In this document: positions 1 through 64,000 of the stretch, piece by piece
Position numbering within the stretch: the stretch's first letter is position 1
Layout: each line of letters begins with the position of its first letter
Position numbers and translations under genes: made by a program
Assembly (NCBI GenBank): GCA_024276935.1
Contig: JAJRWH010000023.1
Span: 1-64,000, forward strand
From: Deltaproteobacteria bacterium
Lineage (GTDB): Bacteria; Desulfobacterota; Desulfuromonadia; Desulfuromonadales; Geopsychrobacteraceae
DNA: 64,000 bases
Direction: 5' to 3'
The notes under the pieces: generated by a model
The model's input: only the letters and a program-made list of their open reading frames with translations
The model's database searches: none
What the model was told of the DNA's origin: nothing

Positions 1-867
1 ATCGCCAGTGTTTCCCCACCAGAAGTCCTTTCTCACCGTATTTTCTGGTCGGCAGTTTTCCTGTTTCTGCTCATCATTCTCAAAAGGCAATACCGCCAGC
101 TTGCCGCACTGTTCAAACAACCCAGGCTTCTGGCCCAGCTGACCCTGACGACCTGCCTGATTGCCATCAACTGGCTGGTGTTCATTTATGCCGTTTCAGC
201 AGGATATGTTTTACAATCAAGTCTGGGATATTTCATCAACCCGCTGGTCAGCGCCATGCTCGGCTTTTTCTTTCTGGGGGAAAGGCTCAACCCGGTTCAG
301 TCGTGCAGCCTGTTACTGGCAGGTCTGGGTGTCGCCTACCTGACATTCATGCAGGGAAAACTTCCGTGGATTGCTCTGACGTTGGCTTTTTCCTTCGGAA
401 TCTATGGTCTGTTGCGAAAAAGAGCCGGGGTTGGCCCGACCCTTGGGCTGACTCTGGAAACCCTGCTCCTGGCCCCTGTTGCCCTGGCTTATCTGGCTCT
501 GCTGGCCTCTAAAGGGACTCTTGATTTTGGCTCGGGAACAGATCTTGACCTGTGGCTGATCCTCTCAGGGATTGTCACAGCAATTCCACTTATCTGGTTC
601 AACGCTGCAACCAAACGTTTGCGCCTGGTCACCATCGGGTTTCTGCAATACATCACCCCCAGTTTGCACTTTGTCCTCGCTGTGTTTCTCTTTAATGAGC
701 CTTTCGACAACTCTCGCCTGACCGGTTTTATTCTCGTCTGGAGTGGTCTGTCACTCTATTCATTCAACGCTTTGCAACAAACCCGCAATACCCATGACAG
801 AGTGGCTAACTCCAGCCAAACAGCAGCCACAACAGAGGAACCAATATCGCCGTCGCCAGACCGTTGA
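1..867 (+). CDS. rarD: RarD-type EamA/DMT transporter, 5' end outside the window
   Basis: Open frame from base 1 to the TGA at 865-867, with no start in the window; probably a few tens of N-terminal residues are missing. The product is a strongly hydrophobic inner-membrane protein of the drug/metabolite transporter superfamily. The visible part begins with a segment like the RarD signature (PPEVLSHRIFWS) and later shows QYITPSLHFVLAVFLFNEPF, typical of RarD. About nine membrane segments can be seen in 288 residues, followed by a polar tail. RarD was named for an effect on chloramphenicol sensitivity in other bacteria; its real substrate is unknown. The last 62 bases overlap the convergent lrgB gene on the other strand, unusually deep for convergent genes. 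The family call is secure, the substrate is not. Confidence 0.88.
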   Translation: MASVSPPEVLSHRIFWSAVFLFLLIILKRQYRQLAALFKQPRLLAQLTLTTCLIAINWLVFIYAVSAGYVLQSSLGYFINPLVSAMLGFFFLGERLNPVQSCSLLLAGLGVAYLTFMQGKLPWIALTLAFSFGIYGLLRKRAGVGPTLGLTLETLLLAPVALAYLALLASKGTLDFGSGTDLDLWLILSGIVTAIPLIWFNAATKRLRLVTIGFLQYITPSLHFVLAVFLFNEPFDNSRLTGFILVWSGLSLYSFNALQQTRNTHDRVANSSQTAATTEEPISPSPDR

Positions 868-1504
868 GACCGATTGCCAGGCCTGAAACCGCTCCGGCCA
901 GACGATCTTCTTCAAGAATTCTTGCCGTTCCAATACCATGACTTGCCGTCCCGATTGCCAAACCAATCGATGTTGGCTTTTTCAAGCCAATCATCCGACA
1001 AAACTCAGGCCCACAGATGGCACCCAGACAGCCGGTCATAACAACCAGAGCGGCTGTCAACGGTACAATCCCGCCAATTTTCTCGCTGATCCCGATGGCA
1101 ATTGGGGTCGTCACAGATTTTGGCACCAGAGATAAAACAACCTGGTGACTGCCACCAAGAAGCCAGGCGGTTCCCGCCGCAGAAACAATTGACGCCAGAG
1201 CCCCGGCAAAGATTCCTGCCAGAATCGGCAATTTACGCCGCAGAACCTGTTTTCGCCGTTGCCATAAGGGCAGAGCCAGGGCAACCACAGAAGGACCCAG
1301 CAAAAAGAGCACCAGCTTGCCGCCCTGTGCATAATCCGCATAAGGAATCTGACTGACTTTCAGAACGAGAATAATCCCGCAGATTGCAACAAAGACCGGA
1401 TTGAGAAGAATAAATCCACTGCGTCGATAAAGCTGTTCTGCCAACCAGAAAACTCCCAGAGTCAGGACAACACCAAATAATGGGTTTGCAACCAGATCAG
1501 TCAC
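806..1504 (-). CDS. lrgB: LrgB/CidB family membrane protein
   Basis: Product of 232 residues with many hydrophobic helices, matching the LrgB/CidB/YohK family, which works with LrgA and has been linked to holin-like control of murein hydrolases and to pyruvate or glycolate transport. The conserved central part reads PKSVTTPIAIGISEKIGG, a family hallmark, followed by the SHGIGTARILEED region. I place the start at the GTG at 1502-1504, preceded by GGAGGTGAAA, because the family begins TDLLANPLFG and the frame upstream of it encodes only the end of lrgA in another frame. It overlaps lrgA by 8 bases, which implies translational coupling. The 3' end runs 62 bases into rarD on the opposite strand. 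Confidence 0.9.
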   Translation of the reverse strand: MTDLVANPLFGVVLTLGVFWLAEQLYRRSGFILLNPVFVAICGIILVLKVSQIPYADYAQGGKLVLFLLGPSVVALALPLWQRRKQVLRRKLPILAGIFAGALASIVSAAGTAWLLGGSHQVVLSLVPKSVTTPIAIGISEKIGGIVPLTAALVVMTGCLGAICGPEFCRMIGLKKPTSIGLAIGTASHGIGTARILEEDRLAGAVSGLAIGLNGLATAILVPLLWLLFGWS

Positions 1505-1838
1505 TTTCACCTCCGAGCAACTGCTCTGTCCACCCGGTGACCGCCATGACGACAAAAGTACTGACGACTGTCCCGACAACGATTGGCAACCATTCTCTGG
1601 CGATCAGGTCAAAATAGAGCATGACACCAACACCGGCAGGAACAAAGAAAAGAGCCAGATATTTCAGCAACAACTCAGCCGCCTCAGTTATCGATTCTTC
1701 CTTAACAACGCCCAGTGCCAGCGCCATCAGCAACAAGGCCATCCCGGTCACATTCCCCGGTACAGGCATCCCCGTCAAGCGCACCAGAAGTTCCCCGGCG
1801 AACTGGAACCCCAACAGCAGAACTAGTCCCTGAAGCAC
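1497..1838 (-). CDS. lrgA: LrgA/CidA family holin-like protein
   Basis: Small integral membrane protein of 113 residues with four hydrophobic segments. The N-terminal half carries the LrgA/CidA pattern, with MPVPGNVTGM early on and LFFVPAGVGVM in the middle. The start is a GTG at 1836-1838, preceded by GGAGGAAAT about 8 bases upstream; the ATG five bases further up is in a frame that stops at once. It is the proximal gene of the lrgAB pair and lies 34 bases after the TPR gene, so a VOC-TPR-lrgA-lrgB transcript is likely. In firmicutes and other bacteria these pairs modulate autolysis or move small carboxylates; which applies here cannot be read from sequence. Confidence 0.9.
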   Translation of the reverse strand: MLQGLVLLLGFQFAGELLVRLTGMPVPGNVTGMALLLMALALGVVKEESITEAAELLLKYLALFFVPAGVGVMLYFDLIAREWLPIVVGTVVSTFVVMAVTGWTEQLLGGESD

Positions 1839-1872
1839 AACATTTCCTCCCTGATATCAGACCGACCGACTC

Positions 1873-2649
1873 TCACTTGAGTCCATCAATAACCGCAGCT
1901 ACTTCATCTTTTATCTGCCTGGCAGCTGGATCTTTTTCAAGTGAAATAAATTGTTGAAACCAGCTGACCGCCTCTTCACTTCGATCCTGGTCCAGGCAGA
2001 TGTTCCCCAGGGCCAGAAATGCAAAGGTTAAACCTGGATCAAATTCTATTGCCTGCCGACAGTGCTTTTCAGCACGATCAAGGTCAGCATTTTCGTAATA
2101 GAATTCACCCAGATTCAAATGAGCCTGGGCATTTTCAGGTTCAAGTTCAAGAGCCCGCTGATAGCTGGCAAGGGCCTCATCATTTTGTCCCGAAGACACA
2201 CAGACATCACCCAGTGCGTTAAGGGCAAAAGTTGACTCAGGATTGACATCCAGCGCTCTTCGACAGGCCTGCTCTGCCAAAGACAGGTCCTCCTGAGCAA
2301 TATAAACCAGAGACTGACTGACCCAGGCATCATCTTCATCCGGATCAATTTCGAGAATCTGCTGATAACACTCAAGGGACTCGGGGTGGCGTCCCAGCTC
2401 AAACAACAGATCTCCCAGGGTATAAAGCAGATCGATATTTTGTGGATCTGCCTGGCGGGTTTTGGCTAAATGTTTCAGGGCATCCTGATGGCGCCCTTCT
2501 TCAATCAAAACTTCACCAAGCAACAGACAAAGGTCTGGATTATCGGCAAAAATCTTTTCAGCATTGCGCAGCAGAGTCAATGCCTGCTTGCACTCTCCCT
2601 CGTCAAGCAGACGTCGTCCCTGCTCCAGCAATTGGGGTAAACGCTCCAT
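1873..2649 (-). CDS. Tetratricopeptide repeat protein, cytoplasmic
   Basis: Product of 258 residues made of about seven TPR units, for example LAKTRQADPQNIDLLYTLGD and YQRALELEPENAQAHLNLGE. There is no signal peptide or membrane segment, so it is probably a cytoplasmic scaffold; no partner can be named. The ATG at 2647-2649 is chosen because it follows the stop of the preceding VOC gene by a single base and because the longer reading frame lies inside that gene. It is followed 34 bases later by lrgA. The repeat family is clear, the function is unknown. Confidence 0.85.
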   Translation of the reverse strand: MERLPQLLEQGRRLLDEGECKQALTLLRNAEKIFADNPDLCLLLGEVLIEEGRHQDALKHLAKTRQADPQNIDLLYTLGDLLFELGRHPESLECYQQILEIDPDEDDAWVSQSLVYIAQEDLSLAEQACRRALDVNPESTFALNALGDVCVSSGQNDEALASYQRALELEPENAQAHLNLGEFYYENADLDRAEKHCRQAIEFDPGLTFAFLALGNICLDQDRSEEAVSWFQQFISLEKDPAARQIKDEVAAVIDGLK

Positions 2650-2650
2650 A

Positions 2651-3052
2651 TCAATTCTCCATTTTTTCAGCGGACCGACGTACAACCTCAACCCTGAACC
2701 CATCGGGATCTGTCAAAAAATAGAACATCCCCTGCCCTGCCGTCAGCCCCTTGATGGGCGTAGGATTCAGCCCAAGCTCGGTATGGCGCTGATGAGAGGC
2801 CTCAAGATCTTCAACACCAACAGCCAGATGAGAATAGCCGTCTCCCTGCGTATAAGGTTCACGCTGATCGTAGTTGTAGGTCAACTCAAGCTCAAATGGC
2901 AGCCCCGGACAAACCAGATAACTGAGAGTAAATTTACCTTCCGGAAAATCTTTTTTGCGCCCGATCTCGAAACCAAAAGCCTGGCGATAAAAATTTTCTG
3001 CGGCCTCAAGATCGAGAACTCGATAACAGATATGAATCATTGGATAGGTCAT
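2651..3052 (-). CDS. VOC-superfamily protein, glyoxalase I-like
   Basis: Product of 133 residues with two beta-alpha-beta-beta-beta modules of the vicinal oxygen chelate fold. It begins IHICYRVLDLEAAENFYRQA, has the metal-ligand type histidine near the start (about residue 6), ELELTYNYD in the middle, YSHLAVGVEDLEA, and ends with DPDGFRVEVV. This is the arrangement of lactoylglutathione lyase (GloA), which isomerises the hemithioacetal of methylglyoxal and glutathione, but other VOC enzymes look alike. The ATG at 3050-3052 has AGGAAG upstream. It leads a minus-strand operon with the TPR gene and lrgAB. Family is certain; glyoxalase I activity is a reasonable guess. Confidence 0.85.
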   Translation of the reverse strand: MTYPMIHICYRVLDLEAAENFYRQAFGFEIGRKKDFPEGKFTLSYLVCPGLPFELELTYNYDQREPYTQGDGYSHLAVGVEDLEASHQRHTELGLNPTPIKGLTAGQGMFYFLTDPDGFRVEVVRRSAEKMEN

Positions 3053-3128
3053 TTTTTCTTCCTTTCTCGCAAAACCAAACAAATCTGCTGATTGACAGGC
3101 CGGACCAGCCTGATTATAGTTGGCGCCC

Positions 3129-3836
3129 ATGAGAGCCATCTTTATTGCCGACGCGCATCTGCGTCATCCCAGTGATCATAACTACAGACATCTGCTGGAT
3201 TTTCTCGATCAGCAACAGGGAAAAGTGGATGCTCTCTTCTTGCTTGGCGATATCTTCGAATTCTGGATTGGCTACCAACAGGTCGTTTTTTTTGAACACC
3301 TGCCTCTTCTCAGTCGCCTGCAGCAACTGGTCAATAGTGGATGTCGTCTGTTCTATGTTGAGGGGAACCATGATTTCAATCTGGGAGATTTTTTCACCAG
3401 ATCCTTGAATTGTACCGTCGTGCCGGATCAGCAGATCATTGACTGGGACGATAAAAAAATATTCATTTGTCACGGGGATCTGGCCAATCCGCAAGCAAAG
3501 GGTTACCGCCTGTTACGTGCCTTCTGGCGTAATCCTCTTCTGAAGTTCGCCGCCCGAGTCATTCCGCCCGACTGGACCTGGCGTATCGGAAATTTCTTAT
3601 GTGACCTGAGCCGAAAAAAAACCCGCAAACATCAAGACCCCTCACCGGTACTCCTGCCCTATGCCAGAACGTCTCTGGCCACGGGGGCAGATTGTTTCGT
3701 TTGTGGTCATTTTCATTACCCGTTGCACACAGCGATTGATGAGCAGCCCGTTATTGTCCTTGGTGACTGGATTCACCAGTTTTCCTACCTGGAATTGCGC
3801 GACGGAACCTTTGATTTAAAAATCTTTCAAGCCTGA
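3129..3836 (+). CDS. lpxH: UDP-2,3-diacylglucosamine diphosphatase (LpxH-like)
   Basis: Calcineurin-type metallophosphoesterase of 235 residues. The metal-binding motifs appear in order: DAHL near the N terminus, GDIFEFW, GNHDFN, CHGD and GHFH near the C terminus. The GDIFE(F/L)WIG and aromatic-rich middle resemble LpxH, which cleaves UDP-diacylglucosamine to lipid X in lipid A synthesis at the inner face of the membrane. The ATG at 3129 is preferred to a TTG nine bases upstream. The gene is divergent from the VOC operon (76 bases between starts) and its last 10 bases overlap the convergent BrkB gene. LpxH rather than another member of the family is likely but not certain. Confidence 0.82.
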   Translation: MRAIFIADAHLRHPSDHNYRHLLDFLDQQQGKVDALFLLGDIFEFWIGYQQVVFFEHLPLLSRLQQLVNSGCRLFYVEGNHDFNLGDFFTRSLNCTVVPDQQIIDWDDKKIFICHGDLANPQAKGYRLLRAFWRNPLLKFAARVIPPDWTWRIGNFLCDLSRKKTRKHQDPSPVLLPYARTSLATGADCFVCGHFHYPLHTAIDEQPVIVLGDWIHQFSYLELRDGTFDLKIFQA

Positions 3837-5200
3837 TTTTCATCTGATTCCCCTGGCGGCAGTCCATCCTGATCAACCAGTGATTTCAGACTCATCTCGC
3901 CAAGCTCCCTGTTTCTTGCTGTGGCAAGACGCGACAACGCCGCACTGGCAACCCTTACCTCGGGGCAATCACTCAAATGCAGCACCTCTTCTCCCAGACA
4001 ACGTAAGCCGTCAATAATGTCTGCAACGCTCAACTGTTCTGCGGAACGACCAAGCTGATAACGCCTGCGATTGGTCCTGCGGACACAGATTTCAGTAACA
4101 TACCCGAGACTGAGAAGTTCCTGAAGAACATGATCACAAAGCCGGGGGGGAATCCCCAACTGTAAAGCCAGACGTTCTTTGCCCAGTGGTTTTTCTGCAC
4201 GATAGAAACGACCCGCCAGAACAACCAGCACAATCAGTGCAACCCGTTCGTAACTGTAGCGGCTGACCTCAGAACCATGCAGATCTCGTCCACCGGTCTG
4301 TAAATTCTGTCGTGCATAAGTAAATTCAAGCCCCAGCAGAACAATATTCCACGAAATATAGACCCAGATCATAAAGATCGGCAATGCGGCCATGGTGCCA
4401 TAAATTGCATTGTACTTGGCAACCCCCACCTGAAAATTGACGTAACTCCACTGGGCCAGCTGCCATAAAGTTCCGCCAAGAATCCCCCCGGCGATTGCCG
4501 CTGGCCACTCAACCCGGGTATTGGACATAAAAACGTAAAGGATCGCAAAAGCAATCCACATCAGCAGATAAGGACCCATTTTGAAAAGGGTCAAAATCAG
4601 ACTGCCGACAACATCCATATCAATCAGACGTTGAACCAATTGATTGCTGGTCAGGGAGGATGTCATCGACATCGCAGAAATCAGCAGAACCGGTCCGACC
4701 ATCAACACCGACAGATAGTCAGAGAAGCGACGAATCAATGGCCGCATTCCCTTGACACCCCAAACATGATTAAAGCTGTCTTCAATATTGGAAAGAAGGG
4801 AAATCACCGCAAGCAATAGAAACAGCAGCCCGAAAACACCCAATTTTCCGACTTGAGTATTATCAACATAGGTCAGAATCGAGGTCACAACTTCCTGTGA
4901 GCCGACATTCAGTTTTTCGAGGATTAAAGGCTCAAGCGAATTTTGCACTCCGAACGCTTTGAGCAAAGCAAAGGTCAGAGCCAGCATCGGAACAATCGCA
5001 AGCAACGAGGAGTAGGTTAGCGCAGAGGCCCGCAGCATACAACGGTCTTGCAGAAAATCGTGAATGACCAGGGCCGCTGTTTGTAACTGGCGCAATAAAA
5101 AAGCCTGGACCAGATTAAGCTGGCGCGGGTCCTGCTCCCAAAGCAGGCGGTGCCAACCATTTCTTAATTGTATAATTCGGCTTTCAGTCGTTTTTGACAT
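3827..5200 (-). CDS. YihY/BrkB family membrane protein with C-terminal winged-helix tail
   Basis: Product of 457 residues. The first 300 or so form the BrkB/YihY fold: an N-terminal amphipathic part, then RASALTYSSLLAIVPMLALT (typical family signature), and six hydrophobic segments ending near WNIVLLGLEFTYA. The last 150 residues are soluble and contain a winged-helix-like stretch (KERLALQLGIPPRLCDHVLQ, then LLSLGYVTEI) followed by an acidic tail. The family was once misassigned as ribonuclease BN; its role is unknown. The winged-helix portion suggests DNA or protein binding at the membrane face. The start is the ATG at 5198-5200. Its end overlaps lpxH by 10 bases. Confidence 0.85.
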   Translation of the reverse strand: MSKTTESRIIQLRNGWHRLLWEQDPRQLNLVQAFLLRQLQTAALVIHDFLQDRCMLRASALTYSSLLAIVPMLALTFALLKAFGVQNSLEPLILEKLNVGSQEVVTSILTYVDNTQVGKLGVFGLLFLLLAVISLLSNIEDSFNHVWGVKGMRPLIRRFSDYLSVLMVGPVLLISAMSMTSSLTSNQLVQRLIDMDVVGSLILTLFKMGPYLLMWIAFAILYVFMSNTRVEWPAAIAGGILGGTLWQLAQWSYVNFQVGVAKYNAIYGTMAALPIFMIWVYISWNIVLLGLEFTYARQNLQTGGRDLHGSEVSRYSYERVALIVLVVLAGRFYRAEKPLGKERLALQLGIPPRLCDHVLQELLSLGYVTEICVRRTNRRRYQLGRSAEQLSVADIIDGLRCLGEEVLHLSDCPEVRVASAALSRLATARNRELGEMSLKSLVDQDGLPPGESDENQA

Positions 5201-5253
5201 GGACCGTTCCACAAGGGCAAAAAGCAATATGCGAAATCATCCTAAATCCACTG

Positions 5254-6678
5254 CTATTCCAGGCCTAAATCTACCGTTTCAACCGGCATTCCCAATGCCG
5301 CCGCCGGATCCTGTTCAAATTCATTGCGTCTGCCGACTAAAACAATCTGTAATTTGTCAGGATGAAGATATTCTTTGGCAACCCGCTGAACATCGGCAAC
5401 AGTAACCGCAGCAATTTTTTGGCGATAGGTCTGTAAATAATCGGGTGGATAATCATAAAAATCCAACCTCAACTGCCTGGTTACAATCGAATGGCTGTTG
5501 TTGAAGGCAAAAACAAAACTGTTGATCAGACTGTCTTTGGCAATTTTAAGCTCTTCTTCAGAGACCGGCATATCGATCAGTTCCTGCATCTGAGCGCGCA
5601 TCAAGCTGACAACTTCCAGAGTTGAGCCACATTTGGTTTCACATTTGGCAATAAAAAGCTCAGGTAATTGACGACCTATCTGAAAATATGAGTAAACCGA
5701 GTAGGCCAGACCGCGATTGGAACGAATTTCACGCATCATCCGACTGTTGAAACCACCACCGCCAAGGATATAATTGGCAACCTTAAGGGCCATCATGTCA
5801 GGATTGTTTTTATCAATTCCGGGCTGGCCAATCATAATCGTTGTTTGAGGGATATCCTTGTCAGCGATTGAAATACTCCCCTTCTTTGGCATTTCCGGCA
5901 ACGCCGGTGGCTTCAGATCAGGAAGTTCAGCCGGTTTCCAGTCTCCCAGGGTCTGGATCAGCAACCCCCTTAACTCATTGAGTTCGATATCGCCAGAGAC
6001 GGCAAACGACAGATTATTCGGACGAAAATAGGTCTGGTGTTGATGAACCAGATCACTACGGTGAATATTGTTCAAAGAGGTTATTCTGGCAACACGGCCA
6101 AAGGGGTGGTCACGATAAATCGTCTGGGCCAGCGTACGGCCTGCAATGGAACGGGGATCATCATTCTGACGTCGAACTCCTTCGAGCAGACCCTGCCGCG
6201 CAATCTCCATGCGTTGCGCATCAAATCGTGGCCGACGCAAAATATCTGCCAGCAAGGCAAAACCTTTAACCAGATCATCACGACGGAGTGACATATCAAT
6301 TGAATAGGCATAGGAGCTACTGCCGACCGTCAGATTCGCCGCAGTATTATCCAACATCTCTTCTACCTGTTGGGGCGAATAGGGCCCGGCACCGCCGGTT
6401 TCCAGACAGGCCGCAAATAAACTGGAAAGCCCCGTTTTGTCAGGCGGGTCAAAAATTGAACCTCCCCCCAGCATGACCGTAATATCAACCAACGGCAAAT
6501 CGTGATCTGCCTTCAGATAAACCTCTATCCCGTTTTCCAGAGTTGTACGTTCGACCTGAGGAAATTCAAACTTCAATTCAGGAAACTTCAGGTTATCGGG
6601 CCGTGTCGCCTGACCGGGAAGTTGAGAAGCACAGGCCGTCAGCAGCAACAGGAAACCAAGATAAAATACCCGCTTCAT
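5254..6678 (-). CDS. M16 peptidase-like lipoprotein, non-catalytic partner
   Basis: Product of 474 residues with a lipoprotein signal (short positive start, hydrophobic core, LLTAC at residues 12-16), so it is probably anchored in the outer or inner membrane facing the periplasm. The M16 fold is evident: ERTTLENGIEVYLK at the start, LARTIYRDHPFG-like middle and a glycine-rich GGGGFNSRMMREIRSNRGLAYS loop. The zinc motif HxxEH is replaced by SLFAACLETGG, so it cannot bind zinc in the normal way. M16B enzymes often work as a catalytic plus a substrate-binding subunit; this is the latter. It follows its partner with an ATGA overlap, consistent with equal synthesis. Confidence 0.9.
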   Translation of the reverse strand: MKRVFYLGFLLLLTACASQLPGQATRPDNLKFPELKFEFPQVERTTLENGIEVYLKADHDLPLVDITVMLGGGSIFDPPDKTGLSSLFAACLETGGAGPYSPQQVEEMLDNTAANLTVGSSSYAYSIDMSLRRDDLVKGFALLADILRRPRFDAQRMEIARQGLLEGVRRQNDDPRSIAGRTLAQTIYRDHPFGRVARITSLNNIHRSDLVHQHQTYFRPNNLSFAVSGDIELNELRGLLIQTLGDWKPAELPDLKPPALPEMPKKGSISIADKDIPQTTIMIGQPGIDKNNPDMMALKVANYILGGGGFNSRMMREIRSNRGLAYSVYSYFQIGRQLPELFIAKCETKCGSTLEVVSLMRAQMQELIDMPVSEEELKIAKDSLINSFVFAFNNSHSIVTRQLRLDFYDYPPDYLQTYRQKIAAVTVADVQRVAKEYLHPDKLQIVLVGRRNEFEQDPAAALGMPVETVDLGLE

Positions 6679-8147
6679 TTCTTTCCCTCCCGCTGTAATA
6701 CAACAACGGTTCGATTGGTTGCCGTCAGATAGCGATTGGCGAAAGCCAGCAGTTTTGGCGGATCAATCACCTCAATATTTTTGGCGTAGTCAACCAGATA
6801 GTGCCAACTGCCCAGAGCCTGATAACTTGAAAGCATACGAGCCAATCCACTGTTGGTCCGCATCTGTCGCAATCCGTCGGTTACCAGGCGATTCCGTGCC
6901 CGCTTCAGTTCAACCAGTGAGACCGGTTCACGCTTCAATTTGTCGAGTTCAGCGTAAATTGCAGACTCAACTTCAGCAACGGTATGAGGGTAACGTGGCG
7001 TCGCATCAATCACCAGAAGGTTGGGATAGCGGCTCCCCCCCGCTCCGTAACTTTCAACATGACTGACAAGCTGCTCATCAACCACCAGACGTTTATACAA
7101 ACGCGAAGTTGCCCCTCTGGTCAGAATATCCATCAACAGATCAGCACAATAGTCATCACGATGAGGCATTGCCGGTTTGTGAAAACCGATCGACAGACTC
7201 GGCTCTGCGTCAAAGTTGATGGTAACCCGCTTCTCGCCCCGCTGTTTGGGTTCAACATCGATGACCCGTGGCACCGGGGTTCCCGGAGGGATCTGGCCAA
7301 AATATTTCTTCACCATCGCCAGGGTTTCGTCAGCGTTAAAATCGCCAACCAGGGTGACAATCATATTGACGGGACGATAATAGCGTGAAAAAAAATCGCG
7401 CGCTTCAGCCAGTGACAGGTTGGCAATATCAGAATCCCAGCCAATGACCGGGTTACGATAAGGATGAACTGTAAAGGCGTTAGCGACCAGAGCTTCATAG
7501 ATCAGCCCTGAGGGATTACTTTCATAAGAGCGCCGACGTTCCTCACGAACAACCTCACGCTCGGTATAAAACTCACGCAACACGGCATTCTGCAAGCGAT
7601 CAGATTCGATGGCCGCCCATAGCTCAAGTTTGTTGGCAGGCAAAGAAATCAGATAGGTCGTTTGATCCTTGCTGGTAAAAGCATTGTAGCCAACCCCACC
7701 ATTTTTCGCATAAACCTGTGAGAATTCGTCCTTGACGACGTATTTATTATGTTCCCGCTGCAAAGCTTTTAATTGGGCACGAAGCTCTTCCAGTTTCTTC
7801 TGGTCTGCAGTGGGATCGTTCTTGAGCCGATCAATCTGACTGCCGACTTTCTCAATCTGATCAAGAAGGGGTTTTTCTGCCGCATAATCTTTGGTCCCAA
7901 GGGTTTTGGTCCCCTTGAACAGCATATGCTCAAGAAGATGAGCAATGCCACGATTGCTCTGACCTTCATTCACTCCTCCGACCCGAAAGGTAATATAGGC
8001 GCTGACCGTCGGAGTATCATGCCGCTCAAGCATCAACAGGGTTAAACCATTATCCAGATGTTCTTCGCGGACACGATCACTCAGATGGGCGGCATATAAA
8101 GGCTGGCTGACCAGAAACAGGCAAAAACAAAGCAGCAAACGACGCAT
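6675..8147 (-). CDS. M16 zinc peptidase, catalytic subunit, exported
   Basis: Product of 490 residues with a cleavable signal peptide (about 19 residues ending LYA). The inverted zinc motif HLLEH lies at residues 70-74, and the downstream glutamate helix is present (EFYTEREVVREE). Between them is an insertion of about 50 residues rich in charged heptads (LLDQIEKVGSQIDRL and LEELRAQLKALQREH), predicted as a helical hairpin. The start is the ATG at 8145-8147 with AGGAACC upstream; a GTG 12 bases earlier is less likely. It is followed by the inactive lipoprotein partner with a 4-base overlap. Likely degrades peptides in the periplasm; the substrate is unknown. Confidence 0.9.
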   Translation of the reverse strand: MRRLLLCFCLFLVSQPLYAAHLSDRVREEHLDNGLTLLMLERHDTPTVSAYITFRVGGVNEGQSNRGIAHLLEHMLFKGTKTLGTKDYAAEKPLLDQIEKVGSQIDRLKNDPTADQKKLEELRAQLKALQREHNKYVVKDEFSQVYAKNGGVGYNAFTSKDQTTYLISLPANKLELWAAIESDRLQNAVLREFYTEREVVREERRRSYESNPSGLIYEALVANAFTVHPYRNPVIGWDSDIANLSLAEARDFFSRYYRPVNMIVTLVGDFNADETLAMVKKYFGQIPPGTPVPRVIDVEPKQRGEKRVTINFDAEPSLSIGFHKPAMPHRDDYCADLLMDILTRGATSRLYKRLVVDEQLVSHVESYGAGGSRYPNLLVIDATPRYPHTVAEVESAIYAELDKLKREPVSLVELKRARNRLVTDGLRQMRTNSGLARMLSSYQALGSWHYLVDYAKNIEVIDPPKLLAFANRYLTATNRTVVVLQREGKK

Positions 8148-8267
8148 GAGGTTCCTCACAATATGAATAACAGACTAACTTCCCGTGAATAATAACCTAT
8201 TCTCCGCCAGGCTGGCTACAGGAACCTGTCAACAGTCGAATGTACGCAAGGAAAATCGGGGTCGACC

Positions 8268-8310
8268 AGAAACCGGAAACTCGCCAATAAAGTGCGAATT
8301 TCCGGTTTCT
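8268..8310. repeat. 17-bp inverted repeat between lon and the M16 operon
   Basis: Arms at 8268-8284 and 8294-8310 (AGAAACCGGAAACTCGC and its complement, one mismatch) around a 9-base loop. It lies 17 bases beyond the lon stop codon and could end the lon transcript, but no run of T follows on the minus strand, so it may act as a 3' stabilising hairpin instead. Confidence 0.6.
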
Positions 8311-8326
8311 GCGCTGTTAAAGAGGA

Positions 8327-10696
8327 TTACAAAATCGCTTCAGGAGGTAAGAGTTCTGTCTTTTGCTGTGAACAGGAGGAAGGAGTAACTGGCAGCAACG
8401 TCCGGGCAACAATCTCGTCAACCCGTTCGACCAGATGAACCTCGATATCCTTGAGCAGCTGGTCGTCAATTTCGGCCAGGTGTTCCCGGTTCCGCATCGG
8501 CAACAACACCGTCTTGACCCCGGCGCGCCGGGCAGCCAGCAATTTTTCCTTGACGCCACCAATCGGCAGAATTCGCCCGGTCAGAGTCAACTCGCCGGTC
8601 ATTGCAACATCTCGCCGGGCAGCACGGCCACTCAACAAGGAGATGATGGCCACAGCAATTGTCACGCCGGCAGAAGGTCCATCTTTAGGGATCGCACCGG
8701 ATGGAACATGAATATGAAGATCACTTTTTTCGAAAAAATCTTCCTCAAGACCGAACAATTGGGCGTGTCCCCGGACATAACTCAACGCGGTTTTTGCTGA
8801 CTCCTGCATCACGTCACCCAAGCTGCCGGTCAAGGTAAGATCCTTACAACCGGCCATCCGAGCGGCCTCAATGAACAGGATATCACCCCCCGCTTCAGTC
8901 CATGCCAGCCCTGTCACAACACCGATCCGGTCCCGCTCAGCCGCAACGTCAACAAAGTAGGTACAGGGACCAAGCAACCCTTCAATATCCTTGGCATCAA
9001 TCCGTTTGAGCGGTTCATCACCCTGAGCAATCAGGCGTGCTTCCTTGCGGCAGACTGCGGCAATTTTGCGCTCGAAATTGCGCACCCCGGCCTCACGGGT
9101 ATAGTCATGCAGAATTTTGCGTACTGCTGCAGGCGTAAATTCAAGTGGATATCGGCTAAGCCCGTTTTCTTCAATCTCTTTCGGGATCAAATATTTGTAG
9201 GCAATCTGTTCTTTATCTTCATCACTGTAACCACTGAGACGAATCACTTCCATCCGATCACGCAGGGCACTCGGAATTGGATCCATGATATTGGCCGTGG
9301 TAATAAACATGACCTTTGACAAATCGTACGGTACGTCCAGATAGTGATCTCGAAAACTGTCATTCTGTTCAGGATCAAGAACCTCCAACAACGCTGATGA
9401 TGGGTCGCCACGAAAATCCTGGCCGATTTTATCAACCTCATCGAGCATAAAAACCGGGTTATTCGATTCGACACGGCAGATTTCCTGAAGGATACGCCCG
9501 GGCAGTGCACCAATATAGGTGCGGCGGTGCCCCCTGATTTCAGCTTCGTCTTTCATCCCCCCCAGTGACACCCGGATAAATTTGCGCCCCATTGCTCTGG
9601 CAATAGAACGACCCAAACTGGTTTTCCCGACTCCCGGCGGTCCGACAAAGCACAGAATCGGTCCCTTGGTATTCGACTTCAGACTACGAACGGCAAGGTA
9701 TTCAAGGATCCGCTCCTTGACCTCTTTCAAATCATAGTGGTCTTCATTCAGAACCCGCTCTGCCTGTCTTATATCGAGATTATCCTGAGTCCCTTTTTGC
9801 CAGGGGGTCGAACAAAGATAATCAAGATAGGTTCGTGACACCGTATATTCAGGAGAGGCCGGATTAATCTGTTCGAGACGGCGCAATTCTTTTTCTGCAA
9901 CCACCAGCACTTCTTCAGGCATCTCAGCTGTTCTGATTCGTTTGCGCAACTCAGTGATTTCAGCCTGCCGCGGGTCCTGCTCGCCTAGTTCCTGCTGAAT
10001 CTGTTTCATCTGCTCGCGCAGCAGCTGTTCTTTTTGTGACTTACCCAGCCGTTTGTTGACTTCCTGGTCAATTTCACCTTTGACCTGAAGCTTCTGAACT
10101 TCAGTTGTCAAATGCATGTAGACAGATTTCAGCCTCTCAACAGGATCAAGAATCCCCAACAGTTCCTGCTGAATCCCCGGATCAACCCCCAGATAAACCG
10201 TTATCAGATCGGCCAAACGGCCCGGATCTTCAATCCGGTCAATCATTTTCAAAACATCTTCTGGCAAAGGCCGGCCATAGGCCAAGGCTATTTTCAGCAA
10301 AGCGTTGACACTTTGAACCAACGCCTCAACCACCAGGCCACGCTCCTCTTTTTCAACGACCAGTTCTATCTTTGCCTTCAGACAAGGTTCAGTCTGCACA
10401 GCAGTATGCATGATAAACCGTTGAATCCCTTCGATAGTGACCTTGCCACCACCGTCAGGAAACTTGATCAGCTGATTGATTTTGCAGACTGTCCCAATCC
10501 GGGGATGTTCATCAAAAGTACAAACATTGTTGGGCCCGGGGCAATAAACCGCACCAATCATCTGGTTGCCCTGCATCGCCTCTTCGATAACAACAATGGC
10601 TTCCCGCGAGAAAAATAATGGAATCACCATATAGGGGAAAATTATATGTTCTTTTAATGGATAGATTGGAAGTACATCAGGAATTTGCGTCTTCAT
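8327..10696 (-). CDS. lon: ATP-dependent protease Lon
   Basis: Product of 789 residues, the usual length for bacterial Lon. Domains in order: N-terminal LAN substrate domain from residue 5 ([20 protein letters not shown]), a helical linker, AAA+ domain with Walker [11 protein letters not shown] and Walker B FMLDEVDK, and the serine-lysine protease domain with the catalytic serine in KDGPSAGVT. It degrades misfolded and regulatory proteins in the cytoplasm. The ATG at 10694-10696 is chosen because the family starts here; an in-frame ATG at 10762 would add 22 residues that lie entirely in the palindromic leader. A possible promoter (TTGACG at 10810-10815 on the minus strand, weak -10 near TAGGGT) lies upstream. 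No heat-shock consensus was recognised. Confidence 0.97.
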
Positions 10697-10766
10697 TTTA
10701 TGACCCGTCCGTTTTGGGTTCCCCCGCACCTCCGGCGGGTTGCAGACTCTTCCATGAGTCATAAAA
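10694..10766 (-). promoter_or_regulatory. Structured palindromic leader at the lon start codon
   Basis: Arms GTCATAAAA (10758-10766) and TTTTATGAC (10696-10704) pair perfectly over 9 bp and the inner arm reaches the first base of the lon ATG. Inside are a CCCGC/GCGGG hairpin (10723-10727 with 10735-10739) and a GACTC/GAGTC hairpin (10745-10749 with 10756-10760). The GAGTC arm shares bases with the outer stem, so the two cannot form together. In the closed form the weak ribosome site GGACGGG lies within the structure next to the stem. It could be a cis-regulatory RNA or a small dispersed palindromic repeat; I cannot assign it to a known class. Confidence 0.5.
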
Positions 10767-10987
10767 GTTTTCTAAGATTTCACCATAACCCTAACAGATT
10801 GAAACCGGTCGTCAACTTTTTATGAATATCTTAATCTTGAGATCGACCGAAAAAACAACCCCTTATTTCCTAGCGGATAAGTCAATTAACAAATGAAAAA
10901 TCGACTCTTTGTCAGCAAGAGACCACAATTTGCGATAGCATTCTTTCAGTGTATCAGGTTCCACATGTTTGACAGGAGAATGCAAAG

Positions 10988-11950
10988 ATGAAACGGATTG
11001 CCGTACTGACCAGTGGGGGAGATTGTTCCGGAATGAACGCCGCCATTCGGGCAGTTGTTCGCGCCGGATTGGCCGCCGGGCTTGAAGTTATAGGTATTCA
11101 GAAAGGCTACCAGGGACTGATCGATCGTCACTACGAACTGATGAGTACAAAATCGGTCAGTAACGTTCTGCAACGTGGCGGCACAATCCTGCAAAGTGCC
11201 CGTTGCAAAGAAATGCGCGACATGGCGGGCCAGAGACTGGCTGCTGAAAATCTTGCCGGGATGGGTGTTGAGGGACTGATTGTAATCGGTGGAGATGGTT
11301 CCTTAAATGGTGCTCTAGCTCTGACTCAACAGGGAACAAACGTTATCGGGATTCCCGCTTCGATCGACAACGATATTCCCTTTACCGACATGGCTCTTGG
11401 TGTCGATACCGCGCTTAACAACATTGCCCGGGCTGTCGACAACATCAAAGATACCGCATCATCTCACGACCGGGCCTTTCTGGTTGAAACCATGGGTCGA
11501 AACTGCGGTTACCTGGCAGTGGTTTCAGCTATTTCATGCGGCGCAGAATACTCTTTGATTCCTGAAGAGCCCTATGATCTCGAAGAGATTTGTCAGGAAC
11601 TGCGGCGACGCTATCAGCAAGGGCGCAGTAACTCGATCATCATGGTTGCTGAAGGAGCGGGAAACGCCCAGAAAATTGCCGAACAGATCAAGGATAAAAT
11701 CGGTTTCGAAACCCGGGCAATTGTCTTGGGACATTATCAGCGTGGCGGTTCACCAACTGTTTTTGATCGCCTGTTGGCGGCTCGCTTTGGTCAAGCGGCA
11801 GTGGAGAACCTGCTGAGTGGAGAACGGGGGAAAATGCTTGGTTTGAAAAACTCGGGAATCCAGCTGACTACACTTGAGAAAGTCATTTCTGCAGGAATCC
11901 GCCCGATCGACAAACTGCTACCACGATTGGCCAGCAATCTGGCTGTGTAA
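10988..11950 (+). CDS. pfkA: ATP-type 6-phosphofructokinase
   Basis: Product of 320 residues, the standard length of bacterial PfkA. It phosphorylates fructose 6-phosphate in glycolysis. Visible motifs: LTSGGDCSGMNAAIR at the start, GGDGS at 101-105 followed by LNGA (the small residue pattern of ATP users; pyrophosphate enzymes have GGDDT), the catalytic SIDND at 126-130, TMGRNCGYLA, and LGHYQRGGSPTVFDR near the C terminus. The segment GIPASIDNDIPFTD differs slightly from the E. coli PGTIDNDIKGTD pattern. AGGAG lies 11 bases before the ATG. It is monocistronic, divergent from lon and convergent with hypF, whose stop is 5 bases beyond its own. Confidence 0.94.
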   Translation: MKRIAVLTSGGDCSGMNAAIRAVVRAGLAAGLEVIGIQKGYQGLIDRHYELMSTKSVSNVLQRGGTILQSARCKEMRDMAGQRLAAENLAGMGVEGLIVIGGDGSLNGALALTQQGTNVIGIPASIDNDIPFTDMALGVDTALNNIARAVDNIKDTASSHDRAFLVETMGRNCGYLAVVSAISCGAEYSLIPEEPYDLEEICQELRRRYQQGRSNSIIMVAEGAGNAQKIAEQIKDKIGFETRAIVLGHYQRGGSPTVFDRLLAARFGQAAVENLLSGERGKMLGLKNSGIQLTTLEKVISAGIRPIDKLLPRLASNLAV

Positions 11951-11954
11951 AATA

Positions 11955-14228
11955 TCAGGTCTGTAAAAAACGCCCGGCAATGGCCGCTTGTCCAAGAGCA
12001 ATACCGCCATCATTGGGTGGAACCTGGCGATGTGTCAAAACTTCAAAGTGCTCATTCTTCAGCAGCTGACAGACTCTTTCTGTCAAATATGCATTCTGAA
12101 AGACTCCGCCAGACAGGACCACCGGACGCGCCCCGTACTCTGCGCGAATCTTCACACAGGATTGCAGAACAATATCAGCAAGCCCCTGATGAAAACGAGC
12201 GCTGATCTGCCCGGCCGACACTCCCTGCTCCAGATCAGCAACCAGCTGCCTGGTCAGGGTCGAAAACGTAACCACAAACTGCCCTGCCCTTTTCTCTAAC
12301 TCGAATGTGTAGGCGGGCAATGACAAACAATCGTCCAGGCACATTTCCAGCTCAAGAGCAGCCTGCCCCTCATAACTGACGATATTGCGTAATCCGGCCA
12401 GGGCCGAAACAGCATCAAACAAACGACCACAACTGGAAGTCAATGGTGAATTAATCCCTTTGCCCAGCATCTGGCACAAAAGCTTTTTATCAGCAGGCGA
12501 AATATCATCAAACAGCGATAACTCAGGAATATCTTCACCAAAAGCCTGATACAGCAGGCTGAATGCCATCCGCCAGGGCTCACGAGTTGCGGCATCTCCC
12601 CCGGGCATTGCCAATTCGCTCAGGTGCCCGACACGCTCAAAGCCGCCCAAGTCACCCAGCAGAAATTCACCTCCCCAGATATGCTGATCGCTGCCATAGC
12701 CAATCCCATCGAAAATAACGCCGATCACCTCTTCATCACGACCGTTATCGACCAGACAGCTGGCCAGGTGCGCATGATGGTGCTGAATCGCAAGTTTGGG
12801 AACATTCGGGATAGTCTGAGCAAAGGAGGTTGACGCATAATCGGGATGTAAATCATGAGCGATCAATTCAGGATGCACACCGAGTAATTGTTGCAGATGG
12901 TCGTTCGCCTGATGAAGTGATTTAAGAACAGCGGGGTTCTTCAGATCACCAATATGATGACTGAGAGTCGCGCGATCTCCACTGGTCAGACAGATACAAT
13001 TTTTCAATTCGGCCCCAACTGCCAGCACAACAGGCTGTGCAACCGGCAAGCGGACAGCGCGGGGAACATAGCCCCGTGAACGACGCATAAGAACAGGCGC
13101 GTCGGCCAGAACCCGCACAATCGAATCATCAGTACGGATATGAATCCTGCGGTTGTGCCCCAGATAAAGATCGGCAATTCCTGCCAGATGCGAAAAAACC
13201 TCGGTATCTTCGAAGACAATCGGCTCATCGGTCTGATTGGCGCTGGTCATCACCAACGCCGGAAATTCTTGCAACAGCAGATAATGCAAGGGGGTATAAG
13301 GCAACATCACACCAAAATAGCGATTTCGCGGCGCAACCAGTTGACAGATCAACCGCTGCTCAGCCCGCTGTTCGAGCAAAACAATCGGACGTTCAACCGT
13401 TTCAAGCAGGCGTTTTTCTTCCGTAGTGATCTGGACAAATTCTGCCGCAGCGTCCAGATCACGAGCCATCAAGGCAAAGGGTTTTTCGTCCCGTTTTTTC
13501 CGTTGGCGTAACCGGGCCACAGCTTTTTCATTATGAGGATCTACGGCCAGATGATATCCGCCCAGACCTTTAATTGCGACGATTTGTCCCCCGTGCAAAG
13601 CCTTGACAACTTCGGCCAGAGGATCTCTGGTTGCCAGCTTGTGACCGGCATGATCATACAATTTCAAATCGGGACCACAAGCAGAACAGGCGTTGGGTTG
13701 GGCGTGAAAACGACGCGAAACAGGATTGTCATACTCTTGCTGGCAAGAGCTACACATCTGAAAATCGGCCATCGTTGTCGAAGGCCGATCATAGGGAACA
13801 GCAGTCACCAGACTGTAGCGAGGCCCACAGTTGGTGCAGTTGATAAAGGGGTATAGATAACGTCTGTCAGACGGGTCAAAAAGCTCTTGCAGACAATCCT
13901 GACACACGTGCGTATCGGGTGAAATCTGTGCCACCAGGTGATCTGATTGCTGACTGGAAACAATCCTGAACCCGGATTCTCCCGTCAGGGGCTGCTCTTC
14001 CAGATAAAATCGGCTGATGCTGGCAAGTGGCGGTAATTGATTACTGAGGGCGGCAACAAAATCATCGACGGCAGAGGAAAAACCTTCAACCTCCAGCAGA
14101 ACCCCGGCACTGTCATTAAGAACCCAACCATTCAAACGAGACTCACTGGCCAGGCGAAAAACAAAGGGACGAAACCCTACCCCCTGGACAATTCCTTCAA
14201 TTCGAATTTGCAGACGTTTCAATGACAT
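11955..14228 (-). CDS. hypF: [NiFe]-hydrogenase maturation carbamoyltransferase HypF
   Basis: Product of 757 residues containing all HypF modules: acylphosphatase domain (VQGVGFRPFVFRLA at 12-25), two zinc-finger pairs (CQDC with CTNC, CSSC with CSAC), a YrdC/Sua5-like domain, and a Kae1-like carbamoyltransferase domain with the HHHAHLASC signature and GVIFDGIGYG. It makes the thiocarboxamide on HypE that becomes the cyanide ligand of the NiFe centre. The start at 14226-14228 fits the family; an ATG 30 bases upstream is possible. A perfect 9-bp hairpin (14225-14246) covers this start codon. No other hyp or hydrogenase gene is in the window. Confidence 0.95.
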   Translation of the reverse strand: MSLKRLQIRIEGIVQGVGFRPFVFRLASESRLNGWVLNDSAGVLLEVEGFSSAVDDFVAALSNQLPPLASISRFYLEEQPLTGESGFRIVSSQQSDHLVAQISPDTHVCQDCLQELFDPSDRRYLYPFINCTNCGPRYSLVTAVPYDRPSTTMADFQMCSSCQQEYDNPVSRRFHAQPNACSACGPDLKLYDHAGHKLATRDPLAEVVKALHGGQIVAIKGLGGYHLAVDPHNEKAVARLRQRKKRDEKPFALMARDLDAAAEFVQITTEEKRLLETVERPIVLLEQRAEQRLICQLVAPRNRYFGVMLPYTPLHYLLLQEFPALVMTSANQTDEPIVFEDTEVFSHLAGIADLYLGHNRRIHIRTDDSIVRVLADAPVLMRRSRGYVPRAVRLPVAQPVVLAVGAELKNCICLTSGDRATLSHHIGDLKNPAVLKSLHQANDHLQQLLGVHPELIAHDLHPDYASTSFAQTIPNVPKLAIQHHHAHLASCLVDNGRDEEVIGVIFDGIGYGSDQHIWGGEFLLGDLGGFERVGHLSELAMPGGDAATREPWRMAFSLLYQAFGEDIPELSLFDDISPADKKLLCQMLGKGINSPLTSSCGRLFDAVSALAGLRNIVSYEGQAALELEMCLDDCLSLPAYTFELEKRAGQFVVTFSTLTRQLVADLEQGVSAGQISARFHQGLADIVLQSCVKIRAEYGARPVVLSGGVFQNAYLTERVCQLLKNEHFEVLTHRQVPPNDGGIALGQAAIAGRFLQT

Positions 14229-14246
14229 GGCAGCATTCTGCCATGT
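14225..14246 (-). promoter_or_regulatory. Perfect hairpin covering the hypF start codon
   Basis: ACATGGCAG and CTGCCATGT pair over 9 bp around a 4-base loop; the chosen hypF ATG is in the 3' arm of the RNA stem. If this ATG is used, the fold would hinder initiation. If the upstream ATG at 14258 is used it would be inside the coding region and of less meaning. Confidence 0.4.
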
Positions 14247-14327
14247 TCTCAGCTGCATTTAAACCACAGAACTGACGCCGGAAGATTTTTAATCTTGGCT
14301 CAAGTGGAGGCAATAAAACTTTCAGAC

Positions 14328-14834
14328 TTAGCTGGCAACCTGAAGAATACTCGACAGGCGTTCTTTCCGGGCCATATCAATCTCGGTCTCCAGATCAAAC
14401 GAGGATTTTTCGCGCGAATATACTGCATCCCCGAAATAGCGCGAAAACAACCGGTACCCCTCCTGACCCTCCGGGCCAGAGCCGGGATAATGACGAGAGT
14501 AGGCTTCGGGCGGCGGGAAACTGACCGAAGCGTCTGCCTCTTCACTGGCAAAGGCAATCTCGTAAACCTGACAACTGAAAAGATAGAGCAGGTACTGCAC
14601 ATCCAGAGCTATTTCCTGCGCTTCTTCGCTGCGAGCAAAACGCAGGGCTGTTCGACAGCGATCATGCAACGCAAGAAAGGTTCGCTGTGACGTGGCAACA
14701 ATCTGAAAAAGGTCCTTGCGGGTTCCTCGACCATGGCCCTTTTTAAGCTCTTCCAGACCGCGTTTCTTACCCCCCTCGAGCAAACGCAGGACTCCTTCAG
14801 AACACTTCTCCAGATAACCGATCAACTCTTCCAT
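14328..14834 (-). CDS. Conserved-looking hypothetical protein, helical
   Basis: Product of 168 residues, not recognised. It begins MEELIGYLEKCSEGVLRLLE and is mostly alpha-helical by residue pattern, with a basic stretch near residue 25-40 and a proline/tyrosine-rich loop around residue 110 (PPPEAYSRHYPG). There is no signal peptide or membrane segment. Codon use and the absence of competing frames support a real gene. It lies between hypF, 99 bases downstream, and the IS200-like relic 48 bases upstream of its start. No function can be inferred from the neighbours. Confidence 0.65.
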   Translation of the reverse strand: MEELIGYLEKCSEGVLRLLEGGKKRGLEELKKGHGRGTRKDLFQIVATSQRTFLALHDRCRTALRFARSEEAQEIALDVQYLLYLFSCQVYEIAFASEEADASVSFPPPEAYSRHYPGSGPEGQEGYRLFSRYFGDAVYSREKSSFDLETEIDMARKERLSSILQVAS

Positions 14835-14881
14835 CGCTCTATTTCCCCATTTCCAAGGTTCTTTTTTAATAGGCTTTGATC

Positions 14882-14969
14882 GGGTTTAATTCCCCGCAGC
14901 TTGCTGCGTGACTTAGCAAAGGTTGCAGGCTGTTGATACCCCGTAGCTTGCTGCGGGGTGATTCATTTG
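14882..14969 (+). mobile_element. 88-bp non-autonomous IS200-like relic (both ends, no transposase)
   Basis: The left part (14882-14908) matches the transposase-proximal end of the IS at 38679-39197: both carry ATTCCCCGCAGCTTGCTGCG preceded by GGGTT and one or two bases. The right part (14934-14969) matches the other end of that IS: TGATACCCC, an imperfect hairpin ending GCGGGG, and a shared TTCATTTG. Hairpins are at 14895-14908 and 14939-14958, each with a TT loop. Only about 25 bases separate the two ends, so this is a minimal derivative that could be moved in trans by the TnpA encoded further along. Confidence 0.75.
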
Positions 14970-15069
14970 TGAGTATTTTAGTAATATATCGCGGCGCAAG
15001 TCAACAAGCAACAGGGCCCGCGTAAAAAATCATCGTGGCAGGATAGAAATCAGGAAGGGTATCTAGACT

Positions 15070-15690
15070 CTAGAGTCGTGTTGCACGACCAATAATCATG
15101 GGAGAGGCAACAGCCGGGGCTCCCAGCATGACCTCCTGACGAAGGTCGAGTTGAAAACCGGTCGACTCAAGCAAAAGAGCTGTCTGCCTGGTCAGATGAC
15201 AATTACAGGCGAGAGGTCGCCAGAGCGGCTGCCAGAACCGTTGCCAGAAAAAAAGACGGGCATCCTGGGCGGCAACGTGCTCCATGAGCACCAACTGACC
15301 GCCAGGTTTCAAAACACGAAACACCTCTCGCAATGTCTGTTGCGGGTCAGCAACTGAGCACAACACCAACGTCGAAACGACAACATCAAGACTGGCATCC
15401 TCTACCGCCAGACATTCGCCAGGCCAATCGTAAACCTCAGCCCCGGGTAAAGAGACTTGACGCAGGGCCGATTCTAGTTTTCGCCGCATGGCATCATCGG
15501 GCTCACAAAGAACAAGTCGCTCAAGCGCAGAAGAATAATGTGGCAGATTTGCACCGGTGCCAGCACCGATTTCAAGAAGGGTTCCCTGGAGATCGGCCAT
15601 CAACTCACTGCGCCAACGACGCAAACACAAGGATTCAACCTTGCTTATGGCCTGATCATAAATCTTCGCTACCAAGCGACGATATAGCAA
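15070..15690 (-). CDS. Class I SAM-dependent methyltransferase
   Basis: Product of 206 residues of the Methyltransf_11 type. Motif I is LLEIGAGTGANLPHY (about residue 35-49), then an acidic residue after strand 2 (LVLCEPD), motif with DASLDVVVSTLVLCSV, and FRVLKPGGQLVLMEHVAA. These are the SAM-binding elements; the substrate is unknown, with resemblance to UbiE/phosphatidylethanolamine-type methyltransferases such as METTL7-like proteins. The start is a TTG at 15688-15690 with GGGAG 5 bases upstream. The next gene upstream on the same strand ends 18 bases before it, so the two may be cotranscribed. Confidence 0.85.
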   Translation of the reverse strand: MLYRRLVAKIYDQAISKVESLCLRRWRSELMADLQGTLLEIGAGTGANLPHYSSALERLVLCEPDDAMRRKLESALRQVSLPGAEVYDWPGECLAVEDASLDVVVSTLVLCSVADPQQTLREVFRVLKPGGQLVLMEHVAAQDARLFFWQRFWQPLWRPLACNCHLTRQTALLLESTGFQLDLRQEVMLGAPAVASPMIIGRATRL

Positions 15691-15708
15691 AACAACTCCC
15701 TGTATAAA

Positions 15709-16041
15709 TTATTCTGTAAATAAATCATCGATTGTAAATGGGCTGACAAGAGGCTTGTCATTCGAAAAAACAAGTTCAGGCAAGTGCTGATCCCCGGCCC
15801 CAGTGGAGAGAAAAGAGATCTCCTGAGTGACACAAAATATCAAGGGCGGATCCGCATCGGGATTATTAATCTGCTGAATCAGTTGCGGATGTTGAGATAA
15901 CAGATTCTGCGTCAGTCGTTCGGCCTGGTCGGCAGTCTCTGCTACCAGCTCAACTGTCGTCACAAAAGAACAGGGGCCCTGCCCGGCATGATCAGCAAGC
16001 TGAAAGTTTCGTCCTGTCACCTGCACACGATAAAAAGGCAT
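15709..16041 (-). CDS. Hypothetical protein
   Basis: Product of 110 residues that I do not recognise. It starts MPFYRVQVTGRNFQLAD and has an alternating hydrophobic pattern followed by a helix (AETADQAERLTQNLL), suggesting a small alpha/beta fold. It has no signal or membrane segment. It lies 18 bases after the GFA-like gene and 18 bases before the methyltransferase gene, so it is probably part of a rhodanese-GFA-this-methyltransferase transcript. Function unknown. Confidence 0.6.
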   Translation of the reverse strand: MPFYRVQVTGRNFQLADHAGQGPCSFVTTVELVAETADQAERLTQNLLSQHPQLIQQINNPDADPPLIFCVTQEISFLSTGAGDQHLPELVFSNDKPLVSPFTIDDLFTE

Positions 16042-16059
16042 CTACAAATTAATCCCGGG

Positions 16060-16530
16060 TCAATAAAAACTGGGGTCAATCCCCTGCGGCAATGTACCGG
16101 TTTCAATGACAACCTCGGGAATCCAGTTTTCCTGGCGTTTACGCAACATCTCTGGCGGACTGAGAGTATCATGATGAATTGCGACCAAATGGCTGCGATC
16201 AATATGCAAACCGTTGATACTGTTGGCGTTCAAGACCGCGTAAAGCTGATCCTCAATATCACAGGTAATCAGGGGAAACACACCACATACCGTGCACAAC
16301 AGCACTTCGGCGGTTTCACTTCCGTACCTGTACCAACGGATCGATTGTTCATCTTCTATCTGCACCTTAAGTCTTCCCCGTGGGTGGGAGGTATATGTTG
16401 CCCCCTGCCTGGTACAGAAAGAACAGTCACAACTGCGAATCGGCAGTTCCGTCTTGGGAACAGGGGCCAAAAGGGTATAAGCAATATTTCCACAATGGCA
16501 ACGACCACTGATTTCGAAATCTCCGCTCAT
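16060..16530 (-). CDS. GFA/CENP-V domain protein
   Basis: Product of 156 residues with the zinc-binding pattern of the glutathione-dependent formaldehyde-activating enzyme (GFA) fold: CHCGNIAY near residue 11, CDCSFCTRQGA near residue 34-40, and CTVCGVFP near residue 79-82. Most family members are not characterised; formaldehyde activity was proposed for one. The ATG at 16528-16530 overlaps the stop of the rhodanese gene (ATGA) and has AGGAG upstream. The neighbour suggests a sulfur- or thiol-related role, but this is only contextual. Confidence 0.85.
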   Translation of the reverse strand: MSGDFEISGRCHCGNIAYTLLAPVPKTELPIRSCDCSFCTRQGATYTSHPRGRLKVQIEDEQSIRWYRYGSETAEVLLCTVCGVFPLITCDIEDQLYAVLNANSINGLHIDRSHLVAIHHDTLSPPEMLRKRQENWIPEVVIETGTLPQGIDPSFY

Positions 16531-16925
16531 CGCTTCTCCTTTTGTTCAATGGCACCACCTGCCTCAACCCAGGCCTCGAAACCGCCGCCCATATGGGCAA
16601 CGTTTTCCAGACCCATCCGCTGGCAGACATCTGCGGCCAGCGCAGACCGCCAGCCCTTGTTACAGAAAAACACCAGGGGTTTCGGCTTGGCAAATATCTT
16701 GTTGAAATAAGGGCTTTCGGGATCAAGCCAAAATTCCAGCAACCCTCGCGGGACATGTTTACTGCCGGGGATAGTCCCTTCACGCCACAGCTCTCGCACA
16801 TCGCGAAGATCAATCAACAAAAGCCCCTGCCGCTGCTCTTCGGTCAGCAGATCGGCAACCGGAATCGTCTTGATTCCTGCCTCGGCTTCAGCAACCAGTT
16901 GTTTAAATCCGACCTTCAGACCCAT
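16527..16925 (-). CDS. Rhodanese-like domain protein
   Basis: Single-domain rhodanese of 132 residues. It shows LLIDLRDVRELWREGTIPGS early on, then the active-site loop with cysteine (FFCNKGWRSA), and the C-terminal GGFEAW. Such proteins carry persulfide sulfur or bind related anions in the cytoplasm. GGAGG is 6 bases before the ATG. It overlaps the GFA gene by 4 bases. Sulfurtransferase activity is likely because the cysteine is present; the loop sequence does not fit the arsenate reductase type. Confidence 0.88.
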   Translation of the reverse strand: MGLKVGFKQLVAEAEAGIKTIPVADLLTEEQRQGLLLIDLRDVRELWREGTIPGSKHVPRGLLEFWLDPESPYFNKIFAKPKPLVFFCNKGWRSALAADVCQRMGLENVAHMGGGFEAWVEAGGAIEQKEKR

Positions 16926-16975
16926 TTTATCCTCCGTCGTTTTTTATCGACAACAGATTGACACACCCCACAGCT

Positions 16976-17491
16976 TTATTTCTTTTTCTCGGTCTTTTTG
17001 GCGGTCTCGATATTTTCCTTGATGTAATCCTGTATCGCCTTTTGTACCTGAGGCATGACCTGTTGCGCATGCTGACGACCGATTTCCATCGACCTCTGCA
17101 TCAGAATCGGGCTTTTTTCTGCCATTTTCTGCCCGAGAGGACTTTTACTGAAATCGATAATCCCCTGTAACTCCTCTTCGGTAAAGGTGTCGGCGTAAAG
17201 CTGGATGTATTCATCTTTCAATTTGTCCCAGCTCAGTCCCTCAAACAGCAGATCCAGAGCAATTTTTTGCATTGCCTGGAGATTCTTTTCCCGTTCATCA
17301 GGAATATCAATGGCCTCCAGTTGAGAAAAGATAATTCCTTCAATTTTTCCATACATCAAATCTACCTGATCCTTGACCTTGTTGATATTGAGAAACTGTT
17401 CAGCCAGCTGACGACGGCTGGCGTCATCCGCTGTCGCACTCAAAGGAAGGGAAAACAACAAAACCAGGGCAAAAACAATCATCTTTTTCAT
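16976..17491 (-). CDS. DUF2059 periplasmic protein
   Basis: Product of 171 residues with a clear signal peptide (cleavage near ATADDA, about residue 22). The mature part is helical and contains LYADTFTEEELQGIIDFSKS followed by PLGQKMAEKSP, the DUF2059 signature, and ends in a lysine-rich tail. The family is periplasmic and without a known function. GGAG lies upstream of the ATG. It stands between the helicase-nuclease pair and the rhodanese gene, 50-70 bases from either side. Confidence 0.88.
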   Translation of the reverse strand: MKKMIVFALVLLFSLPLSATADDASRRQLAEQFLNINKVKDQVDLMYGKIEGIIFSQLEAIDIPDEREKNLQAMQKIALDLLFEGLSWDKLKDEYIQLYADTFTEEELQGIIDFSKSPLGQKMAEKSPILMQRSMEIGRQHAQQVMPQVQKAIQDYIKENIETAKKTEKKK

Positions 17492-17561
17492 ATCGGCTCC
17501 AGTCGTTTAGGGACGGGGCTGCGAAACAGGCAGCAAAAGAATTAAGAGCGCAAGAAGAACC

Positions 17562-20500
17562 TTAGCCTGACTCATGCGCCACCTCTACAAAGTGATTCAG
17601 CAGCGGAAAATAGAGCGCAGAGCGGATTTCACGCGTTGGTTCCATGGCCCGCATAAGACGAAAATAACTTGCAAGCTGAACCCGATAAAGAGCAATTTCA
17701 CGCTGAACAAAACGATCAACGGATTCGGTCGCCTGGGGAGTGCCGGTTTTGTAATCAATGATCCACCTGATTCCGTCCGGGTCAACGAAAGTCCGGTCAA
17801 TGACGGCATGGATCAATTGGCCATCGAGTTGCCCCGAAAGCTCAAGTTCGCTGGCCCCTTGTTGATGCGGATGAAGAATCCATTGCCCTTTTTCACTGGC
17901 CAGAGCTTTCTCGACCGCAGCACGAACGCGCACAATTGCCTGCTTCAGATCCTGATTTGCGACCCCAAGGCCCGCCAGTTGGCGCCTTAACCACTGCTCC
18001 TGAACTTGCGGTTTTTGCTCCTGCCAGTACTCTGTTCCCCGCCGGGTGATCTGCTCAAAGATTTTATGAACCAGGGTTCCGACATGCCGTCGTGCCTGAG
18101 ATTCCTGGCCTCTGAAAGAATCTTGTTGTTCATCCCCTTGCAGAGTCGAGGGTTGCCGGGTCTGAACCTGAGCAGAGACCAGCGGTTTCTGCGAAAAGGG
18201 CAAGGTCCAGTCAGCTGGCAATCGTCGCAAAAGCAAAGGTTTGAATTCTTCTTCCGTCTCCTGCGCGACCAGAGGTTGATGACAAAAATCATCTTTGAGG
18301 ACAGGCCAGAGTTTTGCCAACAACGACCCGGCCTCCGGTTTCAGATCACCTTTTTGAGTCTCTTTCGCGTGGCCAAACAGGTACAGCTGTTTTTTGGCCC
18401 GGGTCGCGGCAACATAGAGCAGACGTGACACCTCAAGATCCTGCTTCTTACGTTCAAGGCGAGCGATAAACTGATAAATCGGATCCTGATCGCTGCCATC
18501 TTTTGCCGCTATCGGAGCCATCAGCAACCCGGCCTGCGGATCTTCCACCCAGCGCAACAGCGGGCTGTCAGCCTGACGTGGCGAACGCCCAAGGCCGGGC
18601 AAAATGACATGATCAAACTCCAGACCTTTTGCTTTGTGGATTGTCATCACTTGCAACTGCGCATCGGCCTCGACATCCGGCACGGCAAAAAGACGCGCCA
18701 ATCCTTCTTCCAGCATATCATGACTCGGCAATTCACCGCCTGTCTGTAAATTCTCGAGCAGGTCAAAGACCAGAGCGGCATCGTCTCTTCCTCCCTGGCC
18801 ATAACAGGCACCGCCACCAAGAGCAAGCCAGCAGGATTCAACCAGAATCCGCAGAGGATAACGACCTCGGCGCCTCAAGCCTTTTTTCAAAATTGGCCAG
18901 ATTCGAGCGATTCGTTGTCTTCCCTCAGAAGAAAGGTTCTGTAAAGAATCAGGATTTTCCAAAACCCCGGGGATGGTTCTTCCCTGCGAGACCTCAGTCA
19001 ACAGGTACATATCTTCAAGGGTCAACCCGCACCAGGGAGCGCGCAACAAACTCAACCAGGCAAGCTGATCGGCGCGGTGCAGCAAGGCTCGAGTCAGAGT
19101 CAGCAGATCAAGCGCGACCGGCTGACGGCCCAGAAATTCGATATCCTGCGCTTGATACGGCAGATTTCTTTTGCGTAACTGACTCAAAATATGGGGAAGG
19201 TGGTTACGACCACGAACCAGAATAGCGATCGTATCCTGCGGTTTTTCACTGCGGATTTTTTCAACAAGGGCGGCAACCTGTTCAGCTTCACCTGAATCAT
19301 CACGGCCATTAAACGCGGTCAGACTGAGCGCAGGTTCCGCGAGAGACGCATGAACCGCTGTAGCGGGAGCCAGAGGCACGGCACCGGAAGTCACCTCAAC
19401 CTCAGCGGGAAAGATCTCGGCAAAAGTACGATTCACCCAATCGACAATACCCTGCTGTGAACGAAAGTTTGCCTGCAAACGCAAGGGTTTCAGTCTGGGG
19501 CCATTGTCGCCAAGGCGTCCAGCAAAAGACGTGAGAAAAAGACCGACTTCGGCTTCACGAAAACGGTAAATCGACTGCATCGGATCACCGACCAGAAAAA
19601 GGCTGCGCCCGTCACCGTCCTGCCAGCCTGAGGTCAACATTTCGAGTAAACCGTACTGCATCCAGGAGGTATCCTGAAATTCATCAACAAGAATATGGTC
19701 AATTCGATTGTCAAGTTTGAGCAGCAGATCACTGGGATCATCAACTGACCCCAAAGCGGCACGAGCCATCAAAGAGATTTCACTGTAGTCAGCCTGCCCT
19801 TCAGCACGAAAGACCAACCAAAGTTCACCAACCAACTGTGGCAGCAGCTGGATCAAACAGCCCAGAATCTGACGTTGCTCCTGCGGATATCGAGCCTCTG
19901 GCAATTGTCGGCACAGTTCAAGACCATTGAGAAAAGACGGGTATGCTTCCAATTGTTCGACAAGCTGCTGCATCCGTTTTCGTGGCAGAGAATCATTGGC
20001 CGGAAAACCACAACTTGCTGAAATACCACGAGGTTTGCGCAAAGTCCCGGAACTGGACAAAAGCAGGTCGGCCAGTCCTTTCCAGAGCGGAAGATGAGCA
20101 ACGTCGGCACCGGGCATCCAGTCAAGATCCGTCAGACAAAGTAAGGGGCGGTCCTTGCCATGTGCCAGGTTGGCCGCAGCGACACGTCCACATGCGAGAA
20201 ATTCAGCGGTCAGAGAGTTCGGAAGAAGTTGAACAAGATGCTTCAGTTCAGCTTCAACCACCTCTGTCAGGGCTGATTCGAGAGCCAGACAAGGATCATC
20301 CTGATTGATCGTATAAAGATGACGCAGCCACTGATCGCGTCTTTTCAACATCTCTATCAACATCTGCTGCAAGCGACTCATATTGTTGTCAAGATGCGTC
20401 AGCAACAGCCTGAGGGATTCACTGACCGAGCGGTCGGTGCCCAGTCGTTGCAGCAACCGTTCGGTCGCTTGCAGATAAAGCCGGGTTGGATCGTCGGCTA

Positions 20501-20924
20501 ATTCGGGCAGTCCACCAAAACGTGACAACCAGGGCATTTTACGAACCAGAGAACTGTTGAAACTATCGATGGTCTGGATTGCCAGAAGAGCCGGGTTTTG
20601 CAAAAGATTCCAGCCACGGGTTTTATCTTGCTTAAGCGCCTGGGTGGCCAGAGTCCAGGTTTGTGCCTTGTGGTCTTCATCTGGGCAGGCGGACTGGGCC
20701 GCGCTCAAGGCGTCAACCAGACGATTGCGCATTTCAGCAGCGGCTTTACGAGTAAAAGTGATTGCCAGAATCTGTTGCGGGGTTTCGACCCGGGCCAGCA
20801 GGGCAAGATAACGTTGGATCAACAGTTCGGTTTTTCCGGAACCTGCCGGAGCCTGAACAATAAACGAGCCTGAAGGATCGATTGCGCGGCTCCGTTCGTT
20901 CTGATCACAAACTGTCTGCATCAT
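17562..20924 (-). CDS. UvrD/Rep-type helicase with C-terminal nuclease domain (AddA/RecB-like)
   Basis: Product of 1120 residues. Superfamily 1 helicase motifs are present: Walker A VQAPAGSGKTELLIQRY near the start, motif Ia ITFTRKAAAEM, Walker B VDEFQDTSW, LVGDPMQSIYRFREAE, motif IV NFRS, and IHKAKGLEFDHVILP with YVAATRAK. A RecB-type nuclease domain follows, with HAVIDRTFVDPDG and IDYKTG. Together with the upstream gene it forms a two-subunit end-processing machine for double-strand breaks, as AddAB or RecBCD do. The start at 20922-20924 overlaps the upstream stop and has GGGGGAGG before it. It may be called AddA, though sequence distance from Bacillus AddA leaves the exact name open. Confidence 0.92.
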   Translation of the reverse strand: MMQTVCDQNERSRAIDPSGSFIVQAPAGSGKTELLIQRYLALLARVETPQQILAITFTRKAAAEMRNRLVDALSAAQSACPDEDHKAQTWTLATQALKQDKTRGWNLLQNPALLAIQTIDSFNSSLVRKMPWLSRFGGLPELADDPTRLYLQATERLLQRLGTDRSVSESLRLLLTHLDNNMSRLQQMLIEMLKRRDQWLRHLYTINQDDPCLALESALTEVVEAELKHLVQLLPNSLTAEFLACGRVAAANLAHGKDRPLLCLTDLDWMPGADVAHLPLWKGLADLLLSSSGTLRKPRGISASCGFPANDSLPRKRMQQLVEQLEAYPSFLNGLELCRQLPEARYPQEQRQILGCLIQLLPQLVGELWLVFRAEGQADYSEISLMARAALGSVDDPSDLLLKLDNRIDHILVDEFQDTSWMQYGLLEMLTSGWQDGDGRSLFLVGDPMQSIYRFREAEVGLFLTSFAGRLGDNGPRLKPLRLQANFRSQQGIVDWVNRTFAEIFPAEVEVTSGAVPLAPATAVHASLAEPALSLTAFNGRDDSGEAEQVAALVEKIRSEKPQDTIAILVRGRNHLPHILSQLRKRNLPYQAQDIEFLGRQPVALDLLTLTRALLHRADQLAWLSLLRAPWCGLTLEDMYLLTEVSQGRTIPGVLENPDSLQNLSSEGRQRIARIWPILKKGLRRRGRYPLRILVESCWLALGGGACYGQGGRDDAALVFDLLENLQTGGELPSHDMLEEGLARLFAVPDVEADAQLQVMTIHKAKGLEFDHVILPGLGRSPRQADSPLLRWVEDPQAGLLMAPIAAKDGSDQDPIYQFIARLERKKQDLEVSRLLYVAATRAKKQLYLFGHAKETQKGDLKPEAGSLLAKLWPVLKDDFCHQPLVAQETEEEFKPLLLRRLPADWTLPFSQKPLVSAQVQTRQPSTLQGDEQQDSFRGQESQARRHVGTLVHKIFEQITRRGTEYWQEQKPQVQEQWLRRQLAGLGVANQDLKQAIVRVRAAVEKALASEKGQWILHPHQQGASELELSGQLDGQLIHAVIDRTFVDPDGIRWIIDYKTGTPQATESVDRFVQREIALYRVQLASYFRLMRAMEPTREIRSALYFPLLNHFVEVAHESG

Positions 20925-23575
20925 TGCACCTCCCCCTCTTTTTCCGCTTCGACAATCCGGCACAGACTGCTCAAATCACAGTAACGACAGGCATATTTTT
21001 CGGCTGCCGGATCAACCCGGGCGATCCCGGCCACAAAATCCTCGGCCAGAGATTCGAGCTGGTTTCTCCAGTGGTGGAGTAATTCATCCCAGTTATGCAA
21101 TTCCTGCTGTCTGGCTCTGCGATGGTTTTCAACCGCCTCTACTCCGGGCAACAGCTCTGCCGTTCGCGCGACACCGATCAACTTGCATTGGCCACGTCGA
21201 ACCTGGGCAAAAGCGATACCATCGGCATCATGATCTGAACGACTGATGGCGTAAATTGGCAACTGCGGTTCAAGCAAACGGTCACCGATTAACAGTTCAG
21301 CCTCAACCTTGCCCGTTTTGTAATCGAGAATGATCAGACTTCCATCCTCCAGTTGATCCATGCGATCAACGACTGTTCTGATCTGCAAAGGGCCAATCGT
21401 CTCAAACTGTTCGGCCTCCAGATGAACCACCTGAAACGGCATGCGCTTCAGTTCAATCGTTGTCAGCCAGTCGTCGAGTAATCCCTGTAAACGATCCTGC
21501 TCGATTGCAAGCAACTCGGCTTGGGGTTTGGGCCGCTCGGCATAGTATTCATCAATTGCCTTCGTTACCGCCTGAAAAACCTGTTGGTCACGCTGGTCAG
21601 GGGTTAGATCAATCAGTTGCTGTTGATTTTTGATTGCATGCCAAAAGAGCTCGAGTGCCTTGTGGAGCAGACTGCCTCGGGTCATGGCATCCAGACCTGG
21701 CTGTGCCTCATCAAAGCTGCGCACTCGCAGGCGGTGATGAGCAAAAGCCCGAAATGGACAGAGAGCCTGATCCTTAAGAATGCTGGTGCCACCCTTTTCG
21801 CTGACTGTTGCAACAGGAGGAGCCTGAGAATCGTCCAGTTGCTCCAAGGTCAACGACGTCGCGGCTATTTGGCTCAGAATATCCACTTTTGCCGCAAAAA
21901 CGGGTTTTGCCTCAGGCAGGTGTCGCACCAACGGACTGGGCCGCAAATCGCTATCACCTTCACGACGCGGATAGCTGAAAATGGTTGTGGCCCCGGCAGC
22001 CTTGAGACGCGCGATGACCTGGTGGGCGAAATCGAGTTCGCGTTCGGGACTTGAATGCGGCATCTGACAGGAGGCTTGCAAGGACACAGGCAAAAAGGGA
22101 TTCGGGCGAGCAGCAGCGGGCAAGGCATCTTCGGTCATTCCCATCACCCAAAGATGCTCAAACTCAAGGCCTGCCGACTCCAATAATCCGACGACCTGTA
22201 CAGACCCGGTCGGAGCTTCCAGTTGAAAATCTGTATCCGCCGCCAACTGGCGCAAAAGCCCCAGCGCCTTGAGGCACTCCAGGGGTTGCGAAACCATGTC
22301 GAGTGACGCCAATCCCGGCAGTAATTTGTCGCGCCAGGCACAAACCATCTGATACTCATTACTGGCAAGAGACCTCTCTCCCGGCCAGCCGATTTTTGTC
22401 AGGACCTCATCAAACAGCACCGCCCATTCTCCGGGCATCCGAGATTTTTTATCTTTTGCCAACTCACCCAGAATTTCCAGACAACGAACAAAAGCAGGAA
22501 TCCGGTTGGCACTTTTTGCCAGATCGACCAGGCGTGTTAATCGAAAAGAGGCCTGGCGAAAAGAGCGTAAACGGCTGTCAAAAATTGCTCGCTGATCGGC
22601 CTCAGACAGACTCGCCTGCAGATATGGCGTGCGTAACAAAAAACTGACCAGATCGAGTGAAAGAGAAAACCCGACAGAAAGAATCTCCAGAGCGGCATGG
22701 ATTGGTCCCTGTTCAATGAGCGGGGTTCCCAGAGAGAGACTGAAAAGGTTCTCCTCATCATCGCGCTGCAAAACAGCCTGCGGATCGATCTGGTCGCGAA
22801 AGATCCGTTCAATCTGGCTCCGTCGCGCCTGAAGATCCATCACCACAATCCCGATCGATTCAACACCTTCTTGCAACAGAGCCCGTGTCCAGCAGGCGGC
22901 CTGAACAATTTCATGTTGCGAATCATTTGCCGGATAAAGATACGCCCGATGGTCCGCAGAAGGTTCAGGATCAACAATGCGAGTCTGACCACCTTCAGCC
23001 GTTATCTGCTGACAAAGTTTCAACAACAGCGGGCTTTGTTGGTCAAACCCGGTCAGAATCAACTGCTGCGGAGCTTTGAGTCGACCGGTTGCAAAGGCCT
23101 CCAGCACCTGATAAATCAACAATGATCGGTCTTGCCAGCCATGTTCACCAGCTAACTGCCGGTAAGTCTGCAACCAGTTTTTGAATGCCAGCTGATCAAG
23201 GGAAAGGAGATCCCCTTCAAGCTCTACCTGGTATTCACTTAAGAGTTGTGCCGCCTGCGTAGCTTTTTCTGCTGTTGCAGAAAGATGGAGCAGCGCCTTG
23301 TCGTTGTTTAGTGAATCCTCCTCGATGATCTGCTGCCAAAGTCGTTTTTGTTGAAAACCATCCAGTTGCTGCCATTCAAGATCAAGTTCCGCGAGCATTC
23401 TTCCCCACCAGCCGTCAAAACTGAAGATGGCCGGAGTCTCCCAGGCGACCTTGCCCTCAGCAATCATCTGACGGTCAAACATCAACTGCAGATGGCGCGA
23501 CAGACGTTTGTTCGAGGTCAGGATCAGGCCTCCGTCAGCAGCGGCAGCAATAATTTTTTCAAGATATGGGGTCAC
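20921..23575 (-). CDS. PD-(D/E)XK nuclease family DNA repair protein (AddB-like)
   Basis: Product of 884 residues of the family described as a probable DNA repair protein always paired with a UvrD-type helicase. It opens with an inactive helicase-like part (GGLILTSNKRLSRHL, taking the place of a Walker A) and ends with a nuclease domain: DQALCPFRAFAHHRL, LEDGSLIILDYKTGK, and CRYCDLSSLC. The last cysteines together with CPFRAF form the pattern of an AddB-type iron-sulfur clasp. I choose the GTG at 23573-23575, with AAGGGTG before it, since the family begins near TPYLEKI; a TTG 36 bases further upstream is possible. It overlaps the helicase gene by 4 bases. Confidence 0.88.
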   Translation of the reverse strand: MTPYLEKIIAAAADGGLILTSNKRLSRHLQLMFDRQMIAEGKVAWETPAIFSFDGWWGRMLAELDLEWQQLDGFQQKRLWQQIIEEDSLNNDKALLHLSATAEKATQAAQLLSEYQVELEGDLLSLDQLAFKNWLQTYRQLAGEHGWQDRSLLIYQVLEAFATGRLKAPQQLILTGFDQQSPLLLKLCQQITAEGGQTRIVDPEPSADHRAYLYPANDSQHEIVQAACWTRALLQEGVESIGIVVMDLQARRSQIERIFRDQIDPQAVLQRDDEENLFSLSLGTPLIEQGPIHAALEILSVGFSLSLDLVSFLLRTPYLQASLSEADQRAIFDSRLRSFRQASFRLTRLVDLAKSANRIPAFVRCLEILGELAKDKKSRMPGEWAVLFDEVLTKIGWPGERSLASNEYQMVCAWRDKLLPGLASLDMVSQPLECLKALGLLRQLAADTDFQLEAPTGSVQVVGLLESAGLEFEHLWVMGMTEDALPAAARPNPFLPVSLQASCQMPHSSPERELDFAHQVIARLKAAGATTIFSYPRREGDSDLRPSPLVRHLPEAKPVFAAKVDILSQIAATSLTLEQLDDSQAPPVATVSEKGGTSILKDQALCPFRAFAHHRLRVRSFDEAQPGLDAMTRGSLLHKALELFWHAIKNQQQLIDLTPDQRDQQVFQAVTKAIDEYYAERPKPQAELLAIEQDRLQGLLDDWLTTIELKRMPFQVVHLEAEQFETIGPLQIRTVVDRMDQLEDGSLIILDYKTGKVEAELLIGDRLLEPQLPIYAISRSDHDADGIAFAQVRRGQCKLIGVARTAELLPGVEAVENHRRARQQELHNWDELLHHWRNQLESLAEDFVAGIARVDPAAEKYACRYCDLSSLCRIVEAEKEGEVQ

Positions 23576-23625
23576 TTGTTCACCCTTCCCGTACAGATAA
23601 AAACCAGGCAAAATGTTATTGTGTT

Positions 23626-23654
23626 TTGAATCGACTTACAACTTATATTAAAAT
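23626..23654 (+). promoter_or_regulatory. Candidate sigma-70 promoter for glpK
   Basis: TTGAAT (23626-23631) and TAAAAT (23649-23654) with a 17-base spacer, in the AT-rich gap between the nuclease gene and glpK; the expected transcript start is about 70 bases before the glpK ATG. Confidence 0.5.
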
Positions 23655-23732
23655 CTCGCTACGACATAAAAAGACATTCGCACTGAGTACAGATAAAGTA
23701 TCTTCCTCCTTTCGTGCCCCAAGGACTTTGCC

Positions 23733-25220
23733 ATGACCGACCAACCGCTTATTCTCGCTATTGACCAGGGTACCACCAGTAGTCGTGCCATAGTATTTGA
23801 TCAGTCAGGAACAATAATCGCGACCTCACAGCAAGAATTCAGACAGATTTTTCCTGCTGATGGCTGGGTCGAGCACCATCCTCTGGAAATCTGGGAAACA
23901 ACCCTGACGACGGCCCGGGAAGCGTTGCAGACCGCAGAACAAAAAGGCGGCAAAGTCTCCGCAATCGGCATTACCAACCAGCGTGAAACAACCCTGCTCT
24001 GGGATCGTCAGACCGGCCAGACCATCGGTAATGCAATCGTCTGGCAGGATCGTCGCACCAGTGATCAGTGTCAGAAGCTCAAGGAAAAATCCCTGGAAAA
24101 GATTTTCACCGAACGCACCGGCCTGTTGCTTGACCCCTATTTTTCAGGCACAAAGCTGGCGTGGATCCTTGATAAAAACCCCGACTTCCGTCAGCCCGCC
24201 GAGCAGGGAAAGCTGGCTTTTGGCACCGTCGATTCCTTCTTGTTGTGGCGCTTAACCGGTGGGCAAGTTCACGCAACAGATGCGACCAATGCATCACGGA
24301 CCCTGATCTTTAATATCCATACCCAAAAATGGGACGATGAGCTTCTGGAAATACTGAACATCCCCAAACCTCTTTTGCCTGAAGTGAAAGATTGTGCCGC
24401 CGATTTCGGCATGACTGCACCAGAAATATTCGGTCGTCCGATTCCAATCTGTGGTATCGCCGGTGACCAGCAGGCAGCCTCTATTGGCCAGGCCTGTTTT
24501 CAACCCGGTATGGTCAAAAGTACCTACGGCACCGGCTGTTTTGTCATGATGAATACCGGTGACAAAGCAGTCAGGTCGGCAAATCGCCTACTCACCACGG
24601 TTGCCTATCGCCTGAAAGGTGAAACCAGCTACGCCCTAGAAGGGAGTATTTTCAGCGCCGGTTCTGCGGTTCAATGGTTGCGTGATGCTCTCGGTCTGAT
24701 CGAAACAGCAGCCCAGAGTGAAGAACTGGCGGCAGGGATCTCTTCCACCGGTGGTGTTTATATGGTCCCTGCCTTTACCGGACTGGGGGCGCCTCATTGG
24801 GACCCGCAGGCACGTGGTGCACTTCTTGGACTGACACGAGATTCAGGCCGGGCTGAAATTGTACGTGCAACGCTTGAATCGATCAGCTATCAGACTGCGG
24901 ATCTGCTGCATGGAATGGAGTCTGACAGTGGTATCAGCATCGAGCGACTGCGGGTCGATGGCGGAATGGCGGCCAACAACTGGCTGATGGATTTTCTTGC
25001 CGGGATCCTGGATTTGCCGGTTGATCGTCCAATCGTAACCGAAACGACCGCACTGGGAGTTGCCTATCTCGCCGGATTACAGACCGGTCTGTATAAAAAC
25101 CTGGAAGATATTGCTCAAAGCTGGCAATTGCACAGATCATTCAAACCGCAGCTGGCTGATGACCGTCGCAAACAGCTGCTGGAAGGTTGGCAACAAGCCT
25201 TGAAACGCGTTCTTGCCTGA
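23733..25220 (+). CDS. glpK: Glycerol kinase
   Basis: Product of 495 residues, normal for GlpK. It phosphorylates glycerol to glycerol 3-phosphate with ATP. The FGGY-kinase features are plain: [15 protein letters not shown] at the start, [48 protein letters not shown], and [20 protein letters not shown] is just upstream of the ATG. No glpF, glpD or glpR is adjacent, so it appears to be a single-gene unit with its own promoter and a hairpin after the stop. It converges on the uracil-DNA glycosylase gene. Confidence 0.97.
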
Positions 25221-25230
25221 GAATCGGAAT

Positions 25231-25250
25231 CCTCCTTCAAGGAGGCTTTA
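25231..25250. terminator. Possible bidirectional terminator between glpK and udg
   Basis: CCTCCTT-C-AAGGAGG hairpin at 25231-25245 followed by CTTTAT, placed 10 bases after the glpK stop and just beyond the end of the convergent glycosylase gene. The T tract is weak. Confidence 0.45.
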
Positions 25251-25985
25251 TCCGGTTTCTCCCTGAAGCCGATGCATCACCTGCTTTACGTCCTCCCACA
25301 CCTGCTGTTTTCCCGCAGGATGGCGCAACAGGTAGGCAGGATGAAATGTCGGCATCAAGGGGATTCCCTCATAAGTGTGCCACGCACCACGCAATCTGCT
25401 GATCGCCGTCGTACTCTGCAACAGGGTCTGAGTCGCAAAACGGCCAAGACAAAGGATCATCTCGGGAGAAATGGCCCTCAGCTGCCGTTTCAGGTAGGCT
25501 TCGCAGGCCATAATTTCTTCTTTTTCAGGGTTGCGATTTCCAGGTGGCCGACATTTGATCACATTACAGATATAGACATCCTCACGACGCAGTTTCATGG
25601 CAAACAGAATTCGGTCGAGTAACTGACCCGCTTCACCAACAAAGGGCTCCCCTTTTTTATCTTCCTGAAAACCTGGAGCTTCGCCAACCAGAACCAGGCG
25701 AGCCTGTGGATTTCCAACCCCGAAAACAATTCGCTGCCGCTCACCACAAAGGGTACACCCCTGGCAATCGGCCAGTTCTTGTTGAATATCTGCGAGGGAT
25801 TCACCTATGGCAGGTTCCGCAGACTGACTTGTTGATGCCCGGGATTCGGACACCGAAGACAGTTCGGTCGGCTTTCTGGAAACGGGTAGAGGGACAACTT
25901 CAACCCCGGATTCACGTAAATCTTCAAAAATTGCCCGGCAACCACTGATCACCGCACGACATTCCTGATATAATTTATCGGGCAT
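25248..25985 (-). CDS. Uracil-DNA glycosylase, family 4
   Basis: Product of 245 residues. After a linker of about 70 residues it has CQGCTLC (74-80, iron-sulfur ligands), GEAPGFQEDKKGEPFVG (active-site loop of family 4), CNVIKCRPPGNRNP, a further cysteine at 161 and the C-terminal FHPAYLLRHP. It removes uracil from DNA at the start of base excision repair. The N-terminal 70 residues are low in conservation and proline/serine-rich, and are common in members of this family that resemble phage polymerase-associated proteins. Divergent from the downstream plus-strand phospholipase-like gene by 50 bases. Confidence 0.93.
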   Translation of the reverse strand: MPDKLYQECRAVISGCRAIFEDLRESGVEVVPLPVSRKPTELSSVSESRASTSQSAEPAIGESLADIQQELADCQGCTLCGERQRIVFGVGNPQARLVLVGEAPGFQEDKKGEPFVGEAGQLLDRILFAMKLRREDVYICNVIKCRPPGNRNPEKEEIMACEAYLKRQLRAISPEMILCLGRFATQTLLQSTTAISRLRGAWHTYEGIPLMPTFHPAYLLRHPAGKQQVWEDVKQVMHRLQGETG

Positions 25986-26035
25986 GGTCTTATCGCCTCT
26001 AAAGGAGTCTCCCGCTTCTGGTCAGCGGATAAAAT

Positions 26036-26959
26036 ATGAAACAACCTGATATACGTCTTACCACTTTGATTCTGACCCTCATCGCACTACTGGTGCCAGC
26101 GGATGCTTTTGCCTGGGGAGCCGGAGTTCATCTGAGCCTTGGAGCCCGGATTCTTGCCAACCCGCAACTTTTACCCCTGGCGCTGCAAAATCTGTTAAGC
26201 AGTTTTCCCTACGATTTTCTCTATGGGTGCGTTGCTGCCGACATTACCCTGGGGAAAAAATTCACCCACTACCTTGAGCACTGTCATAACTGGCGGATCG
26301 GCATCAAAATTCTGGATAATGCTGAAACACCGGCCCATCAAGCCTGTGCCTGGGGCTATCTGGCCCACCTGGCCGCAGATACTGTCGCGCATAATTATTT
26401 TGTCCCCTTCAATATGACGCGTACCTTCAATACGGTGATGCTAAAGCATACCTACTGGGAATTACGTGCCGAGAGCAAGGTCAGCAACGAAACCTGGCAG
26501 CTGGCCCGTGACCTCGCCAAAGGGGATTACCGCAGTCACGATAAAATGCTCAGTTGCATCCTTTCTGACACGATCCTCTCGTTTCGCACCAACAAGCGAC
26601 TTTTCAACTCAATGCTTCTGGTCAGCCGCCTGCAACAGTGGCAAAAATTGTTGAACAATGTTTCGCAACGATCAAAATGGGAATTTACCGCAGCCGACCA
26701 GAATGAATACGTCGACCTGGCCTACACCGCTGTCGAAGGGATTATGGCCAACGAAAACAGTCCCTTCTGGCAGGCAGACCCAACAGGCGAACGGGCTTTG
26801 ACCGCAGCCAAACTGATTCGCAAAAATCTGAATCTGCTGTGGCTTGATGGCAAGCTACATCAGGAAGATGCTGAAATTATCCTGGGCGACCTCAGGCAAC
26901 GCTTTCGCGTCGGCATTACCGACCCGGACAGTCTGCTTGACTTGCTGATTCAGGTTTAG
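26036..26959 (+). CDS. Secreted zinc-dependent phospholipase C-like protein
   Basis: Product of 307 residues with a signal peptide ending at AFA (about residue 26), so the mature protein would begin with Trp27. This matches the PLC family, where the N-terminal Trp itself binds zinc. Further ligands fit: H32 in GVHLSLG, D69 in AADITLG, histidines at 78-84, and H111, D115 and H119 in HLAADTVAHNYF. The second half is more divergent from Bacillus PLC and lacks obvious membrane-binding loops. The likely role is a periplasmic or secreted phosphoesterase; the substrate is unproven. Its end overlaps the coaBC end by 4 bases. Confidence 0.82.
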   Translation: MKQPDIRLTTLILTLIALLVPADAFAWGAGVHLSLGARILANPQLLPLALQNLLSSFPYDFLYGCVAADITLGKKFTHYLEHCHNWRIGIKILDNAETPAHQACAWGYLAHLAADTVAHNYFVPFNMTRTFNTVMLKHTYWELRAESKVSNETWQLARDLAKGDYRSHDKMLSCILSDTILSFRTNKRLFNSMLLVSRLQQWQKLLNNVSQRSKWEFTAADQNEYVDLAYTAVEGIMANENSPFWQADPTGERALTAAKLIRKNLNLLWLDGKLHQEDAEIILGDLRQRFRVGITDPDSLLDLLIQV

Positions 26960-28164
26960 GCCCTTCTCTTTTCGAGCAACTTCACAATCTGGTCAAGCAG
27001 ACGGAAGGCCACTTCATCCTTGCTCAGCAGAGGCAGTTCTTCTTGATGGCCATCCGCAAAAAGAAGCCGCACCAGATTGGTTTCGCTGCCGAAACCGGCC
27101 CCTTCAGCCGTCACATCATTGGCGATGATCAAATCGAGATTTTTGTTTTGTAACTTGGCCTCGGCATTGGCCAGCAGATTTTCTGTTTCAGCAGCAAAAC
27201 CGACCAGAATCTGCTGCTTTTTTCGGCGTCCCAGTTCAGCCAGCAAATCCGGATTTTTTTCCAGTTGCAGGCAAAGTGTCTCATCCTTTTTTTTGATCTT
27301 CTGCTCAGACTTGTGAGCCGGTCGATAATCAGCCACCGCAGCCGCCTTGATCACCACATCACAATCGGCAAAATGCCGATCAAGTTACTGCTGCATCTGT
27401 TGCGCCGTTTCAACCTGCAGGGTTTTGACCCCTGCGGGTTCACAAAGTGCAACCGGACCGGAAATCAATGTGACCTCGGCCCCCCGCGCAGCAGCAGCCC
27501 TGGCAATCGCATAACCCATTTTTCCAGAAGAATGATTGCTCAGATAACGGACCGGGTCGATCTCCTCCCGCGTCGGACCGGCAGTGACCAGAACGCGAAC
27601 AGCCTTCAGATCATCATCGGCCAGCAGTTGGCACGCCGCCTCGAAGATCTGTTCGGGATCAGGAAGTTTGCCCTTGCCCTGCCATCCACATGCCAGATCA
27701 CCACTGACCGGATCAATGATATGATAGCCATCGGCAAGCAATTGCTTCTGGTTGCGCTGATACCCCGGACTTTCAAACATGTTGGTATTCATTGCCGGAC
27801 AGAGCAACACCGGAGCCCTGGTTGCCATCAAACTGGTCGAGAGCAGATCATCCGCCAGACCATTGGCCAGTTTTCCGACCAGATTGGCCGTTGCAGGTGC
27901 CACCAGAAACAGATCAGCACGTTCGGCCAGTGAAATATGGCCGATCTCCTGTTCCTGATAGAGATCAAACATTGCCGTGTGGACCGGATTGCGCGAGAGG
28001 GTTTGAAACGTCAATGGGGTGACAAACTCACACGCATTGCGCGTCATCACGACATGAACCTCGGCCTGGGCTTTGACCAGCAGACGCAACAGTTCAACGG
28101 CTTTATAAACGGCGATCCCACCGCTGACCCCCAGAACAACCGTTTTTCCTTGTAGCTCAGGCAT
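26956..28164 (-). pseudogene. coaBC: CoaBC (PPC decarboxylase / PPC synthetase) interrupted by an in-frame TAA
   Basis: The bifunctional CoA enzyme is encoded in one frame broken by TAA at 27385-27387. The first part (28164-27385, 259 residues) holds the whole decarboxylase: [30 protein letters not shown] and the cysteine in LACGWQGKG, plus the start of the synthetase ([24 protein letters not shown]). After the stop the same frame continues LDRHFADCDVVIKAAAVADY, then KIKKK, VGFAAET and LDLIIANDVT to the normal end. No base is lost or gained. Both halves look otherwise intact. A GTG at 27355-27357 might restart translation. CoaBC is normally essential, so this is a sequencing error, a very recent mutation, or a tolerated split. 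If the codon is wrong the gene is an ordinary 402-residue CoaBC. Confidence 0.85.
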
Positions 28165-28167
28165 CTT

Positions 28168-28791
28168 TTATCCCGCCAGAAATGGATTATACTGCAACTC
28201 TTGTTCAATCGTACTCAAAGGACCATGGCCGGGCAAGACTCTGGTTTGCGGGGGAAGACCGGCAAGACTCTGCTGAATGCTCTGCAACAGTTGCTGATGG
28301 TTACCACCGGGCAAATCGGTCCGTCCCACAGATCCGGCAAAAAGAGTATCTCCTGAAACCAGTAATCCCTCTCGATAAAAACAGACACAACCAGGTGAAT
28401 GCCCGGGAGTATGCAGGACCTCGAGGGTCTGTTCCCCAAACTTGAGGGTTTCATCTCCTTGCAGTTCGGTATCGGGCAAGGGCGAATCTTCTGCTGAGAC
28501 ACCATAAGCAGCGGCCTGGGCACCGGCCAGTTTCAACAAATTAATGTCACCCCGATGAATCAGCAAAGGAGCATCCGTCATTCTTTTAAGAGCAGCATTG
28601 GCGCCGATATGATCAAAATGTCCGTGGGTGTTCAAAATCAATTCAACCGTCAGATCATGTTTTTTTAATACCGCCTCAATTTTTTCAAGATCGGCCCCGG
28701 GATCAATCACTGCTGCCTTGCGGCTGGATGTACAGCCCAGAACGATACAATTGACCTGCAATGGTCCAACGGGAATCACTTCGACAATCAT
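28168..28791 (-). CDS. MBL-fold hydrolase, glyoxalase II-like
   Basis: Product of 207 residues. The metallo-beta-lactamase motif THGHFDHIGA supplies the first zinc ligands; others are in HTPGHSPGCVCF, SGDTLFAGSVGRTDLPGG and LPGHGPLSTI. These closely follow the short hydroxyacylglutathione hydrolase-like proteins (YcbL type) that hydrolyse thioesters of glutathione or related compounds. It starts MIVEVIPVGPLQVNC with AGGAAGGAA upstream and ends 3 bases before coaBC, so both probably share a transcript with the upstream YhaM-like gene 43 bases away. Exact substrate unknown. Confidence 0.88.
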   Translation of the reverse strand: MIVEVIPVGPLQVNCIVLGCTSSRKAAVIDPGADLEKIEAVLKKHDLTVELILNTHGHFDHIGANAALKRMTDAPLLIHRGDINLLKLAGAQAAAYGVSAEDSPLPDTELQGDETLKFGEQTLEVLHTPGHSPGCVCFYREGLLVSGDTLFAGSVGRTDLPGGNHQQLLQSIQQSLAGLPPQTRVLPGHGPLSTIEQELQYNPFLAG

Positions 28792-28834
28792 CTATATGTT
28801 CCTTCCTTAATGACAAGGTTCAGAGCAAGTTCTC

Positions 28835-29968
28835 TTATTGCTGCGGTTTTTCTTTGTCAGTCTCATTTTGAAAAAGACTGAGGTTTTGACCTGTCAGTTG
28901 TTCGCCCAGGGTAAATCCGAGAGGCTCATTGCGCGAACGTCGTGCTTTGAGTGGCTCTTTTGGCTCTGACGTAACAGGCGGAGCAGACAGAGCAACCTCG
29001 GCGTCTGACTCCTGCGGGGCGTAAAAATAGCGATCATAGAGTCTGTGGTAACTGGTCCAGTCTCCCTCACGAGCCGGTTCCTTTTCAATATGGGTCTGAA
29101 TTCCGTTAATTTTCGAATCCAGATCGTCAATAAAATTAAGGATAACCGCCTCCAGCACCTTGGGACGTTTGGGCGAGCCATATTCGTACTGGCCATGATG
29201 GGAAAGAAGCAGATGCTTGAGAAGCATCAATTTCTGACGAGGAAAATCGGGGATTGTCCGTGATCGCTCTTCGATCATTTCAACCCCCATGACGATATGG
29301 CCAACAAGTTTGCCTTCATCGGTATAATCGAAAGAACGTTCATAGCTGAGTTCGGCAATTTTTCCGACATCATGCAGCAAGGCCCCGGCAATCAGCAGGT
29401 CTCGATCTACCTGCGCATAGCGTTGGGCGACATCGCAAGCCAGGGCGGCAACTGCCAGTGAATGCTCAAGCAGACCACCGATAAAAACATGGTGCATTCC
29501 CTTGGCAGCCGGAGCCCGACTATAACGGCGGAAAAAATCTTCATCCATAAAAAACGCTCTTAGCAACTGAGCGATCGGTCCATCGGTCAATGACGCGAGA
29601 AGCTGATCAAGTTCAGCACGCATTTCAGCGACAGGACGTTTTGACACCGGAAGAAAATCGGCAAGATCGACATCCTCTTCATTGACCTTGCGCAGTTGCT
29701 GCACGACCAGCTGCATCTTGCCCATATACAAATTGCCTCGTCCACTGACATAAATAAAATCATTCTTGTCAAAGAGACGGGCCAGTTCATCGACACGTTC
29801 CCAGACACGAGCTTCAATCTCGCCACTGCGATCCATCAACTTCAGGGTCATATAGGGTTTGCCGTTGCGGGCCATCGCCTGGGTACGATCACGTACCAGA
29901 AAAATATCTTCGACCGGGTCGCGTTCGCCGATCTGATTAACATAAATCTGTTTCAAAAGTCTTTTCAT
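28835..29968 (-). CDS. HD-domain 3'-5' exoribonuclease, YhaM-like
   Basis: Product of 377 residues. An OB-fold nucleic-acid binding domain (about 15-110; PYMTLKLMDRSGEIEARVWE) precedes an HD domain with LLEHSLAVAALAC, LLHDVGKIAELSY and LSHHGQYEYGSP. This is the YhaM architecture; YhaM is a manganese-dependent exoribonuclease that trims RNA and single-stranded DNA. The last 60 residues are a charged, proline-rich tail. The family is clear, and the biochemical role is transferred from Bacillus. Confidence 0.88.
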   Translation of the reverse strand: MKRLLKQIYVNQIGERDPVEDIFLVRDRTQAMARNGKPYMTLKLMDRSGEIEARVWERVDELARLFDKNDFIYVSGRGNLYMGKMQLVVQQLRKVNEEDVDLADFLPVSKRPVAEMRAELDQLLASLTDGPIAQLLRAFFMDEDFFRRYSRAPAAKGMHHVFIGGLLEHSLAVAALACDVAQRYAQVDRDLLIAGALLHDVGKIAELSYERSFDYTDEGKLVGHIVMGVEMIEERSRTIPDFPRQKLMLLKHLLLSHHGQYEYGSPKRPKVLEAVILNFIDDLDSKINGIQTHIEKEPAREGDWTSYHRLYDRYFYAPQESDAEVALSAPPVTSEPKEPLKARRSRNEPLGFTLGEQLTGQNLSLFQNETDKEKPQQ

Positions 29969-30001
29969 GTCCCTGTGAGTTGAGCAAAACCCGTAAATAA
30001 T

Positions 30002-31585
30002 TCACGGATTCCGATTCAAGTAGTGCAACGCCTGGTTTGCACTTTTAATCCCGTCTATTGCTGCGCTCATGATTCCACCAGCGTACCCTGCCCCCTCCCC
30101 GCTGGGAAAAAGGCCCGGCAGGCTGATCGAGCATCCATCGTCTCCACGCAGTATACGAAGAGGTGCGCTGGTGCGGGTCTCTACGCCAACCAGCATCGCC
30201 TCAGGTCCGATAAAACCACGCATCCGGCGATCAAATTGCGGCAGGGCCCGGCGCAGTGAAGCGGTTACCTGCGGTGGAAGAACGGTAGCCAAGTCTGCCA
30301 GAACCGCAGCAGGTTGACAACTTGTCTTTAAATCGCCACTGGTCCCATACAAAAAACCGAGCAGCGGTTGTCCGGGAGCGGCCCCTGTCGAACCTGCTGC
30401 CTGAAAAGCTCGTTCTTCCCACTGGCGCTGAAAGGTCACTCCACCTAAAGGATCAGCAGAGAAATCATCTCGTCCGACCGAAACCACCAGGGCACTGTTG
30501 GACCAGGCTGCATCACGATTGAAATTACTCATTCCGTTGACAACAGTCCCTCCGATCTCGGAGGACGCATTGACAATCACACCACCCGGACACATACAGA
30601 AGGAGTAAATACCGCGCCCGGCTTCTTTATCCTGCCAACTCAGTGCATAATCTGCGGCCCCAAGCTGAGGGTGGTTTTCAATACCGTACTGAATGCGATT
30701 GATCTGATCCAGGGGGTGTTCAACCCGCAAACCAATGGCAAAGGCCTTGCTCTGCAGAGAAATCCCCTGGGCCTGCAACATCCGGTAAGTGTCGCGTGCG
30801 CTGTGGCCGACAGCCAGCACCAGACTATCACAAGGCTCCGGCTGACTGCCATCCAGAATTGCTCCATACAGTTTTCCCTGACGGTGTTCCAGACCAGTCA
30901 GGCAGGTGGAAAAACGGATTTCGACACCATCATCCTGCAACTGCTTGCGGATCTTGACCAGAACACGACGCAAGCGGTCAGAACCGATGTGCGGTTTGGC
31001 CTGCCAGCATATTTCTGCCGGAGCGCCAAAATCGACCAGACGCCGCAAAACATGGTGAACCAGGGGATGATTGATTCGGGTTGTCAGTTTGCCATCTGAG
31101 AATGTTCCGGCTCCTCCTTCACCAAACTGGATATTGCTTTGCGGGTTCAAGGGTCCACCCTGCCAGAAGGCCTGTACGTCCTGCAGGCGTTTTGCGACCG
31201 GTTCTCCCCGTTCAACCAGCAAGACATCGGCACCACCGGCTTTTAAAGTCAATGCCGCAAAAAGACCGGCGGGCCCCATCCCGACAACAATAACGCGGGA
31301 TCGCTTTTTACAAACAACGGGAGTAAAGGTTTGAGGGGGTGGAACAAGGCTCAGGCAGCGATTGGCAGCCTGACGTTCAATTAATTCTTGCTCTGCGGCA
31401 ACATCAAATTCAACCGTATAGACTTTGAGAATAGCAGACTTGCGTCGTGCGTCGATCCCTTTACGAACCAGTTTCAAATGCAGAATATCAGCAACACCCA
31501 GCCCAAGCTGTTGCGCAACACGCTCTGGCAACAGAGACTCGTTTTCATCGAGCCTGAGCTTGATATCACGTAAACGTAGCGTCAT
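30002..31585 (-). CDS. FAD-dependent oxidoreductase of the COG2509 type
   Basis: Product of 527 residues. An N-terminal part of about 90 residues (LRLRDIKLRLDENESLLPER) precedes the FAD-binding GxGxxG motif (VVGMGPAGLFAALTLKAGG) and LVERGEPVAKRLQDV. Later come QFGEGGAGTFSDGKLTTR, CMCPGGVIVNASSE and a C-terminal GEGAGYAGGI, all typical of the uncharacterised family often called FAD-dependent dehydrogenase. No substrate is known. It starts 3 bases after the stop of the receiver-kinase gene, which suggests that the two are cotranscribed, but there is no known functional link. Confidence 0.9.
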   Translation of the reverse strand: MTLRLRDIKLRLDENESLLPERVAQQLGLGVADILHLKLVRKGIDARRKSAILKVYTVEFDVAAEQELIERQAANRCLSLVPPPQTFTPVVCKKRSRVIVVGMGPAGLFAALTLKAGGADVLLVERGEPVAKRLQDVQAFWQGGPLNPQSNIQFGEGGAGTFSDGKLTTRINHPLVHHVLRRLVDFGAPAEICWQAKPHIGSDRLRRVLVKIRKQLQDDGVEIRFSTCLTGLEHRQGKLYGAILDGSQPEPCDSLVLAVGHSARDTYRMLQAQGISLQSKAFAIGLRVEHPLDQINRIQYGIENHPQLGAADYALSWQDKEAGRGIYSFCMCPGGVIVNASSEIGGTVVNGMSNFNRDAAWSNSALVVSVGRDDFSADPLGGVTFQRQWEERAFQAAGSTGAAPGQPLLGFLYGTSGDLKTSCQPAAVLADLATVLPPQVTASLRRALPQFDRRMRGFIGPEAMLVGVETRTSAPLRILRGDDGCSISLPGLFPSGEGAGYAGGIMSAAIDGIKSANQALHYLNRNP

Positions 31586-31588
31586 CGG

Positions 31589-32794
31589 TTACTTGGTAAC
31601 GGCCTCACCGACCGGAAGTCTGACAATAAATGTCGTTCCACGTCCAACCTCACTTTCAACCTTTATCAGGCCACCATAACCACGAACGATCCGTAAAACA
31701 ACCGACAAACCGAAACCGGTTCCTTTTTCTTTGGTGGTAAAAAAAGGATCAAAAACCTGGCTCAAATGTTCTTGAGGAATACCGCGTCCTGTATCCGATA
31801 TTTCGATACGAATATATTCTTCCTCTGGAGTCAGGTGCACACCAAGGCGTCCTCCATTACGCATTTCAAAGAGCGCATTGGTCACAAGGTTGGTAAAAAT
31901 CTGTTCAACTTCTGTCGGATCGGCAACAATTGCCGGAATTTCACCTTCAACAACGAAATCCACCTCAACCTGCTGTGAACGACTTTGTACCTCCGAGTTT
32001 GCCAAGACTTTTTTGGCAACCAAATCAAGGCTGACAGCGCTGCGAGGAGCTGCGGTGCCTCGACTGGCAGCAAGCATCTTGACCAGAATCTCATCAATTC
32101 GCTCGACCTCTTCGCTTATCTTTTTGATATACACACTGTTTTCAGGGTCATCCGCATAGGCTCCAGAAAGAATCTGGGCAAAAAGATTGATCGCGTTCAA
32201 AGGATTACGAATTTCATGGGCCATCCCGGCACTGATATGACCAAGCGCAGCCAATTTTTCAGCCTGCAGAATTTCACGGTGAGCCAGTTCCAGCTCCTGG
32301 GATTTTTCTTCTACCCGCCGTTCAAGATGTGTATTCCAGGCTTCGATTTCACGTTGTAACAGATCCTTTTCCCGCATCAGTTCACGGTTGGCCAACTCGA
32401 CCAGCCGAATCTGTAAAACGGTATCAATTCGCTCAAGCAGACTGCTGTTTACAAAAGGTTTTTGCAGGTAATCAGCTGCCCCGGCCTTCATCAAACGAAC
32501 GGCAACTTCTTCGCTTCCCTTACCGGTAAACATAATGACGTAGGTATCGGGATAACGCTGGATAATTTTTTTCAGTGCCGTTTCACCATCCATTACCGGC
32601 ATCATATAATCGAGCAACACCAACGCGGGCTGTTCTTTCTCGACGACCGACAAACATTCTTCGCCGTTGTACGCCGTCAATACTTCAAAACCCCGACCAC
32701 GTAACAACAAGGCTGTCAACTCGACAATAACCTCCTCATCGTCAACAACCAGAACTTTTTCTCCAGCAAACTGGCTGGTGCGTTCCTTCAACAT
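31589..32794 (-). CDS. Receiver-histidine kinase, single-chain sensor
   Basis: Product of 401 residues with no membrane segment. It begins with a receiver domain (VLVVDDEE, phosphoacceptor D62 in LLDYMMPVMDG, lysine in LQKPF at 112), then a coiled coil (about 130-180), a HisKA domain with H193 in GHISAGMAHEIRNPLNAI, and a HATPase domain with NLVTNALFEM, DTGRGIPQEHL and GTGFGLSVVLRI. Input via a receiver rather than a sensor domain implies that it is itself driven by another kinase. The nearest candidate partner is the response regulator at 33408-33779, separated by a terminator. GGGGTGATAG precedes the ATG. Confidence 0.92.
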   Translation of the reverse strand: MLKERTSQFAGEKVLVVDDEEVIVELTALLLRGRGFEVLTAYNGEECLSVVEKEQPALVLLDYMMPVMDGETALKKIIQRYPDTYVIMFTGKGSEEVAVRLMKAGAADYLQKPFVNSSLLERIDTVLQIRLVELANRELMREKDLLQREIEAWNTHLERRVEEKSQELELAHREILQAEKLAALGHISAGMAHEIRNPLNAINLFAQILSGAYADDPENSVYIKKISEEVERIDEILVKMLAASRGTAAPRSAVSLDLVAKKVLANSEVQSRSQQVEVDFVVEGEIPAIVADPTEVEQIFTNLVTNALFEMRNGGRLGVHLTPEEEYIRIEISDTGRGIPQEHLSQVFDPFFTTKEKGTGFGLSVVLRIVRGYGGLIKVESEVGRGTTFIVRLPVGEAVTK

Positions 32795-32867
32795 CTATCA
32801 CCCCGATTTTTAAATTGATCGTCTGAGAATAGCCCGAGAAAAGATACCATGACAAGATGCTCTTCCA

Positions 32868-32897
32868 TTAAAAAAGGACAGCAATATCGCTGTCCTT
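32868..32897 (-). terminator. Rho-independent terminator after the USP gene
   Basis: On the minus strand AAGGACAGC-loop-GCTGTCCTT forms a 9-bp stem (32874-32897 with a 6-base loop), followed by a run of T (TTTTTTAA, 32868-32875). It separates the regulator-USP unit from the receiver-kinase gene. Confidence 0.85.
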
Positions 32898-32904
32898 GCC
32901 AAAA

Positions 32905-32922
32905 CTCAGGCAAATGCCTGAG
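32905..32922. repeat. Short perfect hairpin in the USP 3' untranslated region
   Basis: CTCAGGCA and TGCCTGAG pair over 8 bp with a 2-base loop, between the USP stop and the terminator. Possibly a second stem that protects the transcript end. Confidence 0.5.
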
Positions 32923-32929
32923 GCAAAGA

Positions 32930-33379
32930 TTACTCACCGTTCAAACGCACCGTCAAAACCGGCAGGGTCGATTTTCGCACAACCTTCTCTGCAGTACTGC
33001 CGAACAGCACATGATCCAGACCGGTACGTCCGTGGGTACCCAACACAATCATGTCAGCGCTTTTGTCCTGCGCCACCGAAATAATTTCCTGGTAAGGGAT
33101 CCCCGGCTGAATCAAATATTCATAATTGTCGAACCCGGAAAAATGCTGGCGGCAAAATTGCTCCATCATTTTTTCGGCACCAGCAGTAATTTCTTCTTCA
33201 AGCTTATCGAACGAGATATGCGGAACGTAGAACCCCCGCAAATCAATTGGCTCATTGATAATATGCACCAGCACAAGCCTTGCCGAAAACTTCTGAGCCA
33301 TAAAAAGAGCGGTTTGAAAAGCCTTGTCCGAACTGTCGGAAAAATCGATGGCGACCAGAATGGTATCCAGTTTTTTCAT
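32930..33379 (-). CDS. Universal stress protein, UspA family
   Basis: Product of 149 residues starting KKLDTILVAIDFSDSS. The ATP-binding type motif is present near the C terminus (VLGTHGRTGLDHVLFGSTAEKV, i.e. G-2x-G-9x-G-S/T), so it probably binds nucleotide. AAGGAACA lies before the ATG at 33377-33379; the longer frame upstream would overlap the regulator gene. It follows the response regulator at 28 bases, so the two are cotranscribed. The function in the family is stress survival by an unknown mechanism. Confidence 0.92.
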   Translation of the reverse strand: MKKLDTILVAIDFSDSSDKAFQTALFMAQKFSARLVLVHIINEPIDLRGFYVPHISFDKLEEEITAGAEKMMEQFCRQHFSGFDNYEYLIQPGIPYQEIISVAQDKSADMIVLGTHGRTGLDHVLFGSTAEKVVRKSTLPVLTVRLNGE

Positions 33380-33407
33380 CGTTTGTTCCTTTCTCCCCAC
33401 CTGAGAT

Positions 33408-33779
33408 TCAGGCACAATTTCGGCTATGAAAAATTTTATTCATGACCGATTTCAGTTCATCAAGCTTTATCGGTTTGTTCAGATATTCAAAGGCTCCAAG
33501 ATTCATTGCTTCAAGATAGGATTCGACCCCACCATATGCCGTAATCATAATGACGTCGGTACTCGGGTATTCACGATTCAACTCTCGTAGAAAAACCAAA
33601 CCGTCCATCTCTGGCATGTTGATGTCGGTTATCACCAAACTAACCTGCTCATGGCCAAGATAACTCAAGGCTTCGTGACCATTGGCAACAGCGTTGACCT
33701 GGTACCCTTCCTGACTGAGCAATTTACTCAGACCAATACGTGCATTCTCTTCATCATCAACAATCAGTATCTTTTTCAT
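33408..33779 (-). CDS. Single-domain response regulator
   Basis: Product of 123 residues, only a receiver domain (CheY-like). Acidic pocket VDDEEN at 8-10, phosphoacceptor D52 in ITDINMPEMDG, threonine in MITAYGG and lysine in LNKPIKL. There is no output domain, so it must act by binding another protein. It precedes the USP gene. The cognate kinase could be the receiver-kinase gene downstream, but that is only proximity. The ATG at 33777-33779 has GGGGCAA upstream. Confidence 0.92.
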   Translation of the reverse strand: MKKILIVDDEENARIGLSKLLSQEGYQVNAVANGHEALSYLGHEQVSLVITDINMPEMDGLVFLRELNREYPSTDVIMITAYGGVESYLEAMNLGAFEYLNKPIKLDELKSVMNKIFHSRNCA

Positions 33780-33822
33780 CAATTGCCCCAAACTGCCCTC
33801 CAGGTTGCGGTGAAGTGCAGAA

Positions 33823-33850
33823 AGTCTAACATGCATTCAGAGGCTGTCAA
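33823..33850 (-). promoter_or_regulatory. Candidate promoter for the regulator-USP unit, overlapping a hairpin
   Basis: On the minus strand TTGACA (33845-33850) and TAGACT (33823-33828) with a 16-base spacer. A perfect 10-bp inverted repeat (33836-33845 with 33850-33859) overlaps the -35 box and may be an operator or the end of the upstream pnp transcript. Some 40 bases before it lie the AT-rich 3' region of the pnp gene. Confidence 0.45.
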
Positions 33851-33909
33851 GCCTCTGAAAAGATCTTTAACATATTGTTTTTACTGAAATTTTAATTATA
33901 AAAATGGGA

Positions 33910-34731
33910 TTAATCTCTGGAGGTCAGTTCCTTGATAAGCGTCGCTGCCAATTGTTGAAAAGATTCTGTCGCCGCCGTGGAGCAGGCCAGCACATCCTGG
34001 TGTGAAAGGCTATCATCAGGGCTGCCACCGGCCTTATTGGTGACCAGTGCCAAAGCGGCAACCTGCATTCCCAACGCACGAGCCATAATCGCTTCAGGAA
34101 TTGTTGACATGCTGACCGCTGTGGCCCCCATGGCGCGCAACGCCGCGATCTCAGCCGGAGTTTCATAACTCGGACCACTCATATAGGCCAGAGTTCCCGG
34201 ATAGAGTTGACGGTTTGCCTTGTGAGCTTCAGCTTGCAGTACTGAAAAAGAATCACAACAGTAGCAATTGTGAAGGTCGATAAATGTTGGCGGAGAAAGA
34301 CCCTGCAAAGGATTGAGGCCGGTAAAGTTGAGGTGATCTCTGATCAGAAGATAGTCACCCGCCTGCAGATGGTCGGCAATACCACCGACCGCACAACTGA
34401 GAATGATTTTTTTACATCCGGCACTGGCGGCCAACCGTACCGGCAGGGTTGTCTGCAGGGGGGTCAAACCCTGATAGACGTGAAAACGTCCACAAAACAA
34501 CATCACCTGGCGACCAAAAAGATCGCCAACGACCAGTTCAGACCGGTGACCTGCAACGGATAATTGTGGAAATGCCGCTATTTCAGAATAGGAAATGCAC
34601 GTTCTGTTCTGCAAAAGCTCACCAAGATGCCCCAAGCCGGACCCAAGGATCAGTGCAATGTCCGGTGCGAATCCCTGACATCGCTGGCGAAGCAAGTGCA
34701 GCACAGGTTGCAGAGTCTCTTCCGGTTGCAT
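33910..34731 (-). CDS. punA: Purine-nucleoside phosphorylase (PunA type)
   Basis: Product of 273 residues. It splits purine nucleosides with phosphate in salvage. Trimeric PNP features: LILGSGLGHL (phosphate loop), GRFHVYQG, RDHLNFTGLNPL, GPSYETPAEIAALRAMGATAVSMS and NKAGG. The pair of serine/asparagine motifs identifies inosine/guanosine-type enzymes rather than MTA phosphorylase. The start is the ATG at 34729-34731, sharing one base with the upstream stop (TGATG), so it is translationally coupled to the zinc-finger response regulator. The regulator pairing may mean a signalling response tied to nucleotide recycling, but nothing more can be said. Confidence 0.92.
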   Translation of the reverse strand: MQPEETLQPVLHLLRQRCQGFAPDIALILGSGLGHLGELLQNRTCISYSEIAAFPQLSVAGHRSELVVGDLFGRQVMLFCGRFHVYQGLTPLQTTLPVRLAASAGCKKIILSCAVGGIADHLQAGDYLLIRDHLNFTGLNPLQGLSPPTFIDLHNCYCCDSFSVLQAEAHKANRQLYPGTLAYMSGPSYETPAEIAALRAMGATAVSMSTIPEAIMARALGMQVAALALVTNKAGGSPDDSLSHQDVLACSTAATESFQQLAATLIKELTSRD

Positions 34732-35249
34732 CAATCCAGTAGTTTCTCGATTTTATTTCGCAGATCATCAGGGCGAAATGACTTGTTGATAAAGGCATCA
34801 GCTCCGGTACGGATTGCGTCCATTGCATCATCCTCGCGCCGGTAAACACCGCTCATGGCTAAAATTTTTATCGCTTTGAATCTGTCATCTGCACGTATCC
34901 GGGCGATCACTTCGAGACCATTTTGATCTGGCAGATTCAGATCGAGCATAACCAGATCCGGATTTTCGGTCTGCAACTGCTCGAGAGCACTCGCGGCGGT
35001 CTCAGCCAAAAATAAATTGAGATTCAAAGGCTGCAAAAGATCAACCAGCATCTCACGGAAAAAACGTGCATCATCGACGATCAACACCTTTGGTCCCGGC
35101 TTGATGGTCGGAGGTTCGCCTTTTGAATTTGGTGCAATAATTGAGAAGTATCGATGGCACTTGGGACAGTTGAGATGAGCACCTGGATGTCCCGGAGACA
35201 TTTCCTTGATTCGATAACGAGCGGAACATTCGGGACACTGAATAATCAT
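34731..35249 (-). CDS. Response regulator with N-terminal MJ0042 zinc finger
   Basis: Product of 172 residues. A zinc ribbon begins at the first residues (C5, C8, C28 and C31; IQCPECSARYRI and LNCPKCHRYF), followed by a receiver domain with D103 in LVMLDLNLPDQNG, and lysine in INKSFRP. The finger-plus-receiver form is typical of delta-proteobacteria, where such proteins often have a CheY-like role in motility or gene control. I choose the ATG at 35247-35249, since the MJ0042 finger normally starts at once; an ATG nine bases earlier is possible. It overlaps punA by one base. Confidence 0.88.
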   Translation of the reverse strand: MIIQCPECSARYRIKEMSPGHPGAHLNCPKCHRYFSIIAPNSKGEPPTIKPGPKVLIVDDARFFREMLVDLLQPLNLNLFLAETAASALEQLQTENPDLVMLDLNLPDQNGLEVIARIRADDRFKAIKILAMSGVYRREDDAMDAIRTGADAFINKSFRPDDLRNKIEKLLD

Positions 35250-35361
35250 GACGTGCATCAATCCACAAGAGAAGACAAGCCAGAGGCTGTCAGACAACAG
35301 GAACCACAGCTTACTTAGAGAATATTCACTTTCGGACTATTGTCCAGTTTTTTCCGCCAGT

Positions 35362-36102
35362 CTATTTCAATGTTTTAAGAAAGTCCGCCGCTTTAAGCCC
35401 CCAATCGGAAAGTGTGCTTTGTTCCACAATTTTCTTTAACTGCTCTTTTGCCGCGTCAAGTTGGTTTTCCTTGAGCAGTAGAATTGCCAGCTGATAACGA
35501 GCCTCGGCGTAGGCAGGTGCAAAAAAGATTGCCTTATTGTACGCGGCTTTGGCCAGATCCATCCGGCCCAATGCGGCATAGGTTTCGCCGACATGAAAAT
35601 GTAATGAGGCCAATCGTGGTGCAATGGTCTCGGCATCCCGGTAGGCCTGCAATGCCGCAGGGTAGTCCCCTTTGCGATAATAGGCGTAGCCCTTACCCAT
35701 CAGGGCCAGTTCTGGACGCATGAACAGCAGGTTATCAGCAGCCTTGCTGAAATATTCTATCGCCTGGTCCCAGCGCTCCATCGAAATATACAAAGCGGCC
35801 AGATTATTCTGGTACTTCGGGTCGTTATCAGACAGTTCCAACGCCTTTTTGTATTGCTGCTCTGATAACAGATAGGCTTTTTTGGCCTGATAGGCACGCG
35901 CCAGTCCTGCGCGTACTTCGGGATCATCCGGGTCATCCTGAACGGCCTTGAGAAATTCTTTTAACGCAAATGTCGGATTACCACTTTGGAGATGGGACAA
36001 ACCAAGAGTGTAGTGTGGGCGTGCTTTTGGTTCAATATCAGTACTGACACAGGCTCCTAGAAGAAGTGTGAGCAGGACAGCAATCAAAGCCCTGTTTAAC
36101 AT
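35362..36102 (-). CDS. TPR lipoprotein, PilF/PilW-like
   Basis: Product of 246 residues. The lipoprotein signal is clear (LTLLLGAC, Cys at about 18), and six TPR units follow, for instance HYTLGLSHLQSGNPTFALKEF and EYFSKAADNLLF. This resembles pilotin-type lipoproteins that help to insert type IV pilus secretins in the outer membrane, but other TPR lipoproteins look the same and no pilus gene is adjacent. GGAGG lies 7 bases before the ATG at 36100-36102. The next gene downstream is the zinc-finger regulator 112 bases away. Function stays open. Confidence 0.8.
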   Translation of the reverse strand: MLNRALIAVLLTLLLGACVSTDIEPKARPHYTLGLSHLQSGNPTFALKEFLKAVQDDPDDPEVRAGLARAYQAKKAYLLSEQQYKKALELSDNDPKYQNNLAALYISMERWDQAIEYFSKAADNLLFMRPELALMGKGYAYYRKGDYPAALQAYRDAETIAPRLASLHFHVGETYAALGRMDLAKAAYNKAIFFAPAYAEARYQLAILLLKENQLDAAKEQLKKIVEQSTLSDWGLKAADFLKTLK

Positions 36103-36170
36103 TGGTATTCCTCCACTGACAATGGGGATCTCAAGCCAAATCCATGAACGACCTATGGAGAGACTGCACA

Positions 36171-36803
36171 TTACAAAGACGCCAGGAAACGGCCCAAAAG
36201 CTCTTTGAATACCTGGCGTTTAGATTCTATATCGACCTTATCTGTCCCCTCGGAATCTGTTCTGGTTCGGGTTTGTGCTTTTTCCGGCGCGGCTTCAACA
36301 ACAGCAGCAGGCTCTTCTCGCTCGGGTGCGGGAGAAACAACAACCGTCTTGCTGTCGTTCTCTGCCTGCTCCTCGACATGCTGTGGCCTGTCATCAGCGG
36401 GAGCGACCGGGGCAGTTTGACGAGTCTGACGGCGACAGATCGGCAACCCTTTCCAATAGGCTTCCTGTTCGTCTTCAGGCAAACGATCAAACTCGATGTC
36501 ATCGAGGACGAACCCCATCGACTCGGCAAAGTCCAACCCGGCTTCCAGCTCCTGGTCAGCCTGGTCAGCCGCAACTTCCCCCACATCGGATAAATAGAAA
36601 ATGCTCCGGCAACTCTCTGCCAGGTACAACCCGACCAGTACCTGCACCTTGCCGGCCCCCTGCAGCATGACCAGATAGGCACTGGCCATTTGTGTTGGCA
36701 GGTCCGGCAATGCAAGCTGGACATCGGTTCCTGAACGATAAATCTTCGCCACCCGACTGCTCGGAAGGTTCATAACCGAAAGCTGTTTCTGCAACACGAA
36801 CAT
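36171..36803 (-). CDS. Hypothetical protein with disordered alanine/proline-rich middle
   Basis: Product of 210 residues that I do not recognise. The first 110 residues form an alternating alpha/beta-like domain (VLVGLYLAESCRSIFYLSDV); residues 130-185 are rich in alanine, proline and glutamate and are probably disordered; the last 25 form a basic/hydrophobic helix (KRQVFKELLGRFLASL). No signal or membrane segment is visible. GGAGAC is upstream of the ATG. It lies between the PfkB kinase and the TPR lipoprotein in the same direction, so it is likely cotranscribed. The amphipathic end might dock on another protein. Confidence 0.7.
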   Translation of the reverse strand: MFVLQKQLSVMNLPSSRVAKIYRSGTDVQLALPDLPTQMASAYLVMLQGAGKVQVLVGLYLAESCRSIFYLSDVGEVAADQADQELEAGLDFAESMGFVLDDIEFDRLPEDEQEAYWKGLPICRRQTRQTAPVAPADDRPQHVEEQAENDSKTVVVSPAPEREEPAAVVEAAPEKAQTRTRTDSEGTDKVDIESKRQVFKELLGRFLASL

Positions 36804-36827
36804 TTCAGTGTCTCCAGTTAAGCGGAT

Positions 36828-37739
36828 TTATTCAGGCAATGAAAAGGTGGTCATTGCCTGAAGGTGCTTATAACGATCTTCAATCTCTGAGTGATTAAGC
36901 GTTTTCAGTCTCTCCAGGCTGAATTTTTCAACCGTGAATGACGCCATAACTGTACCGAAGATTGTTGCACGTCGCAAACTGGCGTCATCAAGGTTACGTG
37001 TGGCTGCCAGGTATCCAAAAAAACCACCGGCAAAAGTATCCCCTGCACCAGTGGGATCGAAAACCGATTCGAGAGGATACGCCGGGGCCGCAAACACCGA
37101 ATGCTCGGAAAACATCAAAACCCCGTATTCACCCCGTTTGACAGCCAGGATTCTTGGCCCGAAACCTCGAACAACCTCTGCCGCTTTGATCAAATTCGGC
37201 TCATCCGCCAACTGACGAACTTCGGCTTCATTGATAATCAGAATATCGACATGAGCAAGAGTCCGGATAAGGGCATCCCGCTTGCCCCCTATCCAGAAAT
37301 TCATGGTATCACAAGCAACCAGCTGGGGCTTTTTGACCTGATTCAAGACCTCAAACTGAAGTTCGGGATCGATATTGGCCAGAAAAACATACTCTGCCTC
37401 ACGGTGAGTTTCAGATAATTGCGGCCGGAACTGCTCAAAAACGTTCAGCCGGGTGTCCAGTGTCTGGGCCTCGTTCAGATCATACTCATAGCGACCTTCC
37501 CAGCGAAAGGTTTTGCCAGGACTGCGTTGCAGACCGTCAAGATTGATATTTCTTCCTGCAAGAAAATCAACATGCTCTTCTGGAAAATGATCGCCAATAA
37601 CCGCCACCAACTGAACATCACTGAAAAAACTGGCTGAGGTCGAAAAATAGCAGGCAGAACCGCCGAGGGCATCGTCAACTTTTCCAAAGGGTGTTGCGAC
37701 AGAATCAAGGGCAACACTTCCGACAACCAACAAACTCAT
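36828..37739 (-). CDS. PfkB family carbohydrate/nucleoside kinase
   Basis: Product of 303 residues. The ribokinase fold is shown by the N-terminal VDDALGGSACYFS and the C-terminal anion-hole motif DPTGAGDTFAGGFFGYLA. The substrate is not determined by these motifs: sugars, ribose or nucleosides such as adenosine are possible. It overlaps the MTA phosphorylase gene by 4 bases (ATGA), so a role in using the product 5-methylthioribose 1-phosphate or the purine base is conceivable, but it is not a MTR kinase by family. AGGAGAG precedes the ATG. Confidence 0.88.
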   Translation of the reverse strand: MSLLVVGSVALDSVATPFGKVDDALGGSACYFSTSASFFSDVQLVAVIGDHFPEEHVDFLAGRNINLDGLQRSPGKTFRWEGRYEYDLNEAQTLDTRLNVFEQFRPQLSETHREAEYVFLANIDPELQFEVLNQVKKPQLVACDTMNFWIGGKRDALIRTLAHVDILIINEAEVRQLADEPNLIKAAEVVRGFGPRILAVKRGEYGVLMFSEHSVFAAPAYPLESVFDPTGAGDTFAGGFFGYLAATRNLDDASLRRATIFGTVMASFTVEKFSLERLKTLNHSEIEDRYKHLQAMTTFSLPE

Positions 37740-38626
37740 GCGTTCTCTCCTGTATTCAGATAATGGCCAATCAAAGGCTGCAGATCTTTACCTGTTTGCT
37801 CCGGGATCACTTCCGGGCTGGTCATGATGGCATACTTCAGAGATTCACCACAGCCGCAAGTTTGTGTTTTTTCGGCGGAAGTGATCTGTTGAACCGCCTG
37901 ACGAATAATCTGACGTGCGGTACTGACATTCTGCTGAATAATGGCAATGACAGCCTCAACCGAAACATCCTCGTGCCCTTCATGCCAGCAATCATAATCT
38001 GTGGCCAAAGCAACCGTGCCGTAGCAGATTTCAGCCTCACGCGCCAGACGCGCTTCAGGAATATTGGTCATGCCAATGATGTCGACGCCCCAGCTGCGGT
38101 AGATATTTGATTCGGCCCGGGTTGAAAAATTGGGTCCTTCAATACACAGATAGGTTCCGCCAGAATGAACGGTTGCACCGACACTTCCCGCCGCTGATGC
38201 CAGGTGCCGGGAAAGAACCGGACAGACCGGATCTGCAAACTGGACATGGCCAACAATCCCCTGGCCAAAAAAGGTTGAAGCGCGTTTTCCCTGGGTTCGG
38301 TCGAAGAACTGATCAGGAATGACAATATGACCTGGAACGATTTCTTCTTTCATGCTGCCAACAGCCGAAACTGAAATGATTTGCTGGGCACCAAGAGTTT
38401 TCATTCCATAAATATTGGCCCGGTAGTTTACCTCCGAAGGAAGAATCCGGTGTCCCCTGCCATGCCGGGGTAAAAAAACCATTTTCGCTCCATCGAGAAC
38501 CCCTGTAACAAAAGCATCAGAAGGAGCCCCGAACGGGGTGTCGAGTGAAATCTCCTCAATCTCACTCAGTCCGTCAATCTCGTAAAGACCACTGCCTCCA
38601 ATAACGCCGATAACCGGTTGCGACAT
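37736..38626 (-). CDS. mtnP: 5'-methylthioadenosine phosphorylase
   Basis: Product of 296 residues. It has the phosphorylase signatures IGVIGGSGLYEIDGL, PRHGRGHRILPSEVNYRANIY, VSAVGSMKEEIVPG, YLCIEGPNFSTRAES and GMTNIPEARLAREAEI. The NIPEA motif with Asp and Thr neighbours fits methylthioadenosine enzymes rather than PNP. It recycles MTA formed by SAM-consuming reactions. The ATG at 38624-38626 is preceded by GAGAAAG. Its end overlaps the PfkB gene. An IS200-like element begins about 50 bases upstream of its start codon, so its promoter may lie in or beyond that element. Confidence 0.93.
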   Translation of the reverse strand: MSQPVIGVIGGSGLYEIDGLSEIEEISLDTPFGAPSDAFVTGVLDGAKMVFLPRHGRGHRILPSEVNYRANIYGMKTLGAQQIISVSAVGSMKEEIVPGHIVIPDQFFDRTQGKRASTFFGQGIVGHVQFADPVCPVLSRHLASAAGSVGATVHSGGTYLCIEGPNFSTRAESNIYRSWGVDIIGMTNIPEARLAREAEICYGTVALATDYDCWHEGHEDVSVEAVIAIIQQNVSTARQIIRQAVQQITSAEKTQTCGCGESLKYAIMTSPEVIPEQTGKDLQPLIGHYLNTGENA

Positions 38627-38711
38627 ATCACTTTCTCCCTGATCTGAATTCAGCACAAAAAAGTTTATCTTCTCTGATCAAATGAACTACCCCGCCGCAA
38701 GCAGCGGGGTA

Positions 38712-39158
38712 TCAGAATAGTTCCAACTGATCGTCACGGTGCAACACTTTGTACTCTTGTTGACCTTGACCCTGAACGTAACTTTTGACCGTGCCCTCAT
38801 TCCCATGGCGACCGACGGTACTAGCGAAATACCCATCAGTCCATAATTCGCCGCCCCATAACTGCTTTTTTACCTGAGGGCAACGCTTGAATATCTCACG
38901 CGCTGTCAGACTTTTGATGATCGTCACAAGTTTAGTAACGCTGTAGCGCGGTACCGACTGCACCAGAAGATGGATATGGTCTCTATCCGTACCGATTTCC
39001 AAAAATTTGATTTCATATCGTTGCTCAATTGCTAAGCATACGTCTCGAAATTCTTTTTCAACCGTGTCGTCAAATATGGCTCGACGATACTTTGCTGGAA
39101 AAACCAAGTGATACAGCAAAACGGTTACATTATGACTCTTATGTATATACTCGCTCAT
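38712..39158 (-). CDS. tnpA: IS200/IS605 family transposase TnpA (Y1 HUH)
   Basis: Product of 148 residues, the full family length. It starts MSEYIHKSHNVTVLLYHLVF, has the HUH motif HIH at 61-63, and the catalytic tyrosine in KSYVQGQGQQ (Tyr127) on the helix with the supporting glutamine at 131. It would cut and join single-stranded DNA at the two hairpin ends. All key residues are present, so it is likely active. The ATG at 39156-39158 sits in the loop of a perfect hairpin, and no ribosome site is visible. The longer frame upstream would cross the element end. Confidence 0.93.
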   Translation of the reverse strand: MSEYIHKSHNVTVLLYHLVFPAKYRRAIFDDTVEKEFRDVCLAIEQRYEIKFLEIGTDRDHIHLLVQSVPRYSVTKLVTIIKSLTAREIFKRCPQVKKQLWGGELWTDGYFASTVGRHGNEGTVKSYVQGQGQQEYKVLHRDDQLELF

Positions 39159-39167
39159 GCGAGTATA
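39146..39167 (-). promoter_or_regulatory. Hairpin with the tnpA start codon in its loop
   Basis: TATACTCGC (39146-39154) and GCGAGTATA (39159-39167) pair perfectly over 9 bp. The 4-base loop holds the ATG of tnpA. Low transposase synthesis through 5' stem-loops is known from IS200; this form, with the start codon itself in a tight loop and no Shine-Dalgarno site, would have that effect. Confidence 0.65.
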
Positions 39168-39204
39168 ATCGCAGCAAGCTGCGGGGAATTGAACCCCTAG
39201 AGAT

Positions 39205-40245
39205 TCAACCCGTCTGTTTTTCAAGTTTGCCTTTCAACTGCCCACAGGCCGCTGAAATATCCTGGCCCTTGCTCGCCCGACGAATTGCGACGATATTCCG
39301 GTCGAGCAGGTAGCGCTGAAATTCATCTACCGCCCGGGCAGAGGGCCGTTTAAAAGCTGACCCCGGGTGTTCGTTGAACAGAATCAGGTTGACTTTGGCG
39401 CGTAAACCATGAAGCAATTTAACCAGACGTTTGGCGTCGGCCCGGGTGTCATTGATACCGCCGATTAAAATATATTCAAAAGTAATCCGCTGACGCGGCT
39501 CAAGTGGAATCTCGCGACAGGCCTTCAACAGCTCGGCAAGAGGATATTTCTTGTTGATTGGCATCAGGGTGTCACGCAACTCATCAGTGGTTGCATTCAG
39601 TGAAACGGCCAGCCCGACCTTGACTCTTTTTGCCAGTTCGTACATCTGGGGCACCAAGCCTGAGGTTGACAAGGTTACCCGTCTGGCCCCATAACCACAG
39701 CCATCATCCAGATACAGAATATCCAGAGCCTTCACCACATTGTCCAGATTGTGCAAAGGCTCACCCATCCCCATCAGAACGATATTGTGCAAGGGGCCGT
39801 CCTTGAGTGAAGCACAGACCTGATTGACAATCTCGGACGGGTCAAGGTTGCGCGTCAAACCAAAAGTCCCGGTTAAACAAAACTGACATTGCATCGCGCA
39901 CCCGACCTGAGTCGAAATGCACAGGGTGTCCTTTCCACCATCCATCGGAATACGTACCGCTTCAACTGTTTCCTGATCATTGAGTCGGTAAAGATATTTA
40001 CGCGTTCCGTCCGTAGAGGTTTCGACAACCTCAGGTTTCCAGTCCGAAATCAAAAAGCGCGACTTCAGCTCATCGCGCAATGTTTTGGAGAGATCTGTCA
40101 TCTCGTCAAAAGAGGTCACCCTGCGGGCATAAACCCATTTGACAATCTGACGTGCACGAAAGGCCTCTTTTCCCATGCCGGTAAGTTGTAAAGTCAACTC
40201 AGGAAAAGTCAGATTTTTAATGTCGATCAGCTGGTTTGAACCCAT
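39205..40245 (-). CDS. rlmN: 23S rRNA/tRNA m2A methyltransferase RlmN
   Basis: Product of 346 residues, a radical SAM enzyme. It methylates A2503 of 23S rRNA and A37 of several tRNAs. The CxxxCxxC motif is CAMQCQFC; other elements are [27 protein letters not shown] and the C-terminal [11 protein letters not shown] with the catalytic cysteine. The start at 40243-40245 ([11 protein letters not shown]) fits the family; its ribosome site is weak. A near-consensus promoter lies upstream, and an IS200 element was inserted right behind the stop. It appears to be a single-gene transcript. Confidence 0.95.
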
Positions 40246-40329
40246 GCAGTTTTTTATCCCGAATTCGTGAGTCGTGCAGGATAAAGACAAACTCACGGGT
40301 TTGGATTTCAGGCGAATGAAAGAATCATG

Positions 40330-40358
40330 ATAATAGCCTGAAAATGTATAATTTTCAA
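40330..40358 (-). promoter_or_regulatory. Sigma-70 promoter for rlmN
   Basis: On the minus strand TTGAAA (40353-40358), a 17-base spacer and TATTAT (40330-40335); both boxes match five of six consensus bases. An 8-bp inverted repeat TTTCAGGC/GCCTGAAA (40306-40313 and 40336-40343) overlaps the start of the spacer and the expected transcript start, and may be an operator. A further 7-bp hairpin (40266-40272 with 40291-40297) lies in the leader. Confidence 0.65.
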
Positions 40359-40424
40359 TGTTTTTGGATTGTTAACCACATGAAGGGGTAACAGTCCAGG
40401 GACCAATCTGAGCCGGCGAGAAAC

Positions 40425-40465
40425 AAACACAAAGAGGTCGGGAATATCCCGACCTCTTTGTGTTT
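40425..40465 (-). terminator. Strong terminator after ndk
   Basis: Perfect 18-bp stem (40425-40442 with 40448-40465) with a 5-base loop; the minus-strand arm ends in TTTGTGTTTGTTTC, giving a T-rich tail. It lies 24 bases beyond the ndk stop and could also work from the other strand. Confidence 0.9.
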
Positions 40466-40488
40466 ATCCGATATAAAGTCTGGCAGAG

Positions 40489-40911
40489 TTAACCAAGCAG
40501 TTCCAGACCATTGAAGAAGTATCCCAGCTCGAATGCAGCTGTTTCGGGGGCATCGGAACCATGGGTGGCATTTTCACCAATTGAAGCACCAAACTCTTTG
40601 CGCAAGGTACCCTCAGCGGCATCAGCCGGGTTGGTGGCTCCCATCAGGTCGCGCCATTTAGCGATGGCACCTTCTGCCTCAAGGGCCATGACGATACAAG
40701 GACCACTGCTCATAAAATCGGTCAGTTCACCAAAAAAAGGTCTCTCGGCATGAACCGCGTAGAAACCCTCGGCCTCGACTTTGCTCATGTAGAGTTTTTT
40801 CAAACCGACAACCTTGAAGCCTTCAGCATAAATCCGGGCAAGAATCTTACCGGCATAACCTGCGGCAAAAGCATCGGGCTTGATGATCGCAAAAGTTTTT
40901 TCTACTGCCAT
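40489..40911 (-). CDS. ndk: Nucleoside diphosphate kinase
   Basis: Product of 140 residues, exact length for Ndk. It equilibrates NTPs and dNTPs. [17 protein letters not shown] starts the fold, and the phosphorylated histidine is in ENATHGSDA. The segment [22 protein letters not shown] is typical of the family. GAGGAGATAATC precedes the ATG. It is followed by a strong terminator, so it ends a transcript. Confidence 0.98.
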
Positions 40912-41031
40912 GATTATCTCCTCAGTGTTCCGCTATTCGGGGTTAAATTGACGCGCTGTTTTAGCACCAGCCCTGGATGCTGTCAAGTTTTGCCAGGATC
41001 GACTGCCCAGGTCATACGCACAGAAAACAGC

Positions 41032-41634
41032 TTAAAGTTGAAACGGATCCGTCTTCTCAAAAAGTTCCAGCACCTGAGCCAGAGCCTGACCACGATGACT
41101 GATCCGGTTTTTGGTCTCCAGCGATAGCTCTGCCAGGGTTTTTCCATATTCAGGAATCAGAAACAGGGGATCATAACCAAAACCCTGATCGCCACGAAAC
41201 TCAGTAATCAACTGGCCCCACAAGCGACCTTCAAAAGTCCGGCACCGCCCCTGTGGGTCAGCAAGTGCCATGACACAACAGAAATACGCCTGGCGTTGTT
41301 CCGGGGCAAGTGAAAGCAATTCGCCAATCAGACGCTGGTTATTCTGTTGATCAGTCGCATCGGCTCCAGCATAGCGGGCCGAAAAGATTCCTGGAGCTCC
41401 ATCAAGCGCGGGGACGACCAGACCACTGTCATCCGCCAGGGTCAGGCAAGCTGCACTGGCTGCAATCTCAAGAGCTTTTTTGCGAGCATTCGCGGTAAAA
41501 CTGTCACCATCTTCTATCACTTCGGGCAGATCGTCTCTCTCTGTCAACCCGGTGATTACTATCTCTTTTCCCGCGAACAGACTGCGGATTTCTCGCAGTT
41601 TGCCTGCGTTTCGGGTCGCGACCAGCAGATTCAT
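41032..41634 (-). CDS. rdgB: XTP/dITP diphosphatase (RdgB/HAM1)
   Basis: Product of 200 residues. It removes non-canonical purine triphosphates. The motifs [37 protein letters not shown]-type segment, [23 protein letters not shown] and SHRGQAL are diagnostic. The ATG at 41632-41634 overlaps the rph stop by 4 bases, the common rph-rdgB arrangement. The longer frame would start inside rph. Gap to ndk is about 120 bases with no obvious hairpin. Confidence 0.96.
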
Positions 41635-42362
41635 TTTGCTTCCAGAACCTGCTGCTGCAAACCGGTCAACTGACGACACCCCTTCAGGGCCAAAAGACGC
41701 ATATCATCCATCTGCTGAAGGGTAAAAGGCTTTTCTTCTGCTGTCCCCTGGACCTCAACAAACTCTCCCCGACCGGTAATGACATAATTCATATCAACGT
41801 CTGCGGTCGAATCTTCACCATAGTCCAGGTCAAGCAGAGCCTGTCCTGCCACAATGCCAACACTGATGGCCGCGACAGAATCGAGAAGTGGCAATGTGGC
41901 CAGTTTTCCCGCAGCTACCAGGCCACTCAGCGCATCATGCAGGGCCACATATGCTCCGGTAATTGATGCTGTCCGTGTTCCCCCATCGGCCTGCAGAACA
42001 TCGCAATCGATCTGAATGGTTATTTCTCCCAAAGCATCAAGATCGGTAATCGCCCTTAATGACCGTCCAATCAGACGCTGAATCTCCTGGGTTCGGCCGG
42101 AAACCTTGCCCTTGGCCGCTTCACGCATCGAACGCGTGTGGGTTGCACGTGGGAGCATACTGTACTCGGCGGTCACCCAACCTTTTCCCTGGCCCCGCAT
42201 GAAAGGAGGAACTCTCTCTTCAACACTGGCATTACACAGGACTTTTGTTTCGCCAAAACTGACCAGTACCGAACCTTCGGCATAACGGGTAAAATGACGG
42301 TCAAAGCTGACTTCTCGCAACGAGTCCAGCGAACGGTTTTCAGAACGAACAATTTCAGACAT
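41631..42362 (-). CDS. rph: Ribonuclease PH
   Basis: Product of 243 residues, the usual size. A phosphorolytic 3' exoribonuclease that trims tRNA precursors. Recognised by [65 protein letters not shown] and [18 protein letters not shown]. Its ATG shares one base with the stop of the amidase gene upstream (TGATG). Downstream rdgB overlaps by 4 bases. Confidence 0.97.
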
Positions 42363-43420
42363 CAGTTCTTCTTTCTTTTCATGGCAAAGTTTTTAAGCCC
42401 TCGATAAAGTGCCTGGGCGAGTTGTTGTTGGCCATCGGCACTGCGCAATCGTTGTAAATCTTCCGGATTTGTCAGGTACCCGAGTTCGACCAGAACTGTC
42501 GGCAAGTCCCCCTGCCCCAACTGAATCAACGGTGAACTGAAAATACCGACAACCGGAACACTGTTCTCGGTCAGGGCCTGTGCCAGTTCTTCGGCCAGTT
42601 GGCGGCTGGCATCCTTGCGCGTCTCGGTCATCTTGTCATCGTGACTTCGCACAAAAAGAGCAACACCCTTGGCATCGACTGAAAAACTCCCCTCGGCATG
42701 CAGCAGCAACCAGGCATCGACATCATCGTGAGTAACCGGTTTAATCCGTTGTTCGGGAGTCAATTCATAATCATCGTCCCGACTCAGGTAGATCGGAATA
42801 CCAAGATTCATTTTAAGAATTTTACTCAGATCTTTTGCCAGATCGAGTGTTACCTGTTTTTCCTTGTAGCCATCAGCAGCAATGACCCCGGTATCCAGTC
42901 CGCCATGCCCGGCATCAATCGCTACCGCTCGCAGCTTGGGACCGGTTACCATATGTTTTTTTCGCAACAAGAAGGAAAAGAGTCGGTCCAGGGTACTGTC
43001 ATCTCCTCCCTGTTCAGCTCTGACCGGGTTCAGGTTGCGGTAGTAGACCGGTCGATCAATCAACAGGGGCAGCTGGCTTAGAAGAAAGTTTTCAGAAACT
43101 CGCAAACGACCATCGATAAAACGGGGCTTTTCCTGGAGCGGAAAAAAGAGTTTGCCAATTTTGAGGCTTTGTCGTCCAGGGCTCAACTCTGCCCAACCAC
43201 GAGCAGTACGAATACGATAAACATGCTTTACCGAGTCCCAGTGTCCGCGTAAAGACACCGCATCCAGCATGTCATCAACCGCAACATAAGGGAGGCCCTG
43301 CAACAGGTAGACATCATTCAACCGCAGGGGAGGTTTTCCCTTGGGGGCAAGTTCAACGGCGGCAAATCCCAACGTTGACAGGACCAGAACCAACAGCAGA
43401 CTGTAAAGCAGTTTGGACAT
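42362..43420 (-). CDS. N-acetylmuramoyl-L-alanine amidase, exported
   Basis: Product of 352 residues of the Amidase_3 (AmiC) type. A signal peptide of about 20 residues is followed by an N-terminal domain of some 130 residues with a strand-rich pattern, like a copper-amine-oxidase-N/AMIN-like wall-binding part. The catalytic domain has zinc ligands in [13 protein letters not shown] (His), [15 protein letters not shown] (Glu) and [10 protein letters not shown] (His), plus the catalytic Glu in [14 protein letters not shown]. It cleaves peptide stems from peptidoglycan in daughter-cell separation. AGGTGTC is 2-3 bases before the ATG. Confidence 0.92.
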
Positions 43421-43514
43421 GACACCTGAACCCCATGAATAGGTCGAACCTAACAAGACAAAAACAGCTTCGCCTTATACCGCGGATTCTCAACAACTGT
43501 CAATTTCACGCGGG

Positions 43515-44585
43515 TCAATCACCGTTTCCAAGCAGTGGAACACCTGGTTCGGTCTGCTGACCAAGAATCTTGATATAGCGACGTGTCAGCAGTCGTTCCA
43601 GTTCTTTCTGCGACCCTTTATCCTCATCAACCATACGAATCTGCCCCCCGGCCATCATGCCATGCCCGCCCGCAGTTCCCATACCGTCGAGCATTTCTCG
43701 AATGACTGATCCCAACCGGGCTGAAGGGTCGGTCGTACGAACCGAGATCAGCTCATCCCCTTCGTACCAGCCCAGTCCCATAACATATTCGACCTGTTCC
43801 TGACGGAGAAGAAAATCTGCCAGTTCAGCAACCAGATCCGGATTGTCGATCTGAAAGAGGTTGAACACCAGAACCTTGCCATAGACCGTTGCATTATCGA
43901 TGGCGCGATGAAAGGTTGAATAGTAATCATTCGGGACTGGTGGATGGCTCAGACGATACAGGATTTGATTATTCGCCAGCGGAAGCAGATGCAGATAAGC
44001 GTCCCGATCAGCCTTTGACCACTCTCGACCCAAATCCTGAGTTTCAGATTTGATCGCATAAAACAGACAGGTCGCCAGACGGGTACCGAGGTAGATATCC
44101 CGGGCTCGCAAATATTCAAACAGAATCGTTGCCGACGCTCCATATTCAGGGCGAACGTCAACCCAGTCAATATCGGCATAATCCTGCCGTTGCGGATGAT
44201 GATCAATCAACAGATGCAGGGGACGATCTTCGGGATAGGAATTGTTTCCGGTCCCCGGCTGGGTATCAACCATACAAATAACGGCAAAATCGTCGAAGTC
44301 GAGCTCGGCAATCGGAACCAGCTCCAGCTCAAGAGCATCAACCATCAAACGATTTTCACTCCGGCCGATCACCCCCCCAAAAGCAACCACGGCTTTTTCA
44401 CCGGTCTCCACCAACAACAAATGCCGCAAGGCGACAGCCGCCGCCAGAGCGTCAGGGTCAGGATTATCATGCGTCACAATCAGAATGCGCCCTTTGCCCC
44501 GGACCCCATCAAGCAATTGCCCAACAATTTCCCCGGAGCAGCAAGCAGATTCTGCTGTCTGTTTTTCATCACCAACTTCAGCCAT
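43515..44585 (-). CDS. DHH-family phosphoesterase, NrnA-like
   Basis: Product of 356 residues. DHH motifs: THDNPDPDALAAAVALRHLL, VDTQPGTGNN, and LIDHHPQRQDYAD. The DHHA1 C-terminal motif is GGHGMMAGGQI. This fits oligoribonuclease/pAp phosphatases (NrnA) or related cyclic-dinucleotide phosphodiesterases; the extra residues at the N terminus and PGTGNNSYPEDR loop make the exact substrate uncertain. GGAGGGG precedes the ATG. It lies 95 bases upstream of the amidase gene and 58 bases from the copA gene. Confidence 0.88.
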   Translation of the reverse strand: MAEVGDEKQTAESACCSGEIVGQLLDGVRGKGRILIVTHDNPDPDALAAAVALRHLLLVETGEKAVVAFGGVIGRSENRLMVDALELELVPIAELDFDDFAVICMVDTQPGTGNNSYPEDRPLHLLIDHHPQRQDYADIDWVDVRPEYGASATILFEYLRARDIYLGTRLATCLFYAIKSETQDLGREWSKADRDAYLHLLPLANNQILYRLSHPPVPNDYYSTFHRAIDNATVYGKVLVFNLFQIDNPDLVAELADFLLRQEQVEYVMGLGWYEGDELISVRTTDPSARLGSVIREMLDGMGTAGGHGMMAGGQIRMVDEDKGSQKELERLLTRRYIKILGQQTEPGVPLLGNGD

Positions 44586-44643
44586 TTGACCCCTCCAGAG
44601 AGAATCGACAGCTAATGAGACCGGTTGATTTCATCACTACAAG

Positions 44644-47295
44644 CTACAATTGTTGCCGGATGCGCCGCAACAGCAAACTGTTGCTGACGACCGATACGCT
44701 GGAAAAAGCCATCGCCAATCCGGCATATTCAGGTTCGAGATAAATACCGAACCAGGGATAGAGTAATCCGGCAGCAAGCGGAATGCCGAGAATGTTGTAG
44801 AAAAAAGCCCAGAACAGATTTTGTTTGATTTTGAACAGGGTCCGCCGTCCCAGACGAATACCCCGTTCAATATCTCGCATATCACCACTTACCAGAATCA
44901 GGTCACCGGTTTCTTTGGCCACATCAGTACCACTCCCAATGGCAATCCCAATATCGGCTTTTGCCAAAGCCGGCGCATCGTTAATTCCGTCGCCAACCAT
45001 CCCGACAAACGCGCCCCGGGATTGATATTTTTCTACCGTTGCCAGTTTCTGCTCTGGCCGAACCTCCGCTTCGACATGGTCAATACCCAGTTCTTTGGCA
45101 ACCTGTTCGGCAACGCCGCGCCGATCACCGGTAACAAGAACCGTTTCAAGCCCCAGATCTCGCAAGCGACGTAACGAATCGGCAGCATTGTCCTTGATCT
45201 GATCTATCAGGCCGATCACCCCGAGGACCTGACCGTTCAGCGCCAGATAAATCAATGACCTTCCCCGGTCGGAAAGATCTGCGGCAATGGTTTCGAGTGG
45301 GGACAGATCAACCTGATGTTCTTCAAGAAGAACTGAATTCCCACAAAGCAACACCCCTTCGGTGGTTGGAGCCAGAAGTCCTTTGCCACCAATTTCTTCG
45401 ATCTGTTCAAGGCCTTGCCAGGCGACTTCCCGCTCGTTCGCCGCAGCGACCAGACTACGTGCCAGGGGATGATGACTGCCACTCTCAATCGAGGCACTCA
45501 AACTCAACAGTTTCTGCTCATCGACCCCGGCAACCGGTATCAGATCGGTAACCTTGAAAATTCCCGTCGTCAAGGTTCCGGTCTTGTCAAGCAACAGGAC
45601 CTGCAACTTTGAAATATGTTCCAGAACCGAAGCCTTCTTGAACAGAATTCCCCGCTCCAGACCGATGGCTGAACCAACCATGATCGCAGTTGGAGTCGCA
45701 AGACCCAACGCACAAGGACAGGCAATGACCAGAACGGCAATCGCCATACGAAAAGCAAAGAGAAAACCCTGTTCACCGGGACCATACCAGAACAGAAAAG
45801 TCACACTGGCAACGCTGATGACAATCGGCACAAAAACATTTGAAACCCGATCAGCCAGTTTCTGGATGGGCGCTTTGTCACCCTGGGCATCAGCAACCAT
45901 GCGAACAATCTGGGCCAGAACGGTATCCTTGCCAACCTGAGTGACCCGCACAACAATTCGGCCACTCTGGTTAACGGTTGCTCCGGTCACCTGATCACCG
46001 GCCTGTTTGTGAACCGGAACCGCTTCTCCGGTGATCATCGATTCATCGACAGCACTGGTCCCGTTTTCAACCAGACCATCAACCGGAATTTTCTCTCCGG
46101 GTCGAACAACAACCAAATCTCCCGGTTGCAGGCGACTGGCTGCAACCTCACGCTCTTCTCCATCCACCAGCAGGGTGGCATTGTCTGCCTGAAGCTCAAG
46201 CAGCTTTTTCAAGGCGGCCCCGGCCTGACCCTTGGCACGACTTTCGAGCCATTTACCAAAACGAATAAAGAAAATCAGCATGGCGCTGGTTTCAAAAAAA
46301 ACAACAGCATGATCACCAAGAAGGCCAAACAATGCCAACAGAGAATAACCGTATGCCGCCGTAATCCCCAGAACAACCAGAACGTCCATGTTGGCTGAAC
46401 GGTTGCGCAGGGACTTATAGGCCCCACGATAGAATGTCAATCCCGCCGTAAACTGGGCAATACTGGAGAGAACAGCGTTGACCAGAGTGTTTTTTTCACC
46501 AAAGGGTTGGGTATACATGAAAAACATGATCGGAATCGCCAGAGAACCTGCGAACAGAACCCAGAAAAAAGCACGTTTTGCTTCCTGTTGTTGCAGAGAT
46601 TCATCTTCCTGCAAGGCCGGTTTGTAGCCAAGATCCTCCACAACAGCAAGAATCTGGTTGTCTGACACCAGAGAAGGATCAAACTCAGCTTCAGCTGAAT
46701 TCAACGCAAAGTTCACTACCGCTCGGCTGACGCCATCCAACTGGTTCAGCGTTTTTTCAATTTTTGCCGCACAGTTGGCACAACTCATCCCGCTGATCGA
46801 AAAACGTAAAACACCCGACTGATCAAGCAGCCGTCCCGGATACCCTGCCGACTCCAGAGCCGTCAGGATCTGCTCAACACCACCTTGGGTGGTATCATGC
46901 TCAACAACCAGAATTTCGACGGCAAAGTTGACCTGGGCAGAGACAACTCCGGGCAGGGCTGAAATCGTCTTTTCAACCGTTGCCGCACAATTGGCACAAC
47001 TCATTTTACCAACGGCAAAACGATGACTGACAACAGATGAATCTGCAACTTCTGCGGTATTGTCCTGTGGAGAATCCAACTCTGACGGAGTGGTCGAAAA
47101 CCCGGCCTGCTCAAGAATATCCGTCAGGACCACAAGATTATTGAGATCAGGATCAAGCGAGAAACTGGCGGCTTGATCAGCGAGGGAGACCTCTATATCC
47201 GAGATCCCAGGTTGTTGAGCCAACAAATCGGTTACGCGCGCGACACACTTCTGACACTTCATTCCAAAGACAGGCAGGATCTGGCGTGTTGTCAT
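44644..47295 (-). CDS. copA: Copper-exporting P-type ATPase with three N-terminal metal-binding domains
   Basis: Product of 883 residues. Three heavy-metal-associated domains occur at the N terminus with CxxC pairs at C14/C17, C100/C103 and C172/C175 (MKCQKC, MSCANC, MSCANC), then eight membrane segments. The transport motif is [13 protein letters not shown], the phosphorylated aspartate is in [11 protein letters not shown], the actuator motif TGEAVPV and the hinge [23 protein letters not shown] fits Cu+ or Ag+ export into the periplasm. It stands alone, with no copper regulator or chaperone close by; GGAACC precedes the ATG. Confidence 0.95.
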
Positions 47296-47329
47296 TTTTT
47301 CCGGTTCCTTTTGTGGTTCCTGTATTTAG

Positions 47330-48646
47330 TTACCCCTCAACAATTTCAATTTCATGACTGTCGAGACGCTCAAGTCCATCCAGAATTCCCCAGGGATCAC
47401 TACTGACCCGGATAACAGGAACATCAAAATGCTGTTCAAGATATTCCATCCGCTTATCGTCCAGCAGCAAGCTTTCTCCCTCATTGAACACCACCTCAGG
47501 CACAATCACTGCCTCCCCCGGATCAACACCGGCAAAGGCCGCCATGATATCGCTTCCGGTTAAAAGTCCTGTCACGGTTACACTCGGGCCAAAAAAATGA
47601 TTTTCGACTGCAACCACCTGGATCTCGCAACCGGTTCGTATCCCGAGGCGTGTTGCGAAGGATTCAAGCTCTTCTGCAAAAGATTGGCCGGTCACAAGAC
47701 TGACCTTACGCAGTCCCAGGGGGATCGCTTCCAACAGAACCTCTGCCGCCTCACTCCGAAAAAGGGCCAGCATCCCGACACCATTTTCAAGCTGCCAGAG
47801 TTCTTCATAATGAGCAAGAGGCGGAAAATCTCTTGCTGCGCGCAAATACAACTCATCCGCGGCAAAAACAAATCTCTGCCCGGTTCGGGCAAGCTGTTGT
47901 TGCTGGGCCTGTTCAATCAGATCAAGGGTTTCAGAAGCAAGCTTAGGGGAAACCGGCTCAATTTCGGGAAGATGGTCGCGATAACGCGTTAATCCAATTG
48001 GCACAATTGCCAACGAGACTATCTGAGGACAAAAAGCGGCCAGATCAGTAATGGTAGTTTGTAAAACTTTTGCATCATTAAATCCGGGGCAAAGAACAAC
48101 CTGGGTATGCAACTCAATTCCCCCCGAAGTCAGTCGTTGCAACAGAGGAATAATGGGAGGAACATCCTTGCCCAGCAACTGGCAGCGAATCTTCTCATCT
48201 GTCGCATGAACCGAAATATACAGCGGGGAGAGCTGATCGCGAATGATCCGGCTTATCTGTTCTTCAGATATATTGCCCAGGGTAATGTACGATCCGTAAA
48301 GCCAGGAAAAACGGTAATCCTCATCCTTAACATACAGGGTTCGCCGCATCCCCTTTGGTAGCTGATGAACAAAGCAGAACAGGCAGTTATTGCCACAACC
48401 CGTCGGTTGAGGGTGAGCCGGAACCAAGCCAGGATCCTCGTCTTCAGCAAATTCGAGCGGCAACAGAAATGGTTCCTGAGGCGGTCTTTGTACCAGAAGG
48501 TCGACCCGGGTCTTTTGCTGCAAAGCCACAAAAAAGTCGACAATATCCTCTATGGAGCGCTGATCAACAGCCAGCAACTGATCTCCTGGAGTGAGACCTG
48601 CGTCCTCTGCGGCAGACCCCGCAATCACCTGTTCAACTCTTATCAT
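47330..48646 (-). CDS. DUF512 protein with PDZ-like and radical-SAM-like parts
   Basis: Product of 438 residues. The first 60 residues resemble a PDZ domain (VIAGSAAEDAGLTPGDQLLAV). A CxxxCxxC-like cluster follows (GCGNNCLFCFVHQLP), resembling radical SAM proteins, with KDEDYRFSWLYGSYITLGN after it. The C-terminal DUF512 part ends with VPEVVFNEGESLLLDD. The family is common in anaerobes and unassigned in function. Start is the ATG at 48644-48646, no strong ribosome site. It ends 35 bases before copA and could be cotranscribed. Confidence 0.88.
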   Translation of the reverse strand: MIRVEQVIAGSAAEDAGLTPGDQLLAVDQRSIEDIVDFFVALQQKTRVDLLVQRPPQEPFLLPLEFAEDEDPGLVPAHPQPTGCGNNCLFCFVHQLPKGMRRTLYVKDEDYRFSWLYGSYITLGNISEEQISRIIRDQLSPLYISVHATDEKIRCQLLGKDVPPIIPLLQRLTSGGIELHTQVVLCPGFNDAKVLQTTITDLAAFCPQIVSLAIVPIGLTRYRDHLPEIEPVSPKLASETLDLIEQAQQQQLARTGQRFVFAADELYLRAARDFPPLAHYEELWQLENGVGMLALFRSEAAEVLLEAIPLGLRKVSLVTGQSFAEELESFATRLGIRTGCEIQVVAVENHFFGPSVTVTGLLTGSDIMAAFAGVDPGEAVIVPEVVFNEGESLLLDDKRMEYLEQHFDVPVIRVSSDPWGILDGLERLDSHEIEIVEG

Positions 48647-48711
48647 CTGAGTATCTTAACACCTGTGGAAAAGGATATGTCAGACCGTTGTTCTTTTCGT
48701 GAAAAAGAAAA

Positions 48712-48737
48712 CAGGGGCACCATAACTGGTACCCCTG
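48712..48737 (-). terminator. Terminator after hfq
   Basis: CAGGGGTACC-AGTTAT-GGTGCCCCTG on the minus strand (10-bp stem with one mismatch) followed by TTTTCTTTTTC. It lies 28 bases beyond the hfq stop. Confidence 0.82.
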
Positions 48738-48764
48738 CAAAAACGTGTAAATTTTAAAATTGTT

Positions 48765-49001
48765 TCAGTCGCGACCACCGTGCAAACGGAATGAACCATC
48801 TGTCGAAGTAATTGAAGCAATCGCATGTTTGTATACCAGAATGTCGCCATCACTTTCAGCAAGCACGCAAAAGCTGTCAAAGGATTTAATGTAACCTTCA
48901 AACTTGCTTCCCGACATCATGGTAACCGTCACTCTGACGCGTTCTTTACGTGCCTGATTTAGATATTGATCTTGAATATTGAATGGTGATTTTGGCATCA
49001 T
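48765..49001 (-). CDS. hfq: RNA chaperone Hfq
   Basis: Product of 78 residues with the Sm fold: SPFNIQDQYLNQARKERVRV, then Sm1 GSKFEGYIKSFDSF and Sm2 VYKHAIASI. It forms a hexamer that joins small RNAs with target mRNAs. AAGGAGCGG is just before the first of two Met codons. It ends the mutL-miaA-hfq order known from gamma-proteobacteria and is followed by a strong terminator. The tail after the Sm core is short (residues 66-78), which is the compact form. Confidence 0.97.
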   Translation of the reverse strand: MMPKSPFNIQDQYLNQARKERVRVTVTMMSGSKFEGYIKSFDSFCVLAESDGDILVYKHAIASITSTDGSFRLHGGRD

Positions 49002-49009
49002 CCGCTCCT

Positions 49010-49930
49010 TTATTTCTGTATTAAATCGTCAATTAATTCTATCACTTTACCAGACTCTTGACAGGAATCAACCCAAATTGTTTGCGAAACCTTGCGAAAC
49101 CAGGTCATTTGTCGTTTGGCATAACGCCGGGTCTGCAAGGCAATCCGGGCTTCGGTTTCTGCCAGAGAGAATTCACCCTGGAGATAGGCCAGAACCTCAC
49201 GATAGCCGAGTGTCTGCAAATTTTTAAGATTTTCACCATAGTCAGAGACCAGAGCCTGTGTTTCTTCAACCAATCCCTGTTCAAGCATAAAGCGGGTTCG
49301 CTCGGCAATCCGTTGATGAAGAATCTCTTTGGGCCACTTTGGAGCAAGGTACAGAGGGGAAAAACAGCTGTCTGAGAATTGATGTTGTTGCTGCAAATCA
49401 GACATTTTGTGCCCACTCAATTGACAAACTTCAAGAGCACGAATGATTTTTACCAGATTGTTAGGATGTATCCGGGCGGCAGATTCGGGATCAACCTGTT
49501 GTAACTCGCGGTAAAGAGTCCCCTGCCCTTGATGCTCTTCACGGGTTCTGAGCTGCTGACGCAGTTCTTCATCGGCTTCAGGAACCTCGGCAAGACCTCC
49601 AACCAGCGCCTGAATGTAAAGGCCGGTGCCACCAACGACACAGGGCAGCTTTCCTCGGCGGTAGATCTTTGCTGCCAGAGATCTGGCCGTTTTGACATAA
49701 TCTGCTACGGTGTAATTTTGATCGGGCTCAACCAGATCCAACATATGGTGTGGCACGGCGGCAAGTTCTTCTGCCGACGCCTTTGCCGTCCCTATATCCA
49801 TCCGGCGATAAACCTGACGCGAATCGGCAGAAATAATTTCGAACGAAAAACGCCGGGCAAGACGAATCGCCCAACCGGTTTTTCCCGAAGCCGTTGCGCC
49901 TTGAATAATCAATAACGGAATTGCGGACAT
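49010..49930 (-). CDS. miaA: tRNA dimethylallyltransferase
   Basis: Product of 306 residues. It adds a dimethylallyl group to A37 of tRNAs that read UNN codons. P-loop IQGATASGKTGWAI, SADSRQVYRRMDIGTAKAS, HHMLDLVEPDQNYTVADY, GGTGLYIQALVGG and the C-terminal TRRYAKRQMTWFRK are diagnostic. The ATG at 49928-49930 (MSAIPLLIIQG) is the family start; the 87 extra upstream codons lie in mutL. It follows mutL by 10 bases and precedes hfq by 8. Confidence 0.96.
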   Translation of the reverse strand: MSAIPLLIIQGATASGKTGWAIRLARRFSFEIISADSRQVYRRMDIGTAKASAEELAAVPHHMLDLVEPDQNYTVADYVKTARSLAAKIYRRGKLPCVVGGTGLYIQALVGGLAEVPEADEELRQQLRTREEHQGQGTLYRELQQVDPESAARIHPNNLVKIIRALEVCQLSGHKMSDLQQQHQFSDSCFSPLYLAPKWPKEILHQRIAERTRFMLEQGLVEETQALVSDYGENLKNLQTLGYREVLAYLQGEFSLAETEARIALQTRRYAKRQMTWFRKVSQTIWVDSCQESGKVIELIDDLIQK

Positions 49931-49940
49931 GCAGATTTTC

Positions 49941-51770
49941 TCACTGACGCCTGAACATTCGTTCAATTTCGTGGAGATGCAGCCGCTGCATAACCGGGCG
50001 ACCATGGGGACAGTTTGCTTTAAAATCGACTCCGTCGAGCTGTTCCAGTAATGCACGGGCCTCACGTGGATCAAGAGCCTGATTGGCCCGGATGACACTG
50101 TGACAGGCCATGAGAATAAGCACCTCGTCAAGTTTGTCTTCCAGCCCGTCACCACTGCCGACCTGCTCAAGTTCCAACGCAATATCAACAATCAGACTCT
50201 TGTTGTCAGAATCGGCCAGTAACTGAGGAACCGCTTTCAATACGTAGGATTTGCCCCCAAATGGCTCTACATCGAAGCCGAGTCTTGCCAGATCGTAAAG
50301 GTGTTCTTCGAGAGCCTGACCACTTTTGAAATCCAGTTCGAGCATTTCAGGAAACAGCAAACGCTGTTGGGCGACATTTTCCTGCACGAAGCTCTTTTTC
50401 AGTCGTTCAAAACTTATTCGCTCATGCGCAGCATGTTGGTCGATCAACAGCAGATCATCACCATCCTGGCACAGCAGATAGCTGTTATGAAACTGTCCCA
50501 GATATCGAAGTCCGGAAAAGAACTGACCTGCAGGCTGCGTAGTAGAATCAGGAAGTGTCGACAGCCCGGGTGTCTGAGCAACCGATGGCAGAGGAGCGGG
50601 ATCTTCTTTACCGGCTCCGGCCAAAGAACTCGCCCCACCTGGTTCATAAGGTGGAGGACAGGGTTCTCTGATCAGGACCGCCTGACTTTCTTCCCGGACG
50701 TCACTGCTGATAACAGGTTCATCCGAAATGGGCGCAGCGACAATCTCCGGGGCCGGTTGAACCCAGGCAGCAGGCTTCAACTGTTGCTGCAAGGTGGATG
50801 AGATGAAATCATGGATCAGTGACTGTTCCCGGAACCGGACCTCATGCTTGGTGGGATGAACATTGACATCAACCTTGTCCGCAGCAATCTCGATAAACAG
50901 AACAACGACCGGAAAACGTCCCTTCATCAGCAGATGGCGATAACCATTCATGATGGCATGTTGCACGACACGATCACGAATATAGCGACCATTTATGAAC
51001 GTATAAATATGTGACGAAGTTGAGCGATTAAGGGTCGGCTGACCGAGTAAACCATGCAAACGGATTGAGCTGACCGCGTCCTCCTGATCCACAGGAAGCA
51101 TTTCGGACACAAGAGACCGGCCAAGAAGTGCGGCGACACGTTCCAGCAGACCTTTTTCTCGCCTTAATTCAAGCATCGAGCGCCCATTATGGCGCAATTT
51201 GAAACTGATTTCGGGATGGGAAAGAGCCTGCTTTGTGACCACATCAGCACAATGTCCGAGTTCTGTCTGTTCACGACGCAAAAACTTGCGCCGGGCGGGC
51301 AGATTGTAGAAAAGATTGCGGGCCTCAATCAGGGTGCCGCGAGCCATTCCAACTTCTTCAGCCTTTCGAACCTTGCCCCCCTCGACAACGATCTCCTGGC
51401 CAAGGCCATCGTCAGTCGCACAGCTGCGGAGTTTGAAACGGGAAACCGAAGCAATCGAAGCCAGGGCTTCTCCTCTGAAACCAAGGGTCGTCAACGCAAA
51501 AAGGTCTTCGGCCTGGCGAATCTTACTGGTGGCATGTCGTTCAAGCGACAAAAAAGCGTCCTGACGATTCATCCCACAGCCATTGTCTCCAACCCGGATC
51601 AGTTTGCGGCCACCAGCTTCAAGTTCAACCAGGATTTCGTCAGCACCAGCATCAATCGAATTTTCAATCAGTTCCTTGACCACGGAAGCCGGACGTTCCA
51701 CAACTTCGCCCGCAGCAATCTGATTACAAAGACTTTCGTTCAGAATTTTTATTCGGGAATGGTCAGCCAA
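49941..51770 (-). CDS. mutL: DNA mismatch repair protein MutL, endonuclease type
   Basis: Product of 609 residues. The GHKL ATPase N-terminus shows NQIAAGEVVERPASVVKELI, DNGCGMNRQDA and GFRGEALASI. The central region is proline-rich and variable (about 330-410). The C-terminal dimerisation domain carries the endonuclease motif DQHAAHERISFE and the late CPHGRP zinc motif, so it can nick DNA; MutH would not be needed. The start is a TTG at 51768-51770 with GAGGA upstream, since no ATG lies nearby. First gene of mutL-miaA-hfq. Confidence 0.96.
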   Translation of the reverse strand: MADHSRIKILNESLCNQIAAGEVVERPASVVKELIENSIDAGADEILVELEAGGRKLIRVGDNGCGMNRQDAFLSLERHATSKIRQAEDLFALTTLGFRGEALASIASVSRFKLRSCATDDGLGQEIVVEGGKVRKAEEVGMARGTLIEARNLFYNLPARRKFLRREQTELGHCADVVTKQALSHPEISFKLRHNGRSMLELRREKGLLERVAALLGRSLVSEMLPVDQEDAVSSIRLHGLLGQPTLNRSTSSHIYTFINGRYIRDRVVQHAIMNGYRHLLMKGRFPVVVLFIEIAADKVDVNVHPTKHEVRFREQSLIHDFISSTLQQQLKPAAWVQPAPEIVAAPISDEPVISSDVREESQAVLIREPCPPPYEPGGASSLAGAGKEDPAPLPSVAQTPGLSTLPDSTTQPAGQFFSGLRYLGQFHNSYLLCQDGDDLLLIDQHAAHERISFERLKKSFVQENVAQQRLLFPEMLELDFKSGQALEEHLYDLARLGFDVEPFGGKSYVLKAVPQLLADSDNKSLIVDIALELEQVGSGDGLEDKLDEVLILMACHSVIRANQALDPREARALLEQLDGVDFKANCPHGRPVMQRLHLHEIERMFRRQ

Positions 51771-51854
51771 GAAATCCTCTGATTTATCGGGTTAAAACAA
51801 CTGTAGCGACCGAAAACCTCGATCGCTACAAAAAACAGCAGGTCGTCATGCCTG

Positions 51855-52805
51855 CTAACCTTCCTGAAAGCCATCAAGCAAAGAATCAATCGCCTCAAGA
51901 TCAGCCTGATTATCTTCTTCAAGCTCTTCAGCAGTAGGAGTCGCCGCAGCAGGGACTTCATCCACCGACTCCGCCGCATGTTTCACCTCGGGCTTGCTGA
52001 GACCAAGATCAACCGCCACACTGTCAACAATCTCTTCTGAAACGATCTGGTCATGACGCAAAAAGGTTTCGAGCATCGCATTGTCGGCAATGGTGTTGAT
52101 CAGACGTGGAACTCCACCCGCATATTTGTGAATCTTGTCTATCGCCGGATCGACAAAAGGAACAACTTCACTGCCTGCGACCTTAAGACGATGGGCAATA
52201 TAGCTGTGAGTTGTTTCGACCGAAAGAGGTTTCAGGGTATATTTAACGGCAACCCGCTGAGCCAGAGGGGCATCAAGGCTCATGGTTTGCTCCAACTCGG
52301 ACAAACCAAAAAAGACCACATTCAGAAGTTTTTTACCCGGAATTTCAAGATTAAGCAGACCGCGAAACTCTTCCATCAATTCACGACTTTGCAGCATCTG
52401 GGCTTCATCGATCAGGACAACTGCTTTGCGTCCCTCACTGTGAATCTGCAACAGGCGCTCATAGAGTTGTTTGAGAATTTTCAGCGGGTCATTATCAGGT
52501 TTTTTTACCCCAAGTTGCAGGGCGATCCGCGACAACAGCCATTCTGGAGTAATCCCCGAATGGATCATGACCAGCAGGGAGGATTCATACTTGTCGACCG
52601 AAAGGTTATCGAGCATGCGCCGTGCAAGAGTCGTCTTGCCGGTACCAACCCCCCCAACCAGAACGGCCAACCCCTTGTCGGAGTCGACAGAATACATCAG
52701 ACGTAACAATGCCTGGTTGTGTTGATCGCTGTTGAAGTAGAACTTATCGTTAGGAGCGTTGGAAAACGGCTCGCGCTCCAGATTGAAATATTCAGCGTAC
52801 CCCAT
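51855..52805 (-). CDS. ExeA-like AAA ATPase
   Basis: Product of 316 residues. It starts MGYAEYFNLEREPFSNAPND, which is the ExeA/MshM/TniB-type opening, with Walker A GGVGTGKTTLARRM, Walker B VVLIDEAQML, and sensor parts LNVVFFGLSELEQ and GGVPRLINTIADNAML. The last 50 residues are acidic. There is no membrane segment or peptidoglycan-binding part, unlike Aeromonas ExeA. Such proteins serve in secretin or pilus assembly. It is preceded 24 bases upstream by the acidic TPR gene and shares an operon with it; the pair probably works together. GGAGGG before the ATG. Confidence 0.88.
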   Translation of the reverse strand: MGYAEYFNLEREPFSNAPNDKFYFNSDQHNQALLRLMYSVDSDKGLAVLVGGVGTGKTTLARRMLDNLSVDKYESSLLVMIHSGITPEWLLSRIALQLGVKKPDNDPLKILKQLYERLLQIHSEGRKAVVLIDEAQMLQSRELMEEFRGLLNLEIPGKKLLNVVFFGLSELEQTMSLDAPLAQRVAVKYTLKPLSVETTHSYIAHRLKVAGSEVVPFVDPAIDKIHKYAGGVPRLINTIADNAMLETFLRHDQIVSEEIVDSVAVDLGLSKPEVKHAAESVDEVPAAATPTAEELEEDNQADLEAIDSLLDGFQEG

Positions 52806-52829
52806 GATCCCTCCTGGCGGGTAAACACT

Positions 52830-55013
52830 TTAAAGAAAAGAGATCCGGTCTTTGGTTGCGACAGAATCATCTTCCGCAGAATCCATCTCATCAGTTTCGG
52901 CTTCGTCAGTCATCCCCAGTTTCTTGCGCAATGCCTCAATCCGGTCAGCAACATCACGGAAAAAGAGATCGGTGTCAGCAACAAACTGGAAACTGTCAAG
53001 AGCTTCAAGAGGGCGTTCCCAGTTTTCATAAAGAACACCCAACTCAAAGTAAAGACTCAAACGTTGCCCCTCATCGAGAGAGTCGCTGGCAAGAGCAACC
53101 TTGAAGGCCTCTTCCCCTTTTTCAAAATCTCCTTTGTCGACATGGCAGAATCCTTTCAGGGTCTGACAATCAACAAAACGGGCTGGATCACTTTCTGCCT
53201 TGCTGAATTCTGCGACAGCATCATCAAACAGCCCCATCTCACGGTAGGCAATCCCCAGATTGTAGTGAGATTCCATATCGTCTGCGGCAATTTGCTCGTC
53301 AACATCAGTACGAAAAACCTTGCCTTCGTTTTCTGCAACAGCATCAACAGATTGAGTCGCCGCCTCTCCCGCAGACTCCTCACTCTCACCTGATTCTTCA
53401 TCAGCCGAATCAAGCTCGGGAAAACCATCTTCCAAAAGTTCTGCTGCCAGATCATGTAACTCAACCGACGTTTCACCCTGATTGCCCTGTGCATCACGTT
53501 GCAAGGCAATCTCATCCAGCTTGGCCTTGACCTCAGCATTATCAGGACTCTGCTCCAGGATCCCGTGGCAAACCTTTTCAGCTTCTTCAAAAAGTCCCTG
53601 CTGCAGATAGAACTCGGCTTCTTCCAGATCAGCCGCAACATCCAGAACCGGAGCTTCCTCTTCATCGTCCAGATCAAAATCGAGACTGACATCTATCGCT
53701 GAATCGCCAGCCTCAACCTCAGGCGCATCAGTCAAGTTGAGTTCGATAATCTCATCTTCTTCAACATCAATGTCTTCCAGGGGCTCCAGTTCAAGCTCAC
53801 TGCTCTCTTCTTCGAGCGGCAACTCGCCGACACTGTCGCCCAGCAGCAAATCCTCTTCACCAAGGACCAGGAGTTCTTCCTCTTCATCCATCGTCCCGAG
53901 CAATGAATCGGACAGGGTCTCTTCGACGACATTTTCTGAGGTAGCCAAAACTTCTGGCTCAACTTCGTTTACCCCCGCGACGATATCGAGCAGCTTGTCC
54001 CCTTCTCCGGTGATTTCATAAATGGAGTCAAGAGTCTGTATGACCTGCTGATTTTCAGGAATCGCCTTACGCAAGGCTTCGTAGAATTCTTTCAAACGAT
54101 CTAAACGATTGATTTTGAGAAAGGCTTCTTTCCAATCTTCCAACTCGGCCAGCGCCTTGTCATAATCTTCTTCATTCAGGTAGCACTGAACCAGGCTTTC
54201 ACGAATTTCAAGATCATTTGGCTCTATTTTAAGAAGCCGCAAGTAAGCCTGACGAGAATTCTCACTGTCCCCTTGGTTTTCATAGGCAGTCGCAAGGCAA
54301 GACAGAATCTCGGTATTCTCAGGATCATTACGCAACAGGGTCTGGAGGATTGTAATCCCCTTGGCCAGTTCACCCTTTTCAAACAGGGTTAAAGCCAGCC
54401 CTTTTTGCAGATCGTCATTGTGAGGGAAAAGTGGCAGGAACATCTTGTACAGACGCAGGATCTTGTCGTAATCCTGTTTTTCATCCAGTTGCCTGAGAAC
54501 CTCACGAAATTCTGCGAGGCCATCATCAACACGATCATTATTGGCGTAGATTTCAGCCAGCTTGACCTGGACATTGATATTTCCCGAATCAAGATCCCGC
54601 ATTTTTTCCAGGGTCTTGATCGCGTCGGCAATCATGTCATTTTTTTCATAATAGCCAACAAGATGCCGCAATTCAGCCAGAGCATTGCCCGTAAGACCCT
54701 GCTTCTCATTCAATTCGGCAAGACGACTGAAAATGCTGATCTGGCTGGGGTCCAGGCGTTGCATCTGCTTGTAGATGGCAATTGCCTTCAGATAAAAACC
54801 GTTACTGGCAAAGTATTTGGCTACAGCCTCGTACTGTTCAAAAGCTTCACCTGACTTGTTGGTTTTTACATAAAGTTCGGCCAGCCGCTGACGCGAGCGG
54901 ATATCACGCGGGTCGATCTCAACAACCTTCTGCAGATCTTTTATCGCGCGTGAAAACTGCTTTTTCTTGATATTTTTCTGAGCCGATTCGAGAAGTTTTT
55001 GCTTGTTCGCCAA
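52830..55013 (-). CDS. Large acidic TPR protein
   Basis: Product of 727 residues. The first 330 residues hold about nine TPR-type repeats (FSRAIKDLQKVVEIDPRDIR and others). A highly acidic region follows (about 350-480: LLGTMDEEEELLVLGEEDLL and similar), then a second TPR group near 480-520 and 590-690, with alternating acidic linkers. The arrangement recalls TPR scaffolds in pilus-linked or gliding systems such as FrzS/AglZ neighbours, but no name fits exactly. No signal or membrane segment. The start is TTG at 55011-55013, because a stop lies a few codons upstream in frame and no ATG is available; AGGGAG sits 9-10 bases before. It is coupled to the ExeA-like ATPase. Confidence 0.85.
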   Translation of the reverse strand: MANKQKLLESAQKNIKKKQFSRAIKDLQKVVEIDPRDIRSRQRLAELYVKTNKSGEAFEQYEAVAKYFASNGFYLKAIAIYKQMQRLDPSQISIFSRLAELNEKQGLTGNALAELRHLVGYYEKNDMIADAIKTLEKMRDLDSGNINVQVKLAEIYANNDRVDDGLAEFREVLRQLDEKQDYDKILRLYKMFLPLFPHNDDLQKGLALTLFEKGELAKGITILQTLLRNDPENTEILSCLATAYENQGDSENSRQAYLRLLKIEPNDLEIRESLVQCYLNEEDYDKALAELEDWKEAFLKINRLDRLKEFYEALRKAIPENQQVIQTLDSIYEITGEGDKLLDIVAGVNEVEPEVLATSENVVEETLSDSLLGTMDEEEELLVLGEEDLLLGDSVGELPLEEESSELELEPLEDIDVEEDEIIELNLTDAPEVEAGDSAIDVSLDFDLDDEEEAPVLDVAADLEEAEFYLQQGLFEEAEKVCHGILEQSPDNAEVKAKLDEIALQRDAQGNQGETSVELHDLAAELLEDGFPELDSADEESGESEESAGEAATQSVDAVAENEGKVFRTDVDEQIAADDMESHYNLGIAYREMGLFDDAVAEFSKAESDPARFVDCQTLKGFCHVDKGDFEKGEEAFKVALASDSLDEGQRLSLYFELGVLYENWERPLEALDSFQFVADTDLFFRDVADRIEALRKKLGMTDEAETDEMDSAEDDSVATKDRISFL

Positions 55014-55197
55014 GAGTACATGCTCCCTACATCAGAACTTACGCCCGATCCCATCTGGCAACGATAAGCGATGAGCTCCAGAATTGTCAAGAAATCCCCC
55101 TGATTTCCTAGGAAAAACAGAACCTTTACTGATCCAAAACGGAATTTGCTCTCTGCTCTGCCCTCATCAAATAATCATGCCTGCAAAATTCATCTAT

Positions 55198-55215
55198 CTT
55201 CGTGCGCACACGAAG
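55198..55215. repeat. Perfect 7-bp hairpin upstream of the rluB 3' end
   Basis: CTTCGTG and CACGAAG with a 4-base loop, 15 bases beyond the rluB stop on the minus strand. No T tract follows; weak terminator or chance. The rest of the 216-base gap (55014-55229) shows nothing I can name. Confidence 0.35.
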
Positions 55216-55229
55216 CTCTAACAGGAGTA

Positions 55230-55949
55230 TTACAGGCCCGCACTTTTTTTCAAGTGAACAAGGTCTGTCCCTGTCAACAATCGAAAGGCACCAGACTTGA
55301 GATCACCCAATGTCAAACTTCCAATTGCAATGCGTTTCAGCCTGGCAACTGGCAAACCAACGGCCTCACACATGCGCCTTACCTGACGATTACGCCCTTC
55401 TCCCAAGGTCAATTCGAACCAACTGTTCTGCCCCGAACTGCGTACGCGTGAAACCTTTGCCGGAGCGGTCAGGCCATCCTCCAGCAAAACACCCGATTCC
55501 AGTTGCTGACGTTTGCTTCTGTCAAGCGAACCGCGCACCTTGACCAGATAGGTTTTTGACACATGATGGCGAGGATGAGCCAATTGCTGGGCCAATGCAC
55601 CATCATTCGTCAGTATCAGCAAACCCTCAGTATTGTAATCAAGCCGACCGACCGGATAGAGTCGGCCCAGATCAGCAGGTAATAAATCAGTAACCAGCCG
55701 CCGGTTTCGGGGATCACTCATCGAACAAATATAGCCGGTTGGTTTGTTCAACATCAGGGTCCTGACAGGAGAATCAAAGCGGAGCAGCTCTCCTGCAACT
55801 CTGATCTCTGCCAACTCGGGATCGGCACTTTCTCCAAGCAGAGCAAGACGACCGTCGACAGTAACTTTCCCCTGACGGATAAACTCTTCAGCTTTTCGTC
55901 GCGACATCAATCCGGAACGCGAAATCAACTTTTGCAATCGCTCTTTCAT
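55230..55949 (-). CDS. rluB: Pseudouridine synthase, RluB/RsuA group
   Basis: Product of 239 residues. An S4 RNA-binding domain (QKLISRSGLMSRRKAEEFIRQ, KVTVDGR) is followed by the catalytic domain with LMLNKPTGYICS and the aspartate in GRLDYNTEGLLILTNDG. The late motif EGRNRQVRRMCEAVGLPV completes it. RluB acts on U2605 of 23S rRNA; the short form could also be RsuA or RluE-like. The ATG overlaps the scpB stop (ATGA). The scpA-scpB-rluB order is widespread, which supports the naming. Confidence 0.9.
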   Translation of the reverse strand: MKERLQKLISRSGLMSRRKAEEFIRQGKVTVDGRLALLGESADPELAEIRVAGELLRFDSPVRTLMLNKPTGYICSMSDPRNRRLVTDLLPADLGRLYPVGRLDYNTEGLLILTNDGALAQQLAHPRHHVSKTYLVKVRGSLDRSKRQQLESGVLLEDGLTAPAKVSRVRSSGQNSWFELTLGEGRNRQVRRMCEAVGLPVARLKRIAIGSLTLGDLKSGAFRLLTGTDLVHLKKSAGL

Positions 55950-56545
55950 GAAATCTCTGGTTCTTCGGTCCCGGCAACAGCCGGAAGACTCTCATTCTCA
56001 AGATCTGAAGACTGTTCAGGATCAAGATCAGGGTCAAGGGCTGAAAATTCTTTGAGGGTCGGCAGATCATTCAAATCTTTCAAGCCAAAGAATTCCAGAA
56101 AGTATTTGCTGGTCCCATACATCAACGGACGACCAGGAACATCTTTTTTACCGAGAATTCGCAAAAACCCCTTATCGAGCAAGGTTTTGACAACACCGCC
56201 CGAATCAACCCCGCGCAAATATTCTATTTCGCCCCGAGTAACCGGTTGTCGGTAGGCAACCATCGCCAGAGTTTCGAGTGCTGCCTGAGAAAAACGAAAA
56301 GGTCGTTCCCGGTTCAGTTTATTCAACCAGTCAGCAAGGTCAGGATCGGTACGAAACTGGTATCCCCCCGCCACTTCGGCAAGATAGAAACCGGTTTGGG
56401 AGATCGGATAATGCTGGCGCAACTGATCGATAACCGGGCGCAATTCAGCCCGGCCACAATCAAAGAACTGACAAAGCCGATCAAGGCTCAGTGGACGATC
56501 AGCGGCAAATATCAGAGCCGCCACGGCACGACAACGCTCATCCAT
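55946..56545 (-). CDS. scpB: Segregation and condensation protein B
   Basis: Product of 199 residues with two winged-helix units: AVAALIFAADRPLSLDRL and ETLAMVAYRQPVTRGEIEYLRGVDSGGVVKTL-type parts, typical for ScpB. It joins ScpA and SMC in the condensin complex. The last 40 residues are acidic and variable. The ATG at 56543-56545 overlaps scpA by 8 bases; the extra frame upstream is inside scpA. It overlaps rluB by 4 bases downstream. Confidence 0.95.
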   Translation of the reverse strand: MDERCRAVAALIFAADRPLSLDRLCQFFDCGRAELRPVIDQLRQHYPISQTGFYLAEVAGGYQFRTDPDLADWLNKLNRERPFRFSQAALETLAMVAYRQPVTRGEIEYLRGVDSGGVVKTLLDKGFLRILGKKDVPGRPLMYGTSKYFLEFFGLKDLNDLPTLKEFSALDPDLDPEQSSDLENESLPAVAGTEEPEIS

Positions 56546-57305
56546 AACCGAGAGACTCCTCCCCACATTCAAGCTGTTCAACCTCATCCTCAGAAACGGC
56601 CAAACTGAGCCATATCGGTTGAAATTCTGCACTTTGGGAAATCTTTATCATCCGCATCTTGACCAGCTCAAGCATTGCCAGAAAAGTTACGACCATTTCC
56701 TGACGGGAGGCTCCGTTAAGAAAAAAGTCGGTAAAGGCAAGCTGTTTTCCGCCAGCGAGTCGCTCTAGTATCCGGTGAATAAAATCTGTCACCGACAGCT
56801 GTTCACGCACGACTTCGTGGACAAACTCTACCTTTGATTGTTGCAGCAACTGATGAAAGGCGGATGCCAACTGATATATACCGGTACTGAAATCACCGTC
56901 GGCAATTCCATTACCAATATCGGGCTCGACATACTGACGCAAAAAAACTTCACGATTCAGGCAGGGTTGCAGATTCAACGAGTTGGCAGCATCCTTGTAT
57001 CGCTGGTACTCCAGCAGGCGTCTGACCAGCTCGGCACGTGGATCCAGCTCCTCCTCATCTGTTTCTGCCTCATCAATAACCGGCAAAAGCATACGGGATT
57101 TGATGTGAATCAGAGTTGCCGCCATCAACAAAAATTCACCGGCGACATCCAGATTGAGCTGCCTCATCTGATCAATAACCGAAAGATATTGCTCGGTTAT
57201 CTCGACCATCTGGATATCAGCGATATCCATCTCGTTGGTCTTGATCAGATGTAATAACAGATCGAGAGGACCATCAAAATTTTGCAGGCTGATCTCGATT
57301 GACAC
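56538..57305 (-). CDS. scpA: Segregation and condensation protein A
   Basis: Product of 255 residues. The kleisin N-terminus reads FDGPLDLLLHLIKTNEMDIADI, a family hallmark, and the middle FLLMAATLIHIKSRMLLP. The C-terminal winged helix carries FLAMLELVKMRMIKISQ. It links SMC heads with ScpB. The start is GTG at 57303-57305 with GGGGGG upstream; no ATG competes. It is 4 bases from the M50 protease gene before it and overlaps scpB by 8 bases. Confidence 0.95.
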   Translation of the reverse strand: MSIEISLQNFDGPLDLLLHLIKTNEMDIADIQMVEITEQYLSVIDQMRQLNLDVAGEFLLMAATLIHIKSRMLLPVIDEAETDEEELDPRAELVRRLLEYQRYKDAANSLNLQPCLNREVFLRQYVEPDIGNGIADGDFSTGIYQLASAFHQLLQQSKVEFVHEVVREQLSVTDFIHRILERLAGGKQLAFTDFFLNGASRQEMVVTFLAMLELVKMRMIKISQSAEFQPIWLSLAVSEDEVEQLECGEESLGYG

Positions 57306-57309
57306 AAGG

Positions 57310-57996
57310 CTACCCCCCGAATAAAAAGCTCATTGCCTTTTCTACGTAGATGTATTCACTTCCGGCAAGCCGGTGGACCAACAGGCTGATGACCGGCGAA
57401 AGCAGTTGGCTCCAGACATCGGTAAAAAAGATCAGCGCCATCAATACAACAAAGCCGAAAGGCTCAAGACGCAAAAGCCACGCGGCCTGCTTGCCCGGCA
57501 GGATTCCGGTCAGAACCCGTCCGCCATCGAGCGGCGGAATTGGCAGAAGGTTGAAAACACCCAGCAGGATATTGATATACAGGCTAAAAGCCGCCATGAT
57601 TCGCAGAGGCCGGATCATTTCCGTAAACAATTCGCTCCCCGCAAGGGAGGTTGTTTCCAGAAAGCTGATACCGTGCAGCAACAAAACCGAAATACCGGCC
57701 AAAGCCAGATTTGTCAGGGGGCCTGCCAGTGAAACCCAGATCATATCACGGCGTGGATTTCGCAAATTACTGGCATTCACCGGCACGGGTCTGGCCCAAC
57801 CAAAGCCAAAGACAAAGATGGCAACAGTTCCGATAGGATCCAAATGCCGGAAGGGGTTCAGATTCAAACGGCCCAGTAAACGTGCTGTCGGGTCACCAAG
57901 ACGGTCTGCAACGTAACCGTGTGCAACTTCATGCAGTATAATTGCCAACAATGCCGGTACCAGCATCACCGACAATTTCATAAGGATTGTGTCCAT
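57310..57996 (-). CDS. Site-2-type zinc metalloprotease, M50B rhomboid-like size
   Basis: Product of 228 residues, an integral membrane protein with about six helices. The zinc motif HEVAH is in LLAIILHEVAHGYVADRLGD, and the third ligand is in the NLLPIPPLDGGRVL motif near the C terminus. Site-2 proteases cut membrane-bound regulators. There is no PDZ domain and the substrate is not indicated by the neighbours. The start at 57994-57996 (MDTILMKLS) has GAGGAACC upstream. This gene and scpA-scpB often lie together in delta-proteobacteria. Confidence 0.88.
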   Translation of the reverse strand: MDTILMKLSVMLVPALLAIILHEVAHGYVADRLGDPTARLLGRLNLNPFRHLDPIGTVAIFVFGFGWARPVPVNASNLRNPRRDMIWVSLAGPLTNLALAGISVLLLHGISFLETTSLAGSELFTEMIRPLRIMAAFSLYINILLGVFNLLPIPPLDGGRVLTGILPGKQAAWLLRLEPFGFVVLMALIFFTDVWSQLLSPVISLLVHRLAGSEYIYVEKAMSFLFGG

Positions 57997-58129
57997 CCGG
58001 TTCCTCACCCCTGACCGTGACGTCAAGGTTTGGGTCTGAAATTTTACGGGCAGGAAAACAGGGCCGATTCTCGCAGAACCGACCGTACGAGTCAACCGAC
58101 CCGTCAAAAGGAATCCCTGTTTAAAAAAG

Positions 58130-60745
58130 TCAGGGGAGAAATTGATTTTTCACCAAAGCGATTTCTTCATTTCTGGTTGATATTTTGCCATCAAGTCTGG
58201 CGTCCAGCAGGGTTTTCAGGATGTGTTTATACGACTCCCCTGGTGACAGCCCCATGGCGGTCAAATCGTGGCCATCGAGGGCGGTCTGCTGATGGCGCAA
58301 ACTGGTGACATAATGAGAAATGGCTCGGCGTATTTCTTCGTCTGCAGTCCGGGCCAACATGAAGATCAGGGTTTCAAGCGACAGGGGTTGCAGCCAATGA
58401 TAAATTTTGCTGGCCGCAGGCGGCCTGCCACGTCTGTAACTTCGCTCAAGTGCTGCCAACGCCTTGCGTGCCTCAACACTTTCGTCCAGCAACACCTTCT
58501 GCCAGGAAACCTTCATTTCCAGCTTGACCAGAGTTCGTTTAAGCTCTCGACGCGGCAAGCGATCAAAGAGGCAGAGAAGATCGACCAGACAGGGTTCAAA
58601 GGCTTCTCCGGTGTAGAGCAATTCAAACCAGTTACGCGCTTTTTCAGCTGCAGCAAAAAGAGGTTCATCTTCGGAGCTGAAAACAAGGCTAGGAGAAACA
58701 AAGGGCAATAATCCCAGGTTGTCTAATCGCTTCAGTGCTGGAATAACCTGAGGTTCACCGAGAATATGGCGTAATTCATTCAGGATACGACGCCCGCCAA
58801 CCCGTCCGACAACCTGCATTGCGACTGCGTTTTTCAGCAATCTCTCGGTCTGACCACCAATGGTAAACCCCAACCGTTGTTCAAAACGAACGGCCCGAAA
58901 AGCCCGGGTAGGATCCTCAACAAAACTGAGATTGTGCAGCACCCTGATCGAACGATCTTTCAGATCGCGCTGGCCACCAAAAAAATCGATCATTTGACCA
59001 AATTTTGCCCGATTGAGAATCATCGCCAGGGTATTGATTGAAAAATCCCGACGGTAAAGATCATGACGGATCGAAGCATACTCGACCTCAGGAAGAGCCG
59101 CTGGTGCCGAATAGTACTCCATTCGTGCCGTCGCGACGTCGATCTTCAGCCCATCGGGACAGACGACAACTGCCGTACCAAATTTGGGGTGAGCCTTAAC
59201 CCGAGCCTGAAGCTGCGCCGCCATCTTTTCAGCAAAGGCAATTCCGTCACCTTCGACGACAATATCGATATCGTCATTCAGTTTGCGCAGCAACAGATCA
59301 CGGACAAACCCACCTACCAGATAGACCTCACCGGCAAAATCATCGGCCATTTCACCCAGTTGCTTCAAGAGTGTCAACAGTGTTGCGGGCAGGATTTCGG
59401 GTAACAAGCGGCCAAGATTTTTGCGTTTGAGGCGAAGTTTTCTGGTTCCCAAACCATTCTGACCAACCAGTTGCTGCAACAGATCTGTCCGGGTAACAAC
59501 CCCGGCCAGATCTCCCTCACTCAGGACCGGAATAAATCTCTGCCGTTGTTGCAGAATCATCTCCTGCAATTCCTGAATGTCGGTCTCCGGAGTCGCACAG
59601 GCAAACTCACTTGACATGATTTCACTGATCGGCACCCCATCCATTTGGTGGTGCAGAGCTTTTTCGACCAGCTGGCGGGTCACAATCCCCACTAGCTCTG
59701 TTCCATCCAGAACCGGAGCAGCATTGAAATTGAAACGGGTCAGCAGCTCACTGGCCTGACGAGTCGTTGCCGAAAGGGGCAGGTGTTTTACCGGAGCACT
59801 CATTAAATCACCTGCGGTCATGCGGGACATCACACAATCAGAAAGACGATTTTCGAGTTGATCCAGCAACTGAACCAATGGTGTGTCACGTACCGTTGCC
59901 GACGCCGCAAAGGAATGTCCACCCCCGCCAAAATGTTGCAACAGCTCCCCAACATCGACTTCAGCCAGGCGCGAGCGTGCTACCAGAAAAACCCGATCAT
60001 CCATTCGCACGGCAACAATCAGAACCGAAAGGTTCTCAATATCCTTGAGCTTATGTGCCAACGAGGCGATATCCGGAACATAGGTCGCAAGGGAGGCCTG
60101 AGCAATTCCAATTTCGACCCCATGAACCCGAATTCGACGGCAGGACTTCAACAACCGGTTGAGCAGATCGACCTGTTCAGGGGTCATCTCACGCACCAGA
60201 AAATCGGCCACAGTGTCGAGATTGGCCCCCTGCTCCAAAAGAAAACGGGCCGCACTGAAATCTTCCGCACAGGTGGAACCGAAAAGCAGATTGCCGGTAT
60301 CCTCATAGAGGCCCAGCATCATCATGGTGGCCTCGTCCGGAGTCGGAACAATCCCGCGCTCGATAAAGATTTGGGTCATCAAGGTTGTCGTGGCCCCGAC
60401 ATTTTCGATCCGCTGCAGATCACCCTGAAGACTGTCATCTTCAGCAATATGATGATCATAGATATGCACTTCGACCTCGGGCTTACGGGCAATCTCTGCA
60501 AATGGACCGATCCGTGAAGCCTGGCGAACATCGACCAGAATCAGGCGCGTAATCTGCTCAAGATCGATATCTTTAAACCGTTTGAAGTTATAGATGTACA
60601 GTGTGGAGTGAAGCAGGTAATCGCGCAAACCGCGCTCCTGCGAACCGGGAAAGACCAGAACCGCGTCAGGATAGAGACGACGAGCGGCGATCATTGCCCC
60701 CAGGCAATCGAAATCCGCATTGACATGTGTTGTGATGACGTCCAT
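58130..60745 (-). CDS. tRNA nucleotidyltransferase fused to DHH and two CBS domains
   Basis: Product of 871 residues with four parts. Residues 1-300 form a DHH phosphoesterase (VITTHVNADFDCLGAM, DHH at 97-99, and FGGGGHSFAASA). Residues about 310-440 hold two CBS domains (MSAPVKHLPLSATTRQASEL and MSSEFACATPETDIQELQEM). From about 470 comes a class II nucleotidyltransferase (LVGGFVRDLLLRKLNDDIDIVVEGDGI, DFSINTLAMILN, DPTRAFRAVRFEQRLGF). This is the architecture known from A-adding enzymes for tRNA 3' ends in Aquifex and delta-proteobacteria. The NTase would finish the CCA tail with a partner for C addition, which is not in the window. The CBS part may sense adenine nucleotides. Confidence 0.9.
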   Translation of the reverse strand: MDVITTHVNADFDCLGAMIAARRLYPDAVLVFPGSQERGLRDYLLHSTLYIYNFKRFKDIDLEQITRLILVDVRQASRIGPFAEIARKPEVEVHIYDHHIAEDDSLQGDLQRIENVGATTTLMTQIFIERGIVPTPDEATMMMLGLYEDTGNLLFGSTCAEDFSAARFLLEQGANLDTVADFLVREMTPEQVDLLNRLLKSCRRIRVHGVEIGIAQASLATYVPDIASLAHKLKDIENLSVLIVAVRMDDRVFLVARSRLAEVDVGELLQHFGGGGHSFAASATVRDTPLVQLLDQLENRLSDCVMSRMTAGDLMSAPVKHLPLSATTRQASELLTRFNFNAAPVLDGTELVGIVTRQLVEKALHHQMDGVPISEIMSSEFACATPETDIQELQEMILQQRQRFIPVLSEGDLAGVVTRTDLLQQLVGQNGLGTRKLRLKRKNLGRLLPEILPATLLTLLKQLGEMADDFAGEVYLVGGFVRDLLLRKLNDDIDIVVEGDGIAFAEKMAAQLQARVKAHPKFGTAVVVCPDGLKIDVATARMEYYSAPAALPEVEYASIRHDLYRRDFSINTLAMILNRAKFGQMIDFFGGQRDLKDRSIRVLHNLSFVEDPTRAFRAVRFEQRLGFTIGGQTERLLKNAVAMQVVGRVGGRRILNELRHILGEPQVIPALKRLDNLGLLPFVSPSLVFSSEDEPLFAAAEKARNWFELLYTGEAFEPCLVDLLCLFDRLPRRELKRTLVKLEMKVSWQKVLLDESVEARKALAALERSYRRGRPPAASKIYHWLQPLSLETLIFMLARTADEEIRRAISHYVTSLRHQQTALDGHDLTAMGLSPGESYKHILKTLLDARLDGKISTRNEEIALVKNQFLP

Positions 60746-60788
60746 CAGAACCTCAGTGACGGGGAGAAAATCGGCCCCTGATCACTGA

Positions 60789-61727
60789 TTATAACTCCAG
60801 AGTACCGATAAGATCATTTATATCCTCGATTCCCTGTTCAATACAGAAGGATTCAATTCCATCAAGAATCGTCTGCATGGCATTGGGGTCAACAAAATTG
60901 GCGGTTCCCACCTGCACAGCTCTGGCACCAACAATCAAGAACTCAAGAGCATCTTCGGCCCGCATGATGCCACCAATCCCGATAACCGGGATTTTGACTG
61001 TCTGCACAACCTGGTGTGTCATCCGCACAGCAACCGGTCGAATCCCCGGGCCGGAAAGACCACCAATCACATTGGCAATTCGTGGACGCCGGGTGCGCAC
61101 ATCAACGGCCATGCCGGTCAATGTGTTGATCAGGCTGATGACGTCAGCACCGGCATCCTCGGCGGCCTGAGCCGTTACCCGGATATCTGTCACATTGGGG
61201 GTCAATTTGACAATGAGAGGCTTGTCCAAACGTTTGCGAACCTTTGCAATCACATCAAAAGCCGCCTTGGGGTCCGTACCAAACACAATGCCACCATGCT
61301 TGACATTGGGACAGGAAATATTCATCTCAAGTGCCGCGACCCCCGGAACATCGTTCAAACGGGCCGCCACCTCAGCGTACTCTACCTGAGTATTGCCAAA
61401 AAAGTTGACCACGACCGGTGTATCGAACTGTTCAAGAAAAGGCATTTTGTCGCGGATAAAAGCCTCGACCCCAACGTTTTGCAAGCCTATCGCATTGAGC
61501 ATCCCACTGACGGTTTCTGCAATCCGCGGGGTCGGGTTTCCGGCCTTGGGGTTCAAGGAAAGCCCCTTGGTAACGATGGCCCCCATCTGATCAAGATCGA
61601 GATAGGGCGCAAATTCTTCGCCATAGCCAAAGGTTCCGGACGCCGGCATCAGGGGATTTTTTAATTTCAATCCGGCAAACTCAACGGCCAGGCGAGGTTT
61701 GGTGACAGATGGGCGACAATGACTCAT
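60789..61727 (-). CDS. pyrD: Dihydroorotate dehydrogenase B, catalytic subunit
   Basis: Product of 312 residues, class 1B. It oxidises dihydroorotate to orotate with FMN, passing electrons to PyrK. The catalytic cysteine is in LEMNISCPNVKHGG; other motifs are MPASGTFGYGEEF, KGLSLNPKAGNPTPR, VKLTPNV and GIGGIMRAEDALEFL. The ATG at 61725-61727 overlaps the pyrK stop by 4 bases. AAGGGGAG precedes it. Expected for a strain that uses NAD as acceptor. Confidence 0.96.
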   Translation of the reverse strand: MSHCRPSVTKPRLAVEFAGLKLKNPLMPASGTFGYGEEFAPYLDLDQMGAIVTKGLSLNPKAGNPTPRIAETVSGMLNAIGLQNVGVEAFIRDKMPFLEQFDTPVVVNFFGNTQVEYAEVAARLNDVPGVAALEMNISCPNVKHGGIVFGTDPKAAFDVIAKVRKRLDKPLIVKLTPNVTDIRVTAQAAEDAGADVISLINTLTGMAVDVRTRRPRIANVIGGLSGPGIRPVAVRMTHQVVQTVKIPVIGIGGIMRAEDALEFLIVGARAVQVGTANFVDPNAMQTILDGIESFCIEQGIEDINDLIGTLEL

Positions 61728-62578
61728 GATGACTCCCCTTGCTCCATATTCTTCTGATGCAATCGATCCCAGTCAAGTTCGTGGCTGTGGAAAACCGGTC
61801 CCTTGCGACAGGTGCAGAGATATTCCGGGTTCTGCTCAGAATGGTTACGGCCTTTGACCACACAGCCAAGACAGGCCCCGACACCACAGGCCATCAGAGC
61901 TTCAAGTGAAACCTGCAACGGGACTTTACGTTCAGAACAGATGGCTTCTACAGCACGCAACATGGGCATCGGGCCGCAGGAATAGACTCTGGCCCCGGGA
62001 TACTTGTCGAGTTTGCGCTCGAGAATACGTGTAATCAGGCCCTCTTCTCCCAGGCTGCCATCTTCGGTCGTGACATGGGTGGTCACACCAAGACGTTCAA
62101 ATTCGGTGACGGTGATAATATCTTCTCGGCTGCGCCCACCGATCAACAACCGGGTTTTTGAGCGATCCTTCAGCGATGCTGCCAGCATGTATAGCGGCAC
62201 CAGACCGATGCCACCGCCAACCAGAATCTTGTCGCCATCGGCATCGTCCAGATCAAAGCCGCGCCCCAGGGGGCCAAGCAGTTCAATCCGGTCTCCATGG
62301 TGCAATTCACTCATCACTTCGGTGCCGGAACCCACCACCTTGTAGATCAGTTCGACAAACTCTTTTTCGGCCATCCCCTCGCAGTCGGCAGGCAGAAAAC
62401 CGATCTGAAAGATGCCAAAGGGACGCCGCAGCAATGGCGGTAATGAACGCCGGACCCGAAACATGACAAATTGTCCCGGAAGCGCCATCTTCTGATACCC
62501 GGGAGCCAGGATTCTCATCCGAAAATAGCCAGGAGATATCTCCTGGTTGGAAAGAACGATCGTTTGCAGATTTTTCAT
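61724..62578 (-). CDS. pyrK: Dihydroorotate dehydrogenase electron transfer subunit
   Basis: Product of 284 residues. An FAD-binding domain of ferredoxin-reductase type (RRSLPPLLRRPFGI) is followed by the NAD domain (VGGGIGLVPLYML) and, near the end, the [2Fe-2S] cysteines in CGVGACLGCVVK and EYLCTCRKGPVF. It moves electrons from PyrD to NAD. The ATG at 62576-62578 fits the family start, with AGGAGA 12 bases upstream. Directly upstream lies a 14-base tandem repeat that also ends rimI. It overlaps pyrD by 4 bases. Confidence 0.95.
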   Translation of the reverse strand: MKNLQTIVLSNQEISPGYFRMRILAPGYQKMALPGQFVMFRVRRSLPPLLRRPFGIFQIGFLPADCEGMAEKEFVELIYKVVGSGTEVMSELHHGDRIELLGPLGRGFDLDDADGDKILVGGGIGLVPLYMLAASLKDRSKTRLLIGGRSREDIITVTEFERLGVTTHVTTEDGSLGEEGLITRILERKLDKYPGARVYSCGPMPMLRAVEAICSERKVPLQVSLEALMACGVGACLGCVVKGRNHSEQNPEYLCTCRKGPVFHSHELDWDRLHQKNMEQGESS

Positions 62579-62597
62579 CTTCTGATTTTTCTCCTCG

Positions 62598-62639
62598 CAC
62601 CTCACCCCTTACACCTCACCCCTTACACCTCACCCCTTA
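62598..62639. repeat. Three tandem copies of a 14-bp repeat between rimI and pyrK
   Basis: CACCTCACCCCTTA occurs at 62598-62611, 62612-62625 and 62626-62639 with no mismatch. On the minus strand it reads TAAGGGGTGAGGTG, which supplies the last residues and the TAA stop of rimI. The other two copies extend the 3' untranslated region toward pyrK and add Shine-Dalgarno-like AGGGGTGAGG stretches. Copy number could vary between strains. Confidence 0.9.
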
Positions 62640-63096
62640 CGGGACTGAGTGGACAATGCATCAGCAGAGCATCTTCACCATCGCTGTAGTACCCGCGACG
62701 GATATCGCCATCGATGAAACCAAATGCATGGTAGAGAGCAATGGCACCAAAATTATTTTTTCGGACCTCCAGATAAGCCTCTGCAACTTGCGCCTGCTGA
62801 GCCCTGATAAAGGCATGGGTCAGCAATCTGTGCGCAACCCCGGTACGCCGGTACGCCGGTGCGGTTGCAATATTCAGAATATGCATTTCACCAACCAGCA
62901 GCCAATAACAGATGTAGCCCGCAATCTGCTCATCAATCAACAGCAGGTCAACCCGCGAATGGGGTGTTTGCAGCTCATGACGAAACTGCTGTTCTGTCCA
63001 GGGATGCGTATAGGATTGATTCTCAATTTGCAGAAGATTCGCCAGATCTTCCGACTCACAACGACGAATCAATGGTTCAACGACAAAAGACCCCAT
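62623..63096 (-). CDS. rimI: Ribosomal protein S18 alanine N-acetyltransferase, GNAT
   Basis: Product of 157 residues, GNAT fold. It has IRRCESEDLANLLQIENQSY, HPWTEQQFRHEL, the acetyl-CoA loop RRTGVAHRLLTHAF (R/Q-x-x-G-x-A pattern) and YHAFGFIDGDIRRGYY. Fits RimI, which acetylates S18 in the ribosome; other GNATs are possible. The ending VRGEV comes from the adjacent tandem repeat, so the natural C terminus may have been changed by repeat expansion. GGGAG precedes the ATG. It is followed by pyrK after 44 bases. Confidence 0.88.
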   Translation of the reverse strand: MGSFVVEPLIRRCESEDLANLLQIENQSYTHPWTEQQFRHELQTPHSRVDLLLIDEQIAGYICYWLLVGEMHILNIATAPAYRRTGVAHRLLTHAFIRAQQAQVAEAYLEVRKNNFGAIALYHAFGFIDGDIRRGYYSDGEDALLMHCPLSPVRGEV

Positions 63097-63250
63097 TCAT
63101 GGCTCCCGAATCAGTGGTTCTTTGTCGAATTCATGGTAAAATCGAACCTCTCGATTGTTGTTTTTCAACACCGTTGAACAGTTTTTTCAGTGCGCATATC
63201 ATAGGGATTCACCCCGGTCGTGTAAAGACGATTATCCACCAGCGACAAGC

Positions 63251-63274
63251 GCCCTGAAGAGTGCCCTGAAGAGT
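63251..63274 (+). repeat. 12-bp direct duplication adjoining the purM promoter
   Basis: GCCCTGAAGAGT occurs twice head to tail at 63251-63262 and 63263-63274, ending at the first base of the -35 box. It may be a binding site pair or a simple duplication. Confidence 0.75.
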
Positions 63275-63302
63275 TGACAAACGTACAGCCCGATGCTCTA
63301 AT
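63274..63302 (+). promoter_or_regulatory. Near-consensus sigma-70 promoter for purM
   Basis: TTGACA (63274-63279), 17-base spacer, TCTAAT (63297-63302). The -35 box is perfect and the -10 box matches four of six. The transcript would start about 25 bases before the purM GTG. The 241-base gap also holds the rimI upstream region (minus) and the direct repeat. Confidence 0.75.
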
Positions 63303-63337
63303 GACCGGCCTTTTCCCACAGCACGAGGAGTTATAGC

Positions 63338-64000
63338 GTGAGCGACAGCAAAACAACCATGACCTACAAGGATGCCGGGGTCGACATCGAAGCCGGCAAC
63401 CGTTTCGTTCAAATGATCAAACCGCTGGTCAAAGCAACGGCTCGCCCCGAAGTCATTTCAGATATCGGTGGTTTCGGCGGGCTTTTTTCCCTGAATAACA
63501 GCAAATACAAACAACCGGCTCTGGTCGCCTCAACCGACGGTGTTGGAACCAAGCTGAAACTGGCATTTGCCCTCGATAAACACGATACCGTCGGCATCGA
63601 CCTGGTGGCCATGTGTGTCAACGATATTATCGTTCAGGGTGCCGAACCCCTCTTTTTTCTCGATTATCTGGCAACCGGTGAGCTTTCTCCCGAGAAAGCA
63701 GTCGAGATTATGAAAGGCATTTCTGAGGGCTGCCAACAAGCAGGCTGTGCCCTGCTGGGCGGCGAAACAGCTGAGATGCCTGGTATGTACAGCGATGGAG
63801 AGTACGATCTGGCCGGATTTACTGTTGGTGTTGTTGATCGCGAGATGATTGTCGACGGTTCGGCAATCAATACCGAAGATCAAATCATCGGCATTGCATC
63901 AAACGGCCTGCACAGCAATGGTTACTCACTGGCTCGCAAGATTCTGCTTGAAAAAATGGCCCTTCCACTCGACGCAACACCAACCGGCCTGTCGGTACCA
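63338..64000 (+). CDS. purM: Phosphoribosylformylglycinamidine cyclo-ligase, 3' end outside the window
   Basis: The first 221 codons are visible; the gene runs off the window. GAGGAG lies 8 bases before the GTG at 63338-63340. The protein opens with [20 protein letters not shown], then IGGFGGLF, the [12 protein letters not shown] motif, [23 protein letters not shown]-type segment, [11 protein letters not shown] and [18 protein letters not shown]. It closes the imidazole ring in purine synthesis. It is monocistronic as far as can be seen and divergent from rimI. All residues so far fit an active enzyme. Confidence 0.97.

Follow-up and report, generated by a model that had tools for sequence, protein, structure and literature searches.

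Between two minus-strand ORFs (14328-14834 and 15070-15690) of the window, that is, of the whole 64-kb stretch of DNA analyzed here, lies a 97-bp element that carries no transposase gene, being too short for one, and that retains at each end a cleavage site, a tetranucleotide guide and a subterminal hairpin (Table 1). The element begins 36 bp before the start codon of ORF 14328-14834. The same window contains an autonomous insertion sequence (IS) of the IS200 type with an intact Y1 transposase gene. The TnpA protein of this resident IS has the HIH motif and a tyrosine at the aligned places and matches chains 2xm3 and 2a6m (the ISHp608 transposase); its nearest named matches come from a Deltaproteobacteria MAG and Desulfuromusa sp. 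Read from its cleavage sites, the resident IS, on the minus strand, extends over about 38681-39202; the first-pass annotation of this DNA had given 38679-39197. The target pentamer of the resident IS, TGAAT (39203-39207), contains the stop codon of the neighboring gene, which we take to be rlmN, so that this stop codon overlaps the left cleavage site.

Table 1 Features of the 97-bp element and of the resident IS, in window coordinates
Feature	Position	Strand	Evidence or remark
Whole non-autonomous element (PATE)	14871..14967	+	97 bp; six identical copies with differing flanks
Left cleavage site / target pentanucleotide TTAAT	14866..14870	+	flank, outside the element
Left guide AATT	14888..14891	+	5' of left hairpin; guide-target covariation; position as in IS608 (available part of PMC5934647)
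Left subterminal hairpin CGCAGCTTGCTGCG	14895..14908	+	covarying pairs, alignment A1 columns 14-27
Internal core	14909..14937	+	common to relatives in other genera (alignment A1)
Possible 4-bp mini-hairpin in core	14916-14926	+	pair counts give no compensatory support
Right guide GATA	14935..14938	+	position and complementarity to TCATT; the left-end rule holds
Right subterminal hairpin ACCCCGTAGCTTGCTGCGGGGT	14938..14959	+	covarying pairs, alignment A1 columns 57-78
Right cleavage site TCATT	14963..14967	+	last bases of the element; copies diverge directly after
Resident autonomous IS200-type element	38681..39202	-	both hairpins present; candidate transposase source
tnpA, intact Y1 transposase, 148 aa	38715..39158	-	PF01797, E 1.9e-37; NF033573, 132.9 bits against a cut-off of 55

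Copies, ends and insertion sites of the element

Base-level alignment in the window's own genome (G000; 2.9 Mb, 131 contigs) identified, besides the window copy, five further copies, one each on contigs C128, C31, C22, C21 and C6. All six agree at each of the 97 positions and diverge immediately beyond them, the flanks being unrelated. These copies redefine the 88-bp relic originally delineated at 14882-14969: the true start is 11 bases further left and the true end 2 bases earlier. The sequence TTCATTTG, originally taken for a shared flank at the right, is the element's own right end (..TTCATT), and the two bases past it are flank that varies among the copies (TG, TG, TA, AT, CT, AT). Three of the six copies overlap no mechanically called ORF of at least 90 aa, and each of the other three overlaps one such ORF, which may not be a gene.

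The likeness of the ends to those of the resident IS, on which the initial description was built, is well beyond chance. The left hairpin motif TTCCCCGCAGCTTGCTGCG is present at 14890-14908 (plus strand) and 39170-39188 (minus strand), a search allowing up to 3 mismatches giving 4 matches where chance predicts 0.04, and the right hairpin (14938-14959) resembles that of the IS, with 4 matches against 0.01 expected; both IS end regions stand in the right order and orientation within the element, with 29 bases between the two hairpins. The stronger assertion that the element consists of nothing but the two ends of the resident IS applies to the left hairpin region, which matches, but not to the outer left bases, the core and parts of the right end. 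The outermost left bases, AGGCTTTGATC, are unlike those of the resident IS (TGAAT followed by CTCTAGGGG); there are 3 differences in the right hairpin and 5 in the 33 bases of the right end; and the 29 bases of the core do not come from the resident IS but are common to the element's relatives in other genera. The pattern of a palindrome-associated non-autonomous element is nevertheless borne out, the IS200/IS605 end anatomy being complete and the guides matching. The two findings that the first-pass annotation named as grounds for rejecting it, absence of further genomic copies and absence of empty sites in relatives, were both looked for and neither arose. The ends of the element are not inverted repeats, and no target duplication was detected at the flanks of the six copies or at the empty sites described below, so the element is not a classical DDE-type MITE with terminal inverted repeats and target duplication.

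At the left, the flank is TTAAT in five of the six copies and TAAAT in one. Empty sites in relatives, for which the first-pass annotation had suggested looking, were sought by joining the six sites without the element and querying them against nine genomes of the genus, and turned up for four of the insertions, two of these being clean. In G005:C521 the C31 site runs on without a break (the joined flanks, 600 bp, have a listed identity of 100%, with 2 mismatches in the 180 bp that were realigned), and the C21 site is empty in G005:C331 (98% over 189 bp), where the pentamer is TCAAT. The window site has a diverged empty counterpart in G003:C61 (75% over 323 bp) with TAAT joined directly to TGTGAG, and the C128 site matches G003:C56 at 94%, with just 10-11 bases aligned left of the junction. 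For the C22 and C6 sites, no match across the junction was found in the nine genomes. The empty sites keep the target pentamer TTAAT or a one-base variant of it.

A different dispersed repeat of about 145 bp, with inverted-looking ends (CAGGCTGTTGAAAAAC / GTTTTTCAGCACCCTG), occurs at many places in the same genome at 87-95% identity (contigs C37, C113, C34, C56, C18, C6, C38, C114 and others). It is probably a separate MITE, and a search of the 64-kb window for its end motif gave no match.

Relatives across the order and collapse to one hairpin

Of the 136 genomes searched in the order, 31 have a match to the 97 bp with an E value of 1e-9 or better, and 59 elements with distinct right flanks were gathered from the order loci. 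Most of these relatives have the same hairpins, nearly constant spacing and a shared core (consensus TTAGCAAAGGTTGCAGGCTGTTGATACC), the conservation of which is partly built in because the relatives were found by whole-element similarity. Alignment A1 comprises 40 of the 49 ungapped elements; six duplicates of kept copies and three diverged elements (L215, L189 and L266) were omitted, and these omissions raise the apparent conservation of the core.

Beyond the order, six other genomes match in a phylum draw of 395 (7 of 395 counting G000). The ends-only elements from outside the order that were inspected (L315-L324) have the same kind of hairpins and a similar length but unrelated cores, such that the core marks the present lineage and is not a general requirement; comparison of these sequences suggests that ends-only elements may have arisen repeatedly and independently. 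One such family is present twice in G383. The core was also considered as the tail of a tnpA gene, and this was rejected: three-frame reading upstream of core-only matches revealed no tnpA at seven distinct places, though one of them, at the start of a contig, is uninformative. At two of these places, L264 (G074:C2) and L270 (G069:C318), around locus position 350-600, core and hairpin form the right end of larger non-coding relatives of about 250 bp with long inverted repeats inside.

Of the cells of the named structure, counted over the 38 distinct rows of A1, 94.2% are paired. Cells changed on both sides number 42, compared to 11.9 in shuffled alignments, and the covariation value is 0.229 compared to 0.130, the signal coming mainly from the left and right hairpins; counted by pairs, those with change on both sides (6) do not exceed the shuffles (5.4). 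The mini-hairpin of the core varies on one side only, with compensatory changes absent, and was rejected as a conserved structure. In the best predicted fold of the free single strand, the two arms of the element pair with each other, left with right, instead of forming two hairpins (z -2.51), which goes against two isolated hairpins as the free-strand optimum but fits collapse between the hairpins.

Such collapse is seen in single-hairpin relatives of about 50 bp. A fused pattern combining the left half of the left end with the right half of the right end has 31 matches at up to 3 mismatches, distributed over 20 of the 136 genomes of the order, in which a reversed control pattern has none. 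At one orthologous site, with flanks aligned over about 800 bp, the element is complete in G033 and reduced to a single hairpin in G024, the two differing by a 47-bp deletion between the repeated hairpins; at a second, G099 and G102 show the same collapse within flanks of about 77-79% identity. A third pair (L189/L235) has orthologous flanks, but its two members are not related by a clean deletion from one hairpin to the other, and it was not counted. The two hairpins would act as direct repeats, with loss of the core and one hairpin leaving a single-hairpin relic of about 50 bp. We do not claim mobility for these relics: by eye, there are no clearly identical copies at different sites within one genome among the 30 single-hairpin loci inspected. 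In Haloquadratum, where palindrome-associated transposable elements (PATEs) were described together with their collapse in 2011, repeat-mediated deletion leaves 52-bp terminal-only forms, according to the available portion of that report (PMC3119063), and this is the sole case of PATE collapse that our literature search, which was not exhaustive, recovered.

Covariation of guides and targets

A pentamer of the form T/C-N-A-N-T is readable at the left cleavage site in 45 of the 59 elements; the other 14, along with 16 of 85 autonomous IS loci, did not parse as pentamer and guide and are not counted here. The commonest target-guide pairs among the 45 elements are TTAAT-AATT (21), TTATT-AATA (10) and TAAAT-TATT (5), and those among the 69 autonomous ISs that could be read, from many phyla, are TTAAT-AATT (23), TAAAT-TATT (10), TGAAT-TATT (7) and TCAAT-GATT (5). 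Target position -4 is complementary to guide position 1 in 34 of 37 distinct rows of the miniature elements (shuffle mean 25.4), and target position -2 to guide position 4 likewise in 34 (shuffle mean 21.7); for the 69 autonomous ISs, the respective counts are 43 (21.0 in shuffles) and 59 (51.7). Not one of 5000 shuffles reached these values for either position pair in either set, a significance that is overstated given that rows, genomes and copies are related. The other target-guide position pairs show no clear departure from the shuffles, the largest difference being about 2.5 rows. The sites and guides given for IS608 in the accessible part of PMC5934647, TTAC/AAAG and TCAA/GAAT, use the same two positions.

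The window element fits the pairing rule at both ends (TTAAT/AATT and TCATT/GATA), whereas the resident IS, located at TGAAT with guide AATT, breaks it at -4. In G090, the miniature elements with guide AATA sit at TTATT, and the autonomous IS read in that genome has AATT/TTAAT. A single draft genome of Microcystis aeruginosa, LEGE 91341, contains an IS of this family in seven near-identical copies, each located after TTAAT (L103-L108, L122); this is a recent expansion.

Parentage, mobilization and significance

The left end of the element matches the resident IS at 27 of 33 bases, including 26 of the 27 innermost with the left hairpin, and an autonomous IS of the congener G003 at 35 of 38. The right end matches them at 28 and 31 of 33 bases, respectively. 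The assembly of G003 breaks its IS across two contig ends, and each terminus was read on a separate contig (L181, L182). Since the G003 IS resembles the outer left end and the right hairpin of the element more closely, the resident IS was downgraded as the direct parent; as judged from sequence comparison, the parent probably was an IS like that of G003, although the resident TnpA could still act on the element. Of the 136 genomes of the order, 11 encode a close TnpA (at least 57% identity, with partial matches counted), namely, 7 of the 31 with the element and 4 of the 105 without it (Fisher p 0.003, from a hand-made table). No close TnpA was found in 24 of the 31 element-bearing genomes. Possible reasons are loss of the gene, a more divergent enzyme or the fragmentary state of many assemblies; in G003, the termini of such an IS lie at contig ends, yet this genome yielded no match in the search. 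G000 encodes two more Y1 proteins (C110:11184-11597 and C34:34915-35304), with 30-31% identity to the resident TnpA, which may be REP-associated.

Taken together, we consider it highly probable that the 97-bp element is a non-autonomous palindrome-associated transposable element (PATE) of the IS200/IS605 type that is moved in trans by a Y1 transposase. Under this scenario, the transposase would recognize the two hairpins and excise the element as a single strand, a route that we infer from knowledge of the family; the element's own guides would choose the cleavage sites; and the excised DNA would be pasted 3' of a TTAAT-like pentanucleotide with no target duplication. Mobilization in trans, like the choice of the resident TnpA or another enzyme as the agent, is our inference from these comparisons.

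The explanations that dispense with such mobility, or assign it to another system, have to accommodate the same observations. The six copies could have spread by recombination or segmental duplication, or else could be a conserved functional intergenic sequence, such as an sRNA or a terminator, as their identity, the conservation of the core in other genera and the position of the window copy between two same-strand ORFs might indicate; given the unrelated flanks, base-precise ends, near-constant target pentamer and empty sites, along with guides that covary with targets and other genomes that have the element at other sites, this appears very unlikely. Even less credible is a relic produced in place by internal deletion of the resident IS or its copy and devoid of mobility of its own: the match at 26 of the 27 innermost left-end bases is what such an origin would leave, but six identical copies sit at unrelated sites, a different IS lineage gives the better fit for the outer left end and right hairpin, and the core does not derive from the resident IS. 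As the sole account, this origin is refuted by the further copies and the empty sites.

We assign a similarly minimal probability to a repeat of the REP/REPtron type served by a REP-associated transposase, for which the two distant Y1 proteins on C110 and C34 would be the candidates and to which the single-hairpin relatives bear some resemblance. Against this reading stand the two ends of the element, with hairpins that point the same way, and its target of the IS200 type; the resident TnpA, the only one of these proteins to be scored, reaches 26.3 bits against a cut-off of 80 with the REP-type model NF047646. REP, REPIN and REPtron systems also consist of short palindromic DNA served by a Y1-type enzyme, and the single-hairpin relics are REP-like; in the accessible text of PMC8266576 and PMC2817692, however, REPs flank the transposase gene in inverted arrangement and the transposases are REP-type, whereas here the ends keep the order and orientation of the IS. 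The REP head at the palindrome is given there as GT(A/G)G (PMC2817692).

We regard a broader proposal as doubtful: the relatives might form an order-wide family of self-targeting hitchhikers, with a separate guide for each lineage and retargeting independent of whichever TnpA moves them, as the differing guides and targets of the miniature elements and the autonomous IS in G090 would illustrate. In such a family the core would have a function of its own, perhaps equivalent to that of the second hairpin of IS608, which limits target specificity. The unrelated cores of similar length outside the order and the mini-hairpin without compensatory change count against a general requirement for the core.

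Hitchhikers of this kind are already known; the family described here is, to our knowledge, new. The PATEs of Haloquadratum walsbyi, as presented in the available sections of PMC3119063, similarly lack a transposase gene and terminal inverted repeats, have IS605-like near-terminal palindromes, cause no target duplication, show strain-specific insertions with empty sites and undergo core deletion to forms of about 52 bp. The present family differs in being bacterial, not archaeal, in sharing one core across families of the order, in having ends of the IS200-type (tnpA-only) lineage and in the guide-target covariation documented here. The PATE-like element of Halanaerobium hydrogeniformans is likewise a bacterial ends-only derivative of an IS605-type element but, in the excerpted account of PMC7290912, is a single 271-nt copy, in contrast to the six identical copies and order-wide family in our case. 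With IS608 and ISDra2, as far as the accessible part of PMC5934647 describes them, the element shares subterminal hairpins, cleavage sites, tetranucleotide guides 5' of the hairpin base and insertion 3' of a short target; those elements are autonomous, whereas ours is not, has a TTAAT-like target and, in the window, has hairpins with no bulge. A literature search, which was not exhaustive, found nothing naming Desulfuromonas with IS200 and miniature elements and no survey of guide-target covariation across natural elements, the key IS608 retargeting papers being outside its scope.

The family provides a natural data set for the targeting code of the IS200/IS605 elements, in which guide and target have changed together, in the element and not in the enzyme. 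The collapse from two hairpins to one at orthologous bacterial sites also offers a plausible path by which IS ends could become solitary, REP-like palindromes.
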